Shown here one piece after another: positions 1 through 39,679 of a DNA stretch of 39,679 nt. The stretch is from assembly GCA_947259575.1 (NCBI GenBank), contig CAMYMU010000053.1, positions 1 through 39,679 on the forward strand, written 5' to 3'. A model generated the notes under the pieces. The model was given only the letters and a program-made list of their open reading frames with translations, was not told where the DNA came from and made no database searches. The translations under genes and the position numbers were made by a program. The DNA is from an uncultured Ectothiorhodospiraceae bacterium (GTDB lineage Bacteria > Pseudomonadota > Gammaproteobacteria > UBA6429 > Thiohalophilaceae). Every line of letters begins with the position of its first letter. Within the stretch, counting starts at the first letter, position 1.

Positions 1-1
1 G

Positions 2-1330
2 AGCAGTGAAAAGATCGCCACTAACAGTTCGCTACCTCAATCAAACTCGCCAGACAAATCTAAACAAACCGAATCAAAGGCGTCATCGGTTACACCGAGT
101 ACGAGACCACCTGCATCAACAACCACACCCAGGTCTCACTCCTCAGCTAAAGCGAGCGAGCCGCACTCGGCTATAAAACAACAGGAAAGTCACCCTCAGC
201 AACCATCATTTACTAGACAAACTGTTCATGCTGCAGGTAATAAAACAATTCCATTATCATCAAATAAGAGCACATCGCCTTCACAAAAGAATAAAGAGAG
301 CTGTGATAGCGCGTTAGGCAAAACCCAAAACAAGACAGAATACACGTCACCGCTTTATGACGATGACTCATCCAGTGTTCTACCTATGATCTTCCTGGTC
401 TTGTTATTTGTCGGTTCTTTTGCAGGGCTGTTCTGGTTCCTGAGCGATGACTCAGACACACCTATCCAAACCGCCCGTGTTAATGAGAAACCTGATACCC
501 TGAAACCGGTGACCGATCGCCCTGTTCAAGCAACCGAGCAAAGCGCAGCACCACAGAAAGAATCTACCACATCTATTCCCGAGACCGTTGAACATACACC
601 TCCTGAGACCGACACCGCTGATGTTGCTTCTGATCCCCTGGCAGAAAGTAGTGAAACGACAGAAAAAGGCACCACTGTTATAGATACCAGAGAAACTCAT
701 ATGCCAGAAACGCAACCGACAGAAACCGAAACACCAGCGGCTGATACCGATCTTGTTGAGCCTGAATCCAACAGTAGCGAGGATAAAGGTGAGCCTGAGT
801 CGCCGACGTTTAGGGCCGACATCCAGAAAGACGATGAAGGTATAACGATCATCCTTGAAGCACCCGCAAACGAAACCGTATTCAAACAAGCTGAACCAGA
901 AAAAGAAGTCACACCCGATGTCCCCCCATCCGAGGATAGTGCCTCTGCAGATATGGCATCGGTAGAAATGGTATCAAAGAACACTAGTACTAAGAACAAG
1001 ACAATGGAGACACCACAGCCCAAAGAATCTGTGGAATCAGACTCTCCTGACTCAGTAACCCTGGAAGTTGTCACCGGCGATCTAGCAACGCAAGATAAAA
1101 CGCAATCGATGCAAGAGATGAGTAACGCACGGCCTACTCTCCGTGTCATTGATACAGAGATAATTCATATAGTGGTAAAAGGTGACACCCTATGGCATAT
1201 TGCGATCAAGTACGTGAATGATCCTTATAAATACCCCGAGCTTGCAAAACTCAGTAATATTAAAAATCCTGATCTGATATACCCTGGCAATCGTGTCCGA
1301 ATCATCAAACGCAGCAGACAAATCCAATAA
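2..1330 (+). CDS. Bitopic membrane protein with C-terminal LysM domain (5' partial)
   Basis: The frame is open from the window edge, so the N-terminus lies outside. About 127 visible Ser/Pro/Lys-rich residues precede one hydrophobic segment (VLPMIFLVLLFVGSFAGLFW, about positions 374-433). About 200 residues rich in Thr, Glu and Pro follow. The last 50 residues form a LysM domain (VVKGDTLWHIAIKYVND, then NPDLIYPGNRVRI), which in this family binds peptidoglycan. The expected topology is N-in, C-out, with a disordered linker spanning the periplasm. An ATG right at the membrane segment (386) could be taken as a start, but the upstream frame is open and similar in composition, so I treat it as internal. 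It resembles cell-wall anchoring proteins in architecture; no specific function can be assigned. It overlaps the next gene by 38 bases if that gene starts at its GTG. Confidence 0.75.
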   Translation, partial: SSEKIATNSSLPQSNSPDKSKQTESKASSVTPSTRPPASTTTPRSHSSAKASEPHSAIKQQESHPQQPSFTRQTVHAAGNKTIPLSSNKSTSPSQKNKESCDSALGKTQNKTEYTSPLYDDDSSSVLPMIFLVLLFVGSFAGLFWFLSDDSDTPIQTARVNEKPDTLKPVTDRPVQATEQSAAPQKESTTSIPETVEHTPPETDTADVASDPLAESSETTEKGTTVIDTRETHMPETQPTETETPAADTDLVEPESNSSEDKGEPESPTFRADIQKDDEGITIILEAPANETVFKQAEPEKEVTPDVPPSEDSASADMASVEMVSKNTSTKNKTMETPQPKESVESDSPDSVTLEVVTGDLATQDKTQSMQEMSNARPTLRVIDTEIIHIVVKGDTLWHIAIKYVNDPYKYPELAKLSNIKNPDLIYPGNRVRIIKRSRQIQ

Positions 1331-1844
1331 GCCATCATTGGTCAAGGTCACACGCCTGCGCGATATTGACCTGGACCAACTATCCGCATTACTGGCCCCC
1401 TATGACCTTGCCGTCCAATACGTCAAAACAGATAAAGCTATTCCTGGCAGCTTCTGGGGTGATGAAGAGGCGGGGCTAATCGGCAACAAACTCTATGTGC
1501 GGCCAGACACCCCGGTACATTCAGCGCTGCACGAGGCCTGTCACTATATATGTATGGATGAACAGCGCCGTCGCGACCTCGATACCAACGCTGGCGGTGG
1601 CTACGACGAGGAAAATGGGGTCTGTTTCCTGCAGATCCTGCTCGCCGAGCACCTCTCCTCCCTAAATAAAACACAGATGATGGCCGATATGGACTCATGG
1701 GGATACAGTTTCAGACTAGGATCAGCACAAAAGTGGTTTGAACAGGATGCCGAAGATACCCGTAACTGGTTGATTAAATATGGGATTATTGACGATAACG
1801 GCAAACTGACCTGGAAACTGCGCCATTTGGAAAATACAGGTTAA
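1293..1844 (+). CDS. HExxH-motif putative metalloprotein
   Basis: A protein of up to 183 residues. The clearest feature is HEACHYIC near residue 80, an HExxH zinc-peptidase motif, followed about 25 residues later by a glutamate pair (GGYDEENGVCF) that could supply the third metal ligand, as in ImmA/IrrE-type proteins. The family is not recognised with certainty. There is no signal peptide or membrane segment, so it is probably cytosolic. The GTG start at 1293 overlaps the upstream gene and has no clear Shine-Dalgarno sequence. A TTG at 1338 is an alternative that removes the overlap. It is followed after about 30 bases by the ComFB-like gene and is probably cotranscribed. Catalytic activity is inferred from the motif only. 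Confidence 0.65.
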   Translation: MSESSNAADKSNKPSLVKVTRLRDIDLDQLSALLAPYDLAVQYVKTDKAIPGSFWGDEEAGLIGNKLYVRPDTPVHSALHEACHYICMDEQRRRDLDTNAGGGYDEENGVCFLQILLAEHLSSLNKTQMMADMDSWGYSFRLGSAQKWFEQDAEDTRNWLIKYGIIDDNGKLTWKLRHLENTG

Positions 1845-1877
1845 GAAACCAGCAATAAATGACATAAGGAGAGCATG

Positions 1878-2162
1878 ATGTCCTTCGACAACATACACAA
1901 TTACTACGAGACCGTAGTCCTGGGACGCCTGAACGATATGGTCGCCGCTGAGTTCATCGATTCGGACCCACTTTTCCTTGAAGATGTTGCCTGTGTTGCC
2001 CTAAACCAATTACCGGCCCGCTATATCAAGCATGATATCGATATGTTTTATTTTATGACCATCGAAGAGCGTGAAAAGCTCGAATATGACGTGCACAAGG
2101 CCGTCACCTCTGCGGTCGAATACGTCTTACAAAACCGCAACAAGCGCGCCAAAGAGGCATAA
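1878..2162 (+). CDS. ComFB-like late competence domain protein
   Basis: A small acidic protein of about 94 residues. The central segment FLEDVACVALNQLPARYI matches the typical ComFB pattern of a DV-x-ALN-x-LP-x-Y core. Known ComFB proteins are small and soluble. Some have been linked to competence or cyclic-nucleotide signalling, but the role here is unknown. The cysteines that often precede the DV core are missing; only one Cys sits inside it. Two ATGs lie in tandem at 1875 and 1878. The sequence AAGGAG at 1866-1871 is 3 bases from the first and 6 from the second, so I prefer 1878. It probably belongs to an operon with the HExxH gene. Confidence 0.6.
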   Translation: MSFDNIHNYYETVVLGRLNDMVAAEFIDSDPLFLEDVACVALNQLPARYIKHDIDMFYFMTIEEREKLEYDVHKAVTSAVEYVLQNRNKRAKEA

Positions 2163-2230
2163 AACGCTTCCATTTACCCACCGTCTGCTTCAGCGTAGAA
2201 TAGCGCCTACGTGATGACGAGAATGAAGCA

Positions 2231-2614
2231 ATGAAAGAAATACCCACATATAACACCACAGTATCGGTGGAAACCTGTTACATCCCTGAGCAGTCCGATC
2301 CGGATAACGATCGCTTTGCGTTCGCCTATACGATTACGATCAGAAATGAAGGTAGCGTTCCCGCCAAGTTATTAAGCCGTCACTGGATCATTACCGATGC
2401 CGATGGCAGCACTCAGGAAGTGCGTGGTGAAGGTGTGGTTGGCGAACAGCCGCATCTGGAACCTGGTGAAGACTTCGAATACACCAGTGGCACATTACTC
2501 GATACCCCCGTAGGCAGTATGCAGGGAAGTTATCAAATGCTTGCCGATGATGGCAAAGAGTTTGAATGCCCCATCGCACCGTTTACTTTATCGATGCCGA
2601 ATAAACTGCACTAG
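2231..2614 (+). CDS. apaG: ApaG protein (Co2+/Mg2+ efflux protein family)
   Basis: 127 residues, close to the usual 125. It has the all-beta ApaG fold signatures: [21 protein letters not shown] near the N-terminus, [11 protein letters not shown] in the middle, the glycine-rich [15 protein letters not shown], then FEYTSG and GSYQM. ApaG is a fibronectin-III-like protein. It is associated genetically with cobalt resistance and with Ap4A metabolism, but its biochemical role is unsettled. apaH follows on the same strand after a 218-base gap, which keeps the common apaG-apaH order although the gap is wider than in enterobacteria. No strong Shine-Dalgarno sequence is visible before the ATG. Confidence 0.93.
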
Positions 2615-2832
2615 TGAATTTGGGGCAACCTTTCTATTTTATTGCTCCAGATAATTATTCAGACTCTCCTCCCCCACGTCATAACTATATATAGCACTTT
2701 GTTTTCTACTCATTTTAAACATGGTTACCGGCGTATACAGATCTATTAATGACGTTTAACATTCAGATGTTACGATGTTAACGTATTGCCGGAACGATGG
2801 TGTTAACCCATTCAAAGTAGAAGAAAGAATCC

Positions 2833-3669
2833 ATGGCTGTTTACGCAATTGGTGATGTGCAAGGCTGTTTCGACGAACTAATGGCCTTGTTAAAGAGTAT
2901 CAACTTCAATCCTAAGAACGACCGTCTTTGGTTTGCGGGTGATCTGGTTAATCGTGGCAACCAGTCGCTAGACGTACTCCGTTATGTGAAATCACTCGGT
3001 GATCGCGCCATTACTGTGCTCGGTAACCATGACCTGCATTTGCTCGCGATTTATGCGGGGGTGAGAAAAACCAAAAACAAGGACATCAAGGCGATCCTGA
3101 AAGCCGATGACAGTGAAGAGCTGATCACCTGGCTGCGGCAGCAGCCCGTATTTCACCATGATAATGACCTGGGTTATAGCATGGTGCATGCGGGGCTAGC
3201 GCCGCAGTGGGACTTTGAGCTGGCGCAAGCATGCGCGCATGAGTTAGAGGCGGTGCTGAGTGGTGATCAGTGTTTTGATTTTTTGCAGAATATGTACGGT
3301 GACAAACCACGAAAATGGAAGGACTCACTCACCGGCTGGGACAGGCTGCGCTTCATCTGCAACAGTTTTACCCGCATCCGCTTTTGTGATGACAAGGGTA
3401 AACTAGCGATGGATGAAAAGGGCCCGCCGGACAAACACAAACCAGGGATTATGCCCTGGTTTGATGTCGTGTCTAGAAAAAGCGACGATATGAATATTAT
3501 ATTTGGCCACTGGTCGACCTTAGGGGCCCACCACGAAACTGGTCTTTATTGTCTCGACACAGGGTGTGTCTGGGGCGGCAAACTCACTGCCTTGCGCCTC
3601 GACGCCGCCCCCCCGACCTATGTGGCTATCGATTGTCCGGGGGCGGCGAACCCGGCGGACTATATTTGA
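2833..3669 (+). CDS. apaH: Bis(5'-nucleosyl)-tetraphosphatase (symmetrical)
   Basis: ApaH hydrolyses diadenosine tetraphosphate to two ADP and so limits Ap4A levels and Np4 capping of RNA. The 278-residue length is normal. The metallophosphatase motifs are in order: GDVQGCFDE (residues 7-15), GDLVNRG (about 36-42), GNHDLH (about 63-68), then VHAGLAP (about 117) and FGHWSTLG (about 222), giving the Asp, His and Asn ligands of the di-metal centre. A purine-rich AGAAGAAAG precedes the ATG. It converges with the small minus-strand gene at 3685, with only 15 bases between stop codons. Confidence 0.96.
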   Translation: MAVYAIGDVQGCFDELMALLKSINFNPKNDRLWFAGDLVNRGNQSLDVLRYVKSLGDRAITVLGNHDLHLLAIYAGVRKTKNKDIKAILKADDSEELITWLRQQPVFHHDNDLGYSMVHAGLAPQWDFELAQACAHELEAVLSGDQCFDFLQNMYGDKPRKWKDSLTGWDRLRFICNSFTRIRFCDDKGKLAMDEKGPPDKHKPGIMPWFDVVSRKSDDMNIIFGHWSTLGAHHETGLYCLDTGCVWGGKLTALRLDAAPPTYVAIDCPGAANPADYI

Positions 3670-3684
3670 ATCTATGCGCTTATC

Positions 3685-3921
3685 TTAGTTTATCGATTTA
3701 GCCTGAGGTGGAATTGAGCGTCTATCAACACTACTGCGCCTGTCCTTCACCTCATCGCCAAAACGCATTTCACGACGACGTTCCTGTCCACCACGGCGCT
3801 CATAACTCTGACGGCGCTCAGGCCCCTGGTAGGCTTCCTGAATTGTACTTTGCTCTGCTCCTAGAACACGCGATGCATATACCGCTCGACGAACCCAACT
3901 ATCTAATTGTTTGAAAAACAT
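3685..3921 (-). CDS. Small Arg-rich protein with ERR/DRR repeats
   Basis: A 78-residue protein that I do not recognise. The N-terminal third (MFFKQLDSWVRRAVYASRVL) could be an amphipathic helix. The rest carries five copies of an acidic-Arg-Arg unit (PERRQ, YERRG, QERRR, KDRRS, VDRRS), giving a strongly charged, probably disordered tail. A GAGG element lies about 7 bases upstream of the ATG, which supports expression. The opposite-strand reading frame of the same stretch has no such signal. Upstream lie a large inverted repeat (4004-4039) and AT-rich sequence that may hold its promoter. Its function is unknown. Confidence 0.55.
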   Translation of the reverse strand: MFFKQLDSWVRRAVYASRVLGAEQSTIQEAYQGPERRQSYERRGGQERRREMRFGDEVKDRRSSVDRRSIPPQAKSIN

Positions 3922-4003
3922 ATCTGGACCTCATTTGTTTGCCGTAACAACATATTAAATAGGGGTTTTAAAAACCGTGCACAGGTCACATTTCTGCATT
4001 ATT

Positions 4004-4039
4004 GATAAGGTATAAATTAAGTGAGAAATATACCTTATC
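4004..4039. repeat. 11-bp perfect inverted repeat
   Basis: GATAAGGTATA at 4004-4014 is the exact reverse complement of TATACCTTATC at 4029-4039, with a 14-base spacer. It lies between the 3' end of folA and the 5' end of the small Arg-rich gene. No U-tract follows on either strand, so it does not look like a simple terminator. It could be an operator or an mRNA hairpin. Confidence 0.5.
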
Positions 4040-4200
4040 TTATTGATATATATTGTTTATTTTCTGAAACAGCACTTTTGGGAGCGAAGAAATTTTCGAG
4101 TTTTGTGTCTAATTGTTACAAATGATTCTTGTTTGCGAGGATTTATGTAAGGTTTTCTGACCAATAAAAACGGTTATCTCAAAGGTTGTGAACGACAGAT

Positions 4201-4692
4201 TTACTGTCTTTTTTCGTAGGTATTGAAGGTCATTGCGTAAGCATTTTTGTCATCGGCAGGATGTGACTGCGTGCCCACCTGTTGCCACAGGTCTGAGGGG
4301 TAATCTGGAAACCAGGCGTCCCCTTCTATATCAGCATCCACCTTGGTGAGATACATACGATCGGCAATGGGCAGCGTTTGCTCATAAAAACTAGCGCCAC
4401 CGATGATCATAATCTCATCCACATCACCGGCTTTTTGAATCGCATCATCGATGGAGGTCGCAACCGTGGCCTCCCCTGCGTCGTAGTTCGGATCACGTGT
4501 AACAACGATATTTAGACGATCCGGTAATGGCCGTGCACCAAATGACTCATAGGTCTTTCGCCCCATCACCACGGGTTTACCCAGGGTATGCTGACGAAAC
4601 CATTTCATATCCGCAGGCAGTTTCCAGGGCAGCGTGTTTTTGATACCTATAACACGGTCCCTGGTCATTGCAGCGATAATTGAGATCTTCAT
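4201..4692 (-). CDS. folA: Dihydrofolate reductase
   Basis: DHFR reduces dihydrofolate to tetrahydrofolate with NADPH. It regenerates the cofactor consumed by thymidylate synthase, which is encoded just upstream on the same strand. The 163-residue length is typical. The motifs MTRDRVIGIKNTLPWKLPADMKWF (catalytic Asp in LPADMK), GKPVVMGRKTYESFG and IIGGASFYEQ are visible in order. The spacing to thyA is 88 bases and contains a two-part hairpin (4726-4775), so the two genes probably share a transcript in the order thyA-folA. Nothing in the sequence suggests a resistance-type variant. Confidence 0.97.
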   Translation of the reverse strand: MKISIIAAMTRDRVIGIKNTLPWKLPADMKWFRQHTLGKPVVMGRKTYESFGARPLPDRLNIVVTRDPNYDAGEATVATSIDDAIQKAGDVDEIMIIGGASFYEQTLPIADRMYLTKVDADIEGDAWFPDYPSDLWQQVGTQSHPADDKNAYAMTFNTYEKRQ

Positions 4693-4725
4693 TAATTGCC
4701 TCTAGTTATGAACTTGCTAGGTGCC

Positions 4726-4775
4726 ATGAGCATCGATATTTGCGCGGCAGAGCAAGGCGCAAAGAACTTGCTCAT
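4726..4775 (-). other. Two-part hairpin between thyA and folA
   Basis: Outer arms ATGAGCA (4726-4732) and TGCTCAT (4769-4775) enclose inner arms TTTGCGC (4739-4745) and GCGCAAA (4757-4763). All are exact complements. In a thyA-folA transcript this would fold into an interrupted stem. No U-tract follows, so a role in attenuation, mRNA processing or stability is more likely than simple termination. Confidence 0.45.
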
Positions 4776-4780
4776 AGTCG

Positions 4781-5575
4781 TTAAACGGCTACGGGTGCTT
4801 TTATATGAGGATGAAACTCATAATTCTCGAGATGAAAATCATCAAACGTAAAACCAAAGATGTCTTTTATCTCAGGATTAATCTTCATCGTCGGTAACGG
4901 CAATGGCTCGCGTTTGAGTTGTTCGTCCGTTTGTTCAAGGTGGTTCAGATACAGGTGGGCATCACCTAAAGTATGCACAAAATCCCCTGATTGCAGGCCG
5001 GTGACCTGGGCCATCATCATGGTAAGCAAGGCATACGAGGCAATATTAAACGGCACACCCAGGAAAATATCGGCACTGCGCTGATAGAGCTGACAAGAGA
5101 GTTTGCCTTCGGCCACATAAAACTGAAAAAAGGCGTGGCAAGGTGGCAGGGCCATGTTCTCGACTTCTGCGACGTTCCAGGCACTGACGATTAAACGACG
5201 AGAGTCGGGTGTATTTTTAATCTGATCCACTACCTGGCTGATTTGATCGATCGTCTTGCCGTCGGCGGTTGGCCAGGATCGCCACTGCGAACCATAAACC
5301 GGACCCAGCTCACCATTTTCATCGGCCCACTCGTCCCAGATGCTGACGCCATTCTCTTTTAAGTAAGCAATATTGGTCTCGCCTTTTAAAAACCAGAGTA
5401 ACTCGTGGATGATGGAGCGTAAATGACACTTTTTGGTGGTGACGAGGGGAAAGCCTTGTTGCAAATTAAAACGCATCTGGTGGCCGAAGACACTAAGGGT
5501 ACCAGTACCTGTGCGATCTTCTTTTTTCACCCCATGCTGACGCACGTGCCGCATCAAATCGAGGTATTGCTTCAT
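4781..5575 (-). CDS. thyA: Thymidylate synthase
   Basis: ThyA methylates dUMP to dTMP with methylene-tetrahydrofolate, producing the dihydrofolate that FolA recycles. It has 264 residues, the same length as the E. coli enzyme. The catalytic cysteine is Cys146 in [14 protein letters not shown]. The nucleotide-binding [12 protein letters not shown] and the C-terminal IKAPVAV closing peptide are intact. It lies downstream of lgt on the minus strand, but a strong terminator at 5659-5695 separates them, so thyA probably has its own promoter in the 5576-5658 gap. Confidence 0.98.
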
Positions 5576-5658
5576 TCTGATTCCCCCTGCTGGTTAACCC
5601 CAATATGTAGTGCATAGTAGCATGAAAATCCCATATCTTGGGGCTATAAATCGCGGGC

Positions 5659-5695
5659 AAAAAAAAGCACTGGGGGCTAGAGCCAACAGTGCTTT
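5659..5695 (-). terminator. Rho-independent terminator after lgt
   Basis: Read on the minus strand, AAAGCACTG (5687-5695) pairs with CAGTGCTTT (5664-5672), a perfect 9-bp stem. A run of T residues follows (A-tract at 5659-5666 on the plus strand). It lies about 110 bases past the lgt stop and just ahead of thyA. Confidence 0.85.
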
Positions 5696-5801
5696 GTTCC
5701 AATGGGGGAGGGAATGAAACTTCAAAATACCCAAAGACAGTAGGACTGCCTTCAAGTAAGAGTAACTATAACGAGTCTAAATTAGAAATTAAAGGACTTT
5801 T

Positions 5802-6644
5802 TTAGGCTTTTTGCACATTTTTTGTGTTGTATGAGTACCACAATAGTGCGATCCCTACCACAATCAACGGTGCGGAAAGCACCATTCCCATGGTCAACCA
5901 ATCGAATGCTAAGTAACCAATATGCTCATCAGGCAAGCGGAAAAATTCAACAAAACCCCTGAATAGACCATAACCCAGTGCGAAGACACCGGAGATGGCC
6001 ATGGTGGGTCTGTTCTTCTTTGCAAACAACCACAAGATGATAAATAACACGATACCTTCTAATGCAGCTTCATATAAAGGGGTTGGGTGACGTGGAACAT
6101 TCATTAGTGTCTCGGTATTCGACTTTGGAAAAATCATTCCCCAGGGTAAATCCGTTGGTTTGCCCCACAATTCACCGTTAATAAAATTACCAATTCGTCC
6201 AGCGAATAAACCTATCGGCGTGATAATCGCCATCATGTCGACAATGACAAAATAGCCATGCTTGTAGCGTCGGTTATAAAACCAGATAGCAATCATGCAG
6301 CCGAGAAAACCACCGTGAAATGACATACCACCTTTGTGTATCGAAATTAATCGTAGCAGGCTGTCGATGAAAGTCGGTTCATTAACGATGTTGATCATGT
6401 CATAGAACAACAAATAGCCGATACGGCCACCAAGAATCACACCTAATCCCATATAGAACAGCAAGTCGTCAACATGGCTTGGTTTTACATTCCAGTTTGT
6501 ATGCGTCTTCGCCAGGTAGCGAGTAACCCACCAGCCCAGCACGAAGGCAACAAGGTAAGTAATGCCATACCAGTGGATGCCAAAACCAAAGATCTCAAAG
6601 GCGACGGTATTAAACTCAACGACAAACGCATCTGCAGGATTCAT
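5802..6644 (-). CDS. lgt: Prolipoprotein diacylglyceryl transferase
   Basis: Lgt transfers diacylglycerol from phosphatidylglycerol to the lipobox cysteine of prolipoproteins in the inner membrane. The 280-residue protein has about seven hydrophobic segments. It contains the family motifs HGGFLGCM (about residues 114-121) and the Lgt signature GRIGNFINGELWGKPTDLPW (about 149-168), whose Arg and Glu are essential in known members. It is divergent from the DUF255 gene (70-base gap), and its transcript ends at the 5659-5695 terminator. The ATG start fits the usual N-terminus. Confidence 0.97.
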   Translation of the reverse strand: MNPADAFVVEFNTVAFEIFGFGIHWYGITYLVAFVLGWWVTRYLAKTHTNWNVKPSHVDDLLFYMGLGVILGGRIGYLLFYDMINIVNEPTFIDSLLRLISIHKGGMSFHGGFLGCMIAIWFYNRRYKHGYFVIVDMMAIITPIGLFAGRIGNFINGELWGKPTDLPWGMIFPKSNTETLMNVPRHPTPLYEAALEGIVLFIILWLFAKKNRPTMAISGVFALGYGLFRGFVEFFRLPDEHIGYLAFDWLTMGMVLSAPLIVVGIALLWYSYNTKNVQKA

Positions 6645-6713
6645 AATAGGAAACTCTAATTTGGAAAATAGTTAGTTGCTAATCACAGGGACTTTACCAC
6701 ATTCATAGCACCG

Positions 6714-8777
6714 ATGGCGTTAATCAACATGGCTCAACACCAAAACAAACTCGCGACTGCAACCAGTCCTTATTTATTACAACATGCGCACAATCCTGTG
6801 GACTGGTGGCCCTGGTGTGATGAGGCATTGAGCCTGGCGAAAAGCGAAAACAAACTAATTCTATTATCGGTTGGGTATTCCGCTTGTCACTGGTGTCACG
6901 TCATGGCGCATGAATCCTTTGAAGATGCTGATACCGCCGCGATTATGAATCAACTCTATATCAATATTAAAGTTGATCGCGAGGAACGTCCGGACCTGGA
7001 TAAAATTTATCAAACGGCTCACCAGATCTTGAATCAACGCCCAGGCGGCTGGCCACTAACTATGTTTCTGACACCCGATGACCACGTTCCTTTTTTCGCA
7101 GGGACTTACTTCCTGGTTACGCAAAAACACGGTATGCCGCCCTTCAAAGAGGTATTAACGCGAGTTGATGATTTTTATCGGGAAAACCCTCAGCAGGTTT
7201 TAGAACAAAATGCTTCACTCCAAGAGGCACTTAACAAGCTTGCCGTGACACAACTTACGGAAGTGAGTTTATCCAGTGCGCCACTTGATCAGGCACGTCG
7301 CCAACTCGAACAGCAGTTTGATAATGAGCATGCCGGTTTTGGCAAAGCCCCAAAATTCCCCCACCCAAGTAATTTACAGCGGCTGCTGCGCCACTGGCAT
7401 GGTACAAAACAAATCGACAACGAAGATGAGGGTGCGCGCGATATGTGTCGCGTTACTCTGCATGCGATGGCATCGGGTGGACTCTATGATCAATTGTTCG
7501 GTGGCTTTTACCGCTACTCGGTTGATGATCTCTGGATGATCCCACACTTTGAAAAAATGCTCTATGACAATGGCCCACTACTCAGTCTTTATAGCCAGGC
7601 CTATCTTGGCTTTAAAGAAAATGTGTTTGCACGAATCGCAACAGAAACGGCGCAGTGGGTAATGACCGAGATGCAATCACCACAAGGTGGTTACTATTCT
7701 ACTCTGGATGCCGATTCTGAGGGCGAAGAAGGAAAATTTTATGTCTGGACACCACAACAAGTGCAAGCGAATTTATCTGAACAAGAGTATTCCATTTTCG
7801 CCCCTTTATTTGGTTTAGATCACGAAGCAAACTTTGAAGGGCAGTGGCATCTGCATCGTTACACAGGACTGGAAGATACTGCTGAACAACTAGGCGTTGA
7901 TGTTGCAACAAGTCAGGAGCTGCTTGACTCGGCACGCAAGAAGCTGCTTACAGAAAGAGCGAAGCGCATTCGACCTGGGCGCGATGAAAAGATCCTGACC
8001 TCATGGAATGGACTCATGATAAAAGGCATGGCACAGGCGGCCCGTTACCTCGATGCACCTGACTTTCTTGACTCGGCAGAACGGGCCGTTGAATTTATTA
8101 TTTCAAACATGTTTGAAGATGGCCGACTGTTTGCTACCCATAAAGATGGTAAATCGCACTTAAATGCCTATCTGGATGACTATGCTTTTTTACTGGATGC
8201 CCTGCTTGAACTACTCCAGACAAACTGGAATGAACGTTATCTAAACGTTGCTATAGAGCTTGCTGATGCCTTACTTGAGCACTTTGAAGATAAACAACAA
8301 GGGGGATTTTACTTTACCGCCAATGATCATGAAACACTCATACAACGGCCAAAACCCATGAGTGATGAAGCTATCCCAGCAGGCAATGCTATCGCTGCTT
8401 TTGCACTTAATCGACTAGGGCAACTTGTTTCGGAACAAAAATATTGTCTGGCCAGTGAACGCGCCGTACAAAATGCCTGGCCCCAATTAAGCCAGGCACC
8501 TTATGCCCATGCTGCCATGCTTGATGCCGTAGAAGAACAACTTTATCCACCTGAGTTAATCATCATAAGAGGTGAGCAAGCGGATAAAACAGAATGGATG
8601 TCTGCGCTTAATAAAGACTATGCGCCCAGGCGCCTGGTATTTTTTATTCCGAATGAAATACTAATTAAACATCCGTCCTTAACAGACAAAGCTGCCGCAA
8701 GTTCGGTCACGACTGCTTACGTCTGCAGCAATCATGTCTGCAATCCACCGGTAACATCACTAAAAGATTTAATCTAA
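6714..8777 (+). CDS. DUF255 thioredoxin-like/glycosidase-fold protein (YyaL family)
   Basis: A 687-residue protein. The N-terminal DUF255 domain has [24 protein letters not shown] followed by [18 protein letters not shown]; its CHWC (Cys58, Cys61) sits in a thioredoxin-like fold. The conserved [15 protein letters not shown] follows. The remaining ~500 residues resemble an alpha/alpha-toroid fold (for example [46 protein letters not shown]). The family is widespread and is related to human SPATA20; its enzymatic role is not established. There is no signal peptide, so it is probably cytosolic. ATG 6714 has no clear ribosome site, and an ATG at 6729 is an alternative start. Confidence 0.9.
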
Positions 8778-8831
8778 GCCTTCTTATCTATTAGTTTATT
8801 ATTATATTCCTTTTATGTTTTTAATTTTTAA

Positions 8832-8864
8832 TTATCTCATCATCAAACTAAGAGATTGAGATAA
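8832..8864 (+). other. Hairpin in gap after the DUF255 gene
   Basis: TTATCTCA (8832-8839) and TGAGATAA (8857-8864) are exact complements across a 17-base loop, in AT-rich sequence about 55 bases past the DUF255 stop codon. The large loop and the lack of a good T-run make it a weak terminator candidate. Confidence 0.3.
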
Positions 8865-8949
8865 GTTTATGTGGCAGAATAATATCCGGTAGTACATTGA
8901 TATTATATAACAATAACTTTTCAGTATTTTTTTAACAAAGGGGAACGGC

Positions 8950-9147
8950 ATGAAAATCTTAGGCATTATTCTAGTTATCTTTGGATTGGTTGATCTGGTC
9001 GGTAGCTTTATGGAATTTGATTTATGGGGAACCATTGGTGTCCAGTTACCAGAAACCTTATGGAGAATCTCATCTATTATCGAAATTGCACTTGGATCTT
9101 TTCTCATTAAAATTGGTTCAAATGACACCGAGGCTGCAGAGGGATAA
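8950..9147 (+). CDS. Small two-helix membrane protein
   Basis: 65 residues with two hydrophobic stretches: MKILGIILVIFGLVDLVGSF at the N-terminus and WRISSIIEIALGSFLI later, ending in a short acidic tail (NDTEAAEG). AAAGGGGAA lies 5 to 9 bases before the ATG and is a convincing ribosome site. It resembles the many small inner-membrane proteins with no assigned role. It stands alone between the DUF255 gene and a terminator-like hairpin, so it is probably a monocistronic unit. A frame on the opposite strand has no such support. Confidence 0.7.
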   Translation: MKILGIILVIFGLVDLVGSFMEFDLWGTIGVQLPETLWRISSIIEIALGSFLIKIGSNDTEAAEG

Positions 9148-9173
9148 TAGATTTATCTATTTGTATGAAAATA

Positions 9174-9196
9174 TTCCTCTCCAGAACGGAGAGGAA
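9174..9196. terminator. Shared hairpin terminator
   Basis: TTCCTCTCC (9174-9182) and GGAGAGGAA (9188-9196) form a perfect 9-bp stem with a 5-base loop. It lies between the convergent small membrane protein gene and the PfkB kinase gene. On the minus strand it is followed by a T-rich stretch (ATATTTTC), so it probably ends the long gcv-dgkA-kinase transcript. On the plus strand the T-run is poor. Confidence 0.65.
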
Positions 9197-9234
9197 TGTC
9201 TTACCGTATCAATTTGCTCTTACAAAATATCAGC

Positions 9235-10167
9235 TTAATATACGTAGCCATAGTTTTCATTAAAGCGGTGTTTGATTTCATCTACGCTTAGCTTGTGATT
9301 CTGAGTACCCGCTTGTTCTATCTTGATCGCACCCATCAACGCAGCAATTCGACCCGTGGTCTTCCAGTCAAATTCGTTCAACAACCCATATAACAGACCA
9401 CCACGATAGGCATCACCGCAGCCAGTTGGATCGTTTAGCCCTGAAGTCTTGGCATTCGGTATTTCGATGCACTCACCCTCGGTATAAATATTCGATCCCT
9501 TACCACCTCGTGTGACAATAAAGGCATCTACTCTTTTCGCCAGCGCTTCAATTGATTCACCCGTACGCTCTTGAATAAGTTGTGCCTCATAGTCATTCGC
9601 CGCAACCCAGGTAGCCTTATCAATGAAATCAATTAACTCTTCACCATTGAACATAGGCAAGCCTTGCCCCGGATCAAATATAAACGGAATACCTGCTTCG
9701 GCAAACTGGGTCGCATGTTGCAGCATGCCATCTCGACCATCGGGAGAAACCATACCAACCTTAACGCCCTTCGCGTCTCGAATATCGTTTTCGTGGGCAT
9801 TATTCATCGCACCCGGATGAAACGCCGTTATCTGGTTGTCATCCTGATCGGTGGTAATAAATGCCTGGGCAGTGTAGGTATCACTGATTTCTTTTAAGTA
9901 ACTGCGATCTATACCGTGCTCATCCATCCACTTTGCATAAGGCGCAAAATCATTACCAACTGTACCCATCGGCAGTGGTTCACCACCAAGCATTTTAAGA
10001 TTGAAAGCAATGTTACCTGCACAACCACCAAATTCACGACGCATATCTGGCACCAGGAAGGAAACGTTCAGAATATGGACCTTGTCTGGCAAGATGTGAT
10101 TTTTAAACTGGTCGTGAAAAACCATAATGGTATCGTATGCGAATGAACCACAAATCAGTGCAGACAT
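9235..10167 (-). CDS. PfkB-family sugar/nucleoside kinase (adenosine kinase-like)
   Basis: 310 residues with a ribokinase/PfkB fold. The first signature is FGGCAGNIAFNLKMLGG (about residues 46-62) and the second is DPTGCGDAYRGG (about 250-261), where the Asp of GCGD is the usual catalytic base. The N-terminal SFAYDTIMVF and the substrate-lid region resemble adenosine or nucleoside kinases rather than phosphofructokinase; the exact substrate is inferred. The gene begins 12 bases after dgkA ends and is probably the last gene of the glycine-riboswitch operon, ending at the 9174-9196 hairpin. Confidence 0.85.
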   Translation of the reverse strand: MSALICGSFAYDTIMVFHDQFKNHILPDKVHILNVSFLVPDMRREFGGCAGNIAFNLKMLGGEPLPMGTVGNDFAPYAKWMDEHGIDRSYLKEISDTYTAQAFITTDQDDNQITAFHPGAMNNAHENDIRDAKGVKVGMVSPDGRDGMLQHATQFAEAGIPFIFDPGQGLPMFNGEELIDFIDKATWVAANDYEAQLIQERTGESIEALAKRVDAFIVTRGGKGSNIYTEGECIEIPNAKTSGLNDPTGCGDAYRGGLLYGLLNEFDWKTTGRIAALMGAIKIEQAGTQNHKLSVDEIKHRFNENYGYVY

Positions 10168-10179
10168 ATTATTTCCTCG

Positions 10180-10554
10180 TTAATTAACAAAACGATCGTA
10201 GGCCACAAAACCCCAGACCAAAAAGACATTTACCAGAGAGACAAATACCGCGGCAGAACCCATATCCTTGGCTCGTCCAGCGAGCTTGTGCATTTCATCG
10301 CCAATTCTATCTACTACGGCTTCTACTGCCGAATTGAGTAGCTCAACAATCAATACCAACAGCAGACTACCGATCAAGAAAATGTACTCAGTGCTCGATT
10401 GCCCCAACCAAATAGCAGCTGGGACGAGAACAACAAGTAATGCAACTTCCTGTCTGAAAGCTGACTCATATTTAAAAGCCGCTTTAAATCCCTTCATAGA
10501 ATAACCAAACGCGTGAATGATACGCGTCAGTCCCGTCTTCCCTGGTTTTGGCAT
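10180..10554 (-). CDS. dgkA: Diacylglycerol kinase
   Basis: The small integral-membrane diacylglycerol kinase phosphorylates diacylglycerol to phosphatidate for phospholipid recycling. 124 residues with three hydrophobic helices. The conserved ELLNSAVEAVVDRIG motif holds the catalytic Glu and Asn, and is followed by HKLAGRAKDMGSAAVF. An N-terminal extension of about 10 residues precedes the amphipathic IIHAFGYSMKGFKAAFKYESAFRQE. It lies 24 bases downstream of gcvP2 and 12 upstream of the PfkB kinase, so it appears to be cotranscribed with the glycine cleavage genes. Confidence 0.96.
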   Translation of the reverse strand: MPKPGKTGLTRIIHAFGYSMKGFKAAFKYESAFRQEVALLVVLVPAAIWLGQSSTEYIFLIGSLLLVLIVELLNSAVEAVVDRIGDEMHKLAGRAKDMGSAAVFVSLVNVFLVWGFVAYDRFVN

Positions 10555-10578
10555 AGTGAAATCCCGTACTTATTTTTT

Positions 10579-12024
10579 TTAATTATTCCAACTTAGATCC
10601 AGTTGCTTAGCTGCCTTCACGTCGTCCAGTCGTTTAACAGGTAACGTATGCGGAGCCGAAGTAACAAGATCAGAGTTCGATTGAGCCTCTTCATTGATCT
10701 TGATCATAGCATCAATAAAACCATCCATCTCCTGTTTTGTTTCCGTTTCAGTCGGCTCAATCAAAAAGCACTCCGGAACCAGCAACGGAAAGTAAGTAGT
10801 CGGTGCGTGATAATTATAATCCAGCAGACGTTTAGCAAAGTCCATGGCCGACACGTGTAATTCTTTTGACTGCTTTTTAAGGGTCACAATAAATTCATGT
10901 GTCGCACGACGATTTTCGAATGCCAGTTGAAAACCTGCCTGTTTTAAACGCGCCATCATGTAATTTGCATTCAAGGTCGCAAACTCCGCGACTCGCTGCA
11001 TGCCATCGCGCCCTAACATCGAGGCATAAATATATGCTCGTAACAGTACACCCGCATTGCCCATGAAGGCAGACAGACGCCCCATGGTCTCTGGGATATC
11101 TTTTTCAGTCAGTAGTCGATATTGATCATCCTGTTTGGTAACCACCGGCACGGGCATATAAGGCAATAAGCGCTCACTGACACCAACCGGACCGGCGCCT
11201 GGGCCACCACCACCATGAGGAGTGGAGAAAGTCTTGTGCAAATTCATATGGATCACATCAAAACCCATGTCGCCCGGTTTGACCTTACCCAGGATCGCAT
11301 TCAGGTTCGCTCCATCGTAATAAAGTAGACCACCCGCGTTATGCACAATGTCAGCAATATCTTTAATACGACGCTCAAAAACGCCCAGGGTCGAAGGGTT
11401 GGTCAACATAATGCCTGCAGTCTGCGGACCAACCGCTGCTTTTAAAGCCTCAATATCAACATCGCCCTGATCATCGGTCGGTATCTCTTTGACCTTATAA
11501 TTACACATGGTTGCGGTTGCCGGGTTGGTACCATGGGCTGCATCGGGCACCAGGATCTCGGTACGTGCATCATCACCTTTTGCATCATGATAAGCGCGAA
11601 TCATGGCGACACCGGCAAACTCACCCTGTGCTCCGGCCATTGGTGCCATTGATACACCTTTCATACCGGTCACATCTTTTAACATCTCTTGCAGATCAAA
11701 CATGCAGGCTAGAAAACCCTGACTAAGATTATCTGGGGTCAGCGGATGGCGCTGCGTAAAACCAGGTAGTAAAGCCAGTGAATTACAACCACGTGGGTTG
11801 TACTTCATGGTACATGAACCAAGTGGATAGAATTGTGTATCAATAGAAAAGTTCTTTTGTGACAAGCGCGTAAAGTGACGCACTGTTTGCATTTCAGAAA
11901 CTTCTGGTAAACCCACCGGAGTCGTTCTTAGAAATTGCTCTGGTATATCAGCAACTTTATCAATGTCACGCGGTATCTGTGCTGTGTTTGCACGACCAGG
12001 TTGGGAGTGTTCGAAAATCAACAT
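10579..12024 (-). CDS. gcvPB: Glycine dehydrogenase (decarboxylating) subunit 2
   Basis: C-terminal half of the split P-protein. With GcvPA it decarboxylates glycine and passes the aminomethyl group to lipoylated GcvH. 481 residues. The PLP-binding lysine is Lys264 in [20 protein letters not shown], with the glycine-rich loop directly after it. [11 protein letters not shown] upstream supplies the cofactor-ring Asp. Two-subunit P-proteins are known in many bacteria; enterobacteria have one fused chain. tpx sits between this gene and gcvPA, separated by 29 and 24 bases. Confidence 0.96.
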
Positions 12025-12053
12025 AATTTCTATCGCCTATATATGATCCTAAT

Positions 12054-12545
12054 TTAAAGTGCAGCCAGTGCTTTATCGTAATCCGGCTCTTGTGCAATTT
12101 CTGGCACCAGCTCTGTGTAAACTACCTTGTTATTTTCATCAAGAACAACAACAGCACGTCCGGTAATTCCTGCAAGCGGACCATCCTGAATTAACACGCC
12201 ATAGTCTTTTGCAAAGTTTTTGCTCCGCATCATTGATAGTGGTACTACTTTGTCGGTAGCTTCCGCGCCACAAAAACGTCCCATTGCGAAAGGTAAGTCT
12301 GCTGAGATAACCAACATAACCGCATCATCGCGTGCTTCGTCATTAAAACGTTTGGTTGATGTGGCGCAAACGGGAGTATCCAGGCTAGGCACAATATTGA
12401 GTAGTTTTTTCTTTCCGGAAAAATCGGCAAGCGACTTGTCAGCAAGATCCGTATCGGCCAATTTAAAATCCGGTGCCTGTGAACCTACTGCAGGTAAATC
12501 ACCGTTTGTATTAATTTCATCTCCATGTAACGTAATTTTAGCCAT
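12054..12545 (-). CDS. tpx: Thiol peroxidase (atypical 2-Cys peroxiredoxin)
   Basis: Tpx reduces H2O2 and alkyl hydroperoxides using thioredoxin. 163 residues. The peroxidatic Cys60 is in [15 protein letters not shown] and the resolving Cys92 is in GRFCGAEA, with the usual spacing for the family. The N-terminal [20 protein letters not shown] matches known Tpx proteins. It has a good AGGAGAAAGG ribosome site. It is placed inside the glycine cleavage operon between the two P-protein subunits, with gaps of 24 and 29 bases, and should therefore be transcribed under the glycine riboswitch unless an internal promoter exists. Confidence 0.96.
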
Positions 12546-12569
12546 AACCTTTCTCCTAATAATTTTGCA

Positions 12570-13967
12570 TTAAGCCATTTCAGGCTGAGTTGAATGCTTA
12601 GTCGCATCCAGACGGCTCGCGATCCGCGAAATATTGTCAACTAACGTATCGATATCTTTCTCAGTTTTTGTTTCTGTTGCACACAGCATTAAACAATTTT
12701 CCAGCTCAGGGTAGTGATCCCCTACTAACACACCTGCAACAATGCTTTGCGCTGATAATGCATTCATCACTTCTGTTACCGGTAAATCAAACTTAAACAC
12801 CGCCTCATGAAAAAATGAACTGTTAAACATCCTCGTTACACCCTCTACTTTCGAAAGTTTTTCAATAAGCAGCTTTGTGTTGTTATGGCTGGCGCTGGCG
12901 ACATTGTATAAACCCTGTGGGCCTAACAAACTCATATATATTGTCGCTGCAGTAACGAGCAATCCCTGGTTAGTACAGATATTCGAAGTCGCCTTGGAAC
13001 GACGGATGTGCTGCTCACGTGCCTGCAATGTCAGGGTGAAACCTTCGTTGCCATCAAGGTCTGTAGTACGACCAATAATGCGGCCTGGCATTTGCCGTAC
13101 ATAGTCTTTGCGACAACACATAATACCAAAGTAAGGACCACCAGATGACATAGGTGCACCCAATGGTTGACCATCGCCACAAGCGATATCCGCACCAATC
13201 TCACCCCATTCACCCGGTGGCTTGAGTAGTGCCAATGAAGTTGGGTTCACGACCGCAATAACCAGAGCGCCGTGCTTGTGTGCCCAGTCAGTTAAGGCAT
13301 CGATGTTTTCCAGGTTTCCAAAGTAGTTGGGTTGTTGGATCACCAGAGCAGTAAAGTCACCTGGCTCTTCAGGTAAGTTATTTATATCAACACAACCTGA
13401 TGCACGATCGTAATCAATTTCCTCGAGCGTAATACCCTGGTGACGTGTAATCGTACTCGCGACGGATTGATAAGTAGGATTTACACTGCGTAAGGTCAGA
13501 ATGCGTTTGCTCTTTGACTTACGATTCGCACGCACCGCCATTAATACCGCTTCTGCTAAGGAAGACGCACCATCATATAAAGAGGCATTGGACACATCCA
13601 TCCCGGTAAGACTGGTCATCATGCTTTGATATTCGTAGAGTAGCTGTAAGGTGCCTTGACTCGCCTCTGCCTGGTATGGGGTATAAGCCGAATAAAATTC
13701 GCCGCGCGTGGTTAATTCCCAAACTGCAGCAGGAATATGATGTTCGTAGGCACCTGCGCCAGCAAAACATAGACTGCGCTGATCTTCAGCTGCGCGCTGA
13801 TGCATAAGCCGGGCTACATCCATTTCACTTTGACCAAGCGGAATACTCTCCAGCCCCTTTGAACGCAAGGCAGCAGGAATTTCGTCAAATAGATCTTCGG
13901 TAGTTGATACGCCGATGGTTTCAAGCATTTCCTTGATTTCGGCTTCTGTGTGCGGAATGAATGGCAT
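12570..13967 (-). CDS. gcvPA: Glycine dehydrogenase (decarboxylating) subunit 1
   Basis: N-terminal-type subunit of the split P-protein; partner of GcvPB. 465 residues beginning [20 protein letters not shown]. It contains the family stretches [38 protein letters not shown] and [15 protein letters not shown]. The C-terminus ends in a short polar tail ([12 protein letters not shown]). This subunit has no PLP lysine of its own, as is usual. The 167-base gap upstream to gcvH is unusually long for this operon and contains a structured repeat (14026-14109). Confidence 0.95.
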
Positions 13968-14025
13968 TAATTTAACCTTTAATAATATATAGATGGAACT
14001 TTTGATTCATTCATTAAGTGGATGA

Positions 14026-14109
14026 TGACAAGGCAAAAAGTAATGAGAAAGCGCAGTTTACACGTAAGTAAATGAGCATTTCGAGTTACTTTTTAACGCA
14101 GCCAGCGCC
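14026..14109 (+). repeat. 84-bp nested-hairpin element, copy C
   Basis: It lies in the gcvH-gcvPA gap. It begins TGACAAGGC and ends AACGCAGCCAGCGCC, the same flanks as the copies at 28916-29000 and 29119-29203. Outer arms AAAAAGTAA and TTACTTTTT are exact complements, and an inner hairpin TTTAC/GTAAA is present. The arm sequence differs from the other copies but the pairing is retained. It may affect the relative expression of gcvH and the P subunits by acting on the mRNA. Confidence 0.65.
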
Positions 14110-14134
14110 GCTTAAGGGATTAATCATGGGTTCC

Positions 14135-14527
14135 TTAATCTTCAGCGGCAATCTGTTCTGCATAGGCAGATGCATCAAGCAAACTATCCAGCTCGCCTTC
14201 ATCAGCTAACTTCATTTTGAAAATCCAGCCTTCTCCATAAGGATCCGAGTTGATGACTTCGGGTGTATCTGCCAGTGCTTCATTGGCTTCAATAATATCG
14301 CCTGTCAGCGGCGAATAAACATCGGATGCCGCTTTAACTGACTCAACGACAGCACAGTCATCGCCAACAGCGTAAGTTGATCCCGCCTCAGGGGCCTCAA
14401 CAAATACCAGGTCACCTAACAACTCCTGGGCATGTTCGGTAATACCAATCGTCACCGTGCCATCGTCTTCGCGACGAACCCACTCATGCGATTTGGTATA
14501 ACGTAATTCTGTTGGTACATTACTCAT
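14135..14527 (-). CDS. gcvH: Glycine cleavage system H protein
   Basis: The lipoylated carrier of the glycine cleavage system, shuttling the aminomethyl intermediate between P, T and L proteins. 130 residues, normal length. The lipoylation site is Lys65 in [16 protein letters not shown]. The N-terminal YTKSHEWVR and the C-terminal [10 protein letters not shown] are typical. A GGGAGAAGAAAA ribosome site precedes the ATG. Its cofactor is made by LipA, encoded two genes upstream in the same operon. Confidence 0.98.
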
Positions 14528-14589
14528 TTTTCTTCTCCCAAATTTTCAGACAGTAGTGACTGCTGCCTTAATAAAATACAAATCCTAAT

Positions 14590-15675
14590 TTAGATGACTG
14601 CTTTGCCATTGCGAACAAAAGGCGGCCTTACTACCTTAACGTCAACATGCTTACCACGAATATCTACTTTTGCCCGATCGCCGATGTTGGCCGGGACACG
14701 CGCAAAAGCAATCGCTTTACCAAGTGTTGGTGCAAAACTACCACTGGTAATTTCACCTGCATCGAGCCCATCTACTAACACGGTCTGATGATTCCTCAAC
14801 ACACCTTTTTCTTCCAGCAACAAACCAACGAGCTTTTGTTTTACGCCTTCGCTTTTTTGCTTCTCTAAGGCCTTGCGTCCAATAAAGTCTCGCTCTTCTG
14901 GCTCCCAGGCAATCGTCCAGCCTAGCGCTGATTCCAACGGTGAAGTACTTTCATCCATGTCACTACCATAAAGATTCATGCCCGCCTCAAGACGCAAGGT
15001 ATCGCGTGCACCCAGACCAATTGGATTGGTACCTGCCTTCACGCAATCATCCCAAAAGGCTGCTGCTTGGTCTGCAGGTAACATAATTTCGTAACCATCC
15101 TCACCAGTGTAACCAGTACGTGCAATCGCCCAGTTATCATCAAACATAGCCATAAAAAACTGGCCTAACTCTGAGACTTTATCCTGCTTATCGCCGATGA
15201 CCTTGTGCACAATCTCTCTTGCCTCCGGGCCTTGCACCGCCACCATCGCTAAATCATCACGTTCATTAACATCAACCGTAAAATCTTTTGCGTGTTTTTC
15301 TATCCAGGCAAGATCTTTTTCACGTGTTGAGGCATTTACGACCATGCGATAGAAATTCGGATTAACGAAATAAACAATAAGATCATCAATCACGCCACCA
15401 TCTTCTTTCAGCATACAGGTATAGAGCGCTTTGCCCTGTTGCTTAAGTCGATCAATGTTGTTGGCAAGTAGGTAACGTAAAAAGTCTGCCACTCGCTCAC
15501 CGGTTAAATCAACAATCGTCATATGAGATACATCAAAAATACCCGATGAGGTTCGCACCATTTCATGCTCTTTCATTTGTGAACCATAGTGCAGCGGCAT
15601 ATCCCAGCCACCAAAATCCACAACTTTTGCACCAGCGGTAACATGCGTTTCGTAAAGAGGTGTTTGCTTACCCAT
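14590..15675 (-). CDS. gcvT: Aminomethyltransferase (glycine cleavage T protein)
   Basis: GcvT releases ammonia from the aminomethyl-lipoyl intermediate and forms methylene-tetrahydrofolate. 361 residues. The motifs HVTAGAKVVDFGGWDMPLHYG and FDVSHMTIVDLTG at the N-terminus, the folate-site RTGYTGEDGYEI (about residues 195-206) and GARDTLRLEAGMNLYG are in order. The gene lies 31 bases after lipA and 62 before gcvH. The one-carbon unit produced could feed ThyA, which lies elsewhere in this window. Confidence 0.98.
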   Translation of the reverse strand: MGKQTPLYETHVTAGAKVVDFGGWDMPLHYGSQMKEHEMVRTSSGIFDVSHMTIVDLTGERVADFLRYLLANNIDRLKQQGKALYTCMLKEDGGVIDDLIVYFVNPNFYRMVVNASTREKDLAWIEKHAKDFTVDVNERDDLAMVAVQGPEAREIVHKVIGDKQDKVSELGQFFMAMFDDNWAIARTGYTGEDGYEIMLPADQAAAFWDDCVKAGTNPIGLGARDTLRLEAGMNLYGSDMDESTSPLESALGWTIAWEPEERDFIGRKALEKQKSEGVKQKLVGLLLEEKGVLRNHQTVLVDGLDAGEITSGSFAPTLGKAIAFARVPANIGDRAKVDIRGKHVDVKVVRPPFVRNGKAVI

Positions 15676-15706
15676 AGTCTGAATCCTTAAAAACTATAAA
15701 CTTAAA

Positions 15707-16618
15707 TTAATCTTCTGCGTGATAAGACGAGCGTACTAATGGCCCCGCTTTTACCCAGCTAAACCCTAGTTCAATCGCAATCTTTTCGTAATCTGCGAAT
15801 TGCTCAGGTGTAATGTATTCTTCAACGGCGAGATGATAACGGGTAGGCCGTAGATACTGACCTAATGCCACTCGGCTCACTCCTACTTTGCGTAAATCCT
15901 GCAGCACGTTGATCACTTCTTCTTTCTTTTCGCCCAAGCCCAACATGATCGCAGATTTTGTTTCAAACACACGCTTGTCTGTTTGGTTGAGGCGACCCAC
16001 TTTTTCTAGTAGCTCAAGTGAACGTCCATAACTGGAACCTTTACGAACCCGTTTATACAAACGGGGAACTGTTTCAACATTATGCCCCCAAACCAGTACG
16101 TTATCGCCCGCCGCTTGAAGCATTGCACTTGAAATAATCTCAATCGCCTGTTCCTGGCAGCCATGAAAGTCCGGCGTTAATAATTCCAGTTTTATTTTTT
16201 GTTTTTCTGCACGCAGCGTCTTGAGTGTTTCGGCAAATATCCTGGCACCACCATCTTTTTGATCATCTCGATTAACCGAGGTCAATACAATGTAGTCAAT
16301 ACCCATCGCCATCGCAGCTGCGGCAACTCGTTGTGGTTCATTTTGTTCTGGCGCAGCCGGGCGTCCGGTTTTAACCGCGCAAAAGCCGCAAGCTCGGGTG
16401 CAGGTATCACCGAGTAACATAAAGGTCGCGGTGCCACGACTCCAACACTCACCTCGGTTAGGACAACGCGCTTCTTCGCAAACGGTTGTTAAGGCATGTT
16501 GCGCGATGGTTTTTGAAGTATGAGCATATTCATGATTGCCAAATGCCTGACGGATCCATTCGGGCATGCGGCCGACATTCGCATCAGAGGAAAAATCAAA
16601 AACTGGTCTTATATCCAT
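15707..16618 (-). CDS. lipA: Lipoyl synthase
   Basis: Radical-SAM enzyme that inserts two sulfurs into octanoyl groups on carrier proteins such as GcvH. 303 residues. The auxiliary cluster cysteines are Cys47, Cys52 and Cys58 (CEEARCPNRGEC). The radical-SAM cluster cysteines are Cys73, Cys77 and Cys80 (CTRACGFC). The C-terminal RSSYHAE is the conserved end carrying the serine ligand. It is the first gene after the glycine riboswitch and its terminator, 54 bases from the T-run, so lipoate insertion and glycine cleavage appear coregulated. lipB is not in the window. Confidence 0.97.
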   Translation of the reverse strand: MDIRPVFDFSSDANVGRMPEWIRQAFGNHEYAHTSKTIAQHALTTVCEEARCPNRGECWSRGTATFMLLGDTCTRACGFCAVKTGRPAAPEQNEPQRVAAAAMAMGIDYIVLTSVNRDDQKDGGARIFAETLKTLRAEKQKIKLELLTPDFHGCQEQAIEIISSAMLQAAGDNVLVWGHNVETVPRLYKRVRKGSSYGRSLELLEKVGRLNQTDKRVFETKSAIMLGLGEKKEEVINVLQDLRKVGVSRVALGQYLRPTRYHLAVEEYITPEQFADYEKIAIELGFSWVKAGPLVRSSYHAED

Positions 16619-16672
16619 TAACTCAACTCTTTTATTTAAACGTAAATATCTCTAACGCAAAAAATCGGTGCC

Positions 16673-16721
16673 AAAAAAAAGGGCGACGTAAACTGGCAGT
16701 TAATACCAGTTTACGTCGCCC
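16673..16721 (-). terminator. Intrinsic terminator of the glycine riboswitch
   Basis: On the minus strand, a 16-bp perfect stem (arms 16706-16721 and 16681-16696, beginning GGGCGACGTAAACTGG) with a 9-base loop is followed by eight T residues (A-run 16673-16680). It starts immediately after the second aptamer and ends about 54 bases before lipA, so it is the expected expression platform. Confidence 0.9.
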
Positions 16722-16913
16722 CTCTGTCCGGTCACCTGAGAGCTTGGCCCCTTCGGTGTCTGGTTCCGACAGTTTTCAATGTGTCGTACCAGCTCTCTCC
16801 AGAGTCAACGAATGCGAATTAGCGGTCCTTTTGCCTGAGCGATTCCGAGCGTGTTGCGCCTTCGGCTCTCTGTCAGTCCAGCATGGTTGCCTGTACCACA
16901 GAGTCTCTCCCAC
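16722..16913 (-). promoter_or_regulatory. Tandem glycine riboswitch
   Basis: Two glycine aptamers in series on the minus strand. The upstream aptamer (about 16823-16913) has GGGAGAGACTC, then CCGAAGGCGCAA, then CTCAGGCAAAAGGACC. The second (about 16722-16806) has GACTCTGGAGAG, then ACCGAAGGGGCCAAG, then CTCTCAGGTGACCGGACAG. These match the known conserved cores of glycine riboswitches. In the known class, glycine binding usually turns on gcv genes. The adjoining terminator and the lipA-gcvTH-gcvPA-tpx-gcvPB operon downstream support the same role here. Confidence 0.95.
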
Positions 16914-16933
16914 CAACCATCGTTGCAGTCTGT

Positions 16934-16963
16934 ATTTTACAAAGCTTGTAGGTATTTTGCCAG
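16934..16963 (-). promoter_or_regulatory. Candidate promoter of the glycine riboswitch operon
   Basis: On the minus strand, CTGGCA (plus-strand 16958-16963) is separated by 18 bases from TAAAAT (16934-16939), which is five of six to the sigma-70 -10 consensus. Transcription would start about 10-15 bases before the first aptamer. The assignment rests on position and consensus only. Confidence 0.45.
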
Positions 16964-16993
16964 CCGCAGATCAACACCATGTTTATCAGTAAC

Positions 16994-18580
16994 TTACTTT
17001 GTTGCAGCATCGTGTTGCCGCATCAGGAACCATAAAACGGGCAAGGTTCCCAGCATTAACATCAAGGCAGAGGGCGCCGCCAGCTCCAACATTTCTTCAC
17101 TTGCCTCGACCCAGATTCTGACGGGCAATGTGTCGAAGCCTGTTGGTCGCAGTAACAAGGTTGCGGGTAATTCTTTCAAGGTATCGATAAATACCAACAC
17201 CCAGGCACTAACCAGACCGGTTCGCAAGACAGGGATCACTATACGCCTTAGGTTTTCCCATGGGGTTGCCCCCAAGCTGCGACCAGCTTCTTCGAGTGAG
17301 GGTGACAATTGTTGTACTGACGCCTCTTGAGCCTGTACCGCCAAAGGTAAAAACCGAATTAACATTGCTAACAACAAAACAAACATGGTGCCATAAATCC
17401 AGGGTAGCATGCTTAACACAAAGCTTAAGATACCAAGCGCAATTACTGGTCCTGGCAGCACGAAACCGATACTGGCCATATGCAGATAACCCTGGCTGAT
17501 CTTGTTGCGTAAGCGTGCATGAAACAGGGCAACCGGCAACGCCGCAACTGTCGCGAGAGTAGCCGCAGCGACACTAATGATTAACGAGTTTTGTACATAA
17601 CCCCAGAACTCTTCACTGATCAATGATTGCTGCCAGGCCTCCCAGGTCCAGACCAACATCCAGGCAACCGGCAATGCAAACGCAAATGTAGTAATTAATC
17701 CTAACCAACCCCAGATAAATGTCAGCTCAACTTTTGTCGCCGCACGTCGTTTAGTACGTTGTGCCTGCGCGGCACTGTAATAACGTTGTCGATCACGAAA
17801 GAAACGTTCAAGAATAAGAAAAGTTAGACTCAATGCAACTAAGACCAAACTCAAACCCGCCGCCGCTTGTAGATCAAAACGTCCGCTCATTTGTAAATAA
17901 ATACTTAAAGTAAAAGTCTGGTAACGCAGCATACTCACTGCACCGAAATCTGACAGTACATGCAGAACAACCAATGCCAGGCCTGCAGCAATAGCCGGTC
18001 GCAGCATCGGTAAGCTTACTTTCCAAAAAACCTGACGCGGTGTTAAGCCATGTAGGCGAGCAGCTTCTTCAATATCGACTCTGGAACGGGTTAGGGCATC
18101 ACTCACCAGTAAGAACACATATGAAAAACCGGCGATACTCAGTACAAAGGCTGCACCAAACACGTTATACAATTCCGGGTTAGGTACATCCTCTCCAAAT
18201 ATCCCAGCCCAAAGCAATCCTAGCCAACCCTCACGTTCAGTCAGCGAGGTATAGATATGTGCAAATACATAGGTGGGAATGGTGAGCGGCAGGATCATCA
18301 ACCAGGTTGCCAGGCGTCGCCCAATAAACTCACGACGCGTTATCAGCCAGGCCGACGATACCCCTAAGACAAAGCTGCCAACCGCAACCAGGATGGCCAG
18401 GCTTAGGGTATTAAATAATAGTCCGGGTAGCCGTGCACTCCAGAGATTTGACCACTGAGACAAAGACAATTGGCCGCTATGAATAAATACATAGATCAGT
18501 GGTACCGACGCTAGTAAGACAACTAGCGTCGATAATACGCTACGAGTCGAGACTCTGGGTACAGTTAGCGAAGAAGACAT
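16994..18580 (-). CDS. fbpB: Ferric iron ABC transporter permease
   Basis: A fused two-half permease of 528 residues with about twelve hydrophobic helices. Each half has an EAA-loop for contact with the ATPase: EEAARLHGLTPRQVFWKVSLP (first half) and EEAGRSLGATPWENLRRIVIP (second half). This matches FbpB/SfuB/AfuB-type iron permeases. It follows the binding-protein gene by 5 bases, with TAAGG abutting the ATG. No ATPase gene (fbpC) is present in the window; the partner must be elsewhere. It is expected to be repressed by iron through the Fur box upstream of fbpA. Confidence 0.92.
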   Translation of the reverse strand: MSSSLTVPRVSTRSVLSTLVVLLASVPLIYVFIHSGQLSLSQWSNLWSARLPGLLFNTLSLAILVAVGSFVLGVSSAWLITRREFIGRRLATWLMILPLTIPTYVFAHIYTSLTEREGWLGLLWAGIFGEDVPNPELYNVFGAAFVLSIAGFSYVFLLVSDALTRSRVDIEEAARLHGLTPRQVFWKVSLPMLRPAIAAGLALVVLHVLSDFGAVSMLRYQTFTLSIYLQMSGRFDLQAAAGLSLVLVALSLTFLILERFFRDRQRYYSAAQAQRTKRRAATKVELTFIWGWLGLITTFAFALPVAWMLVWTWEAWQQSLISEEFWGYVQNSLIISVAAATLATVAALPVALFHARLRNKISQGYLHMASIGFVLPGPVIALGILSFVLSMLPWIYGTMFVLLLAMLIRFLPLAVQAQEASVQQLSPSLEEAGRSLGATPWENLRRIVIPVLRTGLVSAWVLVFIDTLKELPATLLLRPTGFDTLPVRIWVEASEEMLELAAPSALMLMLGTLPVLWFLMRQHDAATK

Positions 18581-18585
18581 CCTTA

Positions 18586-19587
18586 TTAAGGCATACCTAC
18601 CGCTTCAATAATGTCTAGAGTAGCTGATCTGTATTCACCGAGGTCAGTCATGGGAACATCGGCAACTTTATAACTGGCACGTGTTGGCACCTTCTCAGCC
18701 GCCGGCACACCAGGGCGAGTCGGGTATTCCTGATTCACCTCGGCAAATAATTTCTGGCCAGCCTCGGATACCATAAACTCAACCAGTTGTTGTGCCGCTT
18801 TCTTTTTCGATGAGTGTTTAACAATCGCAACACCGGCAACGTTCCAGGCAACACCCATGTCATCTTTGCGTTGATCAGGTAACACAACTTTTATAGGCGC
18901 ATCGGGGTGTTTCGCCAGGTGACGATAAATGTAATAGTGATTGACCAGTCCAATGCTCTTTCTACCATTGGCAACAGCCTTGACAATCTTACTGTGCTTA
19001 TTAAAGACGCTGCTGCCCACATTTGTTTTCATGCCGTTCAACCATGACTTGATAACTTTTTCATTATTCGCACGCAGGTAAACAGTTACTCCAGCAATAT
19101 AACTTTCGTTGCTACTATGCGTGATTCCCAGTTTGCCTTTCAGGCGTGGATCAGCCAAATCAAATACGGATTTTACAAAGTCGGCTGATTTATCCTTTGT
19201 ACTCACAACCAGGACTCGTGCGCGTGCTGACAAACCAACCCAGCTGTTATCTTTTGCTCGAAAGTTGGCAGGAATCACCTTAACCATCTTGTCATCCATC
19301 GGCTGGAATAATTTGAACTCAGTGCCTTTTTGCAAGTTACCCGCATCATTACTTATATAGAGGTCTGCTTTGGTACGCTCAGCTTCGAGGTTGAGTTTGT
19401 TAAGTAGTGCTGTTGAGCTACCGGTGTGCAGCACAACTTTGATACCCGTCTCTTTCGTGAATGCCTTAATCACGGGTTTGATAAATTTATCACTACGTCC
19501 GGAATAGACGATTAATTCTTCTGCAAAAAGTTGGCTTGAGAAAGCCGCCATCCACAGGGCAAAAAGGGCGATAATAGCGCGTTTCAT
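18586..19587 (-). CDS. fbpA: Periplasmic ferric iron-binding protein
   Basis: 333 residues. I place the start at 19587 because MKRAIIALFALWMAAFSSQLFA is a clear signal peptide and GGAG lies 10 bases upstream; a start 36 bases earlier would put a polar stretch ahead of the signal. The mature protein begins EELIVYSGRSDKF, typical of class-II ferric-binding proteins. The paired tyrosines that coordinate iron in this family are in GLVNHYYIYRHL. It delivers Fe3+ to FbpB. A Fur box at 19633-19651 lies 46 bases upstream of the start. Confidence 0.93.
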   Translation of the reverse strand: MKRAIIALFALWMAAFSSQLFAEELIVYSGRSDKFIKPVIKAFTKETGIKVVLHTGSSTALLNKLNLEAERTKADLYISNDAGNLQKGTEFKLFQPMDDKMVKVIPANFRAKDNSWVGLSARARVLVVSTKDKSADFVKSVFDLADPRLKGKLGITHSSNESYIAGVTVYLRANNEKVIKSWLNGMKTNVGSSVFNKHSKIVKAVANGRKSIGLVNHYYIYRHLAKHPDAPIKVVLPDQRKDDMGVAWNVAGVAIVKHSSKKKAAQQLVEFMVSEAGQKLFAEVNQEYPTRPGVPAAEKVPTRASYKVADVPMTDLGEYRSATLDIIEAVGMP

Positions 19588-19632
19588 GGTTCTGTTGCTC
19601 CATATATTATATATAGTAAACAATTAAAGCGT

Positions 19633-19651
19633 AATGATAATAATTCTCATT
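19633..19651 (-). promoter_or_regulatory. Fur box upstream of fbpAB
   Basis: AATGATAATAATTCTCATT is a 9-1-9 inverted repeat with one mismatch, and agrees closely with the Fur consensus GATAATGATAATCATTATC. It lies directly upstream of the iron-binding protein gene, where Fur with Fe2+ would repress transcription. Confidence 0.85.
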
Positions 19652-19746
19652 TACATTTGCAATATATAAGCTGTAATTAATATACAAGATATCCATATAG
19701 ATTACATGGATATATCTGCTAGTTACAATGTAGGAAACGGCGAACC

Positions 19747-20979
19747 TTAGCGGATGTCATCAACCATACGGCTGATAGTAAGTCCTTGCACAACAATTGA
19801 GAAAATCACCACGGCATAGGTCAGTGCCAGGATAATTTCGCGTTCGAGTCCAAGCGGTAAGGACAGGGCCAGGGCCACAGAAATGCCGCCGCGCAGTCCA
19901 CCCCAGGTCATGATCTGCACCACACCCGGGGTAAATCGGCGCACCCGGCTGAGCAGCATGATCGGAGTACCAACGCTGACATAACGTGCAAACAGTACCA
20001 GCGGAATAATCGCTAGCGCGGCCAAAAAGTATTCGGTCTTAAGTGAAAGCAACAATACTTCCAATCCAATTAATACAAACAGTACCGCATTCAGTATTTC
20101 GTCGATGAGCTCCCAGAAGGTATCCAGGTGTTGTCGTGTCTTTTCAGACATCGCCAGCTTACGGCCGTGGTTACCAATAAAGAGCCCCGCCACCACCACG
20201 GCAATAGGACCGGAGATATGCAACCAAGTACAGAGGGCATAGCCCCCCATCACCGCTGCCAGGGTTAACAGCACTTCAAGCTGATAGTTGTCGACATCTT
20301 TGAGAAGAAAATAAGTCAAAGCACCCAGAGCTAATCCAAAGGCGATGCCACCGAGTGCTTCTTGCACAAACAACAAACTAATACTCTGGAAGCTGACTTC
20401 GTCACCACCCACGGCAATGCCGAGAATAACCAGAAAAACAACGACACCAATACCATCATTGAATAATGACTCACCGGCAATTTTTGTCTCCAGCGTTTTG
20501 GGAACCCGCGCATTTTTTAAAATGCTCAGCACCGCAATTGGATCAGTTGGTGAAATAAGGGCGCCAAATAGTAAACAATATATATACGAGAGTGGAATGC
20601 TTAAAGCGTTTAATACCACCCAAGTCAGGGTACCTATAATAAAGGTTGAAGTGATGACACCAAACGTAGCCAGGACAGCGATAACGATCTGCTGTTGTTT
20701 AAGGTCGTTGATGTTGACATGCAAAGCACCTGCAAACAGTAAAAAACTGAGCATGCCCTGCATCAAGGCTTCGTGAAAATCGATGCTGCGCAAAACCTGG
20801 TTGGTGTGGAAGATCAGATCACTCCAACCAAATTTACCAACTAACAATAATACGATGGACAGAAAAAGGGAGATGATCATAATGCCGATGGTGTTCGGCA
20901 GTTTGATAAAACGGTAGTTCAGATAACTGAACAAGGCCGCCAGGGTTATTAAAAGTGCTGCTGTATTAAGTATGCCCAT
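19747..20979 (-). CDS. Na+/H+ antiporter, CPA1 family
   Basis: 410 residues and about twelve hydrophobic segments. Family motifs visible: FAGALHVNINDL early, GALISPTDPIAVLSIL, then ESLFNDGIGVVVFLVIL with the FND-type ion-binding Asp, and TWGGLRGGISVALALSLP near the C-terminus. These are NhaP/NHE-type signatures. The protein would exchange Na+ (or K+) for H+ across the inner membrane. It lacks the long cytoplasmic tail of some NhaP proteins. It stands between fbpA and ubiI on the same strand, with gaps of about 160 and 134 bases, so it is probably transcribed alone. Confidence 0.93.
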   Translation of the reverse strand: MGILNTAALLITLAALFSYLNYRFIKLPNTIGIMIISLFLSIVLLLVGKFGWSDLIFHTNQVLRSIDFHEALMQGMLSFLLFAGALHVNINDLKQQQIVIAVLATFGVITSTFIIGTLTWVVLNALSIPLSYIYCLLFGALISPTDPIAVLSILKNARVPKTLETKIAGESLFNDGIGVVVFLVILGIAVGGDEVSFQSISLLFVQEALGGIAFGLALGALTYFLLKDVDNYQLEVLLTLAAVMGGYALCTWLHISGPIAVVVAGLFIGNHGRKLAMSEKTRQHLDTFWELIDEILNAVLFVLIGLEVLLLSLKTEYFLAALAIIPLVLFARYVSVGTPIMLLSRVRRFTPGVVQIMTWGGLRGGISVALALSLPLGLEREIILALTYAVVIFSIVVQGLTISRMVDDIR

Positions 20980-21113
20980 GAAAGTTGACTATCGACTTTT
21001 GCCCGATGTCTTACACCCCTGGTTTTTATCTCTAAACTGGTTCAACAGTATTGTTATTCGGGTCAGATTTATCCAAACCAAATGTACATCAATTCAAAAG
21101 TGATTACCAAAAA

Positions 21114-22409
21114 CTAGCGCTCAATAACCGCTTCGCCTGTCGAGGCCTGCATCTCATCTGGTTTCGCAATGCGGGGCAAGTCACCGTGCAAGCCCATTGC
21201 ATAGTCGATTATCTGGTGTTTTAGCGGTGACATTTGTTCAAACCAACGCATTCCAGTGTTACGGAGCCAACGTAAGCCAGTATGACCCGTGCCAAACAAA
21301 CGCTGAATCTGATCGACCATGACCAACATGCTTGCGTTCTCCGCCTTACGCCAGCGCTCATACTGACGTAACACTTTGTGACTATTTAGCCGTTGGCCAC
21401 TGACAAGTGCCTGTTCGATGACTTGTGCCAGGCTGGCCGCATCGAGCAAACCAAGGTTAACCCCCTGCCCCGCTAATGGATGCATGGTATGGGCCGCATC
21501 TCCCACTAACGCAACCGAATCACCAATATAACTATCCGCCATAAAAAACCTCAACGGAAAACAGGCTCGCTTGCCAACTTCCAGAATCGACCCGAGTCGT
21601 GATTCAAAGGCCTGTTCCAGTTCCGCTTTAAACGCCTCCTCAGGCATTGCTTGCAGGGCAGCTGCTAACTCAGGTTGGGTTGACCAAACAATCGAGCTAT
21701 AACCTTTAGTTAGTGGCAAAAAAGCTAAGGGTCCGGTGGCCAAAAAACGTTGCCAGGCGGTCTCCTGGTGTGACGCCTCTGTTTTGACTGTCGTCACCAG
21801 AGCTGTGTGATTGTAATCCCAACCACGGGTGGTAATACCTAATTGTCGCCGCACCCATGACTGACTACCATCGGCACCGACCAGTAGTTTTGTACTCAAC
21901 TTTTTGTCAGCGACGACGAGTTGCCACTGATCATTATCAAGCTGCATTGACTTGCAGGGCTCACCAAACAGTAAATGCACATTTGATAGTTGCCTTAGCT
22001 TGTCGTAAAGGCTACTAAGCATGACGCTATTCTCAATAATGTGGCCCAACTGGCTTTCACTTAAGACCGCGCTATCGAAATGTATCTCGCTATTGCCCGC
22101 CTCTTCCCAAACATGCATTTGCCGAAAAGGGGAGACACGCTGCTTAACCATTGAAGGCCAGACACCAATGGCCTCAAAGATATGTTGTGATGCACGAGTG
22201 ATCGCACTAACACGAACATCAAAATCATCCGCAGCGGTTAAGGGTTTAATCCCAGAGAGATCGTGAGGATCGATAATAGCAATATTTAAATCTTGATTGG
22301 CCTTTGAACTGGCATCCGCTAATGCACAGGCCAGCGTCGCCCCGACCAGCCCCCCACCGATAATAGTGATATCGAATTCTGTAGGGACCGTGTTCGTCGG
22401 GTCTGACAT
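21114..22409 (-). CDS. ubiI: Ubiquinone biosynthesis FAD monooxygenase (UbiI type)
   Basis: A 431-residue flavoprotein hydroxylase of the UbiH/COQ6 family, acting in ubiquinone ring hydroxylation. It has the FAD GxGxxG motif ITIIGGGLVGATLACAL, the DG motif VGADGSQSWVRRQL and the GD motif LVGDAAHTMHPLAGQGVNLG. I choose ATG 22409, one base after the ubiH stop, which suggests translational coupling. An upstream ATG at 22466 would overlap ubiH by 56 bases. By synteny with E. coli (ygfB-pepP-ubiH-ubiI) this is UbiI (VisC), the presumed C5 hydroxylase; the two paralogues cannot be told apart on motifs alone. Confidence 0.9.
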   Translation of the reverse strand: MSDPTNTVPTEFDITIIGGGLVGATLACALADASSKANQDLNIAIIDPHDLSGIKPLTAADDFDVRVSAITRASQHIFEAIGVWPSMVKQRVSPFRQMHVWEEAGNSEIHFDSAVLSESQLGHIIENSVMLSSLYDKLRQLSNVHLLFGEPCKSMQLDNDQWQLVVADKKLSTKLLVGADGSQSWVRRQLGITTRGWDYNHTALVTTVKTEASHQETAWQRFLATGPLAFLPLTKGYSSIVWSTQPELAAALQAMPEEAFKAELEQAFESRLGSILEVGKRACFPLRFFMADSYIGDSVALVGDAAHTMHPLAGQGVNLGLLDAASLAQVIEQALVSGQRLNSHKVLRQYERWRKAENASMLVMVDQIQRLFGTGHTGLRWLRNTGMRWFEQMSPLKHQIIDYAMGLHGDLPRIAKPDEMQASTGEAVIER

Positions 22410-22410
22410 A

Positions 22411-23694
22411 TTAAAGTCCCAAACCACGCGCAAGCATTGATGCCTTGCCAATGTATCCCATCGCATGCCGCGTTAATCGTTTTCGTAGCGGCGCAAACAT
22501 TTCCATCGCCACCAAGCCAGCATTGCGGGCTACCACTAAGGGTCCAAAATTGTTGGAAAAGATTCGCACCAATGCATCGGTAAACAACATGGTGGTATTG
22601 TGATCTTTGCTACGCCACTGCGCATATTCACGCAAAGTATTCAGATCACCAATATCACGGCCATCAACACCGGCATGTTTAATCACTTCGACCAATGCCG
22701 CCACGTCACGCAAGCCAAGATTAAACCCCTGCCCTGCTACGGGATGTAATGTATGCGCGGCATTGCCAATAAAGGCGAGACGATGGCGGATATGTTCAGC
22801 GACATGGGTCAACCCCAGCGGATAAGCACTGCGTTTTCCAACTCGCACAAAGTCACCGACACGTCGTCCAAAACGCTCGCGTAATGCCTCAGCAAAATCT
22901 TCATCATTCATTGCCAGAATTTGTTCGGTATTGCTCTCGGGCACAGTCCAGACCAAACCATACCGATTGGCATCATCTTCAAACTTGCCCAATGGCAATA
23001 AAGCCATCGGTCCAGAATCGGTAAAACGCTCATAAGCGACATTGTTATGCGGCTTACTGGTGGCCACATTGGCAATCACCGCCGATTGTTTGTAATCCCA
23101 AACTCTCTGCGAAATATTAAGATGTTTTCGCACAAAAGAATCCGTGCCATCAGCAGCGACAATCAGTTTAGTGGTAATGGTCTTGTTGCTCTCATCCATA
23201 TCGATGTCACCATAATCGATATCAAGGCTCAGACTAGCGATGGTTTCTTCGATACCAAGATCGGTCACGCGCGCAGGGGCAAACATAGTGATGTGACTCA
23301 TATCTTGCATTGCAGCAAGCAAGACTTCACCTAAGACGCGACTTTCAACAACGTAACCCAGCGCATCCACCGCCTGTTCACGGGCATGCAAACGTGTCAT
23401 ACCGGGATGGCCACGATCAGAGATATGAATCGTCTTGATTGGGGTGACCTGCTCAGCCAGGGAAGTCCAGATGTTCAGGCCATCGAAAATCTGTTTCGAA
23501 CTAAATGAAAGCGCCACTGTACGCGAATCAAATCCAGGCGGAGGCAAGGAAGAATAGTCATGAGTTTCAATTAAGGCGACTCTGGGTGCTGGATCTAACT
23601 GTCCTAAGGCGCAAGCCAGACTAATACCAACCAGTCCGCCACCAACAATGGCTATATCAAAATCTGCTTGATCACGGCTAGCATCGTTATGCAT
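22411..23694 (-). CDS. ubiH: Ubiquinone biosynthesis FAD monooxygenase (UbiH type)
   Basis: A 427-residue paralogue of the next gene. IAIVGGGLVGISLACAL binds the ADP part of FAD, VAADGTDSFVRKHLN is the DG motif, and FIGNAAHTLHPVAGQGFNLGLRD is the GD-type motif with Asn in place of Asp, as often seen in UbiH. It is expected to hydroxylate C6 of the ubiquinone ring. It follows pepP after 15 bases with AAGGTGG as ribosome site and precedes ubiI by one base, so pepP-ubiH-ubiI form one operon. Confidence 0.92.
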   Translation of the reverse strand: MHNDASRDQADFDIAIVGGGLVGISLACALGQLDPAPRVALIETHDYSSLPPPGFDSRTVALSFSSKQIFDGLNIWTSLAEQVTPIKTIHISDRGHPGMTRLHAREQAVDALGYVVESRVLGEVLLAAMQDMSHITMFAPARVTDLGIEETIASLSLDIDYGDIDMDESNKTITTKLIVAADGTDSFVRKHLNISQRVWDYKQSAVIANVATSKPHNNVAYERFTDSGPMALLPLGKFEDDANRYGLVWTVPESNTEQILAMNDEDFAEALRERFGRRVGDFVRVGKRSAYPLGLTHVAEHIRHRLAFIGNAAHTLHPVAGQGFNLGLRDVAALVEVIKHAGVDGRDIGDLNTLREYAQWRSKDHNTTMLFTDALVRIFSNNFGPLVVARNAGLVAMEMFAPLRKRLTRHAMGYIGKASMLARGLGL

Positions 23695-23709
23695 ATGTCC
23701 ACCTTATGA

Positions 23710-25017
23710 TCATGATGCCATTATTGCTTCTATATCATCAGGCTGTTTCTGAATACCGTCGGTTAACACCTCGTGACCTGTGTTCGTCACTAACACATCA
23801 TCTTCAATCCGAATGCCGATGTTATGCCACTTTTTATCGATATCACTATGCTGATCTGAGATATACAAACCAGGCTCGACGGTGAGGGTCATACCGGGCT
23901 CGAAAACACGCCACTCATCCTCAATTTTATAGTCACCGACATCATGTACATCCATACCTAACCAGTGACCGGTTCGATGCATATAAAACTTTTTATAGCT
24001 CTCTTCTTCAATAGCTTTCTTTTTTGATCCGGTGAGCAAACCCAGTTTAATTAAACCATCGGTGATTACATCCACTGCAACCTCGTGCGGCTCATTCCAG
24101 TGATTACCGGGTTGTACTTTTTCGATCGCCGCAAGTTGGGCATCTAAGACAACTTCATAGAGCGCCCGTTGGGCTTTTGAAAATTTGCCATTAACGGGAA
24201 AAGTGCGAGAAATATCAGCCGCGTAATAATCGTACTCCGCGCCGGCATCGATCAATAACAAATCATTCGCTTTGAGTTTATCCTTGTTTTCGGTGTAATG
24301 CAGAACACAGCCATTGGCACCGCCACCCACGATTGAGGAATAGGCTGACTCGCGCGTTCCCTGCTGAGCAAAACTATTGAGGATAGCGCCTTCAATCTGG
24401 TATTCGTACATGCCAGGTTTACACATTTGCATGGCCACACGATGAGCCTCGCAGGAGATCTGTGCAGCGGTACGCATCGCCTTAATCTCATGATTGCTTT
24501 TTATCAAACGCATATCATGCAACAGGTGATCCAGCGAGACAAACTCACCCGGCGTGTGTATTCCTGCGCGCGATTGTTTACGTAATCGGTTTACCCAACC
24601 GATGAGACGTTGATCAAAGTCCGGGTGGGTACCCATGGTGTAATAGACGCGCTGTTTGTTCTCCAGCATGCCGGGCAGGATGTCATCAATATCTTCGATG
24701 GGAAACGAGTCATCCGCACCATAGTTTTCAACAGCCCCTTCCTGACCTGCCATGCGTCCGGTCCAGGTCTCCGTCTTTGGATCACGCTCACGACAAAACA
24801 AAATATACTCGCCGTGCTCGCGACCAGGTATTAATACGGCGACCGCCTCAGGCTCCGGAAAACCAGACAGGTAATAAAAGTCACTATCAGGTCGATAGGC
24901 ATATTCAACATCGCGATTGCGAATCCGCATGGGTGCAGCGGGGAGGATGGCAACCGCATTTTCCCCCATCATCTGCATGAGGTGTTTGCGGCGCGATTTA
25001 AATTCCTGCTTATTCAT
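23710..25017 (-). CDS. pepP: Xaa-Pro aminopeptidase (aminopeptidase P)
   Basis: A 435-residue pita-bread metalloprotease that releases N-terminal residues before proline. The N-terminal AMP_N domain has RNRDVEYAYRPDSDFYYLSGFPEPEA. The di-metal ligands are visible in order: Asp in LLIDAGAEYDYYAADISRTFPV, His in MHRTGHWLGMDVHD, Glu in LTVEPGLYI and Glu in GIRIEDDVLV. It lies between ygfB (21 bases upstream) and ubiH (15 bases downstream), the conserved gammaproteobacterial order. Confidence 0.97.
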   Translation of the reverse strand: MNKQEFKSRRKHLMQMMGENAVAILPAAPMRIRNRDVEYAYRPDSDFYYLSGFPEPEAVAVLIPGREHGEYILFCRERDPKTETWTGRMAGQEGAVENYGADDSFPIEDIDDILPGMLENKQRVYYTMGTHPDFDQRLIGWVNRLRKQSRAGIHTPGEFVSLDHLLHDMRLIKSNHEIKAMRTAAQISCEAHRVAMQMCKPGMYEYQIEGAILNSFAQQGTRESAYSSIVGGGANGCVLHYTENKDKLKANDLLLIDAGAEYDYYAADISRTFPVNGKFSKAQRALYEVVLDAQLAAIEKVQPGNHWNEPHEVAVDVITDGLIKLGLLTGSKKKAIEEESYKKFYMHRTGHWLGMDVHDVGDYKIEDEWRVFEPGMTLTVEPGLYISDQHSDIDKKWHNIGIRIEDDVLVTNTGHEVLTDGIQKQPDDIEAIMAS

Positions 25018-25038
25018 AGTTCCAGGATTTTTTTAGCA

Positions 25039-25611
25039 TTAATGTATTGACTGGTTGCTCTCGTTCATTTGAGAGTTTAGCGTCTCACGGAATAACATAA
25101 CACCTGCCCGTAAATATTCCACCAGCTCCGAATAGGACTTTTCCTCTTCTTCAGAATATTCCAGTTGGCCCACTGATACCTGGCTAATTTCAGTAATATC
25201 ATCAATGATTTCACCTAATTCACCGGTAAAACTTTTGAAGTCTGTCACCCCACTATAACGCAAGCCCATTAGAAAGCCCTGACACCAGTGGGCCATCGCA
25301 TTGGTGCGGATTTCCAGATCAACGTCATCGTCGGGTAATAATAAATCGAAGTCAAACTCACCATTTTGCAGCTGGTGGCAGACTTTTCGATAGAGGGCCT
25401 GCATCAAATCGGCAGTCTCTTTTGCCAGGGCATCACCTTCATTTAGCGCATCCTGCATCTCCTCCAGATAAGACTCAAACCACAGCTGAAATCCCCCCTC
25501 ACCATTCATACAGGCGGTCGCACTCACTGCACCGTGGCATTCAGCGCCATCGGCGGCAATCCCCATGCGTTCAAGCGCTGAGGAAATATCATCGTAATCA
25601 AAATCTTGCAT
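25039..25611 (-). CDS. ygfB: YgfB/UPF0149 family protein
   Basis: 190 residues, an all-helical UPF0149 protein. Key stretches are CHGAVSATACMNG near the N-terminus, LLPDDDVDLEIRTNAMAHWCQGFLMGL and the C-terminal SYSELVEYLRAGVMLFRETL. YgfB homologues are small acidic cytosolic proteins. One in Pseudomonas has been described as a regulator affecting beta-lactam resistance, but a general function is not established. It is the first gene of the ygfB-pepP-ubiH-ubiI operon and is divergent from the zapB-like gene. Confidence 0.93.
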   Translation of the reverse strand: MQDFDYDDISSALERMGIAADGAECHGAVSATACMNGEGGFQLWFESYLEEMQDALNEGDALAKETADLMQALYRKVCHQLQNGEFDFDLLLPDDDVDLEIRTNAMAHWCQGFLMGLRYSGVTDFKSFTGELGEIIDDITEISQVSVGQLEYSEEEEKSYSELVEYLRAGVMLFRETLNSQMNESNQSIH

Positions 25612-25829
25612 AGTATTCCACCTGAATCAGGCTATTTAGCTGATGGGAAAGATATCATATATATAGGTTAAACCGCTCAGAAATCACTAGCAGCTATCAC
25701 TCGTATCTGGGGCCAAATACAAAACCAGGCAAATCTGAAGGAATTAGGCCGTTGACCCGATCCGCCAGTCGCTCTATATTTGATCCTAGTGACGCTGAAA
25801 GATGGCCGTCGACATGTCAGGAGAAACAG

Positions 25830-26027
25830 TTGGATATTAAAAAGCTCGAAGATCGGGTTGATGAACTCATATCAACGGTTGAACGCCTGCGTAGTGAAAA
25901 CAAGACCCTGCGCGAAAGCCAAACCAGCCTGGTGAATGAACGTGAGAACCTTATCAGTAAAACTGAACAGGCACGGACCCGGGTTGACGCCATGATTAAC
26001 CGACTAAAGGCCATGGAAAATGAGTGA
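25830..26027 (+). CDS. ZapB-like coiled-coil protein (TIGR02449 type), TTG start
   Basis: A 65-residue coiled coil: LDIKKLEDRVDELISTVERL then ENKTLRESQTSLVNEREN, heptad leucines throughout, ending in VDAMINRLKAMENE. I choose TTG at 25830 because AGGAG lies 6 bases upstream and the length then matches the family. A TTG at 25752 would add 26 residues of unrelated composition and lacks such a site. Proteins of this type are found beside zapA and are thought to act in cell division with ZapA and FtsZ; that role is inferred from context. It overlaps zapA by 8 bases. Confidence 0.8.
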   Translation: MDIKKLEDRVDELISTVERLRSENKTLRESQTSLVNERENLISKTEQARTRVDAMINRLKAMENE

Positions 26028-26346
26028 TGAGCAACCTAAAGCGATAAACATTTCCATCCTGGGTAAAGAGTATCTGATCGCCTGCGGCGAAGAAGAACGC
26101 AGCGAACTAATCTCGGCCGCCGACTACCTTGACGACAAAATGCGTGAAATCCGAGATCATGGCAAAGTCATTGGTACTGACCGTATTGCGGTTATGGCCG
26201 CACTCAATATTGCCCACGAGCTGTTGAGCCAGTCTTCGGGCAGCAATAGCAAAGGCGGTCCGGACGTCGAGAACAGAATCAAGAGTATCCAGTCGAAAAT
26301 TGAGGATGCTTTGTTTCGTAGCAGACAATTAGAATTGGAAGCCTGA
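26020..26346 (+). CDS. zapA: Cell division protein ZapA
   Basis: 108 residues. The N-terminal ZapA head domain has INISILGKEYLIACGEEERSELISAADYLDDKM. GTDRIAVMAALNIAHELL follows and then a C-terminal helix, typical of the coiled-coil tetramer. ZapA binds FtsZ and bundles its filaments at the division site. It overlaps the upstream zapB-like gene by 8 bases, indicating coupling, and the 6S RNA follows about 80 bases downstream, as in most gammaproteobacteria. Confidence 0.95.
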   Translation: MSDEQPKAINISILGKEYLIACGEEERSELISAADYLDDKMREIRDHGKVIGTDRIAVMAALNIAHELLSQSSGSNSKGGPDVENRIKSIQSKIEDALFRSRQLELEA

Positions 26347-26425
26347 TCTAATTTTAATAACCAGCAAGCTTCTAGAAGTCATACCGTTTTTCATCCGATA
26401 GTGTCATACTGATTTCAACAGTTTT

Positions 26426-26613
26426 GGGTGTTTCCTGCCGTATTCGTGATCGACCGGGATATTCTTGAGCCTTAATTTAGATACCCCGGGGGCAGTAACT
26501 TGGCCATGTGTGCATGTCCGCCTCGTAGCGGAAAGCCTGATTGACCTGCGATGCCCCCACCTTGAACCTTAGGTTCAAGATACAGGTCTTAACGGTACAT
26601 GTGGGAGACACCC
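26426..26613 (+). ncRNA. ssrS: 6S RNA
   Basis: The terminal stem is formed by GGGTGTTTCC (26426-26435) and GGAGACACCC (26604-26613), complementary with one G-U pair. Near the 3' side, CTTGAACC-TTA-GGTTCAAG (26561-26579) is the hallmark 6S hairpin. The ~188-base length and the position between zapA and fau match the known gene. 6S RNA mimics an open promoter and sequesters sigma-70 RNA polymerase in stationary phase. The end positions are estimated from the stem. Confidence 0.93.
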
Positions 26614-26639
26614 TCCTCTCTACACCTACGCGCAGAATT

Positions 26640-27239
26640 ATGGACAAACGCCAACAAATCCGCACCGAACTAAAACAACGTCGAGCAGAACACTCGAAAA
26701 CACAGTGTCAGTCTCTGTCCAGACAAATTTGTACACATATCCAAACCGAAAAACTATTTAAGAACAAAAGCCGATTCGCTTTTTATTATCCGGTCGGTAA
26801 CGAAGTCGATCTGCTGGAATTGTTATACGCTGCCTGGTCACGAGGAAAACAAACCTTTCTGCCGGTACTCGCCAATTTCCCAAAAGGTAACTTGTGGTGG
26901 ATAGAACACACCGATTCAAATCCTATGTACCTCAATCGTTTTGGCATTCCCGAGCCTGTACACCCTGCACGGGCCAGGCGAACCAAGTTGCGCAGCCTGG
27001 ATCTTATCTTTATGCCGCTACTCGGCTTTGATGCAAGCGGCAATCGTATGGGTATGGGCGGTGGTTTTTACGATCGTAGCCTCGCAAAGTGTTACCGAAG
27101 CAATAATTCATGGCACCGCCCTATAAAAATGGGCGTGGCCTATAGTTGGCAACAAGTCGATAGCATACCAACTGAAAAATGGGACATACCTTTGGATGCT
27201 ATCGCTACTGAAAAAGGCATAACCTGGTTTAAGAGTTAA
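26640..27239 (+). CDS. fau: 5-formyltetrahydrofolate cyclo-ligase
   Basis: 199 residues from ATG 26640. Earlier in-frame codons run into the 6S RNA, so they are rejected. The enzyme converts 5-formyl-THF to methenyl-THF with ATP. The N-terminal MDKRQQIRTELKQRR, the substrate-binding FAFYYPVGNEVDL and the C-terminal LIFMPLLGFDASGNRMGMGGGFYDRSL are the standard motifs. The pairing with 6S RNA (ssrS-ygfA) is conserved across gammaproteobacteria, and transcripts often cover both. It belongs to the folate pathway along with folA, thyA and gcvT in this window. Confidence 0.95.
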   Translation: MDKRQQIRTELKQRRAEHSKTQCQSLSRQICTHIQTEKLFKNKSRFAFYYPVGNEVDLLELLYAAWSRGKQTFLPVLANFPKGNLWWIEHTDSNPMYLNRFGIPEPVHPARARRTKLRSLDLIFMPLLGFDASGNRMGMGGGFYDRSLAKCYRSNNSWHRPIKMGVAYSWQQVDSIPTEKWDIPLDAIATEKGITWFKS

Positions 27240-27241
27240 AT

Positions 27242-27718
27242 ATGAAGTATTGGCTAATGAAATCTGAGCCTGATGTGTTTGGTATTGATCATTTAGCGAA
27301 AATGCCGAAGAAAACTGAGCATTGGGACGGTATTCGCAACTATCAGGTACGCAATATGATGCGTGATGAGATGAAAAAAGGTGATCTCGTCCTTTTTTAT
27401 CACTCAAACTGCAAAGAACCCGGCATTGTAGGCATTGCACGCATCGTAAAAGAGGCATATCCGGACTTTACGGCCTTTGATCCTAAAGAAAAGTACTACG
27501 ATCCGAAGAGTGAACCCGAAAATCCACGTTGGTTGATGGTTGATGTGCAACTTGTTCGCAAATTTAAGCGCACTATCAGCTTACAAGAGCTAAAAAGTTA
27601 CAAAACACTAAGCGAAATGATCATTTTGAGGCGTGGAAACCGACTTTCCATCACTCCAGTTAGTAAAAAGCACTGGGATTTCATCCTAAAACTGGAAAAT
27701 AAAAACAAAAAGGCCTGA
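27242..27718 (+). CDS. EVE domain protein
   Basis: 158 residues beginning MKYWLMKSEPDVFGIDHL, with GIRNYQVRNMMRDEMKKGDLVLFYHSNCKEPGIVGIARIV and the aromatic YYDPKSEPENPRWLMVDV; these define the EVE/THYN1 family. EVE domains have a PUA-like fold and bind modified bases in nucleic acids; the ligand here is unknown. It starts 2 bases after the fau stop, so the two are cotranscribed. A weak AGGC/GCCT hairpin followed by a T-rich stretch lies just at the stop codon and might terminate the unit. Confidence 0.93.
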   Translation: MKYWLMKSEPDVFGIDHLAKMPKKTEHWDGIRNYQVRNMMRDEMKKGDLVLFYHSNCKEPGIVGIARIVKEAYPDFTAFDPKEKYYDPKSEPENPRWLMVDVQLVRKFKRTISLQELKSYKTLSEMIILRRGNRLSITPVSKKHWDFILKLENKNKKA

Positions 27719-28470
27719 ACGACGCCTAAATTTATTTTTCGAGCTTAAATTTTTACATTTTTAATGTCTAATCGAACAAAAATAATAAAAAAAACAGGCT
27801 GAGAAGGCTTCTAAAGCGCTTTTATATGGTTTTTTTAGCTATTTTGTCTGTCTGATCGTAAAAAAGAGTTAGTTTTGTTTAAAAATGTACTCGTTAGCGC
27901 CTTAAAACTTTTTTCAGCGACGTTTTATTTAAACCAAAACTATTAAACACTTAAAAAAACGCATCCCAGATCAGCCTTAGACGCTTTTTAACGCGTCTTT
28001 TAATTTTAACGCCTGTAATTTCTTAAACTTTTAACTAAAAATTGTTTGAAAATACATTTTTAACTTAACAAATTCCGTTTCATCTCCAAAAAATCACTTT
28101 TTAGATCATTTTTTATTGGCTTTTGAGCATTTCAAAACATGTTTTTTTAAAATTGGATCAAATTTTTATACATTTTCATAAAATGACATGTTTAATTCTT
28201 AAAAAATTAAAAATTTTTATCACCAACGTCAAAAAATTGTTCTTTACTGACGTTATTTTTATAAATTTACTATGCAAAACATGTTTTCGAATCTAAAAGT
28301 TAAAAATTTTTATCATTAAATTAAATTTTTTATAAAAACAGACGATAAAAAGTCGTTAATTGAAGTCAAAAGTTGCAAACGTGGAATTATTAACTACGAA
28401 TACTAGATTTTTTTATTGACTTAGCTATACTCACACAAACTCAGTGTTCAACCTTCGGAGGGTTTTAACC
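27719..28470. other. Very AT-rich intergenic region upstream of the histone-like gene
   Basis: About 750 bases without a convincing gene. It is much more AT-rich than the flanks: the 60-base blocks starting at 28141 and 28201 hold only 10 and 12 G/C. It contains a 16-bp direct repeat (TTAAAAATTTTTATCA at 28207 and 28300), a 12-bp palindrome AAAACATGTTTT twice (28134 and 28276), and an inverted repeat AACGTCA/TGACGTT (28225-28254). It may be a binding region for nucleoid proteins, an extended promoter, or hold an unrecognised RNA. Confidence 0.6.
28426..28431 (+). promoter_or_regulatory. Candidate -10 box of the histone-like gene
   Basis: TATACT matches five of six sigma-70 -10 positions and would give a leader of about 30 bases. 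A TTGACT lies only 4 bases upstream, too close to serve as its -35 box, so the upstream element is unclear. Confidence 0.4.
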
Positions 28471-28854
28471 ATGGCAACAAAGAAAAAGGGTCGCAAAAAG
28501 GCGGCTAAGAAAAAGGTAGTCCGTAAAAAGACTACAAAGAAACGCGTAGCTAAGAAGAAAGTTACGAAGAAGAAAGCCAAGAAAAAGGCTAAGAAGAAAG
28601 CAACAAAGAAAAAAGCAAAGAAAAAGGCTAAGAAGAAAGTAACCAAGAAGAAAGCAAAGAAAAAGGCCAAGAAGAAGGCTAAGAAGAAAGCAAAGAAAAA
28701 GGCCAAGAAAAAGGCTAAAAAGAAAGTAGCCAAGAAGAAGGCAAAGAAAAAGGCCAAGAAAAAGGCCAAAAAGAAAGTAAGCAAGAAAAAGGCTAAGAAA
28801 AAAGCCAAAAAGAAGACGACTAAGAAGAAAGCACGTCGTCGCAAGAAGAAGTAA
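28471..28854 (+). CDS. Histone H1-like lysine-repeat DNA-binding protein
   Basis: 127 residues built almost wholly of Lys and Ala in 4-residue units (KKKA, with variants KKKV, KKKT, KKKS), plus Arg near both ends (RKKTTKKRV, ARRRKKK). No acidic or aromatic residue occurs. The ATG at 28471 is preceded by GGAGGG 8 bases away; a GTG 27 bases earlier lies before that site and is rejected. The protein resembles the C-terminal tail of histone H1 and bacterial H1-like proteins, which bind DNA non-specifically and compact it. The repeats make slippage-driven length change likely. A strong terminator follows. DNA binding is inferred from composition. Confidence 0.88.
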   Translation: MATKKKGRKKAAKKKVVRKKTTKKRVAKKKVTKKKAKKKAKKKATKKKAKKKAKKKVTKKKAKKKAKKKAKKKAKKKAKKKAKKKVAKKKAKKKAKKKAKKKVSKKKAKKKAKKKTTKKKARRRKKK

Positions 28855-28872
28855 AACTGGCGTTAGCTAGTG

Positions 28873-28897
28873 AAAAGGGCCCCTCGGGGCCCTTTTT
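28873..28897 (+). terminator. Rho-independent terminator of the histone-like gene
   Basis: GGGCCC (28877-28882), loop CTCG, GGGCCC (28887-28892), followed by TTTTT. A-T pairs extend the stem on the outside. It lies 19 bases after the stop codon. Confidence 0.93.
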
Positions 28898-28915
28898 CTA
28901 TTGAGTCCTTAAAAA

Positions 28916-29000
28916 GGTTCTGACTGCGTTGTAAGAATGCTCCTATTTCGTTACATACAGATCCGTATGCTCCTCATAGTCGTATTCTTACGCCTTGCCA
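28916..29000 (-). repeat. 85-bp nested-hairpin element, copy A (inverted)
   Basis: Reads GGTTCTGACTGCGTT...CGCCTTGCC on the plus strand, that is, the opposite orientation to copies B and C. Outer arms GTAAGAAT and ATTCTTAC are exact complements, and the inner hairpin is CATAC/GTATG. It lies between the histone-like terminator and ilvA and is paired with copy B about 120 bases away. Confidence 0.65.
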
Positions 29001-29118
29001 GTTTCCTTTTTATGAACTCAATTTTTCGCTCCTGAAGGAGCAATTGCCGATAGTCCGTCTGCTTATTTCAAGTGAATTACTAACTACGTACTCAAGATTA
29101 AGGTCATCAAACGGATGA

Positions 29119-29203
29119 TGACAAGGCGTGGAAATATGAGGTCAAGGAGCATACAGAGTAGTATGTGACGCAGACTGAGTATTTGCACAACACAGTCAGC
29201 ACC
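29119..29203 (+). repeat. 85-bp nested-hairpin element, copy B
   Basis: Begins TGACAAGGC and ends AACACAGTCAGCACC. The outer arms GTGGAAATA and TATTTGCAC pair at eight of nine positions, and the inner hairpin CATAC/GTATG has the same arms as in copy A. It ends 16 bases before the ilvA stop. The 28855-29218 gap contains only this copy, copy A, a terminator and a small GCTCC/GGAGC hairpin at 29028-29041; I see no gene in it. Confidence 0.65.
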
Positions 29204-29218
29204 GTTTCAGGGCCTTAA

Positions 29219-30784
29219 TCAGTTTAGGAATAGTGAGTAAGCGGGATTACTGCTCTCATCCCAGTATCGATACCCAATCTCATCCAGGAAAACCTTGAAT
29301 TGTGGTTCATCACCATCGGGCACTTGCATACCGACCAGCACCCTTCCATAAGCCGCACCGTGATTTCGGTAGTGAAACAGACTGATATTCCACTGTTGGC
29401 CCATTTTGTTCAGAAACCGCAATAGTGCACCAGGTCTTTCTGGAAATTCGAATCGATAGAGGCGTTCATTTTTCACACCATCAACACGACCACCGACCAT
29501 ATAACGGATATGCAGCTTAGCCATTTCATTGTCTGTCATATCCAGTACCGGGTAATCCTGGCTGGTCAATTTAGCCATTAAATCATCTTTTTCATGTACG
29601 CCGGATTGCATCTGCACACCAACAAATACATGCGCCTGTTCGGGTTGTGAGTAGCGATAATTAAACTCAGTAATACCTCTGGTACCTATCGTTTCACAGA
29701 ATTGTCGAAAGCTGCCTGGTGTTTCCGGAATCGTAACCGCGATCAATGCCTCACGGTGCTCACCGAGCTCAGCCCGTTCAGAGATGTGCCGCAGACGATC
29801 AAAATTCATATTGGCACCGCTATCGATTGCGACAAAAGTCTTACCCGTCACATCATGATCAGCGATATAACGTTTCATACCCGCTACTGCCAGAGCACCC
29901 GCAGGTTCTGCTATCGAGCGGGTATCATCAAATATGTCTTTCACCGCGGCACATATTTCATCGGTGGTTGCTAGCACCACCTCATCTACACAGTGTTTTG
30001 CAATATCGAAGGTTTGTTCACCGACTTTTCTTACCGCCACACCATCAGCAAAGATCCCGACTTGCTCTAACTCAACCCGCTCACCGGCCTGCATTGCTGC
30101 ATATAGGCAAGCTGAATCTTCAGCCTCAACACCAATGATTTTAATATCTGGATTTACCGATTTGATATAGGCACTGATACCGGCAATTAAACCACCGCCA
30201 CCAACCGGTACAAAAATAGCATCTATCGGCTGCTGCTTTGTGGATGCCTGTAGGGTCTCCATTTGATGCAGGATCTCGATTGCGATAGTCCCTTGCCCAC
30301 AAATCACATCGATATCATCATATGGATGAATAAATACGAACTGCTCTTTTTCTGCCAACTCATAGGCATGTGCACAGGCATCATCATAGGTGTTGCCATG
30401 CAGGACTATTTTCGGGCCATAGGAGGCAACGGATTCAACCTTGATCCGTGGCGTTGTCTTCGGCATCACAATCGTGGCTGCGATATTGAGACGTTGTGCC
30501 GCCAAAGCGACACCCTGTGCATGATTACCCGCAGAAGCCGCAATGATGCCTGCCTGGCGCTCCTGTTCTGACAATTGAGAGATCTTGTTATATGAGCCTC
30601 TTAATTTGAAGGAAAAAACCGACTGCAAATCTTCTCGCTTTAAATAAATCTTATTGCCCAGCTTCTCGCTCAATGAAGGAGCGAAGTCGAGCGGCGATTC
30701 CACGGCAACCTCGTAGACATTGGCCTTTTTGATCTTCGCGACTAAATCTGGAAATTTTGGTAATTTCTGGTGTTCTGGAGTCAT
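29219..30784 (-). CDS. ilvA: Threonine ammonia-lyase, biosynthetic
   Basis: PLP enzyme that deaminates threonine to 2-oxobutyrate, the first step to isoleucine. 521 residues, the length of the long allosteric form. The PLP lysine is Lys60 in SVFSFKLRGSYNKI; the phosphate-binding loop is VPVGGGGLIAGI, and SAGNHAQGVA lies between. The last ~190 residues form two ACT-like regulatory domains, starting at ALIAVTIPETPGSFRQF and RLYRFEFPERPGALLRF, where isoleucine and valine act in known enzymes. AGGAAG precedes the ATG. It is divergent from rpiA. Confidence 0.97.
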   Translation of the reverse strand: MTPEHQKLPKFPDLVAKIKKANVYEVAVESPLDFAPSLSEKLGNKIYLKREDLQSVFSFKLRGSYNKISQLSEQERQAGIIAASAGNHAQGVALAAQRLNIAATIVMPKTTPRIKVESVASYGPKIVLHGNTYDDACAHAYELAEKEQFVFIHPYDDIDVICGQGTIAIEILHQMETLQASTKQQPIDAIFVPVGGGGLIAGISAYIKSVNPDIKIIGVEAEDSACLYAAMQAGERVELEQVGIFADGVAVRKVGEQTFDIAKHCVDEVVLATTDEICAAVKDIFDDTRSIAEPAGALAVAGMKRYIADHDVTGKTFVAIDSGANMNFDRLRHISERAELGEHREALIAVTIPETPGSFRQFCETIGTRGITEFNYRYSQPEQAHVFVGVQMQSGVHEKDDLMAKLTSQDYPVLDMTDNEMAKLHIRYMVGGRVDGVKNERLYRFEFPERPGALLRFLNKMGQQWNISLFHYRNHGAAYGRVLVGMQVPDGDEPQFKVFLDEIGYRYWDESSNPAYSLFLN

Positions 30785-30890
30785 CGACTTCCTGCAAATT
30801 TGAGTTAAAAGCTTTATTCAGCTCACACATCCCTAATATAATGAGAGTTTACCTTCGCGACAATGTGGAATTGGTAATCAGGAGAAGAAT

Positions 30891-31547
30891 ATGACACAAG
30901 ACGAGATGAAGCAGGCGGTTGCCAAGGCCGCCATCGAATATGTAGAAGTCGGCACCATTATTGGTATCGGTACTGGTTCCACCGCGAATTTCTTTATTGA
31001 TGAGTTGGCTAAGATCAAACATCAGATTGAAGGTGCCGTCGCCAGTTCTGTCGCCAGCACCGAGCGCCTGGAAGGACATGGCATTGAGGTCCTCGACCTG
31101 AATAGCGTCTCTGAGATATCGGTTTACGTTGATGGCGCCGATGAGTCGAACAAGCACCTGCACCTGATCAAGGGGGGCGGTGGCGCCCTGACTCGCGAAA
31201 AGATCGTCGCGGCAGTCAGTAAAAAGTTCGTCTGTATTGCTGATGAAACCAAGCTGGTTGGTTGTCTGGGGGCCTTTCCATTACCGGTAGAAGTCATTCC
31301 CATGGCGCGCAGTTATGTCGCCCGAGAAATCGCCAAGCTAGGTGGTCAACCTGTGCTACGAGAAGGATTCACCACCGATAACGGCAATGTGATTCTGGAT
31401 GTGCACAACATGGAGATCATGGAACCGGTCAAACTGGAAAAAACACTGAATCATATTACCGGTGTTGTTACGAATGGCCTGTTCGCGATGCGACCTGCTG
31501 ATGTATTGTTGTTGGGCACACAAGATGGTGTGACCACACTCACTTAG
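30891..31547 (+). CDS. rpiA: Ribose-5-phosphate isomerase A
   Basis: Interconverts ribulose-5-phosphate and ribose-5-phosphate in the pentose phosphate pathway. 218 residues. The motifs [45 protein letters not shown] and the C-terminal [19 protein letters not shown] are complete, including the catalytic Asp/Glu in DGADE and the Lys in IKGGGG. AGGAG sits 7 bases before the ATG. The ilvA-rpiA divergent pair is also found in enterobacteria, although not always adjacent. Confidence 0.98.
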
Positions 31548-31613
31548 AAGCTATTGCGCGACATAATTTTTCCATAGTATTGTCATTGCTCATAACACTT
31601 TTAAAACTTCTAT

Positions 31614-31814
31614 ATGCAACGATTCCTTGTCATAACGGGTATTGTTTTACTTGCACTGGGGCTGCTTTGGCCCTGGCTGCAGAAGATGGGTTTATTTCGT
31701 CTGCCGGGTGATATTGTCATTGAGAAAGAGAATTTCCGTTTTTATTTTCCTATCGCCACCAGCATCATCATTAGTATCATTCTCAGTTTGATCCTCTGGT
31801 TTACGCGTAAATAA
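31614..31814 (+). CDS. DUF2905 small membrane protein
   Basis: 66 residues with two hydrophobic helices, FLVITGIVLLALGLLWPWL and FPIATSIIISIILSLILWF, separated by the conserved amphipathic stretch MGLFRLPGDIVIEKENFRFYFP. That central GDI-x-IE-x-NF-x-FYFP pattern identifies the DUF2905 family, whose function is unknown. It follows rpiA by 66 bases and may be cotranscribed with it. No strong ribosome site is visible before the ATG. Confidence 0.88.
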   Translation: MQRFLVITGIVLLALGLLWPWLQKMGLFRLPGDIVIEKENFRFYFPIATSIIISIILSLILWFTRK

Positions 31815-31942
31815 AATTTCCAGGAACAAACTGTAGGAATAATTTCTGGTTCGATATTGTATTCGTAGAGTCGCTCCGGCCATGGCCCAGGCCACCTTCT
31901 CGACCTCCGTTCTCACCTTATCCCTGGTCTCACGCGACATAA

Positions 31943-31965
31943 GTAGGTGCGGTCTCAGACCGCGA
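31943..31965 (+). repeat. REP-like repeat, copy 1
   Basis: A 23-bp unit beginning GTAGGTGCGG and ending ACCGCGA, with an internal hairpin GCGGTCTCAGACCGC. The GTAGG head followed by a GC-rich hairpin is the layout of bacterial REP sequences. It is paired in inverted orientation with copy 2. Confidence 0.75.
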
Positions 31966-31998
31966 CAGATTTTGGTTGTGGTGTTTTGTCGGAGGGAA

Positions 31999-32021
31999 TC
32001 GCGGCCTGAGGCCGCGCCTAC
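31999..32021 (-). repeat. REP-like repeat, copy 2 (inverted)
   Basis: On the minus strand it begins GTAGGCGCGG and ends GCCGCGA, matching copy 1 at 20 of 23 positions. The changes in the hairpin are paired (GGTCTCAGACC against GGCCTCAGGCC), so folding is kept. The two copies, 33 bases apart, form a BIME-like unit between DUF2905 and the porin. Confidence 0.75.
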
Positions 32022-32025
32022 TCCA

Positions 32026-32066
32026 CAAAAAAAACCCCGGGCCGGATTACTCCAGACCAGGGTTTT
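32026..32066 (-). terminator. Rho-independent terminator of the porin operon
   Basis: On the minus strand, AAAACCCTGG (32057-32066) pairs with CCGGGGTTTT (32031-32040) with one mismatch. A T-run follows (eight A at 32027-32034 on the plus strand). It lies 26 bases after the porin stop. Confidence 0.85.
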
Positions 32067-32091
32067 GAGTCTACCTACTGACTAAACATTT

Positions 32092-33435
32092 TTAAAAGAT
32101 AACAAGTATCTGTGCAGTTAGCCGATCATCTATGGAACCAAGAATTTGATTCGGTACCGCTGAACCCGCGAGATTAGGAGCTTCTGCATCACGTAACTCG
32201 TAGTTCAAAATGAAGCGGCTCTTCTTATTGAAAAAGTATTGTGTACCCAGAGTCAACGTCTCGAACTTGCGCTCAGCAGCGCTACTATTCGTTAAACGAT
32301 TATAGACATCATAACGTACGTCCACTTCCCACTTGGGTGTAATGTGATAGCCAAAGTCCATATAGTAACCATCAGCTTCACCCGTAGTAGCCACATTAAA
32401 TGATGATACTGCAGTAGCAGCGTTATTTAATGAACCTGCAACCGCACCACCATCGGTACCATTGAAGATCATACCGTCGGCCGTGATATATTCGAAGTTG
32501 GCGTGGATTTTTCCCTTGCGGAAAGTCGTACCGATACCTGAGCGAGTGCGATCATACTCGCCGGCACCGCCTGTGCCATTCGAACCCGAAAGCGTACGTT
32601 TGCCATCCTGATACCAGGCATACATCTTCAAGCCTTGACGTCTTGGCCCTTTACCACCATAGATGCGCTCAGAAGACCAATAAAGATAAGTTTCTTTATT
32701 GTCATCGTTATCACCTCGGGCAATACCGTTGCCATTACCAATCATCGCAGCATAACTATGTTCCCAGTCGCCAACCTTAAAAGCACCGAACACCTGAACA
32801 CCCGTATCACGAAATGCACTTACAGGACCATTAGGTCTGTTGGCAAAGGCCGACGTTGTACCTGCAATAGAACCATTGCCATCAAAAAAACGCTCCAGCA
32901 GCAAACCGTTAACTGCGCCGGTAAAATTGATGTAATCGAATACGTGAATGGCCTGTAAGCCTTCCTCACTGCCAGGAGTCTTGAACTGACCAACACGAAC
33001 ACGTGCACCCTTCATGTGATTGAAGGTGATACTGGCATCAGTGATTTTAGTGCTTCCACCACCCTGGCGGGTAATACCGTTATTACCAAACTCCGCGAGG
33101 AAGAAATAGTTCACATTGCTATCCAGTGGCATGCCGGTACCACGCACACCGATACGAGCACGAATAACATTAAAACCATCACTGGTTTTTAGATCTGGAC
33201 GCACTTGATTAAAAATAGCACTTTGACCTGACCAGGGTCCGGCTCTTAACTTGGTATCGGATGTATTTGTATATTCAGGCTGAATAAAACCCCAGACCTT
33301 GGCACGGGGTGCCTGACCTTCTCTTTCTGTACCTTGTAACATCAACCAGTTTGCGGCACTGGCTGATTGGCTTGTCATTGCAATCGCGGTTGCGCTGAAG
33401 AGGCCTAATAATATTTTTTTCTTAAATATAGACAT
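32092..33435 (-). CDS. Outer membrane porin (phosphate-selective porin O/P-like)
   Basis: 447 residues from the second ATG (33435); GGGAG is 6 bases before it but directly abuts the first ATG. A signal peptide MSIFKKKILLGLFSATAIAM followed by TSQSASA precedes the mature ANWLMLQG. The mature chain alternates hydrophobic and polar residues in beta-strand fashion, has long Gly/Asn/Thr loops, and ends LTAQILVIF with a terminal Phe, typical of beta-barrel proteins. The segment VRVGQFKTPGSEEGLQ resembles OprO/OprP-type porins. The substrate is unknown. It lies 55 bases after the dsrE-like gene and shares its ECF-type promoter. Confidence 0.85.
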   Translation of the reverse strand: MSIFKKKILLGLFSATAIAMTSQSASAANWLMLQGTEREGQAPRAKVWGFIQPEYTNTSDTKLRAGPWSGQSAIFNQVRPDLKTSDGFNVIRARIGVRGTGMPLDSNVNYFFLAEFGNNGITRQGGGSTKITDASITFNHMKGARVRVGQFKTPGSEEGLQAIHVFDYINFTGAVNGLLLERFFDGNGSIAGTTSAFANRPNGPVSAFRDTGVQVFGAFKVGDWEHSYAAMIGNGNGIARGDNDDNKETYLYWSSERIYGGKGPRRQGLKMYAWYQDGKRTLSGSNGTGGAGEYDRTRSGIGTTFRKGKIHANFEYITADGMIFNGTDGGAVAGSLNNAATAVSSFNVATTGEADGYYMDFGYHITPKWEVDVRYDVYNRLTNSSAAERKFETLTLGTQYFFNKKSRFILNYELRDAEAPNLAGSAVPNQILGSIDDRLTAQILVIF

Positions 33436-33490
33436 TTGCATCTCCCTTAAGAGCTTTTCTTAATATTTTTAGTTAGGGTATATGTTGTTA

Positions 33491-33940
33491 TTAAGGCTTG
33501 ATTAGCATGTAGCCTTTGTTTTTCAGCTCGATAATTCTGACTACACCAGCACCAACGGTAACTGCCTTGCCGTGAAGTTTAGGTGGGTATCCTAACTTCT
33601 TACCCATATTTCTTGAAGTGTTTGCACACGCACTGAACTTAACACCTGAGCCCGCAAGACTGGAAACGCGTCCTTTATTTGCATTATCTGCAAATAATAA
33701 ACGCAGACCTGGACCAAAGGCAACGATTTCGATATCGACCTGATCTTGTCCGTAGTGTTTAATCAGGTTGTTAGCAACATTAAGAACTAATGTTTGTTTA
33801 AAAGGATTTGGATCACTGATTTGTAGAATAACCTTGGTGTCTGCAAGTGACTGCTCTGCAGCATGTGCCGTGGTAACACCGACAAGCAATAAACCACTCA
33901 TCAATACCGACAGCATTACTTTGCCGTATTTCTTTAACAT
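33491..33940 (-). CDS. Secreted DsrE-family protein
   Basis: 149 residues from ATG 33940, which has GGAGG 8 bases upstream; an ATG 51 bases earlier would put 17 polar residues before the signal peptide. The signal peptide MLKKYGKVMLSVLMSGLLLV is cleaved probably after AHA (residue 27). The mature part has the DsrE/YchN-like pattern VILQISDPNPFKQTLVLNVANN, VDIEIVAFGPGLRLL, and a single Cys105 in VKFSACANTSRNMGKKLG. DsrE-fold proteins carry or sense sulfur as cysteine persulfide; the role here is inferred. It resembles the C-terminal domain of the nearby anti-sigma factor and is driven by a promoter like that of the sigma gene. Confidence 0.85.
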   Translation of the reverse strand: MLKKYGKVMLSVLMSGLLLVGVTTAHAAEQSLADTKVILQISDPNPFKQTLVLNVANNLIKHYGQDQVDIEIVAFGPGLRLLFADNANKGRVSSLAGSGVKFSACANTSRNMGKKLGYPPKLHGKAVTVGAGVVRIIELKNKGYMLIKP

Positions 33941-33969
33941 GGATGTTTCCTCCAGAATTTTCTTATTTA

Positions 33970-33986
33970 GCGCTATTAAATAGCGC
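33970..33986 (-). other. 17-bp perfect palindrome in the dsrE leader
   Basis: GCGCTATT-A-AATAGCGC lies between the ECF-type promoter and the ribosome site of the dsrE-like gene. In RNA it can form a 6-bp GCGCUA/UAGCGC hairpin with a 5-base loop. It may be an operator or a 5' mRNA stabiliser. Confidence 0.5.
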
Positions 33987-33998
33987 CCCACCTAATAA

Positions 33999-34024
33999 GA
34001 CGTGACAATGCACCAAAATATTCC
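33999..34024 (-). promoter_or_regulatory. ECF-type promoter of the dsrE-porin operon
   Basis: On the minus strand, GGAAT (34020-34024) and CGTC (33999-34002) are separated by 17 bases. GGAA(C/T)-N16/17-CGTC is the usual form of promoters used by group-4 (ECF) sigma factors. The flanks GGAATATT...ACGTCT are shared with the promoter upstream of the sigma gene. The transcript would start near 33992, leaving a leader of about 50 bases. Confidence 0.75.
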
Positions 34025-34102
34025 CTTTTTAATTCAAAGGATATCAACGAGTTACAAGCATAAGTACTTGATTATATTCTAATTTTATAAGGGGAAAAAA
34101 AT

Positions 34103-34128
34103 GGAATATTCTTCCGATCCACAACGTC
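34103..34128 (+). promoter_or_regulatory. ECF-type promoter of the sigma/anti-sigma operon
   Basis: GGAAT (34103-34107) and CGTC (34125-34128) with a 17-base spacer, and the same flanking bases (GGAATATT and ACGTCT) as the divergent promoter. The predicted start is near 34135, about 50 bases before the sigma gene. This arrangement suggests that the ECF sigma factor activates its own operon. Confidence 0.75.
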
Positions 34129-34185
34129 TACATAACAAAGCCGCTTTATAAATACCTGGCGTGCGATTGGGGAAAAATTGTAACA

Positions 34186-34758
34186 ATGAATTTGTTCAAG
34201 AAAATATGTCTACATCATAGTCTCAAACAGCGCATCGCTGATAATCACAAACGACTATATAGGACAGCTTATTCGTGGGGGCATGATCCAGACTTAGCTT
34301 CTGATGTGACACAGGAAACGATGGCCAAGGCACTGAAGCGCGTCAGTCAACTTCGTGATCCTAAAAAACTGGACAGTTGGTTATTCGGAATATTAATAAA
34401 TTGTTGGCGGGATCACTTCCGACAACAACGTGACACCGTCGATATCGATGAGGTTGAACTACTACACCAGGAGACACCTGAGAAACTCAAGCAGACTCAG
34501 GACATGGTCGATAGTGTTAGACGATCGATTGCACGCCTACCCGAAGGGCAGCGGCAAGTTATTACATTAGTGAATCTTGAAGGATTCAGTTACGCCGAGG
34601 TGGCAGAAATTTTAGAAATACCTGTCGGCACGGTGATGAGCAGATTATCACGCGCCAGAAACACACTAGCGGAGTATTTGTTAACCTATAAAACCAATCA
34701 GGATGTCAACCCGGAGCCTGTTAAAGTCGGGCAGGCAAAGTTACGGAGAGTAAAATGA
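34186..34758 (+). CDS. ECF (RpoE-type) RNA polymerase sigma factor
   Basis: 190 residues. Region 2 covers about residues 20-82: LYRTAYSWGHDPDLASDVTQETMAKAL (core binding) and LDSWLFGILINCWRDHFRQ (-10 recognition). Region 4 covers about 112-165: SIARLPEGQRQVITLVNLEGFSYAEVAEILEIPVGTVMSRLSRAR, a helix-turn-helix for the -35 box. There is no region 1 or 3, as in group-4 sigma factors. It overlaps the anti-sigma gene by 4 bases (ATGA), showing coupling. An ECF-type promoter lies 60-80 bases upstream. GGGG is 13 bases from the ATG, a long spacing. Confidence 0.95.
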   Translation: MNLFKKICLHHSLKQRIADNHKRLYRTAYSWGHDPDLASDVTQETMAKALKRVSQLRDPKKLDSWLFGILINCWRDHFRQQRDTVDIDEVELLHQETPEKLKQTQDMVDSVRRSIARLPEGQRQVITLVNLEGFSYAEVAEILEIPVGTVMSRLSRARNTLAEYLLTYKTNQDVNPEPVKVGQAKLRRVK

Positions 34759-35489
34759 CACAGGAAAGTTTTAACTACTCAGATGAGATATTAAATGCCT
34801 ATCTGGATAACGAACTTGCCAGTGAAGAACGCAAGCGGTTAATCGAAGACTTGCGTGAGAACGATGGTTTACGTCAACGCGTTTGCAAACTGGAACAAGT
34901 TCGCAATATGGTGTCGATCGCTTATCACGATCTACCTGATCCACAACATACACTTGATACTCAAACTCGCAACCTGTCTTCCTACGCAACGATTGCTGCC
35001 AGCATTTTAGTTGTTGTTGGTATTGTCAGCGGCTGGTTTGGTCATGCCTACTTGCAAAAGGATAATGCTGGGCTAGTCGCACTGGCAGACAGTGTGCAAA
35101 TCAATACCCCCAATGGTGCACAACCATGGCGTGTACTGCTGCATGTCACCTCTGATGATCCATATCGCCTGAATGTCCTGTTGAACGAGACGGAAAGTAT
35201 TTTGCGTGAATACCAGGCCAAGCAACAAAAAGTTGCTATTCAAATCCTTGCTAATGGCAAAGGCCTTAATCTACTGCGTAACGATAAGTCACCTTATGGT
35301 AAGCGTATCGCAGAACTACAGGAAAATTACGATAACCTTATTTTAATGGCTTGTGCACAGGCTATGGCTAGAGTTCAGCAAAAAACAGGTAAAGTAGTAG
35401 AGCTTCTCCCGGATACGCAGATCGCACCTTCTGCGATAAGTGAGGTATTAAACAGGCAAAAAGAAGGTTGGACTTACATCAAAATATAA
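34755..35489 (+). CDS. Membrane anti-sigma factor with periplasmic DsrE-like domain
   Basis: 244 residues in three parts. Residues 8-45 (DEILNAYLDNELASEERKRL) form an anti-sigma domain like those of the RsiW/ChrR type, without the HxxxCxxC zinc motif. Residues 74-97 (SYATIAASILVVVGIVSGWF) form one transmembrane helix. Residues 125-244 resemble a DsrE fold: WRVLLHVTSDDPYRLNVLLN, QKVAIQILANGKGLNLL and a Cys200 in NLILMACAQAMARVQQKTGK, parallel to Cys105 in the secreted DsrE protein. It should hold the ECF sigma at the membrane and release it when the periplasmic domain senses a signal. The family of the C-terminal domain is my assignment from pattern similarity. Confidence 0.82.
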   Translation: MTQESFNYSDEILNAYLDNELASEERKRLIEDLRENDGLRQRVCKLEQVRNMVSIAYHDLPDPQHTLDTQTRNLSSYATIAASILVVVGIVSGWFGHAYLQKDNAGLVALADSVQINTPNGAQPWRVLLHVTSDDPYRLNVLLNETESILREYQAKQQKVAIQILANGKGLNLLRNDKSPYGKRIAELQENYDNLILMACAQAMARVQQKTGKVVELLPDTQIAPSAISEVLNRQKEGWTYIKI

Positions 35490-35492
35490 TTG

Positions 35493-38400
35493 TTACAGAA
35501 GAACCCTTTCAATCGCACCGTGCTGGGTCTTGCTGATAAATTGCTTCTCCCAATCTCCACCTAATAACTGGTTGGCCAGCTCGACCACAATATATTCAGG
35601 TTTTAAACCAGTCTCAGGTTGGTAGCGAGACAGGCCTTGCTGGCAGGCAGGACATGAGGTCAGGATTTTTACTTCTTCATTTTCTACTTGTTGCTTGCCG
35701 ATTAACGATTCAATGCCCTTATGTAATTCTTCTTGTTTACGGAAGCGCACCTGAGTTGCGATATCCGGACGAGAAACAGCAAAGGTCCCCGCCTCACCAC
35801 AACATCGATCGCTTAATTCAACCTTTGTATTGGTTAACGTCGATGCAACCTTAATCGGCGCATAATGTTTCATCGGTGTATGACAGGGGTCATGGTAAAG
35901 ATATTTTGTTTTGTTTGTTTTCGGGAGTTGAATATCTTTCTCCATCAAAAACTCATGAATATCCATCAGACGACAACCGGGGAAAATATTTTCAAACTGG
36001 TAGGTCAACAACTGATCGATACAGGTGCCACATGAAACGATGACGGTTTTAATATCGAGATAGTTCAGCGTATTGGCCATCCGATGAAACAGTACCTGAT
36101 TGGCAATCGAAATCTGCTTACCTTTATTTTTGTCACCACTGGACTTTTGCGGGTAACCACAACATAAATACCCCGGGGGCAAGACAGTCTGTACGTTAGC
36201 ATCATATAACATCGCCATGGTCGCCAGGCCTACCTGACTGAATAAACGCTCTGAACCACAACCAGGAAAATAAAATACAGTCTCGGTTCCCTGCTCATCC
36301 AGATCCGGTTTACGAATGATAGGAACATGCTTATCGTCTTCGATATTTAGCAGCGCACGCGTGGTCTTGGCTGGCACCTTCGCTGGCATTGGTTTTGCCA
36401 AAAAGTGAACGATTTGTTGATGACCCGCGGTTTTACCCACAGTACTGTTTGGTATTTTTTTAGCTTTAAATACAGCATTAAATGCTTTCGAAGCAAATGC
36501 CTGGAGTGGATAAGCCGTCCGTATCAACGCAAGTCGGAGCAATTTAATCGTTGAAGCACGGGTCGTATTTAAAAAGGCCAGGGATAGTTTTGTCACCAGG
36601 CTAGAACGACGCTGTCCCTGTTGTCGCAATATCTCCCGCATTTGGATCGAGACATCGCCAAAATCAATATTAACGGGGCAAGGGCTCAAACACTTGTGAC
36701 AAACCGTACAATGATCAGCAACATCATTCATTTCATCAAAATGGCGCAGAGAAATACCACGTCGCGTCTGCTCTTCGTATAAAAAGGCTTCAATAATTAA
36801 TCCAGTAGCCAGAATTTTGTTGCGTGGCGAATACAGTAAATTTGCGCGTGGTACGTGCGTATTACAAACTGGCTTGCATTTCCCACAACGTAAACAATCT
36901 TTCACCGCAGTATTTAGCGCGCCTAAATCACTGGCCTCAAGGATCAGTGCTTCCTGCGAGACTAATTGAAGCGATGGCGTGTACGCATTTCGTAAATCTG
37001 CATCTGCAGTCAACTTTTTCGGATTGAATATATCTGTCGGATCAACTTTAGCCTTATATTCCGTAAAAGTTTTTATCGTATCTGGATCAAGAAACTCCAG
37101 CTTTGTGATACCAATACCATGCTCACCCGATATCACCCCATCTAGTGATTCTGCGAGGGCCATGATTCTTGCCACCACAATATCGGCTCGATGCAGCATC
37201 GCGTAGTCGCTGGAATTAACCGGGATATTAGTATGAACGTTCCCATCACCAGCATGCATGTGTAGCGCAACGAATAAACGTGACGCGCGCACCTCGGCAT
37301 GCAGTCCATCGAATTTTTTTCTCAGACGAGCAAAGGACTGACCATTAAAAATCTTGTTTAATTCCTGTAGGACACTCTTTCGGTAAGAAACAACATATTC
37401 ATGCCGTTGAATCAGGTGAAACAACTCTACCCCTGCCTGTTCATCTGATAAACCCAGCTTGTCGAGCATATTTGTTGGCAGATCTTTTCCACTTAACTTA
37501 TCAAGAATAATCTGCCAGGTTTCATGTGCATGGTTCAAAACATTTTTCGCCTGCTCAATCTTGGCAAGCAAAATATCTTTTACAACATCGTCAGCCAGAT
37601 CGGCAAACTCATCATCCAGATAGGGCTCGAGTATAGATACATCATCACTAAACAAAGTCTGTTGTACACGTTCAACAATGCTTAGTTTGTTCTCTATCGA
37701 TAGCTCAATGTTAATGCGCTCAATGCCTTCACTATATTCAGCCAAACGCTCAAGGGGGATAACCACATCTTCATTAATTTTGAAGGCATTGGTATGCGCG
37801 GCAATTGCTGCGGTACGGGCGCGATCCAGCCAGAATTTTTTCCTGGCCTCAGGACTAACCGCAATAAAGCCTTCAGCAGTGCGGTGCTCGGCCATCCTGA
37901 CTACTTCTGCAGCTGCCTTTTCCACTGATGCTTCATCATCACTGACGACATCGATCAGTAACACCATCTTGGGTCGATCATTGCGTGAGGCTTTGGTGCT
38001 ATACCCAATAGCCTTTAAATAGCGTTCATCAAGGTGTTCCATACCTGCTAACTGGACATCTGCCATATCATCAAGATATGTCTTAGTCTCAATAATAGCC
38101 GGAACCGCACGTTGCAAATCCGGATCAAAAAATTCAAGACAAACAGTACGTGTTTGCTCAGGCATGCGATGCAAAACAAATTCTGCAGAGGTGATAATGC
38201 CATCACAACCTTCTTTCTGGATGCCTGGCAGACCACCAAGAAACTTGTTAGTCACATCCTTACCCAAACCCTGTTTGCGTAAAGAAGGGCCCGGTATTAT
38301 CAGCGCTTCTGGCTCACCCATCATTGATTGGCCGTCAGGCTCATAGTGGGTAATGCGAAACTCTACCTGATCCTGTTCATGAATTTTGCCCAGGTTCTGA

Positions 38401-39347
38401 TTCATCCGATCAACGACGATCCAGTGTCCATCCGGCATCACCATGCGCCAGCTCAACAAATTATCCAGGGTCGTACCCCATAACACGGCTTTCTTGCCAC
38501 CCGCATTCATCGAGATATTGCCACCAATACAGGAAGCATCCTGGGAGGTAGGATCAACCGCAAACACAAAACCGCTCGCCTCTGCAGCCTCACTCACACG
38601 GCGTGTTACGACTCCGGCCTCGGTACGAATAGTTGCAACCGGCTCAGCATGTCCGGGAATGTGTTTGACCTGGACGGGCCCTAGTTTCTCAAGTTTCTCG
38701 GTATTGATGACAACACAATTGTTGGTCAAGGGCACCGCACCACCGGTATACCCCGTACCGCCACCACGAGGGATAATTTTCAGACCAAGCTCAATACATG
38801 CCGACACAACGGCTTGAACCTCATCCTCAGAATCTGGATTGATTACTGCAACCGGAAACTCCACCCGCCAGTCTGAGGCATCAGTGACATGTGAGACGCG
38901 TGACAGCCCATCAAAACAGAGATTGTCACTACGGGTAATTCTTTTAAATCGTTTACTCAGCCTTTTTCGTAACAGGGTTTGACTGGAAAACCACTGGCTG
39001 AACTGCGTCACTGCCATGCGCGCAGCCCCGAGCAACTGGCCAACCAACGGATTCTTGTCTGCGCGTGCGGCTATCTGCTCAAGACGATGCTGCATGGCAC
39101 TAATCAAGGCAGCAAGCCGTTTGCTATTACTGAGCAGATCATCCTGAATAAAGGGATTACGGGTGACGACCCATAGATCTCCCAGGACTTCTAACAACAT
39201 CCTTGCAGAACGCCCGGTTACCCGCTCACCACGGAGTTGATTGAGAACTTCCCACATTTCTTCGCCAAGGAAACGGATCACGATCTCTTTATCGGAAAAA
39301 GACGTGTAGTTATAGGGGATTTCTCGGATTCGCTTATTGGTTAACAT
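35493..39347 (-). CDS. FAD-linked oxidase/Fe-S oxidoreductase fusion (DUF3683 type)
   Basis: 1284 residues. An N-terminal DUF3683-like region ([17 protein letters not shown]) precedes an FAD-binding PCMH domain with [15 protein letters not shown] (about 193-207). The FAD-oxidase C-terminal domain has [10 protein letters not shown] (about 695) and [10 protein letters not shown] (about 740). Two [4Fe-4S] motifs follow: [11 protein letters not shown] (about 816) and [12 protein letters not shown] (about 878). Two CCG domains come last: YFPGCGSE...CCGYPQ (about 1025) and HDPCHTP...CCGEAG (about 1150). It resembles a fused D-lactate/glycolate dehydrogenase with its Fe-S subunits, passing electrons probably to quinone. 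The substrate is unknown. Its stop codon is only 3 bases from that of the anti-sigma gene. Confidence 0.93.
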
Positions 39348-39443
39348 GGGGGATATTTTATAGGATCGCCGCCTTTAGTGCGATTTCTCTCATGCTGCGT
39401 GATTAAAAAACGCACCTGCGCAATGGATTACGCTGGAAGACGC

Positions 39444-39679
39444 TTATTCAGGATTTCGTGTTTCTATCCATGTCTTAAATACCTTGCGCTGATCTTCATC
39501 GGCCAGTTTCCACCAAAATTTCAAACGATCCAGGGCATTCTGTTGAGAAACAATCTGTTCGGCAACCAGTGCTGAAGAGGCATTTTGATTAGTAGGTGAT
39601 GTGGCAGGCACTATTTTTCCTGCATTCTGTTGCACTGCACTCACTTCTGCGACAGGTTTCCCTTCTTCCGTTCCTGTCA
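39444..39679 (-). CDS. Unknown protein, C-terminal part (5' end outside the window)
   Basis: The frame is open from the window edge to the stop at 39444. A GTG at 39644 is the first possible start inside the window, but the upstream codons (reading TGTEEGKPVAE) are also open, so I treat the gene as partial. The visible ~77 residues are a polar, Ala/Gln/Asn-rich linker and then an amphipathic helix-rich end, LDRLKFWWKLADEDQRKVFKTWIETR. I do not recognise the family. It may be cotranscribed with the oxidoreductase, whose start lies 96 bases downstream. Confidence 0.55.
   Translation of the reverse strand, partial: TGTEEGKPVAEVSAVQQNAGKIVPATSPTNQNASSALVAEQIVSQQNALDRLKFWWKLADEDQRKVFKTWIETRNPE

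Follow-up and report, generated by a model that had tools for sequence, protein, structure and literature searches.

Organization of the locus

The window (the whole stretch of DNA that was analysed, 39,679 nucleotides) carries an ECF sigma/anti-sigma operon on the plus strand and, divergent from it, a gene for a secreted DsrE protein with a porin gene standing behind it. The features are as follows, with the evidence for each in brackets.

32092-33441, minus strand: outer-membrane porin (Pfam Porin_O_P, 46.7 bits against a cut-off of 20.9; start codon uncertain)
33491-33940, minus strand: secreted stand-alone DsrE protein with one cysteine (BLASTP, profile-profile alignment, model)
33998-34024, minus strand: predicted ECF promoter of the DsrE and probably the porin genes (motif search)
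34103-34129, plus strand: predicted ECF promoter of the sigma/anti-sigma operon (motif search)
34186-34758, plus strand: ECF sigma factor, 190 aa (ORF call, Pfam)
34755-35489, plus strand: predicted membrane anti-sigma factor with a periplasmic DsrE domain, 244 aa (ORF call, Pfam, profile, model)
34782-34928, plus strand: helical anti-sigma head, codons 10-58 (model; weak MucA/RseA likeness)
34980-35063, plus strand: membrane-helix candidate, a long helix, codons 76-103 (model; hydrophobic stretch in 84/85 copies)
35091-35483, plus strand: DsrE domain, codons 113-243 (profile, AlphaFold2 model, fold search)
35352-35354, plus strand: codon of Cys200 (residue kept in 85/85 copies)

Open reading frames were taken from a simple caller, and their start codons are uncertain. 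The frame of the anti-sigma gene is bounded exactly by 34755-35489 (plus strand), and its ATG shares bases with the stop codon of the preceding ECF sigma gene (34186-34758). The sigma factor matches Sigma70_r2 (51.7 bits) and Sigma70_r4_2 (66.3 bits), both above the cut-offs, and the other sigma regions are absent. The divergent DsrE gene begins with an ATG at 33940 on the minus strand, and its product has an N-terminal hydrophobic stretch. Two distant relatives of the porin that were scanned fell below the Pfam cut-off or gave no match.

A protein of 1284 aa (35493-39347, minus strand), which by eye resembles FAD-linked oxidase and Fe-S halves joined in one chain, ends beside the anti-sigma gene; homologues are present at 16 of the 84 stretches clustered. 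The FAD/Fe-S oxidase, rpiA and ilvA neighbours (16, 14 and 14 of 84 stretches, respectively) were set aside as shared gene order.

Architecture of the anti-sigma factor and its partner

The C-terminal 128 residues of the anti-sigma factor score 23.3 bits with the Pfam DsrE family (PF02635), above the gathering score of 22.7, while the whole protein of 244 residues scores 21.4 bits, just under it. A profile of 17 members matches MTH1491 (PDB ID: 1l1s) with an E value of 2e-14. In the AlphaFold2 model the DsrE part has a pLDDT mostly between 90 and 97, and a fold search with this domain returned MTH1491 with a Z score of 16.3 (110 residues at 1.7 Å), followed by ST0148 (2pd2; Z 15.2), YchN (12.4), DsrE (11.2) and TusD (11.1); the first unrelated row had a Z score of 7.0. 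DsrE and TusD are cytoplasmic sulfur carriers. The anti-sigma DsrE domain has its fold and the position of its one cysteine in common with DsrEFH, TusBCD, YchN and MTH1491, and the cysteine that is conserved in 85/85 copies aligns with that of MTH1491. Those proteins are free, whereas the domain in the window is tethered behind an anti-sigma head and a membrane helix.

The head is modelled as three helices (residues 10-17, 23-35 and 37-58), and the only candidate for a membrane helix is the one at 76-103. Membrane anti-sigma factors with a periplasmic part are known in RseA and MucA, and RseA also has a periplasmic partner protein, RseB. The present protein differs from them in that its predicted periplasmic domain is DsrE, and the likeness of the head to MucA and RseA is weak in a profile search (E 0.26 and 0.27, respectively). 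A zinc-type anti-sigma factor (zf-HC2) was rejected at 15.5 bits against a cut-off of 22.2.

The secreted protein is weakly matched by Pfam alone (E 0.088). It aligns with the anti-sigma DsrE domain in BLASTP at 8e-11, and the two families align profile to profile with an E value of 3.4e-26, Cys200 lying opposite the cysteine of the partner; the modelled partner matches 1l1s with a Z score of 19.8. A chance resemblance of the fused domain to DsrE was rejected on the profile match, the fold Z scores and this profile-profile alignment.

A sequence-only reading of the locus had described an anti-sigma head, one membrane helix and a C-terminal DsrE-like domain, and a divergent gene for a secreted DsrE protein with its cysteine at the matching place. 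Both parts of this description held: the first in the ORF call, the Pfam and profile matches, the AlphaFold2 model and the fold search, and the second in the three comparisons just given; both motifs that it cited, FSACANTS and LMACAQAM, occur in the proteins and align with each other. The predicted product of 34755-35489 is thus confirmed, at the level of profiles and models, as a membrane anti-sigma factor with a DsrE-fold periplasmic domain.

Distribution and conservation

Matches at an E value of 0.001 were found in 50 of 96 related genomes. Across the class, 74 of 369 genomes matched the fusion profile at 1e-20, and the match was full length in 65, which belong to 39 GTDB families; an oddity of a single genome was rejected on this count. 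A spread over the whole phylum was likewise rejected, with 22 of 398 genomes matching at 1e-15 and three full-length fusions, all from the same class and one of them from the genome of the window itself. Nine loci from the phylum survey were opened and held two fusions and seven DsrE proteins without the head. Plasmid records gave six weak matches, none of which spanned 80% of the query.

Conservation was followed in 85 full-length copies from 83 stretches, one of which is the window, with two genomes that have tandem pairs counted twice; the copies were gathered by profile, a route that favours conserved columns. Thiohalophilus thiocyanatoxydans (L046) is a cultivated sulfur oxidizer among the bearers of the system. 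An ECF gene adjoins the fusion in 85/85 copies. In 56/85 there is a stand-alone DsrE gene no more than about 5 kb away (divergent in 46, downstream in 11), a porin gene lies upstream in 46/85, and both are present in 42/85; no stand-alone DsrE gene was found nearby in 29/85, three of which have short flanks. The genome of the window has seven DsrE-family places in 3.45 Mb, so that the chance of one falling in a 10-kb neighbourhood is about 2%. Judged from its sequences, the set of sigma factor and anti-sigma/DsrE fusion is a conserved system, and neither refutation named in the earlier reading came true, the domain having the DsrE fold and the genes occurring together.

Some copies have a different neighbourhood. 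Two related genomes (L146, L151) have tandem sigma/anti-sigma pairs, each pair with its own DsrE gene. Among distant copies, a divergent TPR protein takes the place of the porin and DsrE genes in L121, L125 and L161, and a downstream protein of about 420 aa does so in L126 and L131; that of L126 has no Pfam match.

Within the anti-sigma factor, Cys200 and Trp239 are present in 85/85 copies and His130 in 81/85; the only other common cysteine, Cys44 of the head, is present in 58. The cysteine of the secreted DsrE protein is kept in 59 of 60 partners. These counts bear on the idea that the DsrE domain is a structural or oligomerization module only, with the true signal acting at another point, such as the head in the cytoplasm. 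In the accessible text of the source, ECF26 anti-sigma factors for which no DsrE domain is reported are tied to sulfur genes (PMC3511301), as such a module would allow. The retention of Cys200, Trp239 and His130 in distant copies, against the much looser retention of Cys44, argues the other way, and we regard a purely structural domain as very unlikely.

A predicted shared promoter

The motif GGAATA-N15..17-CGTCT faces both ways in the window: GGAATA, 16 bases and CGTCT occur twice, against 0.01 expected in shuffled sequence. The motif was first read by eye in 30 of the 85 upstream regions, and these 30 are included in the counts that follow. The survey pattern (spacer 15 to 17, CGTCT or CGTCA) is present on the sigma strand in 53/85 copies and facing outward in 40/85; 479 control windows (960 nt each, from the same stretches, both strands) contain no match. 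A looser pattern matched 54 and 40 of the 85 copies against 8 and 8 of the 479 control windows, and was set aside for its small gain and the appearance of control matches. Two results are independent of the reading by eye, namely the soxB test (see below) and the presence of the promoter in G605 and G656, two fusion genomes found later. Genome-wide, the exact motif has 258 sites in the 65 fusion genomes and its reversed pattern 152; with such a background, many isolated sites must be coincidental. Matches in front of rpsA (L253, L254) were set aside as probably coding, as were GGAATATAT sites within ORFs of L243 and L245.

The gene behind the outward promoter varies. A metallophosphatase replaces the DsrE gene in L139 (1-1362, minus strand), L141 and L143 (4494-6623, plus strand); for those of L139 and L143 the SoxB model is the best match, under its cut-off. 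L103, L106, L112 and L118 retain the outward promoter with neither a DsrE nor a porin gene found downstream of it, which would fit a loss of these genes. Two related genomes have, about 130 bp behind the promoter, a protein of 122 aa with a signal-like start (L256:5926-6291 and L257:5607-5972, both minus strand), which in L256 has no NCBIfam match. A genome outside the class (L236) has a stand-alone DsrE gene (1498-2085, minus strand) with GGAATA-N15-CGTCA about 200 bp upstream (site 2316, minus strand), which may be chance.

Link to the thiosulfate oxidation genes

SoxB was found in 150 of the 369 class genomes and DsrA in 118. SoxB or DsrA is present in 65/65 genomes with a full-length fusion, and SoxB itself in 64/65; the fusion is absent from all 206 class genomes that lack both. 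This co-occurrence list omits 9 of the 74 genomes matched at 1e-20, in which the match is not full length, and the Fisher p-values are too small because sulfur oxidizers are related to each other. A further 86 SoxB genomes have no full-length fusion, and other regulators must therefore exist. SoxC is present in 9/65 fusion genomes, so that 56/65 look like truncated Sox systems; it was rejected as a discriminator, since it is present in 9/40 SoxB genomes without the fusion (p 0.29).

At least 13 of 62 fusion genomes, drawn from nine families, have the promoter at a distance of 49-248 bp in front of soxB and in its orientation; about 0.013 would be expected. It was found upstream of soxB in none of 40 SoxB genomes that have no fusion, a zero that a scripted recount returned again (Fisher p 0.0009, which kinship makes too small). 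The 62 are those of the 64 SoxB-positive fusion genomes that have listed SoxB places (G169 and G327 are missing), with only the sites in L180 taken in for G205, and the 40 controls were drawn from those of the 86 fusion-less SoxB genomes with listed places. In the other 49 of the 62 there was no exact site within 300 bp of soxB among the matches listed.

The promoter also precedes soxX in five stretches (L243 to L247, with CGTCA in L247), soxY in L258 and unlinked secreted DsrE genes in L259, L260 and L262; the SoxX and SoxY proteins linked to it score above the NCBIfam cut-offs. In L244 it precedes a TsuA/YeeE-type transporter, a match under the cut-off. Two gene arrangements place the pair directly among sox genes: in L181 the ECF and anti-sigma genes head a sox cluster and are followed by soxX, two ORFs and soxB, and in L180 soxA, soxB and a DsrE gene stand beside the pair, with a second DsrE gene, a porin gene and a YeeE-like gene on the other side.

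In the genome of the window, the 900 nt around the start of soxB (C69) are free of the promoter motif, and chance appears to account for the remaining two exact matches (C19, C41). In this organism, then, only the sigma operon and the DsrE gene have sequence support as targets, and the porin gene is probably co-transcribed with the latter. Over the whole set of genomes, the predicted system is, for many Gammaproteobacteria, a strong candidate for the control of thiosulfate oxidation. The sulfur link drawn in the earlier reading is upheld by the SoxB and DsrA counts, by the sox genes behind the same promoter and by the invariant cysteine of the predicted periplasmic domain. The porin gene, the two promoters and the wide spread of the architecture go beyond that reading.

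The same gene neighbourhoods could suggest an envelope-stress system, in which the secreted DsrE protein protects the anti-sigma DsrE domain as RseB does RseA, until an unassembled porin or another signal removes it. A homologous secreted partner and a porin, both near the pair in just under half of the copies (see above), are consistent with this, as is the weak likeness of the head to MucA and RseA. The confinement of the fusion to genomes with SoxB or DsrA, the promoter in front of soxB and soxX, and the copies that have no partner gene nearby all point away from it, and an envelope-stress role appears unlikely.

Comparison with known systems

Control linked to sulfur compounds is described for ECF26 pairs, such as RpoE1/RpoE4 of Sinorhizobium meliloti and SigE of Starkeya novella, in the accessible text of two sources (PMC3511301, PMC6527743), and the ECF26 promoter consensus, with GGAAT at -35 and CGTC at -10, is linked to sulfite (PMC6527743). 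The system presented here resembles these pairs in its sulfur theme and in the consensus, which both window promoters and the survey match; the likeness is one of theme and promoter. The ECF26 anti-sigma factors are described by COG5662, with DsrE unmentioned in the text accessible, and their targets are sulfite-oxidizing enzymes (PMC3511301, PMC6527743). In contrast to ECF26 as so described, the window system has a predicted periplasmic DsrE domain, and its putative targets are DsrE, porin and sox genes.

The shared consensus, which is that of sulfite-responsive ECF26 sigma factors (PMC6527743, PMC3511301), raises the alternative that the signal is sulfite or general thiol redox, with Cys200 S-sulfonated or oxidized and the system serving mainly detoxification, like ECF26 in Sinorhizobium and Starkeya. 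A single conserved cysteine could indeed be sulfonated or oxidized. The genes linked to the promoter are those for SoxB, SoxX, SoxY and DsrE, and no sulfite dehydrogenase was noticed among the promoter-linked genes that were opened (no dedicated search was made), which makes the sulfite or redox signal rather unlikely, though sulfite is the chief alternative to sulfane sulfur.

ECF control of sox genes has a precedent in Arcobacter butzleri, where ECF sigma-2 activates them by experiment (PMC3445524); the portion of that paper available leaves DsrE unmentioned, and the comparison is by description. Other regulators of sox genes are SoxR (ArsR type), a DNA-binding repressor, and TspS/TspR, a sigma-54 two-component system (PMC10451225, PMC12194929); going by the accessible parts of these papers, neither is an ECF system. 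SoxR is reported to accompany complete Sox systems more often than truncated ones (PMC10451225).

No description of an anti-sigma factor with a DsrE domain was recognised in the literature searched, which had most subscription papers outside its reach. The architecture had been called unusual in the earlier reading; this stands for the literature searched, but not for nature, where 65/369 class genomes carry the fusion. What appears to be new is an ECF/anti-sigma switch, itself of a known type, with a sulfur-carrier fold as its putative outside sensor.

Proposed mechanism

As the sequences suggest, the ECF sigma factor and its membrane anti-sigma factor are likely to control the use of reduced sulfur outside the cytoplasm, sensing it through the DsrE domain and Cys200. 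The anti-sigma head would hold the sigma factor at the inner membrane, while the periplasmic DsrE domain, via Cys200, would take up or respond to a sulfur species. This would most likely be sulfane sulfur from thiosulfate and less likely sulfite. Sulfane sulfur is favoured for two reasons: the partner, encoded behind the same promoter, is homologous to the sensor domain, and the target genes serve thiosulfate oxidation. Sulfur on the DsrE domain may loosen the head or trigger proteolysis, and the sigma factor would be freed. It would then act at GGAATA-N15..17-CGTCT, switching on its own operon and the divergent gene for the secreted DsrE protein, the transcript of which probably includes the porin gene; in other genomes its targets would be soxB, soxX, soxY and unlinked genes for secreted DsrE proteins. 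The secreted DsrE protein probably brings sulfur to the sensor domain or forms a mixed oligomer with it, which would give feedback.

DsrEFH and TusBCD are sulfur relays and offer a model for a mixed DsrE oligomer that passes sulfur on. A more specific form of the mechanism can be proposed tentatively, as possible though not the probable outcome: the anti-sigma DsrE domain would be a sulfane-sulfur receptor, the secreted DsrE protein would relay sulfur derived from thiosulfate or polysulfide to Cys200 within a mixed oligomer, and persulfidation would free the sigma factor to turn on sox, DsrE and porin genes. If this is true, many gammaproteobacterial sulfur oxidizers use a sulfur-relay fold to receive signals from the outside.

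The control of thiosulfate-use genes in sulfur oxidizers is still poorly understood. The system described here would give many gammaproteobacterial sulfur oxidizers a candidate regulator for which a sensor domain and one cysteine can be named, along with a defined promoter and predicted target genes, and the DsrE fold, known as a sulfur carrier, would gain a likely role as a receptor.
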